Below are positions 1 to 40,062 of a stretch of DNA of 40,062 nucleotides, in pieces. A program made the position numbers and the translations under genes. The stretch is taken from the IMG/VR virus record IMGVR_UViG_3300042010_000084, positions 1-40,062 of that record; one strand, 5' to 3'. The stretch is from a virus. Positions within the stretch are counted from its first letter, which is position 1; each line of letters opens with the position of its first letter. Below the pieces are notes generated by a model that saw nothing but the letters and a program-made list of their open reading frames with translations, was not told the origin of the DNA and did no database searches.

Positions 1-249
1 GTGGAGCGACTACGTCGAAATGCTCTACGCGGACCGGCCCGGCGACACCGGCTACGCGCTGCTATCGCCCTCATGGGTTCAAGAAGACGACGGCACGTTC
101 ACGCTGTGGATTTGCACCGGCGCCGGCATGACCAAGCAAACCAGCGCGGACATGCGCAACTGGTCCTCTCCGGTCGCCTGCACGTTCCAGCACTCGCTGG
201 TCAATGAAGTCTGGCACGCCACGGTCAAGAAGCGCGACGGCATCTATTA
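1..249. repeat. Terminal overlap, left copy
   Basis: Bases 1-249 match 39814-40062 apart from two substitutions: position 70 is C here and A at 39883, and position 122 is G here and A at 39935. Both copies lie inside the same reading frame of the spike gene. I read this as overlap from assembling a circular or circularly permuted molecule, not as a physical terminal repeat, because the ends cut a gene at an arbitrary codon. Confidence 0.93.
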
Positions 250-988
250 CGGTGGCATCACTTCTCGCAGCTACAAACCTTCATGGGTGTCGTCCAGCGA
301 TGGAGTAAACTGGACCGGCCGCGACGGCGCGCTGCCGATCATCCAGCAGCAAACGCTCGGCCTGCCGAATGGCCCTGCCGCTTACGACAAGCTCGGTCAA
401 TACCGATTCGACATGATTCCTTCTCCGTCGAAGCCGGGCGCGTGGGATTTGATCGTCCCGCAAATCAGCTCGCAACGATGGGATGATCCCGCAGTGAGCG
501 CGGCCAACGTGTTCCAAGCCTCGCACCGCCTGCAAATCTTCCGGGGTGTCGATCTTTCGTGCGGATTCACTCACGTCAGCCGCGAAGGCTCCGCGTCGAT
601 CTCGCTTTCGGCTATCGACCAATACGTTCAGCTCTCCGGCTTTAACGACAACGTGAGTGCCGAGTATTGGGATTCGGCCAACTCCCGATTCGCCCCGCCC
701 GCCGGATTCTACCGCATCAGCGGCGCGGCGATGTTCTCTGGCGGTGGATCGGGCGCAATGGGTCATGTCGCGCTGTTCAAAAACGGCGGCTTTCTAACCA
801 CCTTGGGAGCGGGCTATCTGCCGGTTTCCGGGCAGCCCGTCATTGGCGGATCGTTTGAGATTTTCCTGAACGGCTCGGACTACCTCACGCTCGCCGCGAA
901 GGCGAACAACACACCGCAGGGCACCAACTGGAACGTATCCGGATCCGGCAACACGCGATTCCAAGCCGTGAAACTTCCGCAGCCATGA
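1..988 (+). CDS. Spike/receptor-binding protein, C-terminal part (beta-propeller plus C1q-like domain)
   Basis: This is the 3' part of a gene that starts at 39347. Joined across the circular junction it encodes about 484 residues. The first two thirds carry Asp-box-like elements (SHDGDEW, TKDGVTW, SSDGVNW), as in sialidase-type or glycoside-hydrolase beta-propellers, suggesting a glycan-binding or glycan-cleaving spike. From about residue 353 to the end, the glycine- and aromatic-rich pattern (AGFYRISGAAMF, GHVALFKNG, DYLTLAAK) resembles the C1q/TNF-like jelly-roll domains that trimerise phage adhesins. Its position last in the tail module fits receptor recognition. Enzymatic activity cannot be read from the sequence. 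The stop overlaps the next start (ATGA at 985). Confidence 0.75.
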   Translation, partial: WSDYVEMLYADRPGDTGYALLSPSWVQEDDGTFTLWICTGAGMTKQTSADMRNWSSPVACTFQHSLVNEVWHATVKKRDGIYYGGITSRSYKPSWVSSSDGVNWTGRDGALPIIQQQTLGLPNGPAAYDKLGQYRFDMIPSPSKPGAWDLIVPQISSQRWDDPAVSAANVFQASHRLQIFRGVDLSCGFTHVSREGSASISLSAIDQYVQLSGFNDNVSAEYWDSANSRFAPPAGFYRISGAAMFSGGGSGAMGHVALFKNGGFLTTLGAGYLPVSGQPVIGGSFEIFLNGSDYLTLAAKANNTPQGTNWNVSGSGNTRFQAVKLPQP

Positions 989-1095
989 AGCTCGCCATCT
1001 CCATCCTCGCCTTGCCGATCGCCCTGCCGATTCTCGCCTATCTCGGCTTCTGCTGGATCATGGCGAGATTGACGGGAGAGCTTAATAATCAATAA
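985..1095 (+). CDS. 36-residue single-pass membrane peptide, lysis cassette
   Basis: This short ORF starts in the ATGA that ends the spike gene and encodes MKLAISILALPIALPILAYL followed by a short polar tail. Residues 3-26 are almost entirely hydrophobic, so a single inner-membrane helix is expected. It opens a chain of tiny overlapping genes ahead of the candidate endolysin, so a holin, antiholin or pinholin-like role is plausible. It is too short for family assignment. Start-stop coupling and the clean hydrophobic profile support translation. Confidence 0.55.
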   Translation: MKLAISILALPIALPILAYLGFCWIMARLTGELNNQ

Positions 1096-1104
1096 TCACG
1101 AAAA

Positions 1105-1263
1105 ATGAAGACGACTATTCTCGGAGCTTTACTGGCTGGCGTCACGGCGCTCGCCACCTACCAAACCAACGGCGGCAACCTCAAGGACTGGACGCTTTAC
1201 GTCGTGCCGGTCCTGCTCGCCATCCTCGGCTACGTCGCCAAAGACAACCATCAGAAGCCATGA
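1105..1263 (+). CDS. 52-residue candidate holin (two hydrophobic segments)
   Basis: The protein starts MKTTILGALLAGVTALATY, followed by a polar turn (QTNGGNLKDW) and a second hydrophobic stretch (TLYVVPVLLAILGYVA) ending in a charged tail. Two membrane helices joined by a short loop fit small class II-type holins, and the gene sits just upstream of the candidate endolysin. The stop overlaps the next ATG at 1260. The alternative is a lysis-cassette membrane protein of another kind. No sequence motif proves holin function. Confidence 0.6.
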   Translation: MKTTILGALLAGVTALATYQTNGGNLKDWTLYVVPVLLAILGYVAKDNHQKP

Positions 1264-1418
1264 AAATTGCATTTTGGATCACCATGGCGGCCACGGCCGC
1301 CTTATTCGCACTCGGAATGTCGTCCTGCTCGATCATCGTCCGCCCGGACGGCTCAAAGGAAGTCAACGTCGACGCCGCCACCTTTGCCGGGGTCGCGAAG
1401 ATCGTCGCCGAAAAGTGA
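1260..1418 (+). CDS. 52-residue lipoprotein, candidate o-spanin or lysis accessory
   Basis: A signal sequence (MKIAFWITMAATAALFALG) is followed by MSSC, which resembles a lipobox with Cys23 as the lipidated residue. The mature part is only about 30 residues (SIIVRPDGSKEVNVDA and on). A small outer-membrane-type lipoprotein inside a lysis cassette is typical of o-spanins such as Rz1, and would imply a Gram-negative host. Rz1 proteins are usually proline-rich and this one is not, so the spanin role is an inference. It overlaps both neighbours by four bases. Confidence 0.6.
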   Translation: MKIAFWITMAATAALFALGMSSCSIIVRPDGSKEVNVDAATFAGVAKIVAEK

Positions 1419-1501
1419 ACCACTTTCTCCATTGGATGCGGTTCATCTTCGTCACCCTGCCGAAGATGCGCCGCCCAACGGATGATCCCCCAAAGCCATG
1501 A
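1415..1501 (+). CDS. 28-residue GTG-start peptide in the lysis cassette
   Basis: A GTG that overlaps the upstream TGA opens a 28-residue frame beginning MNHFLHWMRFIFVTLPKMRR and closing in the ATGA that starts the endolysin candidate. It is amphipathic and basic. Overlap at both ends suggests it at least serves translational coupling. Whether the peptide itself has a role is unknown. The same frame is open further upstream from an ATG at 1274, but that would overlap the lipoprotein gene extensively. Confidence 0.35.
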   Translation: MNHFLHWMRFIFVTLPKMRRPTDDPPKP

Positions 1502-2076
1502 GCATCCTCCCCTCATCCCGCCCGAAGGCGACCCGCGAACAGGTGATCGCCGCCGCCCTCAAAGAGTGGAAGCAGTCAGGGACAACCGCATCGTTCCCGG
1601 ACATGTTCGCCCTTGGGATTCGGGCTTACTTCATGAATTCCATGGGCAAGCCGGGGGTAAATGACCGCAACTGCTACGACGACGGCGTCTTCGTGGTAGG
1701 GCCGGAAGTGTTCGCGAGCTTCAACGCAAACGTCGATCCCAGCCGCTATCAGAAAGGCGTGGCGACTCTCGCGGAAGGGGTTCACTGGTATCATCCTGGG
1801 AATCATGGCCTAAGCCGTCCAGATGGCGGGTATCCAGCATTCCGTCCAGCAACCAAGGACGAAGAGCTTCCAGTGACTCGCGACGGAATCGACGTTCCTT
1901 GGCCGGGAGTCGCGATCAACATCCACAAAGGCGGATACAACACGACGTCTAGCCTTGGATGCCAAACGATCCATCCAGATCAGTGGGACGCCTTTTATCA
2001 TCTGGCTCTCATGGAGTTCAAAAAGACCGGGCTTCAGTCTTTCCCCTACATTCTCACCACCGGCCCGATCAACTGA
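1498..2076 (+). CDS. Candidate endolysin with YkuD/L,D-transpeptidase-like catalytic motif
   Basis: The protein has 192 residues. Near the C-terminus, INIHKGG is followed by SSLGCQTI, placing His143 and Cys155 in the arrangement of the YkuD fold (His, then S/T-x-G-C). Members of this superfamily cut or transfer peptidoglycan peptide bonds. Flanking small membrane proteins and a lipoprotein make this the likely lysis enzyme. No signal peptide is visible, so release through a holin is expected. No classical lysozyme, amidase or SLT motif is present. The assignment rests on the motif and gene order, so a structural match is needed to be sure. Confidence 0.55.
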   Translation: MSILPSSRPKATREQVIAAALKEWKQSGTTASFPDMFALGIRAYFMNSMGKPGVNDRNCYDDGVFVVGPEVFASFNANVDPSRYQKGVATLAEGVHWYHPGNHGLSRPDGGYPAFRPATKDEELPVTRDGIDVPWPGVAINIHKGGYNTTSSLGCQTIHPDQWDAFYHLALMEFKKTGLQSFPYILTTGPIN

Positions 2077-2077
2077 G

Positions 2078-2308
2078 ATGGATGGAGGCGTAGCGATTCC
2101 TATTGGCTGGCTGCTGACCGCTTTGCTTGGCGCTGGGGGAGTGATCTCAACCTTGGCCGTTACGGTCTATAAGATCATGACCGACCGGCTTGCGGCGCAG
2201 GACAAGCGGCTTGAAGAGCAAGCCAAGATTATCAAGGCGCTTCAGAGGGACATCGATCGCATGGCGGGAGGGTGCGGCGCGTCCGGCTGCACATGGGCGA
2301 AGCGTTGA
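2078..2308 (+). CDS. Membrane-anchored coiled-coil protein (XhlA- or i-spanin-like)
   Basis: The protein has 76 residues. One transmembrane helix (about 7-30, IPIGWLLTALLGAGGVISTL) is followed by a heptad-like charged helix (DRLAAQDKRLEEQAKIIKAL) and a short Cys-containing tail (GCGASGCTW). This layout is common in phage lysis cassettes, in hemolysin XhlA-like proteins and in inner-membrane spanins. The start lies one base beyond the endolysin stop. It is the last gene before the AT-rich intergenic region, so it probably closes the late transcript. Confidence 0.6.
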   Translation: MDGGVAIPIGWLLTALLGAGGVISTLAVTVYKIMTDRLAAQDKRLEEQAKIIKALQRDIDRMAGGCGASGCTWAKR

Positions 2309-2402
2309 ATCCCAACAGATTGCGACGCCTAATAAAAAAATATTAGGGATTCGTATATTTTTCTATTGCGTTAGGCCCGCCTGTTAGCGATGGTGCTCCC
2401 AC
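2309..2402 (+). promoter_or_regulatory. AT-rich intergenic region, likely early promoter/operator
   Basis: This gap separates the end of the lysis cassette from the first early gene and is strikingly AT-rich in an otherwise GC-rich genome, including a TATATTTTTCTAT stretch at 2354-2366. Transcription of the whole one-strand genome most plausibly restarts here. A short perfect inverted repeat, CCTAATA-AAAAAA-TATTAGG (2328-2347), could be an operator, perhaps for the ribbon-helix-helix protein encoded next. No unambiguous -35/-10 pair can be fixed by eye. Confidence 0.5.
2327..2376 (+). other. attC-like hairpin with R-box sequences
   Basis: GCCTAAT (2327-2333) and GTTAGGC (2370-2376) are inverted arms. 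The right one matches the integron R-prime consensus GTTRRRY, and the left one matches RYYYAAC except for its last base. Between them, AATAAAAAAATAT (2331-2343) can pair with ATATTTTTCTATT (2355-2367) at 12 of 13 positions around an 11-base loop. The genome encodes an integron-type integrase, so this is a candidate recombination site. The L boxes are not convincing, so a terminator/operator reading remains open. Confidence 0.35.
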
Positions 2403-2681
2403 ATGAGCGACATCGTCACCTTGCAAATCCCCGTTGGCCGCGAGACTCACCAGCGGATTCAGGAGATCGCTAAATCCCATGGCGTCCCAATCCGGGCATT
2501 CGGCGAAATGATCTTCGCGCAGGCCGTTCGCGACTTCGATGAGGGCTGTCTTTCGATCCAAGGCCCGCGGCTTGAGCGCGTGGTGAAGCTGCCGAAAGCC
2601 GTTAGCGCCCGCATCGAGAAGCGCAAGAAGGCACTGAAGCGCGCCCGGCCGCTGGACTCCCGCCCGTGCAAGGGCCGCTAA
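2403..2681 (+). CDS. Ribbon-helix-helix-like DNA-binding regulator
   Basis: The protein has 92 residues. The N-terminal part reads VTLQIPVGRETHQRI, then IAKSHGVPIRAFGEMIFAQA, matching the beta-strand plus two-helix pattern of Arc/CopG-type ribbon-helix-helix proteins. The C-terminal third is strongly basic (ARIEKRKKALKRARP). It is the first gene after the AT-rich region and so is well placed to bind the inverted repeat there and control early transcription. Family membership is judged from the pattern only. Whether it is a repressor, and whether it governs lysogeny, is unknown. Confidence 0.5.
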   Translation: MSDIVTLQIPVGRETHQRIQEIAKSHGVPIRAFGEMIFAQAVRDFDEGCLSIQGPRLERVVKLPKAVSARIEKRKKALKRARPLDSRPCKGR

Positions 2682-2692
2682 CCGTTCGCCCC

Positions 2693-2863
2693 ATGAGCCG
2701 CGCCGAACTAAGCGAGAAAATCCGCGCCCTTCGCGGCGATGACGCGATCCGCTTCATTGGCTGGCTGGCTAATTCGCTTCTCGACGAATGGGACGACCCG
2801 ACCGTTGCCGAGGAATCGGCCAACTACATCGAATGGCTAGAATCTCAACCCAAGAAACTATGA
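2693..2863 (+). CDS. 56-residue acidic hypothetical protein
   Basis: It starts MSRAELSEKIRAL and is mostly predicted helix with an acidic C-terminal half (DEWDDPTVAEESANYIEWLE). I chose the ATG at 2693, because the in-frame ATG at 2666 overlaps the preceding gene. The stop overlaps the next gene start (ATGA at 2860), which indicates coupled translation. No family recognised. Small acidic early proteins often bind host proteins, but nothing specific supports that here. Confidence 0.6.
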   Translation: MSRAELSEKIRALRGDDAIRFIGWLANSLLDEWDDPTVAEESANYIEWLESQPKKL

Positions 2864-3096
2864 ACATCTACAGCAAAATCGACCGCATGCGCTGGACGGA
2901 AACCTGCTGCGTCTGCGGACGAGAGGAAGAATTCGCCACCGAGGAGACCTTCGACATCACCAAGGGCGCCATGGGCGCGGAGTTCGAACAGCAGAAGGAA
3001 CTCGCCCGCCAAGAGGCCGGATGGGAAGACGGGTATTGCCCCGACCACATCGGCGTCTTGATCCAGGAACAACGCGAACTCGGGAGGGAGTCATGA
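2860..3096 (+). CDS. 78-residue protein with probable zinc-binding Cys/His motif
   Basis: It starts MNIYSKIDRMRW. A TCCVCGREEEF segment supplies a CxxC-type half site, and CPDHIG near the C-terminus supplies Cys and His, so a small zinc-binding knuckle is likely. The middle is a charged helix. Start and stop overlap both neighbours (2860-2863 and 3093-3096). Function unknown. A DNA- or protein-binding early protein is possible. Confidence 0.6.
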   Translation: MNIYSKIDRMRWTETCCVCGREEEFATEETFDITKGAMGAEFEQQKELARQEAGWEDGYCPDHIGVLIQEQRELGRES

Positions 3097-3344
3097 CCAT
3101 CACGGAACGCCTTCGCCATGACCGAGCGAACCACTGGATCTTCTGCGTCGGGGCCGCGATCATCGGCGCGCTCAGCTTTACCGGAGGATTCTTCACGCTT
3201 GCCGTGAATCCGCCTGCGGGATGCCTTGCCAATCTCCTCGCCGTCGCATGCGTGGCGATCTCACGCGCCCAATACCGCGAAGCCCGCCGCCACGGTCGGT
3301 TGATCCGCGTGGAGGAATCACGCAAACGAATCACTCGCATTTGA
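3093..3344 (+). CDS. 83-residue membrane protein directly upstream of the PEP-CTERM gene
   Basis: A strong ribosome binding site (GGGAGGGAG) precedes this ATG, which is rare in this genome. After a basic N-terminus (MTITERLRHDRANHW) come two hydrophobic segments (IFCVGAAIIGALSFTGGFF, then CLANLLAVACVAI) and a basic tail. The stop is TGA followed by C, and the next gene is in the same frame, starting one codon later at 3348. Stop readthrough would give a fusion of membrane segments with the PEP-CTERM protein. On its own it looks like a small inner-membrane protein. Confidence 0.65.
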   Translation: MTITERLRHDRANHWIFCVGAAIIGALSFTGGFFTLAVNPPAGCLANLLAVACVAISRAQYREARRHGRLIRVEESRKRITRI

Positions 3345-3347
3345 CTC

Positions 3348-3806
3348 ATGATCACCTACCAAATCACCGGCTCGCCGGACTACCCTGGCACGCTTCTCTC
3401 GCTGACCGAAGACGGCGGCACGCTCACGCTCTCAAACGACTCCACGAACGGCGCGATCATCACCTCGATCCACTTCGAGGCCGAGGTTTCACTGACGGTC
3501 GCCGAAGCCTCGCAATACGTCCATTTCACGGCGGGCGATAAGAACCTGCCGCAAGGTCAGGACCTCAGCTTCGAATCGCTCTCCGCGCTACTGGCCGACA
3601 GCCCGGCCCCTAAGAACGGCATCGGCGCGGGCGAACGCCTGAGCTTCACTCTCAATCAACCCTACGCCGGCCGCATTGGCTTCCACGTCCAATCCATCGG
3701 CGATGCCGCCGAGTCCGCGACCTGCCTCGCGACCGTGCCCGAACCCGGGGCCGCCGTGCTGTTCCTCTCATTCGCCGCGGTCGCCTTCCTCCGCCGCAAA
3801 CGCTAA
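3348..3806 (+). CDS. PEP-CTERM sorting-signal protein
   Basis: The protein has 152 residues. The C-terminus has all three parts of a PEP-CTERM signal: VPEP (PEP at 131-133), a hydrophobic helix (AAVLFLSFAAVAFL) and a basic end (RRKR). Exosortases recognise this signal in host proteins bound for the cell surface or biofilm matrix. The body is rich in Thr, Ser and Gly with beta-strand character (TLTLSN, IHFEAEVSLTV) and suggests a small extracellular domain. No N-terminal signal peptide is present, although family members normally have one. The gene lies in the same frame as the membrane protein upstream. A surface-exclusion or host-modifying role is conjecture. Confidence 0.8.
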   Translation: MITYQITGSPDYPGTLLSLTEDGGTLTLSNDSTNGAIITSIHFEAEVSLTVAEASQYVHFTAGDKNLPQGQDLSFESLSALLADSPAPKNGIGAGERLSFTLNQPYAGRIGFHVQSIGDAAESATCLATVPEPGAAVLFLSFAAVAFLRRKR

Positions 3807-3814
3807 CCCATCAG

Positions 3815-4231
3815 ATGCTTAAAATCATGAATCTCATCATCAGTGGCCCAATGGCCGAAGGAGCGAAAAGCGGGGTGTGGGAATCCTTCACCAAAAAGGA
3901 CGGCGCTCACTATAACAACTATGGTTGCCCCAATGAGCATGGAATGGAGGGGCTTCGCCAAATTTTCCCGACAGGCGAGGCCGATGAATACAACTTCGTG
4001 CTTTTCTCAACGAGTGGAGTGCATGGTTCTTATTCGACCGTTGAGGAGGTGGAAAACGCCAGCCCCGACGAAGAGGGATACACGCAAAATACAGTCACTT
4101 TCGTCATCGTTCATCCTCGCATCTGCTGTCTTCGTTGTGGCAATTGTATTCCAAAAACGCCCGAAGACTTCGCATTCTTAAAGCGCCTACGCGAAACGTC
4201 GTGGGCAGCCATGGCCAAGATCGGCGCGTAA
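3815..4231 (+). CDS. Conserved hypothetical protein, 138 residues
   Basis: It contains NFVLFSTSGVHGSYSTVEE, then VTFVIVHPRICCLRCGNC and TPEDFAFLKRLR. This pattern is familiar to me from uncharacterised phage early proteins, but I cannot attach a function. Three Cys in CCLRCGNC may bind metal. A second possible start is the ATG at 3827. Codon choice is less GC-rich than in neighbouring genes, which may hint at separate acquisition. Confidence 0.6.
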   Translation: MLKIMNLIISGPMAEGAKSGVWESFTKKDGAHYNNYGCPNEHGMEGLRQIFPTGEADEYNFVLFSTSGVHGSYSTVEEVENASPDEEGYTQNTVTFVIVHPRICCLRCGNCIPKTPEDFAFLKRLRETSWAAMAKIGA

Positions 4232-4254
4232 TTTATCAACTCTCCCAACCCACC

Positions 4255-5097
4255 ATGAATACCCAACTGACCGAATCCAATCCGCTCCTCCCGCAAAATC
4301 ACGGCGCTCTCGCGTCCATCGAAGGCCAGCGCGCCATCCAAGAAGTCCAAGCCGCGCTGGTGATCGCCAAACGATTCCCGCGCGACGAAAAGGCATCGCT
4401 CGACAAGATCCTCAACGCGTGCTCTCGCCAAGGGCTCGCCGAGCAAGCCGAATATTCCTTTTCCCGTGGCGGAACCGACATCACCGGGCCGTCGATCCGA
4501 CTCGCCGAAGCGATCGCTGGCTATTGGGGCAACATTGAGTTCGGCTTCCGCGAAATCGCCCGCAGCAAAGGCTCTGACGGTGTCGGCGTGTCCGAGGTGG
4601 AATCATACGCTTGGGACATGGAAAACAACGTGCGCCGCCCCGCTCGCTTCACGGTGCGGCATTGGCGTGACACCCGCGCGGGCGGCTACGCGCTGAAGGA
4701 TGAGCGCGATATTTACGAGCTGATCGCCAACCAGGCCCAGCGCCGCGTCCGCGCATGCCTGTTGGCCGTGATCCCTGGCGACGTGGTCGAAGAGGCTCAG
4801 CGTCAATGCGCGGCCACCCTCAGCGCCGAGGCCGACACTTCCGCCGACGCACTGAAAAAGATGGTCGATCGATTTCAGCCATTCGGCGTCACCAAGGAAC
4901 AAATCGAGAAGCGCATTCAGCGACGTCTCGAAGCGATCACGCCAGCGCAAATCGTCAGCCTTCGCCGAGTTTATAACTCGCTCAAGGACGGCATGAGCGT
5001 GGCTGCCGACTGGTTCGAAGTCGAAACCGTGGTGGAAACCAACCCGCTCACCAAGGCCGAGAAGCCAGCCGCGAAAACCGAAACCCCAACCGCCTGA
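4255..5097 (+). CDS. Candidate single-strand annealing/recombination partner protein
   Basis: The protein has 280 residues starting MNTQLTESNPLLPQ. The core EGQRAIQEVQAALVIAKRFP, then LNACSRQGLAEQAEYSFSRG, DITGPSIRLAEA and DIYELIANQAQRRVRACLLA, matches a phage family that, as I recall it, is found beside RecE-like nucleases. The next gene is such a nuclease four bases away. By analogy with RecT/RecE and Bet/Exo pairs it may be the annealing protein or a nuclease partner, but it is not a recognisable RecT, Erf or Sak. The start at 4255 is preferred because an upstream in-frame ATG lies deep in the preceding gene. Confidence 0.6.
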   Translation: MNTQLTESNPLLPQNHGALASIEGQRAIQEVQAALVIAKRFPRDEKASLDKILNACSRQGLAEQAEYSFSRGGTDITGPSIRLAEAIAGYWGNIEFGFREIARSKGSDGVGVSEVESYAWDMENNVRRPARFTVRHWRDTRAGGYALKDERDIYELIANQAQRRVRACLLAVIPGDVVEEAQRQCAATLSAEADTSADALKKMVDRFQPFGVTKEQIEKRIQRRLEAITPAQIVSLRRVYNSLKDGMSVAADWFEVETVVETNPLTKAEKPAAKTETPTA

Positions 5098-5100
5098 GCC

Positions 5101-6111
5101 ATGCCGCGAGAAATGACCCTGCCGCTCAAACCGGAAACCGAGCCGCGCTTTTTCCAGAAGCTCGCCGAGGCCGAGGCGAAGAAAGATCCGGTCGCCGCAC
5201 CTGTGACCGCGCTCTGGCCCGCGCCGGGCGTCTATCACGGCATGAAGCCCGCCGACTACCATGCGACCCGCGAGATCGACGGCACGCGCATCGCCTCCAA
5301 GTCGCTGCTGTGGGATTTCTTTCCGAATCCTCGCCGCTGGAATGATTCGCCGCCCAAGGAAGTGACCGCGGCGATGCGCTGGGGCAGCTTGGTCGATTGT
5401 CTGACGCTGACGCCCTCGCTCTTCGCGGAGAGCTACGTGGTCGCCCCGGAGACTTACCTTGCCCCGGAAAGCGCCAAGAAGGATGCGCCGATGATCGCAA
5501 AGCCGTGGAACTGGAATGCCAACGCTTGCAAGGCGTGGCGTGACGAGCGGCCAGATAAGGAGATCGTGACGGCCGACGACCTCGTTGACGCGACGAAGGC
5601 CATGAACCGCCTGCTCGATCACCCGGCCGTGGCGTCGATGATGGACGGCGCGGCAACCCAGGTCGCGATGCGATTCGATTCTTATCTTCATGGGGACAAG
5701 GTGCTGCCGCTCAAGGGCCTGCTCGACATCGTGCCGAGCCGCCTTGGCGAATGGGGCGACACGCTCGTCGATCTAAAGGAAATCGGCCAACTCGACGACA
5801 TCCGCGGGCTTGAACGGACTATCTACGAGCGCGGCTATCACGCGCAGGCCGCGCTCTATCTCGACATGTGGAACGCGCTCACGGGCGAAAAGCGCAAGGA
5901 GTTCGTGTTCGTCTTCCAGCTTTCGTCAGCGCCGTGGGAAGTGGCCATCGTTCGGCTTAAGCCCGAAGCGTTCGAAGTCGGCCGTGACTGGTATCAGAAG
6001 GCGGCTCGCAAGTGGGTCGAATGCATCACGACCGACATCTGGCCTTCGCCGTGGGATCACATCCAAGAGGCCGGGCTGCCCGCGTATGCCTACGGCAAGG
6101 ATGCTGCATGA
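5101..6111 (+). CDS. RecE-like PD-(D/E)XK exonuclease (DUF3799 type)
   Basis: The protein has 336 residues. Typical elements are RIASKSLLWDFFPNPRRW (substrate loading helix), MRWGSLVDCLTL, then catalytic Asp209 in GLLDIVP, Asp224-x-Lys226 in VDLKE, and the QAALY motif at 249-253. These match phage exonucleases of the RecE C-terminal/DUF3799 family, which resect double-stranded ends for annealing-type recombination. It forms a pair with the upstream gene, and RusA further on completes a recombination set. The first 35 residues are charged and probably disordered. Confidence 0.78.
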   Translation: MPREMTLPLKPETEPRFFQKLAEAEAKKDPVAAPVTALWPAPGVYHGMKPADYHATREIDGTRIASKSLLWDFFPNPRRWNDSPPKEVTAAMRWGSLVDCLTLTPSLFAESYVVAPETYLAPESAKKDAPMIAKPWNWNANACKAWRDERPDKEIVTADDLVDATKAMNRLLDHPAVASMMDGAATQVAMRFDSYLHGDKVLPLKGLLDIVPSRLGEWGDTLVDLKEIGQLDDIRGLERTIYERGYHAQAALYLDMWNALTGEKRKEFVFVFQLSSAPWEVAIVRLKPEAFEVGRDWYQKAARKWVECITTDIWPSPWDHIQEAGLPAYAYGKDAA

Positions 6112-6146
6112 ACGACCAAGCCGAGCAACCCGGCGAAGCGCCATGA
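6108..6146 (+). CDS. 12-residue linker ORF between exonuclease and peptidase-like gene
   Basis: An ATGA overlap with the exonuclease stop opens MNDQAEQPGEAP, which ends in another ATGA that starts the next gene. A peptide this short is probably not functional. The precise stop-start overlap at both ends suggests it carries ribosomes across the gap in a region with no Shine-Dalgarno sequence. Confidence 0.25.
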   Translation: MNDQAEQPGEAP

Positions 6147-6553
6147 AAACGACCAACACACCACAAAAGCAACCCGCGCAGCCAGGTTGCGCTCCGGCGG
6201 CTGGTTCGCTGGTCGCGCAGGAGGACCGCAGCGGATGCGGGATCGCTTGCGTGGCAATGCTCGCGGGAAAAACCTACGCGCAAGTCCGAAGCTTTTACCT
6301 GCAATCAGGAAACCGAGATGAAAAGGAGGCTCGCCTAAGTGCGGTGGGCAATGGGGCTGGAATGACCGCCGGGGAATTGGTCGACCTGATGGGAGCGTTT
6401 GGCGTGCCGCCGCACATCGCGAAAACGGGCCCGCTTGTCTATCGAATCGAAGGCCAGCCCGGACTGGGAGGGCACTTCGTCGTTATCACCGCTGACGGCA
6501 CGATCCTTGATCCAGCGAACGACCAAGCGGAGCCGCGCTCCAACCAATACTGA
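6143..6553 (+). CDS. C39/papain-like cysteine peptidase-fold protein
   Basis: The protein has 136 residues. After a Pro/Gln-rich leader, QEDRSGCGIACVAMLAGKTY gives Gln26 and Cys32 in the oxyanion-hole/nucleophile spacing of C39 peptidases. GGHFVVITADG supplies the His and ILDPAND the Asp. C39 domains usually remove leader peptides, but small stand-alone phage versions are uncharacterised. It is cytoplasmic by appearance and sits between the recombination pair and small unknowns. It might process a host or phage protein, or be an inactive binding fold. The start is fixed by ATGA overlap. Confidence 0.6.
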   Translation: MKTTNTPQKQPAQPGCAPAAGSLVAQEDRSGCGIACVAMLAGKTYAQVRSFYLQSGNRDEKEARLSAVGNGAGMTAGELVDLMGAFGVPPHIAKTGPLVYRIEGQPGLGGHFVVITADGTILDPANDQAEPRSNQY

Positions 6554-6555
6554 CC

Positions 6556-6924
6556 ATGGAAACAAACACCGACACCCAACAACCCCAACGCGAAGCGTTG
6601 GCTCCCGCGACTGGTTCTCGCTTTGTCACGGTCGTCTATTGCGTGACCGACGAAGCAGAATGGAAAAAGACCAATCCACTAACTTACGAGCACAATGGAC
6701 TTACGGCTATGACCATCGGAGTCGGCGACGCCTACACGACACTGGATGAGGCTGAGTCGCTGTTTCTGAGGTTGGATAGCGAACCGACCGTGCTACCCAC
6801 CCAACTTCGCCGCGACATCCGGCGGTATCTTGGGGCCGAAGAAGCCGACGACCGTGCACCGATTCGGATCGGAGGAAGCTACGAATGCAGCGAGAACGCT
6901 CCAGCGCAGCAACCGGCCGAGTGA
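6556..6924 (+). CDS. Hypothetical protein, 122 residues
   Basis: It starts METNTDTQQPQ. The centre has alternating hydrophobic residues (RFVTVVYCVTDE, GLTAMTIGVGDAYTTLDEA) suggesting a small alpha/beta fold with polar, probably disordered ends. No motif recognised. The stop overlaps the next start as TGATG at 6922-6926. It belongs to a run of small early genes with no known function. Confidence 0.55.
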   Translation: METNTDTQQPQREALAPATGSRFVTVVYCVTDEAEWKKTNPLTYEHNGLTAMTIGVGDAYTTLDEAESLFLRLDSEPTVLPTQLRRDIRRYLGAEEADDRAPIRIGGSYECSENAPAQQPAE

Positions 6925-7319
6925 TGCCGGAAAACTCTCAACCACCTCAAATCATGTCCGAAGAAATCGACAAACAAACTGCCCCCGACCGGCCGGTTGC
7001 CGCTGCCGCGCCTTGTTGTGCGTCTTTGGAGTGGTATCCAGGCCCCGCAAATGGCGGCGGCGGAACCGCTCAAGAAAGCTCGCCGAACGGTGATCCGTGG
7101 TGGCGAGACGGCGACCTGCTGCTTGTGATCGTGGATTGTAATGACGGTCCCGAAGTGTCCGCCGTGCGCGTCCATGCCGACGGCTCTGAATCGCTTGATT
7201 TCTCAAACGCGGCATCCGGCGACTTCGACTTCGGATGGACGGATCGAGACATCTCATGGTGGGCGCGTCTCGACGGCGTTCTTCCGCCCAACGCCACAGA
7301 TGAGACGCGCCCTCACTGA
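6924..7319 (+). CDS. Hypothetical acidic protein, 131 residues
   Basis: The start at 6924 overlaps the upstream stop, and a second candidate is MSEEID at 6954. The N-terminal third is low-complexity. The rest reads GDLLLVIVDCNDGPEVSAV and DFGWTDRDISWWARLDGVLP, an acidic beta-rich pattern ending in a WW-containing motif like those of uncharacterised phage early proteins. Function unknown. Confidence 0.55.
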   Translation: MPENSQPPQIMSEEIDKQTAPDRPVAAAAPCCASLEWYPGPANGGGGTAQESSPNGDPWWRDGDLLLVIVDCNDGPEVSAVRVHADGSESLDFSNAASGDFDFGWTDRDISWWARLDGVLPPNATDETRPH

Positions 7320-7342
7320 CTCCGAACACCCCCGAAAATCAT

Positions 7343-7594
7343 ATGGAAAACACTCCGAAAACTGACGCGCTCCCGGGCGTCGAATCTCCATCGGCTGGTT
7401 CTGGAGCCCCTGACGCTCCGCCTCTGAAGTTCGCGGACTGGCTCTTCCCACTCGGGTCATGCCACGCCCGCCTCATCATCGAAGCTGATAAGATCGGCGA
7501 GATCGAACCCGAGGATATGGACGCTCTGGCGGACCTTGCTGCGATACTTAAACGCCAATTGGAGCGCCGGAAATCCCGTCTCCAGAACAGGTGA
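7343..7594 (+). CDS. Hypothetical protein, 83 residues
   Basis: It has a disordered, Pro/Ser/Ala-rich first 30 residues and a C-terminal helical part (DMDALADLAAILKRQLERRK) with a basic end. No recognised domain. It lies directly ahead of the integrase, whose start is 26 bases beyond this stop. A small basic protein next to an integrase could be an excisionase, but no winged-helix pattern is visible, so this is only a possibility. Confidence 0.5.
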   Translation: MENTPKTDALPGVESPSAGSGAPDAPPLKFADWLFPLGSCHARLIIEADKIGEIEPEDMDALADLAAILKRQLERRKSRLQNR

Positions 7595-7619
7595 TTCATC
7601 GGAAAAAAGTTGGTTTATC

Positions 7620-8606
7620 ATGACAACCCAGGAGGCATTGGAACGATTCGATAAGGCGATGCGCGAGATGCGCTTTGCTCGGTCGACCCGTTGCTCCTAT
7701 CGGTCGCACGTCGCCTGCTTTGGTCGGTTCAAGCCCGATGAACCGTGCGCCACGCCGGAAGAGAAGGTTTCGGCCTACCTATCCTGGCTGGCGCTGAACC
7801 GCTCGGAATCCCACCAACGTCAGGGGCTAAACGCGCTCGTCTGCTTTTACAAGGCGATGGGCAGGCCGCTGGCCAAGCTTCCGCCGTGGGTTCGGCCTAA
7901 ACCACGAAACCGAGTGCCGAACTGGGTCACCATGACGGAAGCCCGAGCGATCATTAATCATCTGCGCGAGCCATGGAACGAAGTCGCATCGATGCTGGTC
8001 GGTTCTGGCCTACGCATCGGCGAATGCCTCGACCTGCGCGTCAAAGACCTCGATCTGCACCGCGGGACGGTGACGATCCGTAGCGGCAAGGGTGACAAAG
8101 ACCGGGTGACGCTATTGGCTCGGTCATTGATCCCTGTGCTCGAGCGTCGACTGACTTGTTGCCGTGCGATCTGGCAAGAGGACCGAGCAGCAGGACGACC
8201 AGGGGTTTTTACCCCGGACACGATAACGCGCAAATACCCGCGCGCCGGGCAAGAGTGGGCGTGGTTCTGGTTGTGGCCCGCGCCAGGAGAATCTACCGAC
8301 CCCGATAGCGGCATCGTCCGCCGGCATCATCGCCACGAAGAAGGATTTTCCAAAGCTCTCAAGACTGCGGTCCGGCACGCCGGCATCGGAAAGCGGGTGA
8401 CCGCTCACGCCTTCCGTCACGGTTTCGCGACCGCCTACCTCGAAAACGGCGGGACCGTGCAGGAGCTCCAGCACCTGATGGGCCACTCCAATATCGAGAC
8501 AACCGAGGTGTATCTGCACTGCCTACCTCGGCTGGCGAGCCGCGTCTCCTCGCCGTTGGACGTCGGGATCGACGACGCTCCGATCCCTTTCCGAAAGATT
8601 TCCTGA
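7620..8606 (+). CDS. int: Tyrosine recombinase of the integron-integrase (IntI) type
   Basis: The protein has 328 residues. An N-terminal SAM-like core-binding domain is followed by the catalytic domain with Arg132 (GSGLRIGE), Lys157 (GKGDKDR), His263 and Arg266 (HAFRH), His289 (LMGHSN) and nucleophile Tyr298 (TTEVYLH). Residues 212-245 (EWAWFWLWPAP, then DPDSGIVRRHHRHEE) correspond to the extra segment that separates integron integrases from XerC/D, which in IntI helps bind the extrahelical bases of attC hairpins. All catalytic residues are intact. A phage carrying an IntI-type enzyme is unusual. It may integrate the phage genome. Confidence 0.85.
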   Translation: MTTQEALERFDKAMREMRFARSTRCSYRSHVACFGRFKPDEPCATPEEKVSAYLSWLALNRSESHQRQGLNALVCFYKAMGRPLAKLPPWVRPKPRNRVPNWVTMTEARAIINHLREPWNEVASMLVGSGLRIGECLDLRVKDLDLHRGTVTIRSGKGDKDRVTLLARSLIPVLERRLTCCRAIWQEDRAAGRPGVFTPDTITRKYPRAGQEWAWFWLWPAPGESTDPDSGIVRRHHRHEEGFSKALKTAVRHAGIGKRVTAHAFRHGFATAYLENGGTVQELQHLMGHSNIETTEVYLHCLPRLASRVSSPLDVGIDDAPIPFRKIS

Positions 8607-8616
8607 CCCTCTCCCC

Positions 8617-8964
8617 ATGACCCTATCCCTCCCAATTCCCCACAAGATGCTTTCGCCGAATGCTCGGTGTCATTGGACAGCGAAGGCTCGCCACACGAAA
8701 ACGCACCGCAACCAGGCGAAGCTTGTCGCGCTCTCCGCGCTTGGCGGCCAATCCGCGCCAGCATTCTCCGGCTACACGCTGACTTTCTTTTTTCCAGATG
8801 CCCGTCGTCGCGACGACGACAACGCCGCCGCTGCTTGCAAAGCGTATCGTGACGGCATCGCCGACGCGCTGCGGGTGGACGACCACACTCTCGCGCTCGC
8901 GGGCCGTCCGACGATCGCAATCGATCGATCGAATCCCCGCGTTGAAATCACTCTCATCCCATAA
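8617..8964 (+). CDS. rusA: RusA-like Holliday junction resolvase
   Basis: The protein has 115 residues. The N-terminal LPIPHKMLSPNARCHWTAKA and the central RRRDDDNAAAACKAYRDGIADAL, followed by RVDD, are the RusA signature, whose Asp residues bind the catalytic metal. RusA is a dimeric resolvase that cuts four-way junctions produced by recombination and replication. Length is normal for the family. It fits with the exonuclease/annealing pair upstream. It lies 10 bases after the integrase. Confidence 0.85.
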   Translation: MTLSLPIPHKMLSPNARCHWTAKARHTKTHRNQAKLVALSALGGQSAPAFSGYTLTFFFPDARRRDDDNAAAACKAYRDGIADALRVDDHTLALAGRPTIAIDRSNPRVEITLIP

Positions 8965-8968
8965 AAAC

Positions 8969-9205
8969 ATGAACGAACAACAACTACAACTACTCAAGGA
9001 AGCTGCCGACTATCTCGGCCCGAACGAATTAAGCCCCGCATTGGACTGGTGGAAGCGATACTTCCTCCATGTCGATCAGGTGCACATGGTTCTGACTGAC
9101 GAAGGGTGGGAGCCCGCTTCCTGCTACGCGGATACGCCCGTAGAAGATCGCCCCGACATCCTTGATGAGGTGAACGCGCCGGAAGGCAAGGCTCTAATGC
9201 GCTAA
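8969..9205 (+). CDS. Hypothetical protein, 78 residues
   Basis: It starts MNEQQLQLLKEAADYLG and is acidic, with several aromatic residues (LDWWKRYFLHVDQVHMV). No domain recognised. It is the last gene before the strong terminator at 9329-9384 and so probably closes the first early transcript. Confidence 0.5.
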   Translation: MNEQQLQLLKEAADYLGPNELSPALDWWKRYFLHVDQVHMVLTDEGWEPASCYADTPVEDRPDILDEVNAPEGKALMR

Positions 9206-9384
9206 ACCGACGCCGAGGGCAACCCGCTTTAATTTCGCTTGCAAGAAAGTCCGAAATCCTCAATCTAACCGCGCCCCTTGTTTGGGGACATCGTTGAGCC
9301 CGATGAAAGCAGATTTCCAAAAACTTTTCCCTGCCGCGTGCCCGTCAAAAACGGGGGCTCACATGCGGCGGGGTTCTTTTTTTT
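9206..9384 (+). ncRNA. Structured leader or intergenic RNA ending in a strong terminator
   Basis: There is no ORF in this stretch. It holds a small hairpin (CCCC-TTGTTT-GGGG, 9274-9287) and then the large terminator hairpin. A leader that ends in a terminator right before a start codon is the layout of an attenuator or riboswitch, or a small RNA terminated here. No known riboswitch consensus was recognised. Confidence 0.3.
9329..9384 (+). terminator. Strong intrinsic terminator abutting the next start codon
   Basis: CCCTGCCGC (9329-9337) pairs with GCGGCGGGG (9365-9373) in a nine-base stem with one G-U pair. It is extended by GTG/CAC and an inner CCCGT-CAAAA-ACGGG hairpin (9341-9355). The tract TTCTTTTTTTT follows (9374-9384). 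The ATG of the ASCH gene is at 9388, only three bases on. Confidence 0.85.
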
Positions 9385-9387
9385 GCC

Positions 9388-9732
9388 ATGAACCCGCCCC
9401 CACGGAATCCCCGCGTGCTGCGCCTTACCCTGAAGCGCCAATGGTTCGACATGATCGCCAGTGGACGAAAGATGGAGGAATACCGCGATCCATCACCTTG
9501 GATTTACTCCCGGCTTCTGGAAAAGGACGGCTACTCGCACCGGAAATACGACCTGATCGAGTTCAAAAACGGCTACGGCCAAGACGTGCCGACGATCACC
9601 GTTGAATTCCAGGGATGGCGCCACGGGATCGGAATGCCGAAATGGGGAGCAACGCCGGGGCTCCGCTATGTCGTGATCCGCTTGGGCCGCGTTCTTTCGT
9701 CAAAGAATCTCAAATCGGAGGTGCCAGCGTAA
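9388..9732 (+). CDS. ASCH-domain protein
   Basis: The protein has 114 residues. LRLTLKRQWFDMIASGRKME, then EYRD, IEFKNGYGQDVPTITVEF and YVVIRLGR fit the ASCH/PUA-like fold found in many phages, which is thought to bind RNA or modified bases. The ATG at 9388 comes directly after a terminator T-tract with no ribosome binding site. The GTG at 9415, preceded by GGAAT, matches where family members usually begin and is a good alternative. The stop overlaps the next start (TAATG). Its role in this phage is unknown. Confidence 0.7.
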   Translation: MNPPPRNPRVLRLTLKRQWFDMIASGRKMEEYRDPSPWIYSRLLEKDGYSHRKYDLIEFKNGYGQDVPTITVEFQGWRHGIGMPKWGATPGLRYVVIRLGRVLSSKNLKSEVPA

Positions 9733-10526
9733 TGGCCGGGGACTGGATCAAGGTTCGGGTCGATCTTTTGGAGGACGCAAATGTCCTACATTTGTCCGAC
9801 ATTTTAGGGACAGATGATCCGACAACCGTCGGACTCCTTGTCCGGTTCTGGGCGTGGATCGACAGACAGACGGCGGACGGGACCGGCATCCGCGTTTCTC
9901 GTCAACGCCTCGACAAGCTCGTAGGACGCGAAGGGTTCACCTCGGGCTTGCTGACGATCGGCTGGCTAGAAGGAGAAGACGGCAATTTCCAAGTCCCTAA
10001 TTTTGAGAGACATAACGGCAATTCCGCGAAGGCGAGAGCCCTTGAATCGGAGGCCAAAAGGTTCCGACGAGCGTCGGACAAATTGTCGGACAAAACGTCC
10101 GACAAAAAGGGTGAAAATGTCAGACCAGAGAAGAGAAGAGAAGAGAAGAATAAATCTCTTACAGAGATTTATAAGGCGACCGATCCCAATTTGATCGAAA
10201 CGATCGTTTCAGCATACCCGAGACGAGAGGCAAAAGCCGAATGCCTCGCCATCGTCGCCAAGCACATCGAGAACGGCGAAGACCCGGAATCGATACTCGC
10301 CGGGACCCGGGCGATCGCGTCCGCGATTCAGCAGCTCCCTTCCGGCCACCTGAACAAGTTCGTGATCGGTGCTGCCCGATTCTTCCGCGAGATGCGTTGG
10401 GCGGACGACCCGGCGACGATTCTTCGCCAGAACGCGCCAGGAACCACCTCAGACGGGCAGAAGCTCGAACTCGGCGGACGCAGGCCGTCAAGCGTCACCA
10501 AAATTCCACTCAACCCCCAAAAATGA
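9732..10526 (+). CDS. Replication initiator/DnaD-like protein
   Basis: The protein has 264 residues. The N-terminus (DWIKVRVDLLEDANVLHLSD, then VGLLVRFWAWIDRQTADG and SRQRLDKLVG) is the helical, winged-helix-type domain of phage replication proteins that usually precede a DnaC-like loader. FQVPNFERHNGNSAKARALE follows. The middle is a basic, charged linker and the C-terminal helical part (LIETIVSAYPRREAKAECLA) is probably the loader-interacting domain. It likely melts or marks the phage origin and recruits host DnaB through the next gene. Confidence 0.7.
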   Translation: MAGDWIKVRVDLLEDANVLHLSDILGTDDPTTVGLLVRFWAWIDRQTADGTGIRVSRQRLDKLVGREGFTSGLLTIGWLEGEDGNFQVPNFERHNGNSAKARALESEAKRFRRASDKLSDKTSDKKGENVRPEKRREEKNKSLTEIYKATDPNLIETIVSAYPRREAKAECLAIVAKHIENGEDPESILAGTRAIASAIQQLPSGHLNKFVIGAARFFREMRWADDPATILRQNAPGTTSDGQKLELGGRRPSSVTKIPLNPQK

Positions 10527-11344
10527 ACGAAACGACCTCTCTCATCCACGCGGAGCCCGCCCGGAGGGTTACGGCAGCGGACGACGCTCAATCGGATGTC
10601 AGCAGCGATCCTCGCGCAATTCCATCCGTCTCGTCGCTGCCGTGCCAAGCATGCGGTGCAGCCGTCCCCTACGAGCCGATCATCATCATGGGCCGCGATT
10701 TCGGCAAAACGCTCTCCCGTCGATGCGACCAATGCGAAGCCGAGCACCGCAGGGCGATCGCTATCGAGGACGAGCAAGCCAGGCTTCAACTCATCGCCAA
10801 CCGGATCGAATCGACAATCCCGCCGGAACTGCGCGATACGGAACTCGATCACCCGGATTTCAATCGCCCTCTTTGGGAGGCGGTGCGCCGCTGGACCGCG
10901 GGCCCCAACGCGGAATGGCTTGGGCTCATCGGCCCGGGAGGCGGCTGCAAGACGCGGATTCTCGCGCTGCTCGCGATGCGGGGCATTCGCGCCGGACAGC
11001 GGATCGCTTGGACATCGGCGGTGAAGCTTCAGACCGAAGCGGAGCGATCGAATGCGCGCGATCACGTGCTTGCCGCGAACGCCCGGGAGCACCTGCTCGA
11101 ATGCCAATACGCCCCGGTGCTGGTGATCGACGATATCGGAAAAAACACGTGGGATAATCGATTCGAGCGGCATTTTTTCACGATCCTCGACCATCGGCGC
11201 AATTACCGGCTTCCCGTGTTGTGGAGCGCCAACGTGCATCCTGTGGGATTTTCCGAGGTCATCAGCAAGGCAAACGCCGGGCCGATCATTGGGCGGCTGA
11301 TGGACCGCACCGCCGTCTTTGACCTCTTCCCATCCTCGAACTGA
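10523..11344 (+). CDS. DnaC-like AAA+ helicase loader
   Basis: The protein has 273 residues. An N-terminal zinc-finger-like pair (CQACG, CDQCE) precedes the AAA+ core. The Walker A is GPGGGCKT, slightly unusual in having Cys before Lys, and the Walker B is VLVIDDIG. FFTILDHRRNYRLPVLWSAN and IIGRLMDRT match the sensor and arginine-finger region of DnaC/IstB-type ATPases. It should load the host replicative helicase with the upstream initiator. The start overlaps the initiator stop (ATGA). The C-terminus is complete. Confidence 0.78.
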   Translation: MNETTSLIHAEPARRVTAADDAQSDVSSDPRAIPSVSSLPCQACGAAVPYEPIIIMGRDFGKTLSRRCDQCEAEHRRAIAIEDEQARLQLIANRIESTIPPELRDTELDHPDFNRPLWEAVRRWTAGPNAEWLGLIGPGGGCKTRILALLAMRGIRAGQRIAWTSAVKLQTEAERSNARDHVLAANAREHLLECQYAPVLVIDDIGKNTWDNRFERHFFTILDHRRNYRLPVLWSANVHPVGFSEVISKANAGPIIGRLMDRTAVFDLFPSSN

Positions 11345-11369
11345 CAGGACAATCACACCGGACGAAGCC

Positions 11370-11597
11370 ATGAGCGACCCGTATGCCGTTAGAATCGGAG
11401 GAGTCTTGTCCGACCCCTATCGGATAGCTCGCGCTTACGAAATAACCGACCCGGTGATTTTCCAAGCGCTTAAAAAGATCCTTCGTTGTGGACGCAAGCA
11501 CAAGGACGTCACGACCGATGTTCGAGAAGCTATCACCACACTAGAGCGATGGGAGGCCATGAACGCCGAGGATCAGGTTAACCAACCCAACCCATGA
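11370..11597 (+). CDS. DUF3310/SaV-like small protein
   Basis: The protein has 75 residues from the ATG at 11370. SDPYRIARAYEITDPVIFQA, then LKKILRCGRKHKD and DVREAITTLERWE resemble the phage DUF3310 (SaV-like) family, where a long helix carries the KYILRxGRK pattern. These proteins are sometimes annotated as nucleotide kinases, but their role is unclear. An in-frame ATG at 11319 lies inside the previous gene and is not favoured. Confidence 0.6.
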   Translation: MSDPYAVRIGGVLSDPYRIARAYEITDPVIFQALKKILRCGRKHKDVTTDVREAITTLERWEAMNAEDQVNQPNP

Positions 11598-11905
11598 GCC
11601 CGCAAGAACTCACCCTCGCGATCAAGGCCGCGAAGAAGCTGCCGAAGCCAGCCAAGAAGCCGAAGGGCGTCGCCAGCCGCGCCGTGCCAGGATGCGCGAT
11701 TTCATTCGACACCACCCCGCGCCGCGACGGGTCGGAACTGCCGCGCCACGTTTACCGCGGCTACAAAGGCCGGTTCAACGTCCGCGTCCAGATCGATGGT
11801 GAAGGCCACTACCTCGGGACGTTCACCACCACCAGCGCCGCAGTCGACCGGCTGCGCGAATTCTCGAACGACCAAGCCCCACGGGGCGCGTCACCTAACC
11901 TTTAA
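11594..11905 (+). CDS. AP2-domain DNA-binding protein
   Basis: The protein has 103 residues. A Lys/Pro/Ala-rich basic N-terminus (KAAKKLPKPAKKPKGVA) is followed by HVYRGYKGRFNVRVQIDGEG, then HYLGTFTTTSAAVDRLREF, the three-strand plus helix pattern of an AP2/integrase-DNA-binding domain. In phages this domain is normally fused to HNH homing endonucleases. Here no HNH motif is present, so it may be a stand-alone DNA-binding protein or a remnant. The start overlaps the previous stop. Confidence 0.6.
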   Translation: MSPQELTLAIKAAKKLPKPAKKPKGVASRAVPGCAISFDTTPRRDGSELPRHVYRGYKGRFNVRVQIDGEGHYLGTFTTTSAAVDRLREFSNDQAPRGASPNL

Positions 11906-11952
11906 GCACCCTCAACCCTGCCGCGCTCCCGTGCGGCGACTAGTTCGACTTT

Positions 11953-12156
11953 ATGAGTGTGAAAATCATCAACGAAACACCGGACAAATCGGTGGCAAAG
12001 CAAGTGGTCTGCCGTAGCTGCGGAGTGACCTTAGAATACGTTCCAAAGGATGTTGTCGTTCTTTGGAGTGGCAAGGATTACAGCGGCGGATCAGACGGCG
12101 CAAAAGGATTCAAGTGCCCGAAGTGCAATGAAAACGTCATCACCGAACGGTGGTAA
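11953..12156 (+). CDS. Small zinc-ribbon protein
   Basis: The protein has 67 residues. CRSCG and CPKCN, about 35 residues apart, form a two-knuckle zinc ribbon, and the rest is beta-rich (VTLEYVPKDVVVLWSG). Such proteins bind nucleic acid or act as adaptors. Upstream is a 47-base gap with a small GC hairpin (CCGC-GCTCCCGT-GCGG, near 11920). No specific function can be assigned. Confidence 0.6.
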   Translation: MSVKIINETPDKSVAKQVVCRSCGVTLEYVPKDVVVLWSGKDYSGGSDGAKGFKCPKCNENVITERW

Positions 12157-12183
12157 GTCGAACTCTCAATCAGAGACTTGAAG

Positions 12184-12194
12184 TTGTTTAACAA
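12184..12194 (+). promoter_or_regulatory. Palindrome upstream of the first DnaA-like gene
   Basis: TTGTT-T-AACAA is a perfect palindrome 9 bases before the ATG of the DnaA domain-IV gene. It follows a short TCTC-AATCA-GAGA hairpin in the 47-base gap. It could be an operator or a binding site for the encoded protein. It does not match the DnaA box consensus. Confidence 0.25.
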
Positions 12195-12203
12195 AGACAC
12201 GAC

Positions 12204-12617
12204 ATGAACATCGCCGAAATCCCAATCGACGACCTCATCACCGAGCTGAAACGACGCAAGGTGGGAGGAAGCGGCAGCAACGTGCTCCATGAGGCGCTGG
12301 CCGACAAATACGCCGAGCCGGTGAAGCAGGCTGTCGCCAAAGCGTTCTGCGTGCTGCCCGAGCAAGTGTTCGGGGCGAGGGGTTGCCAACGCGTCAGCAA
12401 CGCTCGGATCGCCTCCTACATCATCCTGCGCCGCGCTGGCCTGTCGCTGAACGAGATCGCCTTTCTAACCAACCGGGCCTGTCACACCACTGTGATCAAG
12501 GGAATCGCGCGTGCCGAAGATCTCGGCCAGCAGGAGCCTGAGTTCCTCCACGGCGTCACCGAGGCGTTCCGCGAAGTGAAAGCCGCCGGGCTTATTCCAA
12601 CCAAATCCGAAAAATGA
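12204..12617 (+). CDS. DnaA domain IV-like DNA-binding protein 1
   Basis: The protein has 137 residues. Residues about 40-110 (VKQAVAKAFCVLPEQVFGAR, VSNARIASYIILRRAGLSLN, EIAFLTNRACHTTVIKGIAR) match the C-terminal domain of DnaA: the first helix pair, then the basic loop and the helix-turn-helix ending in the HTTV motif that contacts the DnaA box. No AAA+ domain is present, so it can bind DNA but not melt it. It may mark the phage origin, regulate replication, or compete with host DnaA. It overlaps the next, related gene by four bases. Confidence 0.72.
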   Translation: MNIAEIPIDDLITELKRRKVGGSGSNVLHEALADKYAEPVKQAVAKAFCVLPEQVFGARGCQRVSNARIASYIILRRAGLSLNEIAFLTNRACHTTVIKGIARAEDLGQQEPEFLHGVTEAFREVKAAGLIPTKSEK

Positions 12618-13000
12618 AACTGCAACCCAATCCAACCGACGAAATCCAAGCCGAAATCGACAAAGTCCGGCAATCGTGCAGGCCGCTCAAAATGCAGTAT
12701 GCCGAATTGGAAAAGATCGTCGGGCCGTCCATCTTTTCAGCGATCGAGACGTTTTTCGCAGTGTCGGAAGACAGGCTCAAATCAAGGGACTCGAGCCTCT
12801 ACGTGAACCGTGCTCGCCTCGCCTGCTACTGGCTCATGGTGTATGCGGGGATCGGGCAGATGGAGACCGCGGCCATCCTCGGCAGAAGATCGCAGGCCAC
12901 GGTGAGCCGCGGATTGGAGCGCGTCGAAGTCCTACTGGAAACCGACCCTTCCTTCGTGGCCGCGCTGGATCGAGCCAAGGAGATGCTTTGTGAAGACTAA
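12614..13000 (+). CDS. DnaA domain IV-like DNA-binding protein 2
   Basis: The protein has 128 residues. The core (IETFFAVSEDRLKSRDSSLY, NRARLACYWLMVYAGIGQME, AAILGRRSQATVSRGLERVE) has the same layout as the preceding protein and as DnaA domain IV, but the signature HTTV is replaced by QATV, so its sequence preference may differ. It also lacks an ATPase domain. Tandem arrangement with four-base overlap suggests an old duplication and possibly heteromeric action. The function is inferred from fold pattern only. Confidence 0.62.
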   Translation: MKLQPNPTDEIQAEIDKVRQSCRPLKMQYAELEKIVGPSIFSAIETFFAVSEDRLKSRDSSLYVNRARLACYWLMVYAGIGQMETAAILGRRSQATVSRGLERVEVLLETDPSFVAALDRAKEMLCED

Positions 13001-13014
13001 AACCAAGTAAAACC

Positions 13015-13671
13015 ATGAATCCATACACCGACTTCCCCCAAGGATCTATGCCTTGCGACGCAGCATTCGAGAACGTCGCCCTTCACCGGAAGGATTACCG
13101 AATGCAGGGGCGCATCGACGAACGCCAAGCGGCCACGCGAATCCGGGAGGTGCGCGAGCACATGACGGAGAGCCTTATCATTCAGTTGGATCGATCCGTT
13201 TACGGCGATCAACCGGTATCTCGCGAAGTCGCGCGTTTCCCGGCGACGTGGTGGGATGCCTTCAAGGATAAATTTTTCCCGGCGTGGGCGCTGGATCGCT
13301 GGCCGGTCAAATACGAGGAGGTGCGCGCGAGTTTCGAGGCTCACTATCCTGATTTCGTTCCGTCGCTCGACGATCAACAGGTCGTCCGGGTCGCCAAGCT
13401 CATCGGCCATCCGTGTGCAACATCTTACGATGACAGCGAAGTGGTCGATCGACTGAGAGATGCCCTGCACGAGTTCATGAGAAACCGGGTATATCCATCA
13501 AATCCGACAGACGCGTGGCTCGGGTCGAAGGAATACTCGGCGCTCATGCGATGGGCGGGGGAAAATCGCGTTCTTTCGCTCAAGGCGAAGGGCGAGGTTC
13601 GCTTAATGGGCGTCCGTATTCACCAATCGAGCACGCCAGGCATTTTCGTCGGGGAGGCGATCAATCAATAA
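13015..13671 (+). CDS. Conserved phage hypothetical protein, 218 residues
   Basis: The segment REVARFPATWWDAFKDKFFP, then AWALDRWPVKYEEV, resembles an uncharacterised phage family that I recall from temperate and lytic phages. The following part (DFVPSLDDQQVVRVAKLIGH to the C-terminus) may be a second domain, with WAGENRVLSLKAKGEVRLMG being beta-rich. No catalytic motif found. It lies next to the replication genes. Function unknown. Confidence 0.6.
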   Translation: MNPYTDFPQGSMPCDAAFENVALHRKDYRMQGRIDERQAATRIREVREHMTESLIIQLDRSVYGDQPVSREVARFPATWWDAFKDKFFPAWALDRWPVKYEEVRASFEAHYPDFVPSLDDQQVVRVAKLIGHPCATSYDDSEVVDRLRDALHEFMRNRVYPSNPTDAWLGSKEYSALMRWAGENRVLSLKAKGEVRLMGVRIHQSSTPGIFVGEAINQ

Positions 13672-13679
13672 CCACGACC

Positions 13680-13916
13680 ATGCCCGAAGAACGAAAGAAC
13701 GACACGCCGGAGACGGATGCCGCGACGATGGAGTTACACGGCAAGCGCCTTGCAACCGGCGGTTGGTGGGTCGAGGCCGACTTCGCCCGCAAGCTCGAAC
13801 GCGAGCGCGACGCCTACCGTGCCGCGCTGCAAGAGATCATGGACATCGACGAGACCTATTACGCATTTGACCAGATTCGAGCCGTCGCCCACAACGCCCT
13901 GAACGGGCACGAATAG
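13680..13916 (+). CDS. Small phage protein, 78 residues
   Basis: It contains TPETDAATMELHG, then WWVEADFARKLERERDAYRA, a pattern common in small phage proteins of the DUF550/Ead-like neighbourhood, ending in an acidic helix. No defined function. The start at 13680 directly follows the previous gene with an ACGACC leader and no Shine-Dalgarno sequence. Confidence 0.5.
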   Translation: MPEERKNDTPETDAATMELHGKRLATGGWWVEADFARKLERERDAYRAALQEIMDIDETYYAFDQIRAVAHNALNGHE

Positions 13917-13918
13917 CC

Positions 13919-14155
13919 ATGAAAGCTACCGCAGAATTCAACGCGTGGAGGAAATGGGCCGACGCATGCGCCAGAGTTAAATCGAAGGCGCTGGAGGAGT
14001 TCTATCGAATCAACAGGACGGCCACGGGCGGACATGAATCGCTCTCGCGAAAAGCGATGGTTTACGCTGCCGATGCGGCCGTCAAAGATAAGGAGTGCGC
14101 CGATCTGAAAAGGACTTGGTTTGCGCTCAAGGTGGCTCAGGAGGTGAAGCCATGA
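13919..14155 (+). CDS. Small helical hypothetical protein, 78 residues
   Basis: It starts MKATAEFNAWRKWADACARV. Mostly amphipathic helix with alternating basic and acidic patches. No family recognised. The stop overlaps the next start (ATGA at 14152). Confidence 0.5.
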   Translation: MKATAEFNAWRKWADACARVKSKALEEFYRINRTATGGHESLSRKAMVYAADAAVKDKECADLKRTWFALKVAQEVKP

Positions 14156-14343
14156 GCGAGCCCAACGCAGCCGATGACTGGCACAAGATCGCAACCGAGG
14201 CAGCAAGTAAGGCCGTTTCTCATATCGAGGCGGGGGCGATCGCAAAGGCCAACGAACTCATGTCGATCTCTCGTTTCGCCGGAGAGATGGAGATTTTGAT
14301 CCTGAGAGAAAGAGAGGAGAAACCGCCAGGGCAAGAATCATGA
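14152..14343 (+). CDS. Small hypothetical protein, 63 residues
   Basis: It starts MSEPNAADDWHKIATEAASK. This is one of the few genes here with a clear ribosome binding site (AGGAGGTG, six bases upstream). Likely all-helical. It overlaps the next gene by four bases. Function unknown. Confidence 0.5.
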   Translation: MSEPNAADDWHKIATEAASKAVSHIEAGAIAKANELMSISRFAGEMEILILREREEKPPGQES

Positions 14344-14621
14344 ACCGATATCGCAAACAAATTGAACTCCTTCTTGATTACGAGATAGCTGGGTCATGCT
14401 GGGCGCGCTACGTGCGAAACCCCGAGCTCCAGAAACTGGCGGCGAAATACTTCGCATGGAAGACAAAGCGAAAACTCCATCGTTACCGCGCGGCTATTGC
14501 ATGGAGGGCGGCGAACGGGCCTCATGAATGCCAATTCGTGCCAACCGGCAACTGGAGCGACAAAGGAGTAGGCGCTGAAGGTCGGTGCCAATGCGGGAAA
14601 ACCACGAACTTGCCTTGCTGA
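14340..14621 (+). CDS. Small basic hypothetical protein with C-terminal Cys motif
   Basis: The protein has 93 residues, is basic (KYFAWKTKRKLHRYRAAIAW) and ends in RCQCGKTTNLPC, which with an upstream HEC may form a small zinc site. It may bind nucleic acid. Start and stop overlap its neighbours (ATGA at 14340, TGATG at 14619-14623). Function not recognised. Confidence 0.5.
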   Translation: MNRYRKQIELLLDYEIAGSCWARYVRNPELQKLAAKYFAWKTKRKLHRYRAAIAWRAANGPHECQFVPTGNWSDKGVGAEGRCQCGKTTNLPC

Positions 14622-14884
14622 TGAACGAAACCAGCAAAATGACAGCGTCCGAGGCTCAGGCGACAAGCCGCCTGACGATCGATCAGCTCCAGCGCGCACG
14701 TGACATCTTCATGGAAGAAGTCGAAAAAGAGGCCGAGCGCCGACGCCGACAAGGGTATTGGGATTTTCACTTCGTATATCCTCGCTCGAAGAAGCGCCGC
14801 ATCCGCACAAAATGGCTTCGAAGCGGCCGGGCATTGCGTTGGAGATGGGTGCCGCCGTCAGTGCAGGACGAACCTATCGCTTGA
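14621..14884 (+). CDS. Small basic hypothetical protein, 87 residues
   Basis: A helical N-terminal half (LTIDQLQRARDIFMEEVEKE) is followed by a very basic, aromatic C-terminal half (RSKKRRIRTKWL, ALRWRWV). The start is chosen from the TGATG overlap. RNA or DNA binding is plausible from charge alone. No domain recognised. Confidence 0.45.
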   Translation: MNETSKMTASEAQATSRLTIDQLQRARDIFMEEVEKEAERRRRQGYWDFHFVYPRSKKRRIRTKWLRSGRALRWRWVPPSVQDEPIA

Positions 14885-14926
14885 CGGCCGGCGGGCGATT
14901 GCATAGACGTTGCTCACTATCGCGAT

Positions 14927-15088
14927 ATGAAACCTAACCTCGGAAACACCCAATACAGATACGTCAACCGCTGCTGCCAGCGCGCCGGTCTTGACATCCT
15001 GACCCAGCGACTTCATCGCTTGAACGCGAAGAACGCCAGACGGGCCGCGAACGGCCTTCCTCCGATCAACGATTACCATTTGATCTGA
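14927..15088 (+). CDS. 53-residue basic protein
   Basis: A short frame starts MKPNLGNTQYRYVNRCCQRA and ends NGLPPINDYHLI. It is basic in the middle (QRLHRLNAKNARRAAN) and has codon use like its neighbours. It lies 42 bases after the previous gene and 30 bases before the first tRNA-like element. Function unknown. I include it because no other frame explains this stretch. Confidence 0.45.
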   Translation: MKPNLGNTQYRYVNRCCQRAGLDILTQRLHRLNAKNARRAANGLPPINDYHLI

Positions 15089-15118
15089 CAGATTTCAGCC
15101 GGAAGCCCGGCAACCAAT

Positions 15119-15201
15119 GGTCTTGCTAGTTTAACGGTAAAACGCTCGCCCCTGCGCGCAAAGGGCGAAAGTTACGGGTTCGAATCCCGCCAAGGCCACC
15201 A
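15119..15201 (+). tRNA. tRNA-like element 1 with enlarged anticodon loop
   Basis: The acceptor arms GGTCTTG (15119-15125) and CAAGGCC (15191-15197) pair fully with one G-U, and an encoded ACCA end follows (15198-15201). The D arm GTTT/AAAC (15129-15132, 15140-15143) encloses the invariant GG. The T arm has a TTCGAAT loop and four GC pairs. The anticodon stem TCGCCC/GGGCGA closes an 11-base loop rather than 7. If the single T is U33, the anticodon reads GCG (Arg), but identity is uncertain. There is one extra base between the acceptor and D arms. Confidence 0.65.
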
Positions 15202-15208
15202 CTTTCAC

Positions 15209-15282
15209 CCATCGCTAACTCAACGGTAGAGCGTCGGCCCCAAGAGGCAGGCGGGTTCCCGGTTCAAGTCCGGGGTGATGGG
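15209..15282 (+). tRNA. tRNA-like element 2 with irregular anticodon arm
   Basis: The acceptor CCATCGC (15209-15215) pairs with GTGATGG (15275-15281). The D arm ACTC/GAGC encloses AACGGTA, and the T arm CCCGG/CCGGG encloses a TTCAAGT loop. The anticodon stem has an internal G-A mismatch and a loop of 6-8 bases (within CCCAAGAG) with no U33, so no anticodon can be assigned. No CCA is encoded. It starts eight bases after element 1 and probably shares its transcript. Confidence 0.5.
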
Positions 15283-15457
15283 TTAAACTCTCCACAAAAA
15301 CGAAGCCAGCCGGGCGGAACCACCTGTTCGCAGGCCGACGAAGACGGCAGGAGATCGCATTTGAGCGGGCGCGGCGAAACGGCGTCACCGGATCTCGTAA
15401 CCGGGCAATTTAATTCTTGAATGTCTTGGCGCTTAAATGTTACGGCATCCCGTAACG
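15283..15457 (+). promoter_or_regulatory. Intergenic region before the late block
   Basis: About 175 bases follow tRNA-like element 2 without a supported gene. The last 55 bases turn AT-richer (CAATTTAATTCTTGAATGTC) and are a likely promoter region for the packaging and virion block. A CGTAAC half-site lies at 15396-15401, and a full palindrome with the same core lies at 15439-15456. No clear -35/-10 pair could be fixed. Confidence 0.35.
15439..15456 (+). promoter_or_regulatory. Palindromic operator-like site at the regulator start
   Basis: GTTACGG-CATC-CCGTAAC is a perfect inverted repeat with seven-base arms, ending one base before the ATG at 15458 of a winged-helix regulator. Position and symmetry suggest an autoregulatory operator or a hairpin hiding the translation start. 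Confidence 0.5.
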
Positions 15458-15727
15458 ATGACCGCCGCGACCCTCATCCAGCGCAAGCGCAAACAGGGGC
15501 TGTCCGACATCGACAGCCTCGTTTTGTTGGCTCTCGTCCCAGGGCCGAAAAACTGCGACGACCTCGCTGCTGCGGCCGGTGCCAGCTACGGCGGAGCATA
15601 CGCGAGCCTATACCGGCTCATGCAGCTGGGCCACCTGTCCAAGACCGGCAACAACTCGCGCCGTGCGATCTACTCGCTGACCGACGAAGGACGTCGCCAC
15701 GTTCACGAATTGCTCAAGCCCGAATGA
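15458..15727 (+). CDS. Winged helix-turn-helix regulator (PadR/MarR-like)
   Basis: The protein has 89 residues. LSDIDSLVLLALVPGPKNCD, then DLAAAAGASYGGAYASLYRL, MQLGHLSKTGNNSRRAIYSL and TDEGRRHVHELL is the complete winged-helix pattern: recognition helix, wing, then the TDEG segment typical of PadR and MarR proteins. I place the start at 15458, because the ATG at 15437 would put the palindrome inside the gene. It heads the packaging and structural genes and may control late expression. It overlaps the small terminase by four bases. Confidence 0.65.
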   Translation: MTAATLIQRKRKQGLSDIDSLVLLALVPGPKNCDDLAAAAGASYGGAYASLYRLMQLGHLSKTGNNSRRAIYSLTDEGRRHVHELLKPE

Positions 15728-16251
15728 GGCTTGACAGCCTTGCTTATAATCTCGGGAAGAAACCAGTGCAGCCCATGCCAGCGAAAAAAACGGCGAACGC
15801 GGACGAGACGAAAAAGCCGCACGGCAGGCCGACGCTTTACACGCCGGAACTCGCTGACGAAATCTGCGAACGTCTCTCGAAAGGCGAGCCGCTCGCTGTA
15901 ATTTGTCGCGACGATCACATGCCAGCCGTTCGCACGGTGTCCGATTGGAAAGAGAAGCACGAAGGATTTTCCGCTGACTTCGCGCGCGCGCGCAACGAAG
16001 GATACGATTTCCTGGCGAGTCAGTGCATGGAGATCGCCGACGACGAGCGGTTTGATTGGAAGCTGACCCAAAAGGGCCTGATAACGAATGAGACCGTGAT
16101 CGGCCGCGCGAGACTCCAAGTTGAAACCCGGCTCAAGCTGCTGGCGAAGTGGGACCCGAAGCGCTACGGCGACAAACAAGAGGTAACGCACGCGGTCACC
16201 GAGGAAACCGCCGCGATTCTTCAACGCATCCGGGAGCGCCGTGAATCTTGA
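15724..16251 (+). CDS. terS: Terminase small subunit
   Basis: The protein has 175 residues from the ATGA overlap; MPAKK at 15775 is a possible shorter start. RPTLYTPELADEICERLSKG, ICRDDHMPAVRTVSDWKEKH, FARARNEGYDFLASQCMEIA and LLAKWDPKRYGDK are the hallmarks of a phage small-terminase family: helix-turn-helix DNA recognition, helical oligomerisation core, and the C-terminal KxYGDK. It recognises the packaging site and hands DNA to the large subunit, whose GTG start overlaps this gene. Confidence 0.85.
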   Translation: MRLDSLAYNLGKKPVQPMPAKKTANADETKKPHGRPTLYTPELADEICERLSKGEPLAVICRDDHMPAVRTVSDWKEKHEGFSADFARARNEGYDFLASQCMEIADDERFDWKLTQKGLITNETVIGRARLQVETRLKLLAKWDPKRYGDKQEVTHAVTEETAAILQRIRERRES

Positions 16252-17770
16252 AGCGCTACTCAGCGACCGCATGGAGCGGCTGCGGACGCTCTACACCTGC
16301 CGCCGGGAGGGTAAGGGCAACGGCATCCCGTTCGTGCCGCGCCCTGAGCAGGAAGTTATTTTCCGTCACCTGATCGAAACCCCCACGGTCCCGGCCTACA
16401 TCATCAAAAGTCGGCGTCTCGGGCTTTCTACTGGGTTATGCACGTTCCAGGCGGACGCGGCCGTGTTTGAGTCAGGCTGGCGCGGGGTGCTGATCGACCA
16501 GAAGCAGGACGATGCGACAAAGAAGATGGTCGAAATCATCAGGTTCTCGATCGATAACCTCGACCCGGCGATTCTGCGGCAAATCCATTTCGATAAGCGG
16601 AACGACTCCGAGCTAAGGATTCGGATCGGCAACGAAAAGGAGTCGCAGGATTCAGTGATTTACGCGACGACCGGAAGCCGCGGCGGCGACTGTTCCATGC
16701 TTCACGTCTCGGAATGGGGGCCGATCGCTGCGACGGACGCGCCACGCTCCAAAGAGATTCGCTCAGGCGCATTCCCGGCCGCGCGTCTTGGCCGACGCGT
16801 GGTGGAAACGACATGGATGGGAGGCAAGGGAGGCGACCTATGGGAACTGATCCAGCCGATCCTTGAGAAAGACCCGAACGCGGAGGGGGTGATTTATTTC
16901 TTCCCATGGCACGAAGATCCGGCCGCGATCAAGCTGGACGGCCTCGTTACCAAGGAAACGGAAGACTACTTCCGCGAACTTTCCGAGCGACTTGGCAAGA
17001 AGTTCGACCCCGAGCGAAAGAAATGGTGGGCGGCCAAGAAGCTCGAACAGGGGATGATGATGAGTCGCGAGTATCCTTCGACGCTCGACGAAGCATTCCG
17101 GTCGCCCATCGAAGGCGCGATTTACGCGAAGCAGATCGACCAAGCTCGCACGGAAGGCCGGGTAATTCCGTTCGAATGGGATCGCTCGGAGCAGGTTCAC
17201 ACCTTCTGGGACCTGGGTAGCCCCAAGCATACCCGCTGCACTTACGTTCAGTTCGTCGGCCGAGAGATCCACCTCATCGACCACGACGGCGGCGAAATCG
17301 AAATGACGCCAGCCGAGCGCGTGGCTTACATGAACGCAAAGGGCTACTACTACGGCCAGCACTTCCTCCCGCACGACGCCGCCGCGCAAGAGAAGTCAGG
17401 AGTCAATTTCCAGCAGCAGCTCGTTCAAGCGGGGCTCACGAACACGAGGATTATCAAGCGGTGCCATTCAATTTGGCCAGGTATCAACAAGGCGCACGAA
17501 ATCCTTCCCCGCTGCGTGTTTCACTCCGTGAAATGCGAGACGCTGATTTCCGCATTGGAGCAATATGCGATGAAGAAATCCACGGTGGACGGCATGATCA
17601 CCGACGTGATTTTGAAGAACTGGACCGAGCATAGCGCGGACAGCTTCCGCATGCTCGCCCAAAGCATGCTGGACGGCATGCTCAAGGGCCATAGCGAAGT
17701 GATCCGCCAAACCAAGCCAACCCACGGCCAGCCGCGCAAGGCGTCGGCGGGCAAATACTCACGAGGATGA
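16241..17770 (+). CDS. terL: Terminase large subunit
   Basis: The protein has 509 residues with a GTG start preceded by GGGAG. The ATPase has an atypical Walker A (KSRRLGLST, like the KxRQxGxS class) and a Walker B ending in HVSEWG. The C-terminal nuclease shows Asp residues in FWDLGSPKHT and HSADSFRM. It translocates DNA into the procapsid and cuts concatemers. Length and motif order are normal. It is packed directly behind the small subunit and overlaps the next gene by four bases. Confidence 0.9.
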   Translation: MNLEALLSDRMERLRTLYTCRREGKGNGIPFVPRPEQEVIFRHLIETPTVPAYIIKSRRLGLSTGLCTFQADAAVFESGWRGVLIDQKQDDATKKMVEIIRFSIDNLDPAILRQIHFDKRNDSELRIRIGNEKESQDSVIYATTGSRGGDCSMLHVSEWGPIAATDAPRSKEIRSGAFPAARLGRRVVETTWMGGKGGDLWELIQPILEKDPNAEGVIYFFPWHEDPAAIKLDGLVTKETEDYFRELSERLGKKFDPERKKWWAAKKLEQGMMMSREYPSTLDEAFRSPIEGAIYAKQIDQARTEGRVIPFEWDRSEQVHTFWDLGSPKHTRCTYVQFVGREIHLIDHDGGEIEMTPAERVAYMNAKGYYYGQHFLPHDAAAQEKSGVNFQQQLVQAGLTNTRIIKRCHSIWPGINKAHEILPRCVFHSVKCETLISALEQYAMKKSTVDGMITDVILKNWTEHSADSFRMLAQSMLDGMLKGHSEVIRQTKPTHGQPRKASAGKYSRG

Positions 17771-18114
17771 CCCCCTTTGAGCGAGCCGCACGGTTCTATT
17801 CCGATCAGGACCGGCTTACCGAGGTTGTGGAGGCGCATTTCCTGCACGGCTACGTCATCTCGACGCCCGAGATCTTCGTCGTCGCCCGGCGCGTGGTGAG
17901 TTTGTGGCCGGATGAGATGCTGGCCGACATCCGGCGCGTGGATCCTGACGGCGACTGCTGGCACGTCGAGCTATTCGCCGGCGATATGGAAGCGGTGCTG
18001 GCCGCCATGCCGTTCCCGCTGCCCTTCGTCTCGTTCCACCGTCGCGATCGATCGGCAAAAGTTTACCCGCTGGAGCGCGTTCGGGGCCGAATTCTTTTCG
18101 CTGCTCCAAAATAG
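17767..18114 (+). CDS. Hypothetical protein between terminase and portal, 115 residues
   Basis: Features are FYSDQDRLTEVVEAHFLHGY, VVSLWPDEMLADIRRVD, CWHVELFAGDMEAVLAAMPF and VSFHRRDRSAKVYPLER. Similar small proteins lie between terminase and portal in other podoviruses, but I do not know their role. The last codons coincide with one copy of a 20-base repeat (18093-18112). Confidence 0.6.
   Translation: MTPFERAARFYSDQDRLTEVVEAHFLHGYVISTPEIFVVARRVVSLWPDEMLADIRRVDPDGDCWHVELFAGDMEAVLAAMPFPLPFVSFHRRDRSAKVYPLERVRGRILFAAPK
18093..18112 (+). repeat. 20-base repeat, copy 1
   Basis: TCTTTTCGCTGCTCCAAAAT occurs here at the end of a gene and again, identical, at 35624-35643 in the gap before the tail fibre. 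A perfect 20-base match 17.5 kb apart is unlikely by chance. The placement before structural genes suggests a promoter, processing or regulatory element. Confidence 0.6.
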
Positions 18115-18149
18115 CCAAGCCGGGGCGGTTGCTGGCACGGTGGTCCCCC

Positions 18150-18335
18150 ATGGGTTCCAAACCGAAACAGCCCAAGCCAGCCGCGCCGCCACCTGTCCCC
18201 ACACAAGCGGACGCCACCATCCAGGCCGACCAGCTCGCGGCTGACCAACGGCGCAAGCGCACGGGATTCCTCGGCACCATCCAAGCCGGGCAAACCCTCG
18301 GCGGTGGTGGTGGCGGCAACGCGTTCCTTTCCTAA
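18150..18335 (+). CDS. Small proline-rich head-assembly-type protein, 61 residues
   Basis: It starts MGSKPKQPKPAAPPPVPTQA and ends in a hexaglycine followed by NAFLS. Low-complexity proteins like this sit directly before the portal gene in many podoviruses and are probably minor head or connector components. A stop four bases before the portal ATG suggests coupled translation. Confidence 0.55.
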   Translation: MGSKPKQPKPAAPPPVPTQADATIQADQLAADQRRKRTGFLGTIQAGQTLGGGGGGNAFLS

Positions 18336-18338
18336 GCG

Positions 18339-19994
18339 ATGGACGGCCAGCAAATCGTCAAGTCGCGCGACGCGCTCAAGAGCGAGTATATGCCGCTCAC
18401 GTCGCACATGCAGGAGCTTTCCCAGCTCTACATGCCTTTCGACCACAATGGAGAGGGCATGCACATCTACGGCTGGGACTCCTCCATGATGTTCGATTCC
18501 ACGCCGCGCCAAGCGGCTGGGATCTGCGTCAATGGCTTGTGCTCGCTGGTCGCGCCACGAAATGACGAGTGGTTCGAGTGGTCGCCGCCGGTCGCGATTC
18601 GCAAGGACGAGCAGGCCATCGCCTACTACCGTGAATGCACCGAGATCGCCCGCGCATTCATCGACGCCTCAAACTTCTACGAGGAGTTTCACTCCGCCGT
18701 CCGCGAGCTGGTGATTTACGGCACCGGCAACCTGTTCTGCGGCGACTTGGATGAGCGCGGCGAGCTTTATTTCCGCATGATCCCAATGGGGTCATATTAC
18801 TTCGCGGAGAACGTGCGCGGCCGACCGACCGAGGTTTACCGCGATCTTTTCTACACCGCCAAGCAGGCTGCCGACGAATTCGGCGAGGACAAGCTGCCCA
18901 AGGATGTCAAGGCCAAGCTCGGCAAGCCCGAAGCCAATACCGAGCGGCATGAGTTCGTGCACGCCGTCTATAAGCGCAAGGACGCGCCGGACGCCAACGA
19001 GCCGGAAGGCATGAAGGGGGCATGGAAGTCCTGCACGGTGCATGCCAAGTCCAAGCAGGTCGTCAAGGAAGAGACCTTTGCCGAGTTCCCGTTCGCCATT
19101 GGGCGCTACGAACGCTTCCCTCGCTGCGTGTGGGGGTTTGGTCCTGGCTCCCTTGCCAAGGGTGACAGCCGCCAGCTCAATTTCCTCAATGAACTGGCCG
19201 ATCTCGCGACCGAAAAGAGCGTGTTCCCACCGGTGGAAGCGCCCGCCGGCATGGAAGGCGAGATCGCGCTTGGCGCGTTGGAGGTGAATTACCGGCCGGA
19301 CGACAGCTCTCCCGGCCAGATCAAGGAAATCCAGACCGCCGCGCGCTTCGACGTCGCGTTCCAACGGCTACAGGACAAGCGCGAGCAGGTCAACAAGGCG
19401 TTTTTCGTGGACCTGTTCACGATGTTCGCGTTGCAGGCCCAGCAGCCCGGCCAGATCACCGCCTACCAGGCCAGCCAAATGGCGGGCGAGAAGCTGACCC
19501 AATTCTCGCCGATCTTCGGCCGCCTCGTCTCGGAAAAACTCGATGTGGCTCTCGACCGGGTATTTGGAGGGTTGTTCCGCGCCGGCATGTTCCCTCCTCC
19601 CCCGCCATCGGTGGCGCAAGTGGACAACGAAGGCAAGGTGCGAGGCATCGCCATCCCGTCGAAGCTCTACAAGAACCGCATCGTGCTCGCCCAGCAGGCG
19701 AAGCAGAACCATTCGATTCTGGAGTTCATCCAGATCGCCGCGCCGATGATCCAGCTTGACCCGACTGCCGCGGACGGAATCAAGCTTCCCGACACGTTCA
19801 AGCGCGTCGCTCGCAACAATGGAGTGCCTGAGGATCTTCTGCGCAGCGAGGTCGAGCTTAAAGCCGTGCAAGCGGCGCGCGCGGAAGCCGCCCAGCAGCA
19901 GCAGCGGCTCGCCAACGCGGAGACCGCCAGCAAGACGGCCGCGAATCTCTCCAAGGCCGGGCCGGTCATCGGCCAGATCGGCGGCATGATGTAA
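18339..19994 (+). CDS. Portal (head-to-tail connector) protein, T7 gp8-like
   Basis: The protein has 551 residues, close to T7 gp8. SQLYMPFDHNGEGMHIYGWD, APRNDEWFEWSPP, ELVIYGTGNLFCGDLDERGE and RFPRCVWGFGPGSLAKGDSR are typical of podovirus head-tail connectors. The C-terminal 80 residues are a Gln/Ala-rich helix (AEAAQQQQRLANAETASKT), as in portal barrels. It forms the dodecameric ring through which DNA enters and leaves, binding terminase first and the tail tube later. Confidence 0.85.
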   Translation: MDGQQIVKSRDALKSEYMPLTSHMQELSQLYMPFDHNGEGMHIYGWDSSMMFDSTPRQAAGICVNGLCSLVAPRNDEWFEWSPPVAIRKDEQAIAYYRECTEIARAFIDASNFYEEFHSAVRELVIYGTGNLFCGDLDERGELYFRMIPMGSYYFAENVRGRPTEVYRDLFYTAKQAADEFGEDKLPKDVKAKLGKPEANTERHEFVHAVYKRKDAPDANEPEGMKGAWKSCTVHAKSKQVVKEETFAEFPFAIGRYERFPRCVWGFGPGSLAKGDSRQLNFLNELADLATEKSVFPPVEAPAGMEGEIALGALEVNYRPDDSSPGQIKEIQTAARFDVAFQRLQDKREQVNKAFFVDLFTMFALQAQQPGQITAYQASQMAGEKLTQFSPIFGRLVSEKLDVALDRVFGGLFRAGMFPPPPPSVAQVDNEGKVRGIAIPSKLYKNRIVLAQQAKQNHSILEFIQIAAPMIQLDPTAADGIKLPDTFKRVARNNGVPEDLLRSEVELKAVQAARAEAAQQQQRLANAETASKTAANLSKAGPVIGQIGGMM

Positions 19995-20003
19995 CCCCAC
20001 CGC

Positions 20004-20291
20004 ATGAATCTCAAGCAGACTCACGAAGAAGCCGAGCGGCTCGCCAAGGCCAAGCAGGATGCCGCCACGCGCGCGCTGGCCGAGACCTACGCCGAGGCGC
20101 TTACCACGCCTGCGGGCAAGCTCATGCTCGAAGACTTAGTTGCGAAAGCTCGGTTGTTCGACTCACTGCGATCGAACGAGACCGAATCTCTGCAATACCT
20201 CGAAGGAGCGCGATCCGTTGTCACGCGCATGCTGGCCATGCTGAAGATCGCCAGCAAAGACGACGCGCCCACCATCACGCTACCGCTATGA
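20004..20291 (+). CDS. Bbp19-like phage protein, 95 residues
   Basis: LTTPAGKLMLEDLVAKARLF, then SLQYLEGARSVVTRMLAMLK, resembles the Bbp19-like domain found after portal genes in podoviruses such as Bordetella phage BPP-1. Its role in the virion or in assembly is not known. It is predicted all-helical. The stop overlaps the next start (ATGA at 20288). Confidence 0.6.
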   Translation: MNLKQTHEEAERLAKAKQDAATRALAETYAEALTTPAGKLMLEDLVAKARLFDSLRSNETESLQYLEGARSVVTRMLAMLKIASKDDAPTITLPL

Positions 20292-20644
20292 GAAAAATTT
20301 CCATCCAGCCGGACGGCCGCGTCCTGAGCACGAAGGGCGACCACATCGCCACCATGGTTGACGGGAAGCCTCAATGGATCAAGCCGGTATATGCCCGCTA
20401 CTACGCGGACGAGGTGGCCAACGCGACCGGCGCGCCACCCGTGCAAGCGAATGAGACGAAGCCTCAAGCTCCGCCAGCACCTGCCGCCAAGGATGTTCCG
20501 GAATGCCCGCCGTGTGACCCGAAGATGGGCGACAAGACGCCCGAGGTCGTCGCGTGGTGGTTCAAGTATCGCCCCGAGACTGCGGCAAAGCGTTACTCCG
20601 GCCGCCGCTTCGAGGGCAGCGAAAAATATCTCTCCAACCCCTGA
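20288..20644 (+). CDS. Hypothetical protein, 118 residues
   Basis: A short beta-rich N-terminus (RKISIQPDGRVLSTKGDHIA) is followed by a Pro/Ala-rich linker with a CPPC motif (ECPPCDPKMGDKTPE) and an aromatic/basic end (WWFKYRPETAAKRY). Not recognised. Its position between the connector-associated gene and the scaffold suggests a head-assembly role. Confidence 0.5.
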   Translation: MRKISIQPDGRVLSTKGDHIATMVDGKPQWIKPVYARYYADEVANATGAPPVQANETKPQAPPAPAAKDVPECPPCDPKMGDKTPEVVAWWFKYRPETAAKRYSGRRFEGSEKYLSNP

Positions 20645-20650
20645 TAAAAC

Positions 20651-21601
20651 ATGAGCGAAGCAGCAGCAGCAACCGACAACAGCGCCGCCACCGGTGGCGC
20701 GGATACCTCCAACACTCAACAGTCAACCGGCGGATCGTTCCTTGGCGGAGGCGATTCCGGCCAATCGTCCGCCAGCGACTTCAAGCCGTCCTCGATCTTT
20801 GGCTCGCACGTCCGCGATGATGGCCAGTTCAACGAAGGATGGACCGAGCACGTCCGCGCCAAAGGATTCGAGCGCGCATCCGCCAAACTTCAGCTCGCCA
20901 AGGATGAGATGGGCGCGTTGAAGATGATCGACGACGCGTTTGCCACGGCGTCCCGGCGCGAACTCAAGGGCGCGCCGAATGCCACATGGCAGCCGCATGA
21001 GGTCGACGAATACCGCCGCGCAAACAACATCCCGAACGAGGCGAACGGCTACCAGCTCAAGCCGGAGAAGCTGCCGGACGGCGTTCAGTGGGATGAAGGG
21101 CGGGCCGAGACGTTCGCCAAGCTCGCCCACGAGCTCAACCTGTCGCAGGAACAGGCGCAACGGCTGGCTGGCTACCATCTCGAACTGGAAGCGACCGGCG
21201 TGAAAGCCTTGTCCGACATGCGCGGGCAGGCGATCGACAAGCTGACGCAGGAAACGCAGGCCAAGTTTCAAAAGGAATGGGGTGCCGACTTCAACGACCG
21301 CGTGGAAGCCAACAAGGCGTTTGTGAAGGTGCGCTTCACCCCCGAGGAACTGCAAGACCCGCTCATCCAAGCGGCGATTTCGCACCCCAAGCTGGTCGGC
21401 ATCATCGATGAAGCTCGCCGCGGACTGCGCGAAGGCTCGCTTCCGGGCGTCAACAACGGTGGCGCTGTCGGCTCACAAAGCCCGCAGCAGCAGGCCGAAT
21501 CGATCATGGCGGCCAATCCGCGCTGGCAGTCCGATCCAGTCACCAACAAGCAGGTGATGGACCTCCTCGCCATGCAGGCGCAGACCAACAAGCGCAAATA
21601 G
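20651..21601 (+). CDS. Capsid scaffolding protein
   Basis: The protein has 316 residues. A low-complexity Ala/Thr/Gly/Ser N-terminus is followed by charged helical segments (FERASAKLQLAKDEMGALKM, DEGRAETFAKLAHELNLSQE, AQRLAGYHLELEATGVKALS) and a C-terminal part with LLAMQAQTNKRK, as in podovirus scaffolds. It precedes the major capsid gene, the usual order. The basic C-terminus probably binds capsid subunits during procapsid assembly and is then lost. Confidence 0.75.
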   Translation: MSEAAAATDNSAATGGADTSNTQQSTGGSFLGGGDSGQSSASDFKPSSIFGSHVRDDGQFNEGWTEHVRAKGFERASAKLQLAKDEMGALKMIDDAFATASRRELKGAPNATWQPHEVDEYRRANNIPNEANGYQLKPEKLPDGVQWDEGRAETFAKLAHELNLSQEQAQRLAGYHLELEATGVKALSDMRGQAIDKLTQETQAKFQKEWGADFNDRVEANKAFVKVRFTPEELQDPLIQAAISHPKLVGIIDEARRGLREGSLPGVNNGGAVGSQSPQQQAESIMAANPRWQSDPVTNKQVMDLLAMQAQTNKRK

Positions 21602-21913
21602 TGCTTGCGATCTAACCGCGAGTTCCCATTATGGGTTCGCATCGTGGTTTTGGGTTTCCCACGGTGGTATTCCAGTTAGTTAAGCATCAAGGGCCGCTCC
21701 TCTTCACCGGGGAGCGGCTTTTTGCTGCGCCGAAATAGACAGCGCGTGAACACGGGCGCATTCTCGCCCGCGTAGGCATCAGGGTTATCCGGCAACGGAC
21801 CCCAAGACGAGCGCCACCCGGACGGCGATCCGAGGCGACCCCGGTCAGGGTTATCGCGAAACAGCAAGCTTCCAACAGCTCGCGTTTCAGCGGGCACAAC
21901 CTGACCAATTCCA
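21602..21913 (+). promoter_or_regulatory. 312-base structured leader of the major capsid gene
   Basis: No credible gene lies here. The stretch holds an intrinsic terminator (21693-21723), then a GC hairpin CGGGCG-CATTCT-CGCCCG (about 21754-21771) and an 11-base direct repeat TCAGGGTTATC at 21779-21789 and 21845-21855. A terminator followed by a long structured leader fits separate and strong expression of the capsid gene, with a promoter between 21724 and 21900. No clear promoter consensus is visible. Confidence 0.45.
21693..21723 (+). terminator. Intrinsic terminator between scaffold and capsid
   Basis: GCCGCTCC (21693-21700) pairs with GGAGCGGC (21711-21718) around TCTTCACCGG and is followed by TTTTT. 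This is a standard rho-independent layout, suited to lowering transcription past the scaffold gene or ending that transcript. Confidence 0.8.
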
Positions 21914-22840
21914 ATGTCTTACTCCTACGTTATCCCTGACGGCCTCCCGGAGCTTTATGACTCCCAGTGGCGTCTCCAAAAACAGCAGGAAGCCGCGCGC
22001 ATCGAACAGTGGTTGAACCTGATCCCGATGAACGGCCGCTCCGAGCGCTTCCAGAAGCTCGCGAAGGTCGACGCGACCAAGATCACCACGCGTTTCGGTG
22101 ATACCAACCCGGACGAAGTGCCGATCGAATATCGCTCGCTGTTCATCAACTTCAGCAAGTCGGCCAAGATCCTTGACCGCCGCGAGAACATGCAGCTTGG
22201 CGCGATCGCCTCGCCGGTGTCGCAGATCCAAAAGCTTCAGTTCATGGCGTCCCGTCGCGACCTGCTTAGCACGGTCATCACCGGAGCCCTGGGCGACGCT
22301 TACGAAGGGCCGAACGGCAACACCGCCGTCGCCTTGCCGTCCGATCAAGAGATCGCCGTAAACTACGTGGCGAGCGGCAGCGCCGCCAACTCCAACCTGT
22401 CCTATGACAAGCTGCTCGAAGTGCAACGTCGCTTCCTTGCCGCGAACGTCGGTGGCCAGGACTCGGACGGCAATTCCAACATCGTCGGCGTGATCGGCTC
22501 GAAGCAATGGGCCGCGCTCAACCGCGATGACAAATTCCTCAACTCGCGCTACACCAGCAATCGCCCGGTCGACTCCGGCATGATCAAGCGGTTCCACGAC
22601 ACCACGCTTGTGGTGATCGACGACAGCCTCTTGCCCTACAACGCCGGAACGGACGTCCGCACCTGCGTGTTCTTTGATAAGGATTCGCTCTTGGTCGGCA
22701 TGGCCGAGAACTGGTTCAACAAGGTCGAGATGCTGCCGACCAAGAACTACGACATCCAGCTCTACGCCGAGTGGGGTTGGGGTGCCGCGCGCCTCTACGA
22801 CGAAGGCGTCGTCTCCGTACTCTGCGACGAAAGTCCGTAA
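21914..22840 (+). CDS. Major capsid protein
   Basis: The protein has 308 residues. ELYDSQWRLQKQQEAARIEQ, VPIEYRSLFINFSKSAKILD, SNIVGVIGSKQWAALNRDDK and KVEMLPTKNYDIQLYAEWGW fit an HK97-fold capsid of the podovirus type that I associate with the phage_capsid_3 family. The gene follows the scaffold and its own structured leader. The sequence ends in VVSVLCDESP, just before a strong hairpin. Confidence 0.82.
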   Translation: MSYSYVIPDGLPELYDSQWRLQKQQEAARIEQWLNLIPMNGRSERFQKLAKVDATKITTRFGDTNPDEVPIEYRSLFINFSKSAKILDRRENMQLGAIASPVSQIQKLQFMASRRDLLSTVITGALGDAYEGPNGNTAVALPSDQEIAVNYVASGSAANSNLSYDKLLEVQRRFLAANVGGQDSDGNSNIVGVIGSKQWAALNRDDKFLNSRYTSNRPVDSGMIKRFHDTTLVVIDDSLLPYNAGTDVRTCVFFDKDSLLVGMAENWFNKVEMLPTKNYDIQLYAEWGWGAARLYDEGVVSVLCDESP

Positions 22841-22847
22841 TCCTCAC

Positions 22848-22879
22848 GGCCCGCGCCTTAACCGGGCGCGGGCCTTCCT
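22848..22879 (+). terminator. GC hairpin after the capsid gene
   Basis: GGCCCGCGCC (22848-22857) pairs perfectly with GGCGCGGGCC (22865-22874) around TTAACCG, followed only by TTCCT. The stem is very stable but the U tract is weak, so it may act as a partial terminator or protect the capsid mRNA 3' end. Confidence 0.6.
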
Positions 22880-22906
22880 CCTCAACCTCGAAAACATTCC
22901 ATTCCC

Positions 22907-23386
22907 ATGGCTGCCACCACTCAATCTGCTGAACGGATCTTGCAAGTCGCCGCTGAGACGAGCTTTGCCGACCGCATCGACGACAAGCGCAAAATCGAAG
23001 GCGCGGTGCAATACGTCACCGTCAAGGTGCCGCTCACCACGGACAACGCTCAATCCGACGTCATCGAGCTCATCGAGCTGCCGGTTGGCGCGATCCTGCT
23101 GCCGGAGCTCTCCAAGGTTCTTGTGACCGACGATGCGACCTCCGGCGCGCTCACCCTCGATATTGGCGACTCGTCCGACGCTGACCGCTACGCGGACGGC
23201 GTCAACTGCGCCTCGGCGGGAACCGTCGACTTCACCAGCGTCGTGTCGACCACCGTTCCGGCCGGTCTGCACACTCGCCACGAAGTCACCTCGACCACCC
23301 GCCTTGTCACGCTGACGCTGGCGACCTTCACCGCCACCATTGAAGCGGGCGAGTTGATCGTCGTGATCGCCTTCAAGAGCCTGTAA
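22907..23386 (+). CDS. Probable head decoration/stabilisation protein, 159 residues
   Basis: Rich in Thr, Val and Ile with a beta-sandwich pattern (VQYVTVKVPLTTDNAQSDVI, TSGALTLDIGDSSDADRYAD, RLVTLTLATFTATIEAGELI). It follows the capsid gene between two strong hairpins, a place where decoration or cement proteins are commonly encoded. No family named with certainty. A major tail component is a less likely alternative, because the tail tubular genes come next. Confidence 0.55.
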   Translation: MAATTQSAERILQVAAETSFADRIDDKRKIEGAVQYVTVKVPLTTDNAQSDVIELIELPVGAILLPELSKVLVTDDATSGALTLDIGDSSDADRYADGVNCASAGTVDFTSVVSTTVPAGLHTRHEVTSTTRLVTLTLATFTATIEAGELIVVIAFKSL

Positions 23387-23405
23387 TCGGCCCTTGGTTG
23401 CTGCG

Positions 23406-23445
23406 GCGCGGCGGTGGAAGGGGTTCCGCCGTCGCGCTTCCGTTT
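23406..23445 (+). terminator. Intrinsic terminator-like hairpin before the tail genes
   Basis: GCGCGGCGGTGGAA (23406-23419) pairs over 14 positions, two of them G-U, with TTCCGCCGTCGCGC (23424-23437) around GGGG, followed by TTCCGTTT. It is a stable hairpin with a modest U tract between the decoration-type gene and the tail genes. Confidence 0.65.
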
Positions 23446-23467
23446 AATTACCCCGCCAGCTCCCGCC

Positions 23468-24112
23468 ATGGTCACGCTCACCGATCTCGCCAATGCCGCC
23501 CTCGGTTACATCGGGGAACAAAAAGTCTCCGACATCGACGACACCGGGAGCAAAGCGGCCCGCGTCTGCAAGCAGTTCGCGCAAGACACGATCGACGAGG
23601 TTCTGCGCGGCCACCGGTGGAACTGCGCGATCGCCCGGGCGACACTGACGCAAAACGCCTCCAACCCCGCATCGGATCGCTACACGCACGCCTACGCGAT
23701 GCCGACCAAGTGCCTGCGGTTGCTCGACGTGAACGGCGAAACGTGGGAGCACGCGAACGAATACATGGAGTTGGAAGGCTCGACTCTCTACGTCAATTCG
23801 GACACCGCGGTCGTGCGCTACATCAAGCAAATCGGCGTCGCGGCGTTCGACCCATTGCTCGCGGAAGCCGTTGCGCTCAAGCTGGCCGCCAAGATCGCGA
23901 TCCCGCTGACCGCCAACATGGGGCTGCAAACGCAAATGCTCGCCCTGTTCGACCGTGCTCTGCGCAAGGCCGCCGGCGTCGATTCGATGGAAATGGGCAG
24001 CCGCGAGAATGGGCAGATGCACCGGTTGCGCTCGCGCTCGGCCCTTATCAATTCCCGCTTCTACGGCTCGCGTCCGGCATACGACCCGCTCCGCTTCATC
24101 ACTCCTTACTAA
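23468..24112 (+). CDS. Tail tubular protein A, T7 gp11-like
   Basis: The protein has 214 residues. LTDLANAALGYIGEQKVSDI, then RVCKQFAQDTIDEVLRGHRW and YAMPTKCLRLLDVNGETWEH, are classical signatures of gp11-type adaptor proteins that bind beneath the portal. It forms the upper ring of the short tail and attaches the fibres and tail tubular protein B. The start at 23468 fits the family N-terminus. Confidence 0.88.
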   Translation: MVTLTDLANAALGYIGEQKVSDIDDTGSKAARVCKQFAQDTIDEVLRGHRWNCAIARATLTQNASNPASDRYTHAYAMPTKCLRLLDVNGETWEHANEYMELEGSTLYVNSDTAVVRYIKQIGVAAFDPLLAEAVALKLAAKIAIPLTANMGLQTQMLALFDRALRKAAGVDSMEMGSRENGQMHRLRSRSALINSRFYGSRPAYDPLRFITPY

Positions 24113-24121
24113 TTTTCCCCC

Positions 24122-26461
24122 GTGGCTGAAGTCATCGACCGGCGCATTGCATTCAATGGTGGCGAGTGGTCGCCGTGGACCGATCCACGGCTGGATCTGG
24201 AGAAATACCGGAATTCGTGCCGGGTCATGCGGAATTTCCGCCCGACCGTTTACGGCGGCGCGTTTCGCCGCCAAGGGACGTTCTACTTGGGCGCGGCCTA
24301 CTCGCACACGAAGAAGTCCCGGCTGGTCGAGTTCGAATTCAACATCGACACCAAGCTGGTCTTGGAATTCGCGGACCTCAAAATCCGCTTTTGGACGACC
24401 GGCGACACGGCCGGTTTGATCGGCGGCGGCACGCCCGTCACTGTGACCACGCCATGGACGGAGGATGAGCTTTTCGATCTTCAGTTCGCCCACCAGAACG
24501 ACGTCATCGTCATCACCCATCCCGACCGACGACCGCGCGTGCTGACCCGCACCAGCACCGACAGCACGACATGGACGCTGGCGGAACTCGCGATGGAATG
24601 GCCGGTTGTCTTCGATGAAAACCTGACGTCCACCACGCTCACCGCCTCGGCTGTTACCGGCGGCGCGATCACTCTGACCGCCTCGGCGGCGACCTTTGTA
24701 GCTGGGCACGTTGGCTCGCGCTGGATTATCACCCACCGCCGCGAAAATCCGGAAGTGGAGATCCGCCCCAAGACCGCGACCGTCACCGACGTGACATCCG
24801 CGCTCTACGTGCTGGACGACTGGACGGCATCGATTGCCGCTGCCTCGACCGGCAGCGGCAGCACGTGGGAGGCGACCCTTTTGGTCGAACGCTCCTACGA
24901 TAAATCGACGTGGGAAACACTGCGGACGCTCAACTCCTCGCGCGCGCAGGTGCAATCGATTATTTCCGGCACCGAGCTTGAGCCGTGCTGGCTGCGGCTA
25001 CGCTACATCGACGCCACCGATCAGAGCGACATGCCCGGCAACCTTCGGGCGACCGTCACGGCCAACAATCCGGACCATTTCGGGCTTGTCGAAATCACCG
25101 GCTACACGTCGTCCACGGTCGTCACCGCCTCCGTCTTGTTCGAGCTTGGTGCGACCACGGCCACGAAGAAATGGAGCGAGGCGGCATGGAGCGACTACCG
25201 CGGTTGGCCGCGCGCGGTGACCTTCCACGAACAGCGCCTCATGTTCGGCGGCACATCATCCCGCCCGCAAACGATTTGGGGCAGCGTCATCGACGACTAC
25301 TACAACTTCCGCGTCGGGTCGGACGACGACATGGGGCTTGCGCTCACGCTGGTCGCCGAGGCTTCCAACTCGGTGCAATGGATGGCGTCGATTCAGACGC
25401 TTCTTGCAGGCACGTCCACTTCCGAATGGGCGATCGGCAACCGCGACGCGGCGAAGACGCTCACGCCGGGCAGCGCCGCCGCCAAGCGTCAATCGGGATT
25501 CGGCTCATCCCACGTTCAAGCCCGCGTCATCCAGGACGCCGCGGTGTTCGTGCAACGCAGCGGCCGGAAGATCCGCGAATTCGCCTACACCTACGAGCGC
25601 GACGGCTATTCCGCGCAGGACTTGGCCATGCTCGCCGAGCATTTGCCGGTCGGCATCACCTCCATGGCGGTGCAGACCAACCCGGACACCACGATTTGGG
25701 TGGCCACCTCCACCGGGCAGCTTCTCGGACTGGTCTATGAACGCCAGCAAAACGTGGCCGGCTGGTTCCGCTACGACACCGGCGAAGACGACTTTTTTGA
25801 ATCGGTCGCGGTGATCGCGGGCGAAGGCGCGGATGACGAGATTTGGGTGTCGGTCAAGCGCACGATCGATGGTGCCACCAAGCGATACATTGAACGCTTC
25901 CAAGTGGACACCGTGCAGCTCCTCAAGGATCTGGATCAAGATGAACTTTGCTACGTCGATTCGGCGCTGCGATTGGTTCCGTCCGGCACGACGGTTTCCG
26001 GGCTGGATCACCTCGAAGGCATGGAAGTGTCCGTGCTGGCCGATGGCTCGCCGCACCCGAACCGCACCGTGCTCGATGGCGAAATCGAGCTGCAATACGA
26101 GGCAGATCTTGCGATTGTCGGCTTGCCCTACGTGTCCGAGTTCTCGCCGACCTGGCTGGAAACGAACGATCCCGCATCGACCACCAAGGCGATGAAGAAG
26201 CGCCCGCACCGAGTGGTGATGGAGCTTTGGCGCACGCTTGGCGCGGAAGTTTCGGGCAACGAAACGACGTGGGATGCAGTGGAATTTCGCACGCCTGACG
26301 GCTACATGGACGCCGCCCCGCCCTTGTTCGATGGCATCACCACCGATCAGGGGGTCGACGCCGAATCAGACCGGCAAATCGCGATCTCTCTCCGCCAGAC
26401 GCAGCCGTTGCCGCTCAACGTGCTTTCCCTCTCGACCCGCTACACCGTATCGGATATTTAA
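24122..26461 (+). CDS. Tail tubular protein B (nozzle), T7 gp12-like
   Basis: The protein has 779 residues with a GTG start. The opening IDRRIAFNGGEWSPWTDPRL, then DLEKYRNSCRVMRNFRPTVY and GGAFRRQGTFYLG, is the conserved start of podovirus nozzle proteins. RAVTFHEQRLMFGGTSSRPQ, IWGSVIDDYYNF and VQWMASIQTLLAGTSTSEWA are further hallmarks. Length is normal. It forms the hexameric nozzle through which DNA leaves the particle. Confidence 0.88.
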   Translation: MAEVIDRRIAFNGGEWSPWTDPRLDLEKYRNSCRVMRNFRPTVYGGAFRRQGTFYLGAAYSHTKKSRLVEFEFNIDTKLVLEFADLKIRFWTTGDTAGLIGGGTPVTVTTPWTEDELFDLQFAHQNDVIVITHPDRRPRVLTRTSTDSTTWTLAELAMEWPVVFDENLTSTTLTASAVTGGAITLTASAATFVAGHVGSRWIITHRRENPEVEIRPKTATVTDVTSALYVLDDWTASIAAASTGSGSTWEATLLVERSYDKSTWETLRTLNSSRAQVQSIISGTELEPCWLRLRYIDATDQSDMPGNLRATVTANNPDHFGLVEITGYTSSTVVTASVLFELGATTATKKWSEAAWSDYRGWPRAVTFHEQRLMFGGTSSRPQTIWGSVIDDYYNFRVGSDDDMGLALTLVAEASNSVQWMASIQTLLAGTSTSEWAIGNRDAAKTLTPGSAAAKRQSGFGSSHVQARVIQDAAVFVQRSGRKIREFAYTYERDGYSAQDLAMLAEHLPVGITSMAVQTNPDTTIWVATSTGQLLGLVYERQQNVAGWFRYDTGEDDFFESVAVIAGEGADDEIWVSVKRTIDGATKRYIERFQVDTVQLLKDLDQDELCYVDSALRLVPSGTTVSGLDHLEGMEVSVLADGSPHPNRTVLDGEIELQYEADLAIVGLPYVSEFSPTWLETNDPASTTKAMKKRPHRVVMELWRTLGAEVSGNETTWDAVEFRTPDGYMDAAPPLFDGITTDQGVDAESDRQIAISLRQTQPLPLNVLSLSTRYTVSDI

Positions 26462-26470
26462 CCAAGGGAG

Positions 26471-26944
26471 ATGAACGGTATCACCGAAATGTCCGAACTT
26501 TCGACCGGCCAGCGCATCGACCAGCTCGAAGCGGCGATGATCGATCAGCCCCCGGCAAAAACCGAGGTGTTCCATCATTTCTCTCCGGGCCTTTACACCC
26601 GCGAGCTGCACATGCCTGCGGGCACGATGGGCACCAGCATGATCCACAAGTTCGAGCATCCGTTTTTTCTGATGAAAGGGCGGGTGCAGGTGACTTCCGA
26701 TAACGAGGGGAGCGTGGTTTATCAGGCCCCTTGTATCGGAAAGACATTGCCCGGCACTCGCCGGGCGTTGCTGGTCGAAGAAGACGCGATTTGGATCACT
26801 TGCCACGTCACCGATCTGACCGACGTGGACGCGATTGTAGCGGAAATGACCGAAACGCCAGAAAACCCTTTGGTGGCCGGGCATCCGCACGCCAACCATT
26901 GGCGGCATTGCGGCAACCTCAACCTTGAATCTTCCGAACCATGA
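26471..26944 (+). CDS. Cupin-like protein in the virion block
   Basis: The protein has 157 residues. FSPGLYTRELHMPAGTMGTS, then MIHKFEHPFFLMKGRVQVTS and LPGTRRALLVEEDAIWITCH, follows the cupin two-motif pattern with His in HKFEHP and in TCHV. Related proteins occur between nozzle and internal virion genes in podoviruses, possibly as minor virion or assembly proteins. No enzymatic role is known. A ribosome binding site (AGGGAG) touches the ATG. Confidence 0.65.
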   Translation: MNGITEMSELSTGQRIDQLEAAMIDQPPAKTEVFHHFSPGLYTRELHMPAGTMGTSMIHKFEHPFFLMKGRVQVTSDNEGSVVYQAPCIGKTLPGTRRALLVEEDAIWITCHVTDLTDVDAIVAEMTETPENPLVAGHPHANHWRHCGNLNLESSEP

Positions 26945-27417
26945 GCATGTTCTACACCGCGGTCGTGGTGGCGGTCGTCGGCGCTGGCGTTGGAGCCTAC
27001 GGCGCGCACCAACAAGCCCAAGCCGCCGAAGACACCGCGAAATACAACGCGCAGGTGCAACGCAATCAGGCCGAAGCGGAAACCAACGTCGCCAAAGAGA
27101 ACGTCGCCCGGGCGCAAACGCAGGCTCGCCGCGAGTTGGCCGCCTTGCGCGCCGCGAACGCCTCCAACGGCCTTGCCATGCAGGGTTCGCCGCTCGCCGT
27201 GCTTGGCGACACCGCGACCCAGCTCCAGCTTGAAGCGTTGGACATCGCCTATGCTGGCGAGGCGCGCGCAAGGGCGTTGCAATCCCAAGCGTCCATGTCG
27301 CTCTACGAAGGCAAGACCCGCGCGAGCGCGATCCGCACGAACTCGTATGCCCAGCTCGCCAGCAGTGCCGCCGGGGCGGCTGGCTCCTACGGCAAATCCA
27401 CCGGCTTCCTTTCCTGA
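26941..27417 (+). CDS. Internal virion protein, T7 gp14-like
   Basis: The protein has 158 residues. A hydrophobic N-terminus (MFYTAVVVAVVGAGVGAYGA) is followed by a long Ala/Gln/Glu helix (KYNAQVQRNQAEAETNVAKE, QARRELAALRAANASNG) and a Ser/Ala/Gly-rich end. It precedes two large internal proteins, as in T7 (gp14, 15, 16). In T7 this protein leaves the particle first and forms a pore in the outer membrane. The start overlaps the cupin stop (ATGA). Confidence 0.72.
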   Translation: MSMFYTAVVVAVVGAGVGAYGAHQQAQAAEDTAKYNAQVQRNQAEAETNVAKENVARAQTQARRELAALRAANASNGLAMQGSPLAVLGDTATQLQLEALDIAYAGEARARALQSQASMSLYEGKTRASAIRTNSYAQLASSAAGAAGSYGKSTGFLS

Positions 27418-27420
27418 CTC

Positions 27421-29433
27421 ATGGCCCTTCCCCAAATGCGCTACCTTTCCGCCGGTCCCATGCCGGCGCTGATGGATTCCCGTGCCGCCGAGCAAAACGG
27501 ACTGGCGTTGCAGAATATCGGCAACGCTTTGGAGACAATGAGCGCGCAGGGATTCCAACTGGCGCAGCGCGCGAGAGAGGCTGACGAGGCGGGCAAGATC
27601 GCGGCGTTTCAGGCGAATCTCGACCAACAGGCCGGGGAGTTCTCCAACAGCCTGATGACGCGGCAAGACCCGCAGAACTGGCCGAGCGACTGGCAAAAGA
27701 TGGTCGGCAAGGCGCAGGTCGAAGCCAAGAAGATCGGGCTTTCTCCCGCCGCTCAGCAGAAATTCGAGCTTCAGTTGACCGAATGGGGCACGTCGCGCGG
27801 CATCCGCTTCAGCGGCCTCGCGGCCTCGCGCCAACTGGAAGAAGGTCGTAGCCGTATGAACGGCTCGCTGGAGTATTACACCGCCCGCGGCGACCACGAA
27901 GGCACGGCGGCGACGATGCAGCAAATGCGCGGCTCAGGGATGTATTCGCCCGCCGAAATGGAGAAGGCCGAGCGCATCTCCGGCCGTGGGCTGGCGCTGG
28001 CGGGTGCAACGCAGGACATCCAGAGCGACCCGGGCGGCTTCCTTAAGGCGGCCGAGAGCGAATCGTTCCTCCGCGCCCAGCCGAATCTCACGCTCGACGA
28101 TCAACGCAACCTCATCTCGCAGGCCAAGCAGGCGCAGCGCCAGGGGCAGATTGCGACCTTTGACGAATTCCAAGACCTCGCGGCCAGCAACCCGCAAATG
28201 ACCGCCGAGGACGCCCGCGAACGGTTCAAGGACCGTGTGCCGCCGCGCGTCATGGAGCGCATGGAGGTTGAGCTGGCGCAGCGTCACGACGAGCAAGAGA
28301 AGCTGCGCCGCCAAACGCCCGAATACCGCGAGATCACCGCGGGGAAGGTCTCCGGCCTGTTGGCGGGGTTCCGCTCCGGCAGCGCGGAGTCGCCGGAGCA
28401 ATACGCAGAAGCGGCGTTCCTGGTAGATTCCTTGCCGGATAGCCCGATCAAGCGCCGGCTCAAGGAGGAGATGACCGCCGCAAAGGAAGGCCGCCAAGCG
28501 GAGATCCGCACGCGCGCCGACGCAGGCATGCAGTCGCTCAAGGACGCCTATGAGGCCGGTCGTTTCGGCCCGACCGAGTTCAAGGCGATGAAGGTATCCG
28601 AGGCGATCCAAGGCGGCTTTCTGCGCGACAAGGGCAAGCTCGCGGCGATCGGCTTCAACGACGACCAGCAAGCGGCGATCCTCGCGGAGAAGTCCGACGA
28701 AAAGCGCCGGCTTAAATTCCAGGAGCTTTGGCAGGAACGCGGCAACGCGGCGTCGAACGTCGATCCGTTGGTCTGGCGAACCGCCGAAGCGATCCGCACC
28801 GGTGGCGACACCGCGCAATTCCTCTCGGGCGACGATCAAGCGAAGCTCGACTCGACGTATCGCAACTACGGCCGGGCTCGCGTTGAATTCTCCAACTGGA
28901 TGCAGGCCAACCCGGATGCCGACGAGTCCAAGGTTTCCGAGAAAATCAAAGAACTCGGCGGCAAGGCCGATTCCCTGCAATTCCGCCAGCTCCGCTATCA
29001 AGCGCGCCCAGGCACCGCAATCGACGGATCGCCCGGCGTGCTACCACCCAAAGAAACCAGCATGAACATTCCCAAAGGCACCCGCATCACGTCCTACGGC
29101 TATCCAGGCGACACCACCCCGGACAGCAACAGCAAAGTCGGCATCGGCGCATGGGTCAGCGATGCCGAAGCGGAACGAATCAAGGCAGGCGAAAACACGC
29201 CGAACCGCTTGCGCGAAGGCGATATCGCCGTCTCGCCGGACGTGGAGCGGCAACTGGTCGCCGCCGGTATCCAGCCGAAGCAGGAAATCACCGTGCGATT
29301 CGCGGACGGCTCGACGCACACCGGCCGCTGGATGGACCGGACCAGCCCGTCCTTGCGTGGCCGAGTTGACTTGTATTCTCCTGGCGGACCATCCTCGCTG
29401 AACGACACGCCCGTTGTCGGAATCGTGCTCTGA
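27421..29433 (+). CDS. Internal virion protein (gp15 position) with C-terminal double-psi beta-barrel-like domain
   Basis: The protein has 670 residues. Residues 1-540 are helical and Gln/Ala/Arg-rich, as in T7 gp15-type ejection proteins. From about residue 555 (RITSYGYPGDTTPDSNSKVG, IGAW, then LREGDIAVSPDVERQL and GRVDLYSPG) the sequence looks like a 3D/double-psi beta-barrel domain of the MltA/RlpA kind, which acts on peptidoglycan glycan strands. That would place a cell-wall activity in the gp15 homologue. An ATG at 29062 (Met548) just before this domain could allow a separate product. Confidence 0.7.
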   Translation: MALPQMRYLSAGPMPALMDSRAAEQNGLALQNIGNALETMSAQGFQLAQRAREADEAGKIAAFQANLDQQAGEFSNSLMTRQDPQNWPSDWQKMVGKAQVEAKKIGLSPAAQQKFELQLTEWGTSRGIRFSGLAASRQLEEGRSRMNGSLEYYTARGDHEGTAATMQQMRGSGMYSPAEMEKAERISGRGLALAGATQDIQSDPGGFLKAAESESFLRAQPNLTLDDQRNLISQAKQAQRQGQIATFDEFQDLAASNPQMTAEDARERFKDRVPPRVMERMEVELAQRHDEQEKLRRQTPEYREITAGKVSGLLAGFRSGSAESPEQYAEAAFLVDSLPDSPIKRRLKEEMTAAKEGRQAEIRTRADAGMQSLKDAYEAGRFGPTEFKAMKVSEAIQGGFLRDKGKLAAIGFNDDQQAAILAEKSDEKRRLKFQELWQERGNAASNVDPLVWRTAEAIRTGGDTAQFLSGDDQAKLDSTYRNYGRARVEFSNWMQANPDADESKVSEKIKELGGKADSLQFRQLRYQARPGTAIDGSPGVLPPKETSMNIPKGTRITSYGYPGDTTPDSNSKVGIGAWVSDAEAERIKAGENTPNRLREGDIAVSPDVERQLVAAGIQPKQEITVRFADGSTHTGRWMDRTSPSLRGRVDLYSPGGPSSLNDTPVVGIVL

Positions 29434-29447
29434 TTTCCTCGCGACCT

Positions 29448-32400
29448 ATGCTCACCCTTACCGACTCCGCCAACCCGACGCTGGGAAGTTCGCTCGAAGG
29501 CGCGCCACTCGCCGCGCCGGACGGCATCCGCCAGTCGCTCGACAACCCAATGAAGGCGGCGCTCTATGCTCCGGCCGATGAGGCATTGCGGCAATGGCGG
29601 CGCGATACGGTCGACAAGCTCGACGCGGACGCTCTCGACTTCGACAACGTCTCGCCGGAGCTCGATCCATGGGTTCGCAAGCGAGCGATGATTTCGGCCT
29701 TTCTCAACGTCGCAACCGACGAAGATCCTGGCGATGGGCTGGCCTATGAGATGCTGCGCGATCAAGTGGCCGAGCAATCCTTCGAAGGCCGAGGCAAAGG
29801 CAGCGACGACGCGTTTTTCGCCGAATTCCAGAAAGCCGCGAAGGGCCGCAAGGATGGCCGGGCGCTGGACAAGACACTATCCGAAGCCGCCGCCCTGTCC
29901 GCCACCGCGCAGGCGACCGACTTCTTTTCCCGCGATCTGAGCACGTTTGCCCAATGGCGCGACAAGGCGCGCGCGTCGCCGGGCTACGACCCGAAGCGCG
30001 AAGCGGACTATCTCGAAGCATGGGAAGCGCAACGCGAGGCCGTGCGCGAGCAGGTGGAGCCGTATCTTGGGCCGTTGTCGCAGGTATGGAGCGAAATCCA
30101 AACCGACCCGGGGACGATCGGAAGCCGGATCAAGGACGCTTATTTCCGTATTCCGCTCGATCAGCGCCAGCCATTCATGGCCTCGCTGTCCGTGCTGGCC
30201 AAGGGCTTGCCAAAGGAGCAGCAACCGGCGTTTTGGGCGAATCTCAAGAAGCAATCTTCCCGCGATACGTCCGACCTCGGCCGCCAGGCATGGGAAGGAT
30301 TCAAGGCGTTCACCATCAATTCTTCTGTCGGCTTCTCCGGTGGTGCCAGCCTGATTTCTCAAGGCCAGATCGAGCAGGACGAACGCAACTTTGTTGCCGA
30401 CGTGCTGAACATCCAGCGCGCGGAGTATGACCCGATGGTCTATTTGCGGCCGAAAGGCTGGCAGCAGGACGTGGAGCGCGGCATTTACGGCACCCCCGGC
30501 GCGGTGGCGACCACGATCGCGGCTGCGGTTCCGGGCGGTCAGGAGTTCTTGTTCTTCTCGATGCAGGGCAGCGCCTACGACACGACGCGGCGCAGGCTGT
30601 TGAGCCAAGGCAAGAGCGACGCGGAGGCGTCCGCATTCGCTGCGGAAGCCGCTCCCTTTATCGGATCGGCCGAGATGCTGCTTGAGCGCGTGCAGGCAAA
30701 GGCCGTCATGGGCAAGCTGCCGATCCTTGAAAAGACTCTCGGCCAAGCGGCGGACAAGATCACCAGCCGGGCCGCGCGCTTTGGCGTCAGGACGGCGGCG
30801 GGCGCGGTGGAAGAAACCGCGATCGAGACCACACAGAATTTCCTCCCGGTATTCGCGCAAGAGGTGGCGGACGCCCTTGGTGCCGACGTTCCCGACGTGC
30901 AATGGACCGGACCCGGCGGCGAACTCGAAGGGTTTTGGGGCGACTCGCTTTCGACCTTCGTCACCGTTCTGCCGCTGGCGATCATTGGCGCCACCGGTGG
31001 CGCATCCAAAGACGCCCGCGCCAAAGCGTTCGCGGAGGCCAGCGATAACCAGCTCAAGGCGTATGGGGCGACCGACGAGGCGATCGCCAAACTCCGCGCG
31101 GCGGATGGCCAGTATTCACTGAATACCGCCGTCGATGAATTGCGTGGATCGCTGGATCCATTCTCCGCAACCGCCAAGGCGGCGGTTGAACAGCTCAAGG
31201 CCGAAGCGGAAGCGGCTCAACAGCAAGTCCAAGCCGCCGAGCGCTCCGGCGTGATGCCGCGCTTCGTGCGCGATGCGGACGGTTGGACGGTTTACGACGG
31301 CGAGACCCAGGAAGAAGTCGGTAAAGCACCCGACGCCGCCGGCGCGTTCCGGCTGGCCAAGGTGCATTCCGATGCGGTGGACGGGATGAAGGGCGACCGC
31401 GTGGCCTACTTGGCGACGATGTTGGAAGTGGGCGACACGCAAAGCGCGCGCGACGACGCATCCCGCCAGACGACGACCGACTTCCGCCCGGGCGAAGCGG
31501 TGACGACCAGCCAACAGGCGGCGATCTCCGAAGCGGATGAATCTCGCGTGGCGGCGCAGGTCGCGGCGAAAGAACGCCTCAACGGCGGCGACGGCTCCAT
31601 GGCGCAGCTCGTCCTCGGCCAAAGCTCGACCGAAACCAAGCAGCGCGTGCGCCAGACGGTGAACCGCCTGAATGCCGGATCGTCCGTGCTGACCGTCTTC
31701 CACGAAGAAGCGCACGGCTTTTTCCGGGAAGCGCTGGCAACTGGCCGCCTCACGAAAGACGAAACGATTCAGTCCATCCGCGCTCTCGAATCCGCGCTCG
31801 CGGGCAAGACCACGAAGGACGGCCAAGCGCTGCGATTCCTGCCGGAGAACGACGCGGACATCGACGACACGACGCTCGACGAGGCGGTTGCCGAATTGAT
31901 TGAGGCGGAAGTGCTGCGGACGCGCAAATCCGGCGGCGTGCGCCAACTGCCCGGCGGCATCATCTCGCGCAACCTCTCGGCGATCGCCCGGCTTGCACCC
32001 GGCGCGGCACGGAAATTCGCGGCGTTCGCGGACGCGGTGCGTTCCTATTTCGGTCTCGCGTTCGCACGGGCGGTTGCGATCCGCCAAGGCATTCGCGAGG
32101 GCAAGCTCGACGCCAAGCAGCTCGACGAGTTCGCCTCCAAGCTGTTCGGGCTGACCGAACAGGACGAGCACGACGCGGCGGCGGTGAAGGTCGCCGAGGA
32201 TATCACTGGCGAAACGCTGGACGGGGGCAACCCGTTTTCCCTCGGCCCGGCGGCGATGGCCGACGCGATCATTGGCGACGCTGCCGCGCGGATCAAAGAC
32301 CCGAAGGCCAAGGCGAAGGTTTTCACCGGCATCGTGGAGCGCATCGGCCAACTGAAGCGCGATCAGGACGAAATTGGCACCGCGTTCGGGAAAGACTTCA

Positions 32401-35400
32401 CGCGCAAGGCGATCGACGAGCCCCGCCGCAAGGAATCGATCGAGCGCGAGGCGAAAGTTCGCGAGGCGTTGCGCCGTGCCGAACTGGAAGACGAAGCGCA
32501 CGCCCGCCACGTCGGTATTCTTTCCGCACCAGAACTCGCGAAGCTCAAAGAACAACCGGTTCACGGTTATCTGGCCGACCCAATCAGTCCGCTCAAGGGG
32601 CGGCTGCGCTCCAAGGTGGAGGCGATCCGATCGACGTTCTTCGACGAAAGCCGCCACGGCGATTACGACGGTTCGGAGGATGTTTCCCGCGCGGTGTTTG
32701 GCGGCTCGCTGGCTCCCGATCAAGCGGCGCAGGAACTCTTCGACCACGGCTTGATTGCCGAAGCGACGCCGGACGCGATGTGGAGCGCACTGAAGAGCGA
32801 AGCGGCGAGCGTTAAGCGGATGCAAGCCGCGCTCAAAGCGGCAGAGACCGACCTGAAGGCCGCGCGCGAAACCGCGAAGCGCGAAGCCAAGGAGTGGAAG
32901 GTCGACCGGCTCGCGGAAGAGAAGGCGAATTACTCGCCCAAGTCGCGCCTGTTGCGTGCACTGGCAATGCTCGACGGCATCGTCATGGCGCTGCCGATCG
33001 AGCTGCGCGGACGCGTCGGCGGCTACACTCAGCTTGCGAGGCTGGGCAGCGATGAGGCGCGGTTGAAGTTCCTGCAAGGGCGCGTGGCGAAGGTGGAAGC
33101 CGTCGTCAACGAATGGCTGCGCGGAGAATTCACGAAGTCGCTGGAGAAGCTGCTTGATAAGGCGCAGCCGAAGCGCGAGGGCGGCAAGAAGGCCAAGGGT
33201 AAGCTCGGCGCGGAAGGTCACCGGTATTTCGCGCAAGTCGAAGGCGTGATCGGCATGGACGAGACCGGGCTCGAGCTACATCTAAAGTCGCTCGACGACC
33301 GAATCGCGGAAGCCGATGAAACGGAATTGGCCGACTTGGCGGAGGACTATCAAATTGCGCTGACGTTCGGAAATTTCGCCGATAAAACGCCACTGGAAAT
33401 GAACGCCGCGCTGGAGAAGGCGCTCGACGTTTACGAGACCGGCCGCAATCGTTGGAAGACGCTGGAAGAGGCGCGCTTGGCCGACGTGAAGGCGCTGGCG
33501 GCAACCGGCATCGAAGAGCTTGGCGGCAGCGGCATCGCGGCACGTCAGGCAGGGAAGCGCCGCGGCAAGTCGTTGCCAGCGCGCGTATCCGAAGGCCGGT
33601 GGGGAATCTATTCGTTCCCGGAGTTCCTCGAAAACCTCTTCGGCCGCGACAGCAAAGTATCCAAGCGATGGGGCAAGGCGGTGCGCGACGGATTCCGCCG
33701 GCGGACGTCCGCGATCATCCAGGCGGAACGACGCTGGAAGTCGGCGATGCACGAGGCGACGGGCAAAACCGGGCGGGCGGCGCGTCAACAGGTGCACCGG
33801 ATGCAGACGGATTTCAGCGTTTCGGCCACCGTGCGCGTGCAACTACGGGAAAAACTCCGTGTGCCGATCGACACTTTTTTCGAGGCGGAACAACAGAAGT
33901 CGCTGGGGCTGACCAAGGATGAAATCGCCAAGCTGACCGAGCAATTCGAGGCGCTGCCGGAAGGCAGCCGCAAGGAGTATTTGGAGATCGAGCGCATCAG
34001 CGAGAAGACGGCGGAAGTCGCGGAGTTCACCGAGGCGGAGGCGATCTATCTGACGATGTTGTGGCGCCAGGAAGGCTACAAGGATGGCATGACGCTGCAC
34101 GGCCTTGGCACGGACTTCCAAGCCGAACTGGAAAGCGGCCTGTCCGACGCGGCGAAATCGCTGCGCGAGTATCTGGCGGGCGAATACGCGGGCAACTATG
34201 AGCCGCTGCGCCAACTCTTCTCCCGGATGTTCGGCGTGGATCTCGCGCAAACCGACCACTACACGCCGGGCAAGTTCTACTCGCAAGGCTCTGGCCAAGA
34301 GCTCGACGTGACCGGCTCGAGCTTCGTCGAGGGCGGCTTCAAGCAAGGGTTCCTCAAGGATCGCAAGAAGCACCGCGCTGAGGCCAAGGCCGAGAATGCG
34401 TTTCAGGTCTATTTCGCCCACCTCAATCAGACGGAGCACTGGAAGGCGATGGCCGAGGTTTCTCGCGAAATGCACGCGGTGTTGGGCAATCCAGAGATGA
34501 AGAAGGCGCTACAAGCCCGCGATCCGGCCGCCGCTGCGGCGCTGAACGATTGGCTGCGCGCGATCGATGGAAACGGCCTCAACCAGGGTAAAGAGTCCTA
34601 CCTGCTGGACGCCCTGATGAAGTCGCAGGCTTATCTCGCGATGGCGTGGAAAGCCTCGACGATCCTCAAAAACGGCATCGGTGCGGCGATCAACTCGGCT
34701 TACCGGATGCCGACGCGGGATTTCCTGCGCGGCTACGGTCGCTTGATGGCCGGGAAAATCGACTTCGCCCACGTCTGGAATTCGGACGTGATCCAGAACC
34801 GGATTCACGGCGGATTCGCTCCGGAAGCGCGCGCGGCAATCAGCGACGCATTCGGAGCCAAGCCAACGCTGCGCGGTGATTTCCTACTGAAAGGCATGGA
34901 AGTGATCGGCCTTGCGGACAGCTTCGGCACCGCCGCCGGTGCGGCCGTGGCCTATGATTACCATTATCGCCAAGCCAAGCGATCCGGACTATCCGAGGTC
35001 GACGCCCAAGCCGCGGCAATGAACGAAGCCGCGGAAGTCGTCTCCCGCACGGCGCAACCGGCGGAAGTCACGGACCGCTCGCTGATGGAGCTGAAAATCC
35101 ACGGCATCGGCCGCTTGGCCTTCGTGTTCGCCAGCGAGGCGAGGCAAAAGTCCGCGATATGGCTGACCGCGTGGGGCCACACGCTGACCGGCAAGGCGAC
35201 CAAGGACGACTTGCGCGTTTTGGTGATTTCCCATCTCGTCGTGGCACCCATCATGCACGCGATCGGGGTGATGGCCCGGGATGCCCGCAACGATGACGAC
35301 GACGAGTGGTTTGATGACAAATACTGGAACGCGAAAGATTTCGCGATTGCGATGGCGACCGGGCCGTTGTCCGGCCTACCTCTCGTTCGCGACGTGGTCG

Positions 35401-35618
35401 ACGGCTATTCCGGCGACAGCGGGCCGCTCAAGCGCATGTTCGATTCCGGCAAAGCAGCGAAAAAACTCTTTGCCGACGAGCCGAAGGGCAACAAGGCCGA
35501 CTGGTATGAAACGCAGATCACGAAGCTCCTCCAAGGCTTCAACCCATCGCTCGCGGTGGCATCGAGCGTCTTCGATCAGATCTACGACGTCGCCGACAAC
35601 CTCGGCGGCAAGGATTGA
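29448..35618 (+). CDS. Giant internal virion protein (gp16 position) with HExxH motif
   Basis: The protein has 2056 residues, far longer than T7 gp16 (about 1300). The N-terminal 700 residues are helical and charged. A hydrophobic segment lies near residue 500 (FVTVLPLAIIGATGG). VFHEEAHGFF at 752-756 is a zinc-metallopeptidase-type HExxH, followed by LDEAVAELIEAE as a possible third ligand. The remainder is long coiled-coil-like helix with a hydrophobic C-terminal part. It is probably ejected first into the cell, forming the periplasmic channel, and the peptidase could cleave cell-envelope or host proteins. No SLT-type transglycosylase motif is visible. Confidence 0.72.
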   Translation: MLTLTDSANPTLGSSLEGAPLAAPDGIRQSLDNPMKAALYAPADEALRQWRRDTVDKLDADALDFDNVSPELDPWVRKRAMISAFLNVATDEDPGDGLAYEMLRDQVAEQSFEGRGKGSDDAFFAEFQKAAKGRKDGRALDKTLSEAAALSATAQATDFFSRDLSTFAQWRDKARASPGYDPKREADYLEAWEAQREAVREQVEPYLGPLSQVWSEIQTDPGTIGSRIKDAYFRIPLDQRQPFMASLSVLAKGLPKEQQPAFWANLKKQSSRDTSDLGRQAWEGFKAFTINSSVGFSGGASLISQGQIEQDERNFVADVLNIQRAEYDPMVYLRPKGWQQDVERGIYGTPGAVATTIAAAVPGGQEFLFFSMQGSAYDTTRRRLLSQGKSDAEASAFAAEAAPFIGSAEMLLERVQAKAVMGKLPILEKTLGQAADKITSRAARFGVRTAAGAVEETAIETTQNFLPVFAQEVADALGADVPDVQWTGPGGELEGFWGDSLSTFVTVLPLAIIGATGGASKDARAKAFAEASDNQLKAYGATDEAIAKLRAADGQYSLNTAVDELRGSLDPFSATAKAAVEQLKAEAEAAQQQVQAAERSGVMPRFVRDADGWTVYDGETQEEVGKAPDAAGAFRLAKVHSDAVDGMKGDRVAYLATMLEVGDTQSARDDASRQTTTDFRPGEAVTTSQQAAISEADESRVAAQVAAKERLNGGDGSMAQLVLGQSSTETKQRVRQTVNRLNAGSSVLTVFHEEAHGFFREALATGRLTKDETIQSIRALESALAGKTTKDGQALRFLPENDADIDDTTLDEAVAELIEAEVLRTRKSGGVRQLPGGIISRNLSAIARLAPGAARKFAAFADAVRSYFGLAFARAVAIRQGIREGKLDAKQLDEFASKLFGLTEQDEHDAAAVKVAEDITGETLDGGNPFSLGPAAMADAIIGDAAARIKDPKAKAKVFTGIVERIGQLKRDQDEIGTAFGKDFTRKAIDEPRRKESIEREAKVREALRRAELEDEAHARHVGILSAPELAKLKEQPVHGYLADPISPLKGRLRSKVEAIRSTFFDESRHGDYDGSEDVSRAVFGGSLAPDQAAQELFDHGLIAEATPDAMWSALKSEAASVKRMQAALKAAETDLKAARETAKREAKEWKVDRLAEEKANYSPKSRLLRALAMLDGIVMALPIELRGRVGGYTQLARLGSDEARLKFLQGRVAKVEAVVNEWLRGEFTKSLEKLLDKAQPKREGGKKAKGKLGAEGHRYFAQVEGVIGMDETGLELHLKSLDDRIAEADETELADLAEDYQIALTFGNFADKTPLEMNAALEKALDVYETGRNRWKTLEEARLADVKALAATGIEELGGSGIAARQAGKRRGKSLPARVSEGRWGIYSFPEFLENLFGRDSKVSKRWGKAVRDGFRRRTSAIIQAERRWKSAMHEATGKTGRAARQQVHRMQTDFSVSATVRVQLREKLRVPIDTFFEAEQQKSLGLTKDEIAKLTEQFEALPEGSRKEYLEIERISEKTAEVAEFTEAEAIYLTMLWRQEGYKDGMTLHGLGTDFQAELESGLSDAAKSLREYLAGEYAGNYEPLRQLFSRMFGVDLAQTDHYTPGKFYSQGSGQELDVTGSSFVEGGFKQGFLKDRKKHRAEAKAENAFQVYFAHLNQTEHWKAMAEVSREMHAVLGNPEMKKALQARDPAAAAALNDWLRAIDGNGLNQGKESYLLDALMKSQAYLAMAWKASTILKNGIGAAINSAYRMPTRDFLRGYGRLMAGKIDFAHVWNSDVIQNRIHGGFAPEARAAISDAFGAKPTLRGDFLLKGMEVIGLADSFGTAAGAAVAYDYHYRQAKRSGLSEVDAQAAAMNEAAEVVSRTAQPAEVTDRSLMELKIHGIGRLAFVFASEARQKSAIWLTAWGHTLTGKATKDDLRVLVISHLVVAPIMHAIGVMARDARNDDDDEWFDDKYWNAKDFAIAMATGPLSGLPLVRDVVDGYSGDSGPLKRMFDSGKAAKKLFADEPKGNKADWYETQITKLLQGFNPSLAVASSVFDQIYDVADNLGGKD

Positions 35619-35623
35619 TTCAC

Positions 35624-35643
35624 TCTTTTCGCTGCTCCAAAAT
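35624..35643 (+). repeat. 20-base repeat, copy 2
   Basis: The same 20 bases as at 18093-18112 lie here five bases after the giant gene stop and 35 bases before the tail fibre ATG. A promoter or RNA-processing element is possible. Confidence 0.6.
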
Positions 35644-35678
35644 TCCCCCTTGCGGATGTGTTGACGTAGCCTTTCGCG

Positions 35679-36638
35679 ATGGCCGTCTCTACCACTGCCG
35701 CGTCCAAACAATACGTCGGCAACAACTCGGCGGTCACGCCCTATCCGACTGAGTTTCCTTTCCACGACGCGACGGACGTGCGCGTGCAGGTGGAGGACGC
35801 GGACGGCATCGTCACCGAGCTTGAATACGGCACGGATTACACTGTGACCGGCGCGGGCGACCCGGACGGCGGGGACGTGGTGACGGATCAAGCATGGGAC
35901 AACACGCACACGGTGACGTTGATTCGTCAAGTGCCGCTGACGCAGCTCCTTGACCTCGTTTACAACGACCGCTTCCCATCCGAAAACGCCGAGCGCGCGC
36001 TCGATAAGCTCACCTTTATCGTCCAGCAGCTCGCAGGCAACGTGGCTGTCGGCGATCGATCCATCCGCTTCCCCTACTCCGAGCCGGAGGATAACAACAC
36101 GGTCTTGCCAACGCCGGTTCTGCGCCGGGATTCGGTCATCTATTTCGACGCGACCACCGGCGAGATGACGACCAAGACGCTCGACGAATTGGCGACCATC
36201 TTTGAAAGCGCCACCGTCACCCTGACCGGCGACAACATTTTTGAAGGGAATAACACCTTTTCAGGCGATAACACTTTCGACGGCGCGGTCGACTTCAACG
36301 GCCTCGTCACCTTCGGCGGCCAAGTCGAGTTCACGGTCGAGACGCTGACGGATGCGGCATCGATCGCATGGGACGCCAGCCTTGGCAACATGGCGCAGGT
36401 GACGCTCGGCGGGAACCGGACGCTGGCCAATCCGACCAACATGAAGGCTGGGACTTATCTCTTGCGCGTGACGCAGGACGGCACCGGTTCGCGCACGTTG
36501 GCCTATGGGGTCAACTTCAAATTTCCCGGAGGCATCGCGCCCACGCTCTCCACGGCGGCGGGAGCGATCGACATTCTCACTTTCGTCAGCTTCGGCGGAA
36601 CCGACCTCTACCTTGCCGAGCAAAAAGCCTTCGCATGA
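35679..36638 (+). CDS. Tail fibre with T7 gp17-like N-terminal attachment domain
   Basis: The protein has 319 residues. SKQYVGNNSAVTPYPTEFPF, then VTDQAWDNTHTVTLIRQVPL, FPSENAERALDKLTFIVQQL and RSIRFPYSEPE, is the domain that attaches T7-type fibres to the tail tube. The C-terminal half (TLTGDNIFEGNNTFSGDNTF, LGGNRTLANPTNMKAGTYLL) is a beta-repeat region ending with a Gly/Thr-rich tip. It is short for a whole fibre, so it is likely an adaptor that carries the proteins encoded next. Confidence 0.8.
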   Translation: MAVSTTAASKQYVGNNSAVTPYPTEFPFHDATDVRVQVEDADGIVTELEYGTDYTVTGAGDPDGGDVVTDQAWDNTHTVTLIRQVPLTQLLDLVYNDRFPSENAERALDKLTFIVQQLAGNVAVGDRSIRFPYSEPEDNNTVLPTPVLRRDSVIYFDATTGEMTTKTLDELATIFESATVTLTGDNIFEGNNTFSGDNTFDGAVDFNGLVTFGGQVEFTVETLTDAASIAWDASLGNMAQVTLGGNRTLANPTNMKAGTYLLRVTQDGTGSRTLAYGVNFKFPGGIAPTLSTAAGAIDILTFVSFGGTDLYLAEQKAFA

Positions 36639-37507
36639 TCCCTTTCCCGTCAGGCATGTTCAACGGCGGCTATGATCCCTACGGCGATCCTGGCGTGATG
36701 TTCGGAGCGTCGATGTATCGCGATCAAGATTGGGAAATCGTCAATACGAACGAGCTTCATTTGCGCGACTTCAAGACCGGAAATTTCGCATACGTTGGAG
36801 CGTCCTTGCGCCGCGAGGACCAGGCTGACGTGAGATGCTGGGTGCCTGCTTCGGCGGGACATGCGGCGCTGTCTTTTGATGACGTTAATGCAAGCTGGGC
36901 GACCTTGCTGAGATCTTGCGCGGATGGGATCAGCGTCGTATTGGCGGGCTATTCGAAGGTAACAGAGAACACCTCGATCACCGCTGGCGACGACCTTATG
37001 TGCGGCGCTGGTTTGAATTTCCAATACAAGGCCAATTCCGCAGGCGGGGCCACGCGCACATGGTGGTATCATTTCCGAGGCGTGCCCTATAACGGCACGA
37101 ATCAATTCGGGAAAAATCAATTCTATACCGTCGCTGACGCTGAGGCGGGGGTGGCTTATTATCACGATTCCGTGCCTGGGTGCGTAACAACTCCAGCGAA
37201 CTCGGGGACGATCACGACGCCCGGATACGTGGCGAATGATTTCGTCATGCTGACCCTGTCGATGACTTCGACCGGGCCGAAGTTTCATTTCAATACGACC
37301 CAACTCTCCAGCTTTTCATCCGGGGGAGTGGACGGAACCAACGCGGACGTGCGCCCTATAGCGTTCCATTCGCTGGTGTCGCTATGCGATTTCCTCTGTA
37401 ATTCATCCATGCGCACGATGTTCATGGGGATCTACAACGAACCGCTTTCCGCCAACCCGGCGAAGCTCGCCGAAATCTACAACTCTTTGAAAAATCAGCA
37501 CAATTAA
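36635..37507 (+). CDS. Tail fibre-associated protein, 290 residues
   Basis: It starts MIPFPSGMFNGGYDPYGDPG in an ATGA overlap with the fibre. It is beta-rich with many aromatics (WWYHFRGVPYNGTNQFGKNQ, VMLTLSMTSTGPKFHFNTTQ) and ends AKLAEIYNSLKNQHN, a pattern of lectin or concanavalin-type phage tip proteins. A carbohydrate-binding tip is plausible. No family assigned. Base composition is slightly richer in A/T than adjacent genes. Confidence 0.55.
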   Translation: MIPFPSGMFNGGYDPYGDPGVMFGASMYRDQDWEIVNTNELHLRDFKTGNFAYVGASLRREDQADVRCWVPASAGHAALSFDDVNASWATLLRSCADGISVVLAGYSKVTENTSITAGDDLMCGAGLNFQYKANSAGGATRTWWYHFRGVPYNGTNQFGKNQFYTVADAEAGVAYYHDSVPGCVTTPANSGTITTPGYVANDFVMLTLSMTSTGPKFHFNTTQLSSFSSGGVDGTNADVRPIAFHSLVSLCDFLCNSSMRTMFMGIYNEPLSANPAKLAEIYNSLKNQHN

Positions 37508-37512
37508 ATCTC

Positions 37513-37803
37513 ATGGACCTCAACGGAAACAACCCGATCACCGCGGACGGCGACTACGATTGCACCGTCGATCCCGGCCGCTGGTATCTCTTCACCGCGC
37601 GTGACGACTTCGGCGGCGGCACGATCACGCTGAAAACCAAGAACCCGACCGATGGGCTCTTTTACGACGTCCTCAACGGATCATTCACGGCCGCCGCGGA
37701 GTTCGATTTCAAGTCTGACGGCGGCACCGTGCGCGTCGTCCTGGCCGGCGCGACCTCGCCGAACATCCCGATTGCTATCGTCCCGATCTATCCGAACGCA
37801 TGA
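37513..37803 (+). CDS. Small tail-module protein, 96 residues
   Basis: It starts MDLNGNNPITADGDYDCTVD. Short beta-rich protein (RWYLFTARDDFGGGTITLKT, RVVLAGATSPNIPIAI) like tail-tip or assembly proteins encoded between fibre genes. The stop overlaps the next gene (ATGA at 37800). Function unknown. Confidence 0.5.
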   Translation: MDLNGNNPITADGDYDCTVDPGRWYLFTARDDFGGGTITLKTKNPTDGLFYDVLNGSFTAAAEFDFKSDGGTVRVVLAGATSPNIPIAIVPIYPNA

Positions 37804-39341
37804 AACGCTTCCTCATTCTCCTGCTGGCGCTGGCCGGGATCTCCTCCGGCCAGATCATCAGACCCACCCCGGTCACCTCGGCGGACCTTGCGACCAAGCA
37901 ACCGCTCGACGCCGCGCTTACGGCTTTGGCCGCCGGCAGCGACTTCGTGCGATTCTCCGGCCCGACGACCAGCGTTAAAGTCTTCACGCTGCCGGATGCG
38001 TCCTCGACGATCCTCGTCAGTGGCGGGGCGCTCGGCACGCCTTCTTCGGCAACTCTGACGAACGCCACCGGGCTGCCGATTTCAACCGGCGTTTCCGGCT
38101 TGGGAACCAACGTGGCGACCGCGCTCGGTGTCAACGTCGGTTCGGCTGGTTCGATCGTCGTGAATGGCGGCGTCCTCGGGACTCCATCCAGCGGCACGCT
38201 CACCAATGCGACTGGCCTCCCTGTCTCCACCGGAATCAGCGGGCTAGGAACCGGGGTCGCCACCGCGCTGGCGGTCAATACCGGATCGGCGGGCGCTCCC
38301 GTGCTTTTTGACGGAGCGGGCGGAACCCCCACGAGTATTACCCTCACCAACGGCACGGGGTTGCCGGTATCGACGGGGATCAGCGGCTTAGGCACTGGCG
38401 TCGCCACTTTCCTCGCCACGCCCTCGAGCGCCAACCTGAGAAGCGCGATCACGGACGAGACTGGAACGGGAGTGGCGGTTTTCGCGGACACTCCCACATT
38501 CGTCACCCGGACAAATTCGCCGATCTATCGAGGCACCGGCACCGACGTCGTGGTTCAAGACGGATCGGGCAATCAGGCATTCCGCAGTGTCAACTCGACC
38601 ACCTGGACCGACGCGGCGACGGGGCAATACTTTCAGGTCGGCGCGCAGGGCGGAAACGCGATTTTCACCAGTGCCAACGCGGTAAATTTCGGCCGGTTCG
38701 CCAACTTCACGGAATCCTTTCAAATCAGCTCCGGGGCGCGAGCCACCACGCCCATCCCAAGCGGTCGATTTGACATCATCAATTCCTCCGTTGCTCGCGT
38801 ATTCAACGTCACCAATGAAGGAATGGTAGCGTCGGCCACCGGCACCACTTCCAAGCTGGTCCGTCTCGGCGGAAAGATCAAAGAGTTCTACGCGGACGCT
38901 GGCAACAGCGGCACGTCCGAGACGGACCTTTACAGCTACACGACCGAGGCAGGGCTGCTTTCCAACAACGGCGAGACAATCACTGCAACCTACGGCGGCA
39001 GCTTCGTCGATTCCGGCGGCACGGCTACGCGTCAGCTAAAGCTCTACTTTGGAGGAACCGCTATTGCGGACTTCGGCGCATTGACGATTTCTGGAGCCGC
39101 AAGCTGGACTATGCGATGCTCCTTGATCCGTGTTAGCTCAACAGTCGTCCGGTATGAGGCAAGCCTGACGTCCGGCGGGATCACTACGGTCATTCCTCCC
39201 GCTGTCGGTGAGCTTACGGGGCTCACGCTGTCCAATACCAACATCCTAAAGATCACCGGAACCGCCTCCGGTGCGGGCGCGGCTACGAACGATATCGTCG
39301 CCAAAATGGGCGCGGTTTATTACTGGCCCGCTTCTCTCTGA
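37800..39341 (+). CDS. Repeat-containing tail fibre with N-terminal signal peptide
   Basis: The protein has 513 residues. The N-terminus MKRFLILLLALAGISSGQ is a good Sec signal peptide, with possible cleavage near residue 17. Residues about 75-215 hold three copies of a roughly 48-residue unit (GTPSSGTLTNATGLPVSTGI, then SGLGTGVATAL), a repeat common in phage fibres. The C-terminal 150 residues (KIKEFYADAGNSGTSETDLY to YYWPASL) match a widespread phage fibre tip domain. A virion protein with a secretion signal is odd. It may be exported to the host surface, or the leader may be a remnant of horizontal exchange. Confidence 0.7.
   Translation: MKRFLILLLALAGISSGQIIRPTPVTSADLATKQPLDAALTALAAGSDFVRFSGPTTSVKVFTLPDASSTILVSGGALGTPSSATLTNATGLPISTGVSGLGTNVATALGVNVGSAGSIVVNGGVLGTPSSGTLTNATGLPVSTGISGLGTGVATALAVNTGSAGAPVLFDGAGGTPTSITLTNGTGLPVSTGISGLGTGVATFLATPSSANLRSAITDETGTGVAVFADTPTFVTRTNSPIYRGTGTDVVVQDGSGNQAFRSVNSTTWTDAATGQYFQVGAQGGNAIFTSANAVNFGRFANFTESFQISSGARATTPIPSGRFDIINSSVARVFNVTNEGMVASATGTTSKLVRLGGKIKEFYADAGNSGTSETDLYSYTTEAGLLSNNGETITATYGGSFVDSGGTATRQLKLYFGGTAIADFGALTISGAASWTMRCSLIRVSSTVVRYEASLTSGGITTVIPPAVGELTGLTLSNTNILKITGTASGAGAATNDIVAKMGAVYYWPASL
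38022..38440 (+). repeat. Three in-frame 144-base tandem repeats in the fibre
   Basis: Units begin near 38022, 38166 and 38310 and encode the GTPSS-TLTNATGLPxSTG repeat. The first two are 48 codons long. The third is shorter at its end, and its sequence has diverged (GTPTSITLTNGTG). Such repeats are prone to copy-number change and recombination. Confidence 0.8.
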
Positions 39342-39346
39342 TTCTC

Positions 39347-40062
39347 ATGTCCGTCATCCCCACATTCTCGCCCGAGCAACAGGCATTCCTTCGCGGCATC
39401 ATCGGAGCCGCATCCATCGTCGAAAACGATCCGGCCCGCTTCTGCGAACTGGACATCGCGGACGGAAATCAGAGCTGCACGCATCCGAGTTGGCTTTACG
39501 AACCCGAAGGCTGGAACGGCTTCCAGCATTGGATGGCCGCCACGCCGTTCCCGTCCACCGCCCGCGAAAATCCTCACTTGTGGTGTTCGCATGACGGCGA
39601 CGAGTGGATCACGCCGCCGGGCGCGTCCAACCCGGTGATGCAGCCGGGCGTCATCAACGGCCACAACTTCACCGCCTTTTCCGATCCGTGCATTGGAATC
39701 CTGCACACCAGCGTTGCGGGCGTGGGCGACGCCGGGGACATGGTGATGGTGGCTCGCCCGATGTATCCTTCCAAGGAGGGGATTTATTTCAAAACCACCA
39801 AGGACGGCGTGACGTGGAGCGACTACGTCGAAATGCTCTACGCGGACCGGCCCGGCGACACCGGCTACGCGCTGCTATCGCCATCATGGGTTCAAGAAGA
39901 CGACGGCACGTTCACGCTGTGGATTTGCACCGGCACCGGCATGACCAAGCAAACCAGCGCGGACATGCGCAACTGGTCCTCTCCGGTCGCCTGCACGTTC
40001 CAGCACTCGCTGGTCAATGAAGTCTGGCACGCCACGGTCAAGAAGCGCGACGGCATCTATTA
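39347..40062 (+). CDS. Spike/receptor-binding protein, N-terminal part (continues at 1-988)
   Basis: The ATG at 39347 is five bases past the fibre stop. The frame starts MSVIPTFSPEQQAFLRGIIG and runs open to the window end, then continues without a break into bases 1-988 once the 249-base overlap is removed. The N-terminal 30 residues may attach to the fibre. The beta-propeller begins near residue 60 with CSHDGDEWITPPG and continues with KTTKDGVTWSDYV. The two mismatches between the overlap copies fall in this gene: one is silent (Pro) and one changes Ala to Thr in LWICTGxGM. Confidence 0.78.
   Translation, partial: MSVIPTFSPEQQAFLRGIIGAASIVENDPARFCELDIADGNQSCTHPSWLYEPEGWNGFQHWMAATPFPSTARENPHLWCSHDGDEWITPPGASNPVMQPGVINGHNFTAFSDPCIGILHTSVAGVGDAGDMVMVARPMYPSKEGIYFKTTKDGVTWSDYVEMLYADRPGDTGYALLSPSWVQEDDGTFTLWICTGTGMTKQTSADMRNWSSPVACTFQHSLVNEVWHATVKKRDGIY
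39814..40062. repeat. Terminal overlap, right copy
   Basis: Same 249 bases as 1-249 with two substitutions (39883 A versus C, 39935 A versus G). It marks the point where the circular map closes. The unit length without the overlap is 39813 bases. Confidence 0.93.

Follow-up and report, generated by a model that had tools for sequence, protein, structure and literature searches.

Results

A PEP-CTERM-like gene among the recombination genes of a podovirus-like virus

The window, a 40,062-nt IMG/VR virus record analyzed here over its whole length, contains on its plus strand an ORF at positions 3348–3806 that starts with ATG and ends in ATVPEPGAAVLFLSFAAVAFLRRKR*. Its 152-aa product is PEP-CTERM-like, with a predicted all-beta body (residues 1–128), a tripartite C-terminal tail and no signal peptide. 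Around it lies a run of tightly packed plus-strand genes, the first of which (2860–3096) encodes a small cysteine-containing protein of 78 aa. This is joined by an ATGA overlap to the gene for an 83-aa protein with two hydrophobic segments (3093–3344), the upstream operon partner of the PEP gene, for which no match was found in Pfam or NCBIfam and only a non-significant one in PHROG. The PEP gene follows this two-helix gene after 3 bp and ends 8 bp before a gene for a 138-aa protein of unknown function (3815–4231). Next in the packed operon come a phrog_3657 protein, also of unknown function (4255–5097; E 6.6e-91), and an exonuclease VIII-like protein (5101–6111; phrog_412, DUF3799). The phrog_3657 protein is probably the single-strand annealing (SSAP-like) partner of the exonuclease, and the PEP gene sits in this recombination operon, which is probably early.

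The remainder of the genome encodes an integrase (7536–8606, plus strand; phrog_1), a replication initiator, a DnaC-like loader, a terminase, a podovirus-type portal or head-tail adaptor (18339–19994, plus strand; phrog_332), a major head protein and a tail protein, and the source is a podovirus-like bacterial virus with an integrase. Positions 1–249 match positions 39814–40062 (249 bp, 99.2%); the contig therefore closes on itself and represents a near-complete genome of about 39.8 kb. The first part of ORF 20–988 recurs in the open frame at the contig end, so this ORF is the 3′ portion of a longer gene spanning the ends. Elsewhere, a predicted tail-region protein (37800–39341) starts with a strong signal-peptide-like segment, MKRFLILLLALAGISSGQ, which is unusual for a virion protein; and ARAGORN places two neighboring tRNA-like genes with odd anticodons at 15119–15283, the first of which alone passes the Rfam tRNA threshold (30.5 bits versus 29).

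The tail is genuine and lies in a real coding sequence

The initial annotation reported a complete tripartite exosortase signal at the C-terminus of this protein, and this is indeed present. VPEP occupies residues 130–133 of 152, in keeping with the spacing of about 20–25 residues from the C-terminus by which PEP-CTERM proteins are defined, and is followed by a hydrophobic helix, GAAVLFLSFAAVAFL (11-aa hydropathy 2.64), and then RRKR. In a six-frame search of the record, the tail (VPEPGAAVLFLSFAAVAFLRRKR; 3735–3803, plus strand) matches the NCBIfam model PEP_CTERM (TIGR02595) at 19.8 bits (E 9e-5), above the cut-off of 16; in the protein scan the same model gives 15.9 bits. Thus the match lies at threshold, and the outcome named in the initial annotation as fatal to its proposal, no match to any PEP-CTERM model, did not occur. 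The Pfam model PF07589 gives 16.0 bits, below its gathering score of 20.7. The best whole-protein match is to the PEP-CTERM family NF038129, to which residues 24–152 align (E 2.3e-4), at a score of 21.1 bits that falls short of the curated cut-off of 65 for membership.

Scores so close to the cut-offs (15.9/16 and 16.0/20.7) might be taken to mean that a phage membrane protein resembles PEP-CTERM proteins by chance. We regard this as highly improbable. The combination of PEP, hydrophobic core and basic end was seen in 1 of 3 million simulated random C-terminal 30-mers of phage composition; of 50 virus records that share a related phrog_3657 gene or exonuclease, just one was matched by TIGR02595, in a genuine PEP-CTERM protein (see below); and the body of the protein also aligns, albeit weakly, to a PEP-CTERM family. 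The codon-usage score is 0.22 in the annotated frame and –0.58 and –0.44 in the others, such that the phage's own codon preference is seen in the annotated frame only, and GC3 is 0.82. ORF 3348–3806 is a real coding sequence with a PEP-CTERM-type tail. Its predicted structure is all-beta, in a model of such low confidence (pLDDT 52) that its fold-search result was set aside.

The leader is missing and has no room upstream

Judged by hydropathy and by the upstream frame, the protein has no signal peptide. Its maximum N-terminal hydropathy is 0.47, compared with 1.9–2.9 in leader-bearing phage PEP-CTERM proteins. Immediately upstream, the order is TGA (3342–3344, plus strand), CTC and the ATG at 3348; the stop, which ends the upstream ORF, lies in the frame of the PEP ORF at –6. 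Because this in-frame TGA stands two codons before the ATG, an N-terminal extension carrying a leader is excluded. About 97% of PEP-CTERM proteins carry a signal peptide, and once Sec export has taken place the PEP motif lies on the periplasmic side of the inner membrane (Haft et al. 2006, PMC1569441). Exosortase cuts on that side, which the product as encoded would not be expected to reach; without export its body would stay on the cytoplasmic side, and canonical exosortase processing is therefore unlikely. No exosortase (PF09721) is encoded in the 40,062-nt record.

These observations bear on the earlier proposal that the phage sends a PEP-CTERM protein to the host surface. The tail and its setting in a phage recombination operon stand; surface sorting, which requires prior Sec export, is not supported for a protein with neither a signal peptide nor the upstream in-frame room for one. 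A true exosortase substrate would have to reach the periplasm without a classical leader, be cut at PEP by the host exosortase and then, exposed on the surface or lodged in the matrix, block superinfection or alter the biofilm. The intact tail speaks for such a substrate, as does the conservation of both leader and tail in the PEP-CTERM proteins of other phages, but we consider it unlikely in view of the absent leader and of a phage that lacks exosortase.

Another route to the membrane could be low-frequency readthrough of the TGA at 3342 (context TGAC), which would fuse the two-helix protein to the PEP protein and target the fusion to the membrane. The two ORFs do share a frame, separated by TGA CTC. 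Against this, the PEP OR​F has its own ATG, no relatives were found in which to check conservation, and positive-inside reasoning, given the basic QYREARRHGRLIRVEESRKRITRI after helix 2, would put both ends inside and leave the body there as well. We give readthrough only a slim chance.

No relatives of the 152-aa protein were found

Searches of viral contigs, INPHARED phages, plasmids and genome collections returned no relatives of the 152-aa protein. A plasmid match (E 0.1) was rejected, as it did not lie under a PEP-CTERM gene, and eight matches in Runella genome contigs were attributed to chance, being short matches to a motif inside a protein of about 1250 aa; the Runella genomes tested contain no PEP-CTERM, and relatives of Runella likewise carry none. 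A 25-aa consensus tail gave no match in INPHARED, in a search made weak by low-complexity filtering. Nor was a closely related phage found, the best portal match in viral contigs being 32% and the best SSAP match 66%. The style of the tail gives the impression, and only that, of a Verrucomicrobiota-like host.

The missing leader, the lack of relatives and the weak family scores would all fit a decaying, functionless remnant of a captured host surface-protein gene. Yet the ORF is intact, its codon usage is normal, its tail motif is preserved, and it is packed into an operon of a compact genome; we think a remnant improbable.

PEP-CTERM proteins with complete sorting signals occur in other phages

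The single TIGR02595 match among the 50 related records falls in L062, where a 251-aa ORF begins with a leader and closes with a PEP-CTERM tail. IMG/VR was scanned for the tail as a DNA pattern, and the matches were filtered by reading frame and hydropathy; this yielded a second member in L126, a contig that also encodes a podovirus-type portal. Identity between the two proteins is 48%. A profile search then placed this family, A2, at 19 loci (L232–L250) in 19 virus contigs. Both seeds recur among these (L062 as L236, L126 as L248), and one protein is shared by L233 and L239 and another by L243 and L244, which makes the number of independent A2 phages somewhat smaller than 19.

A2 proteins are about 240 aa long, and complete members carry a signal peptide as well as a PEP-CTERM tail. 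Seventeen sequences align along their length, 16 of which match TIGR02595; by hydropathy, N-termini are leader-like in all aligned members (one is cut off by a contig end). None of the 17 matches PHROG, and no PHROG family covers A2. The predicted fold is a beta-sandwich with a C-terminal helix (pLDDT 81). Among solved structures it is weakly similar to carbohydrate-binding modules, only a hint at TM-scores of about 0.5 or less. In L238, 2 bp separate the end of the PEP gene from the portal gene; in L242, L237 and L243, terminase or major head genes are close by; and in L233, L234 and L236 the PEP gene comes after a nuclease-like gene (phrog_824/phrog_93). Second PEP-CTERM-type tails are seen in two A2 contigs (L249:8579–9367 and L233:2449–2790), with two PEP-CTERM genes in tandem in L249. 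Among the cultured phages of INPHARED, no relatives of the two A2 members tested were found.

Four further phage contigs encode other PEP-CTERM proteins. L155 also has Erf and a tail lysozyme, L206 a terminase, and L227 a helicase and a methyltransferase; in L151, an MHFG family protein (NF038119, over its cut-off), with a tail just under the TIGR02595 cut-off, is encoded next to a tail protein gene. L163, L175 and L189 encode PEP-CTERM proteins as well and were left out of the phage counts, which call for a verified phage context. Exosortase was absent from all 22 PEP-bearing virus records checked, and a phage using this pathway would therefore depend on the host's.

At least 17 other uncultivated virus contigs, then, carry proteins with both signals intact. 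The broader idea behind the initial annotation, that phages bear PEP-CTERM proteins, is strengthened by A2 and the four additional contigs. A2 keeps both sorting signals in several kinds of phage, at 48–86% identity, which suggests that export through the host exosortase is useful to phages; where the signals are complete, phages most likely do use this route for their proteins.

Discussion

How might a leaderless protein with an exosortase tail have come to lie in a phage operon? The account we favor, though at no better than even chances, is that a bacterial PEP-CTERM surface-protein gene became a phage cargo gene, or moron, without its leader, and that its product is not exported. Such a moron would have kept its beta-rich body together with the sorting tail at the C-terminus, and it lacks the Sec signal peptide. 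The gene is probably expressed with the recombination genes as one operon. Its product would not cross the inner membrane but would probably be anchored there by the C-terminal helix, on the cytoplasmic side, and would be unlikely to serve as a canonical exosortase substrate. We count in favor of this account the tail matches to TIGR02595 and, below its cut-off, PF07589, the leader that some 97% of PEP-CTERM proteins have, the periplasmic placement of their PEP motif, the weak NF038129 alignment, the low-confidence all-beta model, the stop before the ATG, the absence of an N-terminal hydrophobic segment and of PF09721 from a self-closing genome, the phage-like codon use and the tight operon. 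Against it, the VPEP-helix-RRKR tail is complete and well spaced and seems to have been preserved, contrary to what one would expect if sorting was lost long ago. Moreover, the protein is a single known sequence, in which constraint or decay cannot be measured, and no bacterial ancestor was found in the collections searched. Export by a non-Sec route may also bear against it. On balance, a repurposed membrane-associated protein is more likely than surface display for ORF 3348–3806.

A wider reading, which we hold possible but somewhat less likely than not, takes A2 and ORF 3348–3806 together: phages would display proteins of their own on the surface of the host through its PEP-CTERM/exosortase system. 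A2 could coat the cell or matrix and block re-adsorption or superinfection, and the leaderless protein would represent a modified branch, for instance one that sits in the inner membrane and there engages or blocks exosortase. A block to re-adsorption or superinfection would be a plausible reason for phages to retain PEP-CTERM proteins.

So far, exosortase sorting has been regarded as a matter of bacterial surfaces and biofilms. Should phages maintain PEP-CTERM proteins, phage control of the host surface could be studied in hosts with PEP-CTERM, and tested directly with exosortase mutants. ORF 3348–3806 poses a narrower question, the role of a PEP-CTERM tail without export. In a full-text search with most subscription papers outside its coverage, we found no description of phage-encoded exosortase substrates, and the novelty of phage-borne PEP-CTERM proteins is provisional to that extent. 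The nearest report within that coverage, a survey of gene transfer in hot-spring viruses (PMC11003980), lists 13 gene transfers in TIGR03118, whose proteins have a putative exosortase tail.

Compared with the PEP-CTERM/exosortase (EpsH) system (TIGR02595, PF07589; PMC1569441), ORF 3348–3806 shares the PEP motif, the hydrophobic helix, the basic C-terminus and a body of low similarity to known proteins. It differs in having no N-terminal signal peptide and no exosortase in its own genome, and in its gene arrangement: EpsH-system substrates are encoded in single-gene operons behind a large intergenic region, whereas the phage gene is part of a packed operon. With respect to NF038129, residues 24–152 correspond to the C-terminal 118 positions of the model, and the N-terminal 76 positions have no counterpart. 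The MHFG family protein (NF038119) of L151 likewise has a PEP-CTERM-type tail and lies in a phage contig, beside tail genes; its body is different, and it exceeds the curated cut-off of its NCBIfam family. With A2, ORF 3348–3806 has in common a PEP-CTERM protein encoded in a phage genome without an exosortase of its own. The A2 profile finds no match in the window at E≤1, and no similarity to the A2 body (DILNTSSLSVINT, FSMTEQ, LLNRGQTEI) is detectable. Unlike ORF 3348–3806, A2 has an intact signal peptide, and its gene in several genomes lies beside terminase or portal genes, whereas that of the 152-aa protein lies beside recombination genes.

Follow-up and report, generated by a model that had tools for sequence, protein, structure and literature searches.

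A candidate phage-lineage integron with inverted, stop-sharing cassettes in the early operon of a podovirus

Integrons are regarded as bacterial gene-capture platforms, and reports of them in phages concern either captured bacterial integrons or attC clusters that lack an integrase. A gene for an integron-type recombinase in a phage genome therefore raises the question of whether it encodes a true integron integrase (IntI) and, if so, what sites the enzyme might serve. The window that we analysed is a whole virus record of 40,062 b. It carries a terminase small subunit, the phrog_332 connector, the phrog_376 tail protein, a major head protein and a T7-type fibre. By these families the carrier phage is a podovirus, as the original prediction had it: the T7-like head-tail connector, tail tube, capsid and fibre families lie on the same contig as the recombinase. 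Three further loci of the window are recorded here for completeness. A 2,056-aa ORF lies between the tail and fibre genes (29448-35618) and presumably encodes a giant internal virion protein. The protein of 12204-12617 has a helix-turn-helix (HTH) resembling the C-terminal part of DnaA (PF08299; its E of 8e-7 falls slightly short of the curated cut-off). At 15119-15283, ARAGORN predicts two tRNAs whose anticodons are incomplete and which are probably not real. The gene in question is the following:

7620 to 8606, plus strand: intI, encoding the phage integron integrase (328 aa; catalytic residues complete, IntI-specific segment present)

This ORF translates into an intact protein of 328 aa. 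We tested its identity with the TIGR02249 model ("integron integrase"), which it matches at 278.5 bits, above the curated cut-off of 265, whereas the XerC and XerD equivalog models give 98-100 bits, far from their cut-offs of 330-335. Its best match among solved structures (phmmer) is Vibrio cholerae VchIntI4 (2a3v, E 1.9e-50). That alignment runs unbroken across the IntI-specific segment (query WFWLWPAPGESTDPDSGIVRRHHRHEEGF, IntI4 WHYLFPSFQLSLDPESDVMRRHHMNETVL), whereas the alignments with XerA and XerC-like proteins break there. The catalytic residues R132, K160, H263, R266, H289 and Y298 are all present and aligned. The claims made from the sequence alone, that the enzyme is of the IntI type, keeps the full catalytic set and carries the extra IntI segment, are thus borne out, and by profile and structure matches the ORF encodes a true integron integrase.

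We then placed the protein in two trees. The first includes 75 bacterial IntI from GTDB genomes, 78 proteins from viral collections, and Xer outgroups; the second, more careful one has 86 rows. All IntI form one clade relative to Xer in the first tree, and they do so with 100/100 support in the second. The window protein falls in a virus-only clade of 23 rows in the first tree (support 98) and of 15 rows in the 86-row tree (100/98). It thus groups neither with XerC/D nor with ordinary phage integrases, and its IntI score is not below threshold, the outcomes that had been named as refuting the prediction. Its nearest viral relatives are 58-64% identical to it, and the closest bacterial IntI with a long match is 47% identical among the matches listed. 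A C-terminal tail resembling NVVPFxRxA is common to many proteins of the window clade.

If the enzyme is an integron integrase, the genome may hold its sites. We searched for attC with a home-made Infernal covariance model, built from 35 sites of other phages and none of the window, and with a profile of 49 sites from 14 other phages, whose null was set by 20 shuffled 40-kb sequences. The Infernal scan of the window returned four tandem attC and a solitary one, all with E<=2.4e-5, and the next best hit had an E of 0.03. The four cassettes span 6113-7587, between a backbone gene and an attI-like site. The features are these:

7584 to 7619, minus strand: attI-like site; the crossover AA^C is predicted to lie at 7587/7588 (G^TTCTGGAG on the minus strand)
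7292 to 7587, minus strand: cassette 1, 296 bp; plus-strand ORF 7343-7594, 83 aa, with its stop codon inside attI
7284 to 7406, minus strand: attC of cassette 1 (Infernal E 1.9e-5, profile score 20.7)
6897 to 7291, minus strand: cassette 2, 395 bp; plus-strand ORF 6924-7319, 131 aa
6889 to 7023, minus strand: attC of cassette 2 (Infernal E 5.5e-6, profile score 49.8)
6520 to 6896, minus strand: cassette 3, 377 bp; plus-strand ORF 6556-6924, 122 aa
6512 to 6622, minus strand: attC of cassette 3 (Infernal E 9.3e-11)
6113 to 6519, minus strand: cassette 4, 407 bp; plus-strand ORF 6143-6553, 136 aa, with a weak, sub-cut-off Peptidase_C39-like stretch
6105 to 6212, minus strand: attC of cassette 4, distal end of the array (Infernal E 5.7e-11)
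5101 to 6111, plus strand: backbone gene (DUF3799, PDDEXK nuclease-like) that borders the array on its distal side
11861 to 11951, minus strand: solitary attC outside the array (Infernal E 2.4e-5)

Three of the window attC score 49.8-53.1 on the profile, above the null maximum of 34.3; that of cassette 1 is weaker, its 20.7 lying under this maximum. The boxes of successive elements are chained: the R'' of cassette 1 (CTCCAGAAC) complements the attI junction (GTTCTGGAG) exactly, and the R'' of cassette 3 (AGCGAGAAC) does the same for the R' of the preceding attC (GTTCTCGCT). For the attC of cassette 4, R'' (CCAGCGAAC) is likewise an exact complement of the R' sequence GTTCGCTGG. Overall, two R''/R' links of the window are exact complements and the match of cassette 2 is partial.

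The same organisation is found across the clade. Hairpins lie at the starts of the plus-strand segments and read, on the minus strand, as R'' (...GAAC), L'', a variable loop, L' and R' (GTTC...). In most clade members whose sequence extends far enough, a leave-one-out profile scan finds attC arrays upstream of intI, 64 sites on the minus strand vs 1 on the plus strand. The arrays hold from 2 to at least 11 attC. On 35 further loci, the Infernal model gave 77 matches at E<=0.01, at least 11 of them in L190; some of these matches are in bacterial loci (L126, L123), so the phage attC resemble bacterial ones. Over the whole structure, 94 cells are altered on both sides of the pairing, vs 50.2 +/- 5.7 after shuffling (0/500); the covariation is clearest in the L''/L' stem, and sliding the partners abolishes it. 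Successive R' and R'' boxes agree at 4.80 of 6 bases vs 2.62 when shuffled, the maximum of 10,000 shuffles being 3.27. By this count, the phage arrays follow the integron rule, under which each R'' pairs with the start of the cassette that it belongs to. An initial scan made with no profile had not separated the strands (63 vs 61 upstream matches), because AAC...GTT hairpins read alike on both; the profile and the covariance model resolved them.

Some attC lie outside the main arrays. Solitary or secondary sites occur downstream of intI in the window (11861-11951), L012 (11969-12372), L025 (13580-14066) and L072 (about 7346-7868), and cassettes may also enter such secondary sites. On the plus strand, in the opposite orientation and with chained R boxes, second attC arrays lie about 7.2-8.3 kb upstream of intI in L022/L023 and about 8.8-9.6 kb upstream in L025/L206.

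The site between the array and intI has the properties expected of attI. Its minus-strand consensus in the clade, ATAATTCAACTG/TT, has the polarity of an integron R box, and the motif is kept in clade members although their upstream genes differ. It lies 34 nt upstream of the intI start codon in the window and mostly 33-67 nt in the clade, where the automatic choice of attI was wrong for L024 and unsure for L027. Comparisons of near-identical phages show what happens there. In L010, GTCAGAGAAC is joined to AGTGATTATCC; L011 and L190 have the same flank followed by extra DNA, and then GGGCGAAC joined to AGTGATTATCC. Relative to L010, the insert lies between GAAC and AGTGATTATCC and measures 1,803 bp (L011) or 1,801 bp (L190); on its other side, L010 and L190 are 99.6% identical across 5.7 kb. 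L016 and L210, 99.98% identical over 5.6 kb of upstream flank, differ between GGCGAAC/G and attI, and L013, L195, L016 and L023 have the same attI abutted by different sequence. In the L010/L011/L190 and L013/L016/L195/L210 comparisons alike, the insertion point is the attI-like site, and the near-identical phages differ exactly at the predicted crossover. Strain comparison thus marks this site as the entry point of cassettes. The window phage has no near-identical sister in the collections searched, and the evidence of turnover therefore comes from its clade relatives only.

These comparisons bear on whether the enzyme could instead be a lysogeny integrase, whose substrates would be an attP (the conserved site before intI) and, in the host, an attC, attI or dif, the array being incidental. 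The intI gene is the only PF00589 match in the window, and the conserved site adjoins the integrase gene, as an attP often does. However, in sister phages it is cassettes that enter at the conserved site, and tandem attC with matched R''/R' boxes call for a cassette explanation; nor is there a prophage with a close IntI among the matches listed, the best one of full-length type being 47% identical. We consider a lysogeny role very unlikely. Two uses had been proposed for the enzyme. Cassette capture is strongly supported by the attI, the four-cassette attC array, and the turnover and exchange in relatives. Integration into host integrons has no such support: no prophage was found among those matches, and the sites form a cassette array inside the phage genome. 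The array, the attI-like site and the inverted cassettes with shared stops go beyond what had been predicted.

Segments are also shared between phages that have diverged. L020 and L190 share a segment of 1,011 bp at 99.8% identity with AAC/GA at both ends, vs 78.7% in the intI region and 68-82% in other blocks. L012 and L193 share 277 bp (98.2%), exactly from AAC to AAC; this segment abuts attI in L193 and lies downstream of intI in L012. To judge from such shared segments and from the strain pairs, all of them in clade relatives of the window phage, cassettes are gained, lost and transferred as units.

The coding organisation of the cassettes is unusual. At 49 of the 56 informative junctions (out of 65 attC junctions), the long upstream plus-strand ORF is in frame 0, with the AAC as a codon. 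The chance expectation is one third, giving a p of about 6e-17 that is somewhat overstated because junctions from related phages are not fully independent. A frame-0 stop follows within 24 codons at 64 of the 65 attC junctions. The cassette ORFs thus run toward intI and get their stop from the next attC or from attI: the attI sites of the clade give the same frame a stop (AAC AGG TGA in the window), and the ORF at 11594-11905 reads in frame through the AAC of the solitary attC. Both the stop and the start codons are located in the attC loops, and the two often overlap (ATGA). The window-clade cassettes depart on both counts from the canonical layout, in which the ORF points away from intI and has its own stop; in the bacterial array L126, attC polarity is the same, yet the ORFs point away from intI. 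The sense of the plus-strand ORFs is backed by Pfam matches. We relied on these and on reading-frame phase because counts of the longest ORF are noisy at high G+C; such a count (38 to 10) was set aside. Since proteins are read in frame through the crossover and stopped by the next element, recombination would swap their tails. The cassette protein shared by L012 and L193 ends in MYPQ-N-DPDETTPDLTTK in one phage and in -N-SDYPEQLSR in the other, the latter being L193 DNA translated by eye in the same frame. As the AAC is an in-frame Asn codon at the crossover, any cassette can follow any other.

Could the array be an ordinary early operon, its hairpins and variable small genes left by homologous or illegitimate recombination? 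Early regions of phages are indeed mosaic, and BLAST matches between those of the clade are patchy. This account is nonetheless extremely unlikely, given that breakpoints recur at one triplet, transfers end at AAC, R'' and R' boxes form a chain, the hairpins covary and the junctions keep a single reading-frame phase.

A remaining alternative is that the phage carries a bacterial integron as passive cargo, as described for Vibrio p16/p42, P1 and Shewanella M16-3, and that a host IntI drives the dynamics of its cassettes. It has published precedent (PMC9892861), and a host IntI could in principle drive the recombination. Viral IntI are also scattered at several places among bacterial IntI, which implies that captures happened more than once. 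However, the published phage-borne IntI (Vibrio p16, Shewanella M16-3, P1) group beside bacterial IntI (L004 with L150, L005 with L153), whereas the virus-only clade of the window protein is deep (100/98), has an attI, an attC style and a C-terminal tail of its own as well as inverted stop-sharing cassettes, and spans varied virion types. For the latter, we used PHROG scans because Terminase_6N is above its cut-off in only 6 of 49 records. They recognise terminase, portal, protease and major head in L193, which is an HK97-type tailed phage, and find no recognisable virion genes in L012 and L016. The sequences compared are metagenomic contigs, and the window clade occurs in phages of different virion types. 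Passive cargo is very unlikely.

Other viral IntI lie outside this clade. The first tree has further virus-only groups (L037/L041-44/L053/54/65/71; L051/63/67/69/75/77/79; L039/49/52/56/73/85), mostly without matches to the present attC profile, which may use a different attC style. In another viral IntI clade, the near-identical contigs L045, L046 and L218 have upstream blocks shuffled at AAC/G boundaries, and by this pattern they look like a second, separate phage integron lineage. Finally, L030 and L031, IMG/VR records from isolate genomes, encode IntI almost identical to P1 IntPac / class 1 IntI1 and are probably class 1 integrons that ended up in the viral collection.

What do the cassettes carry? 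Pfam searches of 61 cassette proteins identified 6 DNA methyltransferases (3 N6/N4, 2 C5, 1 Dam), Mom, an RNA ligase, a PAPS reductase, a HAD protein of RNA-repair type, a DnaG-type zinc finger and several HTH proteins; the majority have no recognised family. Judging from these families, which include several DNA-modification genes, the cargo perhaps counters host defence. Pfam gave no confident family for the four cassette ORFs of the window (6143-6553, 6556-6924, 6924-7319 and 7343-7594). Searches for homologous cassettes found none for cassette 2 in other viruses and none for cassette 4 in phage records; for cassette 4 in other viruses they gave 7 distant loci, 0 of them with a confident attC around.

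Taken together, the window phage very probably carries a complete phage-lineage integron whose IntI adds and removes cassettes in the early operon. Its support at the sequence level comprises the IntI identity, the attI and attC sites, the R''/R' chain, the crossover breakpoints, inter-phage transfer, the inverted ORFs and the shared stops. In the mechanism that we propose, intI follows the array as the next gene of the early operon, and its product would recombine attI with attC hairpins. It would be the phage's own enzyme that does so during infection, and from what is known of IntI biology we assume that it acts on single-stranded, folded attC as the phage replicates. New cassettes would enter beside intI, along the direction of transcription of the operon. 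Each element supplies its left neighbour's stop and its own ORF's start, so a captured cassette would be translatable at once. As the cassette ORFs face intI, we infer that the array and the early genes are transcribed together; given the inverted ORFs, an early phage promoter would be a likelier driver than Pc. The array could then serve phages as a pool of accessory genes open to exchange, of which several act in DNA modification and others perhaps in counter-defence. More broadly, there is probably a virus-specific class of integrons in podoviruses and HK97-type phages, in which phage IntI exchange inverted, stop-sharing cassettes, rich in genes for DNA modification and other counter-defence, between unrelated phages during infection.

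If this is true, a virus lineage that has an integrase and an attI of its own and exchanges cassettes would provide a site-specific mechanism for the mosaicism of phage early regions and a viral counterpart of the gene libraries of bacterial integrons. It would also link phage and bacterial cassette pools, and could explain the orphan attC clusters of lytic phages. In the literature searched, with preprints and most subscription papers outside its scope, we found no phage-specific IntI lineage with its own attI, no inverted stop-sharing cassettes and no inter-phage cassette transfer.

Compared with bacterial integrons, whether mobile class 1 or sedentary chromosomal, the system has the same TIGR02249 IntI, an attI at the 5' end of intI with a G^TT crossover, tandem attC of R''/L''/L'/R' structure with an extra base in the L'' arm, the R''/R' chain and insertion at attI. 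It differs in being carried by tailed phages with a virus-only IntI clade, and in its ORFs, which face intI (away from it in the L126 array), cross the crossover in frame and take their stop from the next element. In temperate phages, Qi et al. (2023) described 3 complete integrons plus one In0; they also described 17 attC clusters without IntI, some with methyltransferases; 5 of 6 phage attC recombined with IntI1 (PMC9892861). Both studies thus find attC cassettes and intI in phage genomes, with DNA methyltransferase cassettes, but at least some of those integrons are captured bacterial ones, whereas the phage IntI lineage described here is diversified, has an attI of its own and shows inter-phage exchange of cassettes. 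Virus Rctr41k (KX853513) also has an IntI-type gene in a co-directional early region, the "xerD integrase-like protein". This is a relative of the window clade in one tree (support 90), and its position is unsettled in the 86-row tree; it differs in having 34% identity and no attC with the present profile. For the shared stops, the nearest precedent found is ORF-11 of attI1, an 11-aa leader over the crossover whose stop comes from the first cassette and whose translation is coupled (PMC8876359). There too, the frame crosses the crossover and the neighbouring cassette supplies the stop, but the leader is in attI only. Here the arrangement concerns most cassette proteins, in the inverted orientation, and such inverted, shared-stop cassettes point to a different way of expressing captured genes.
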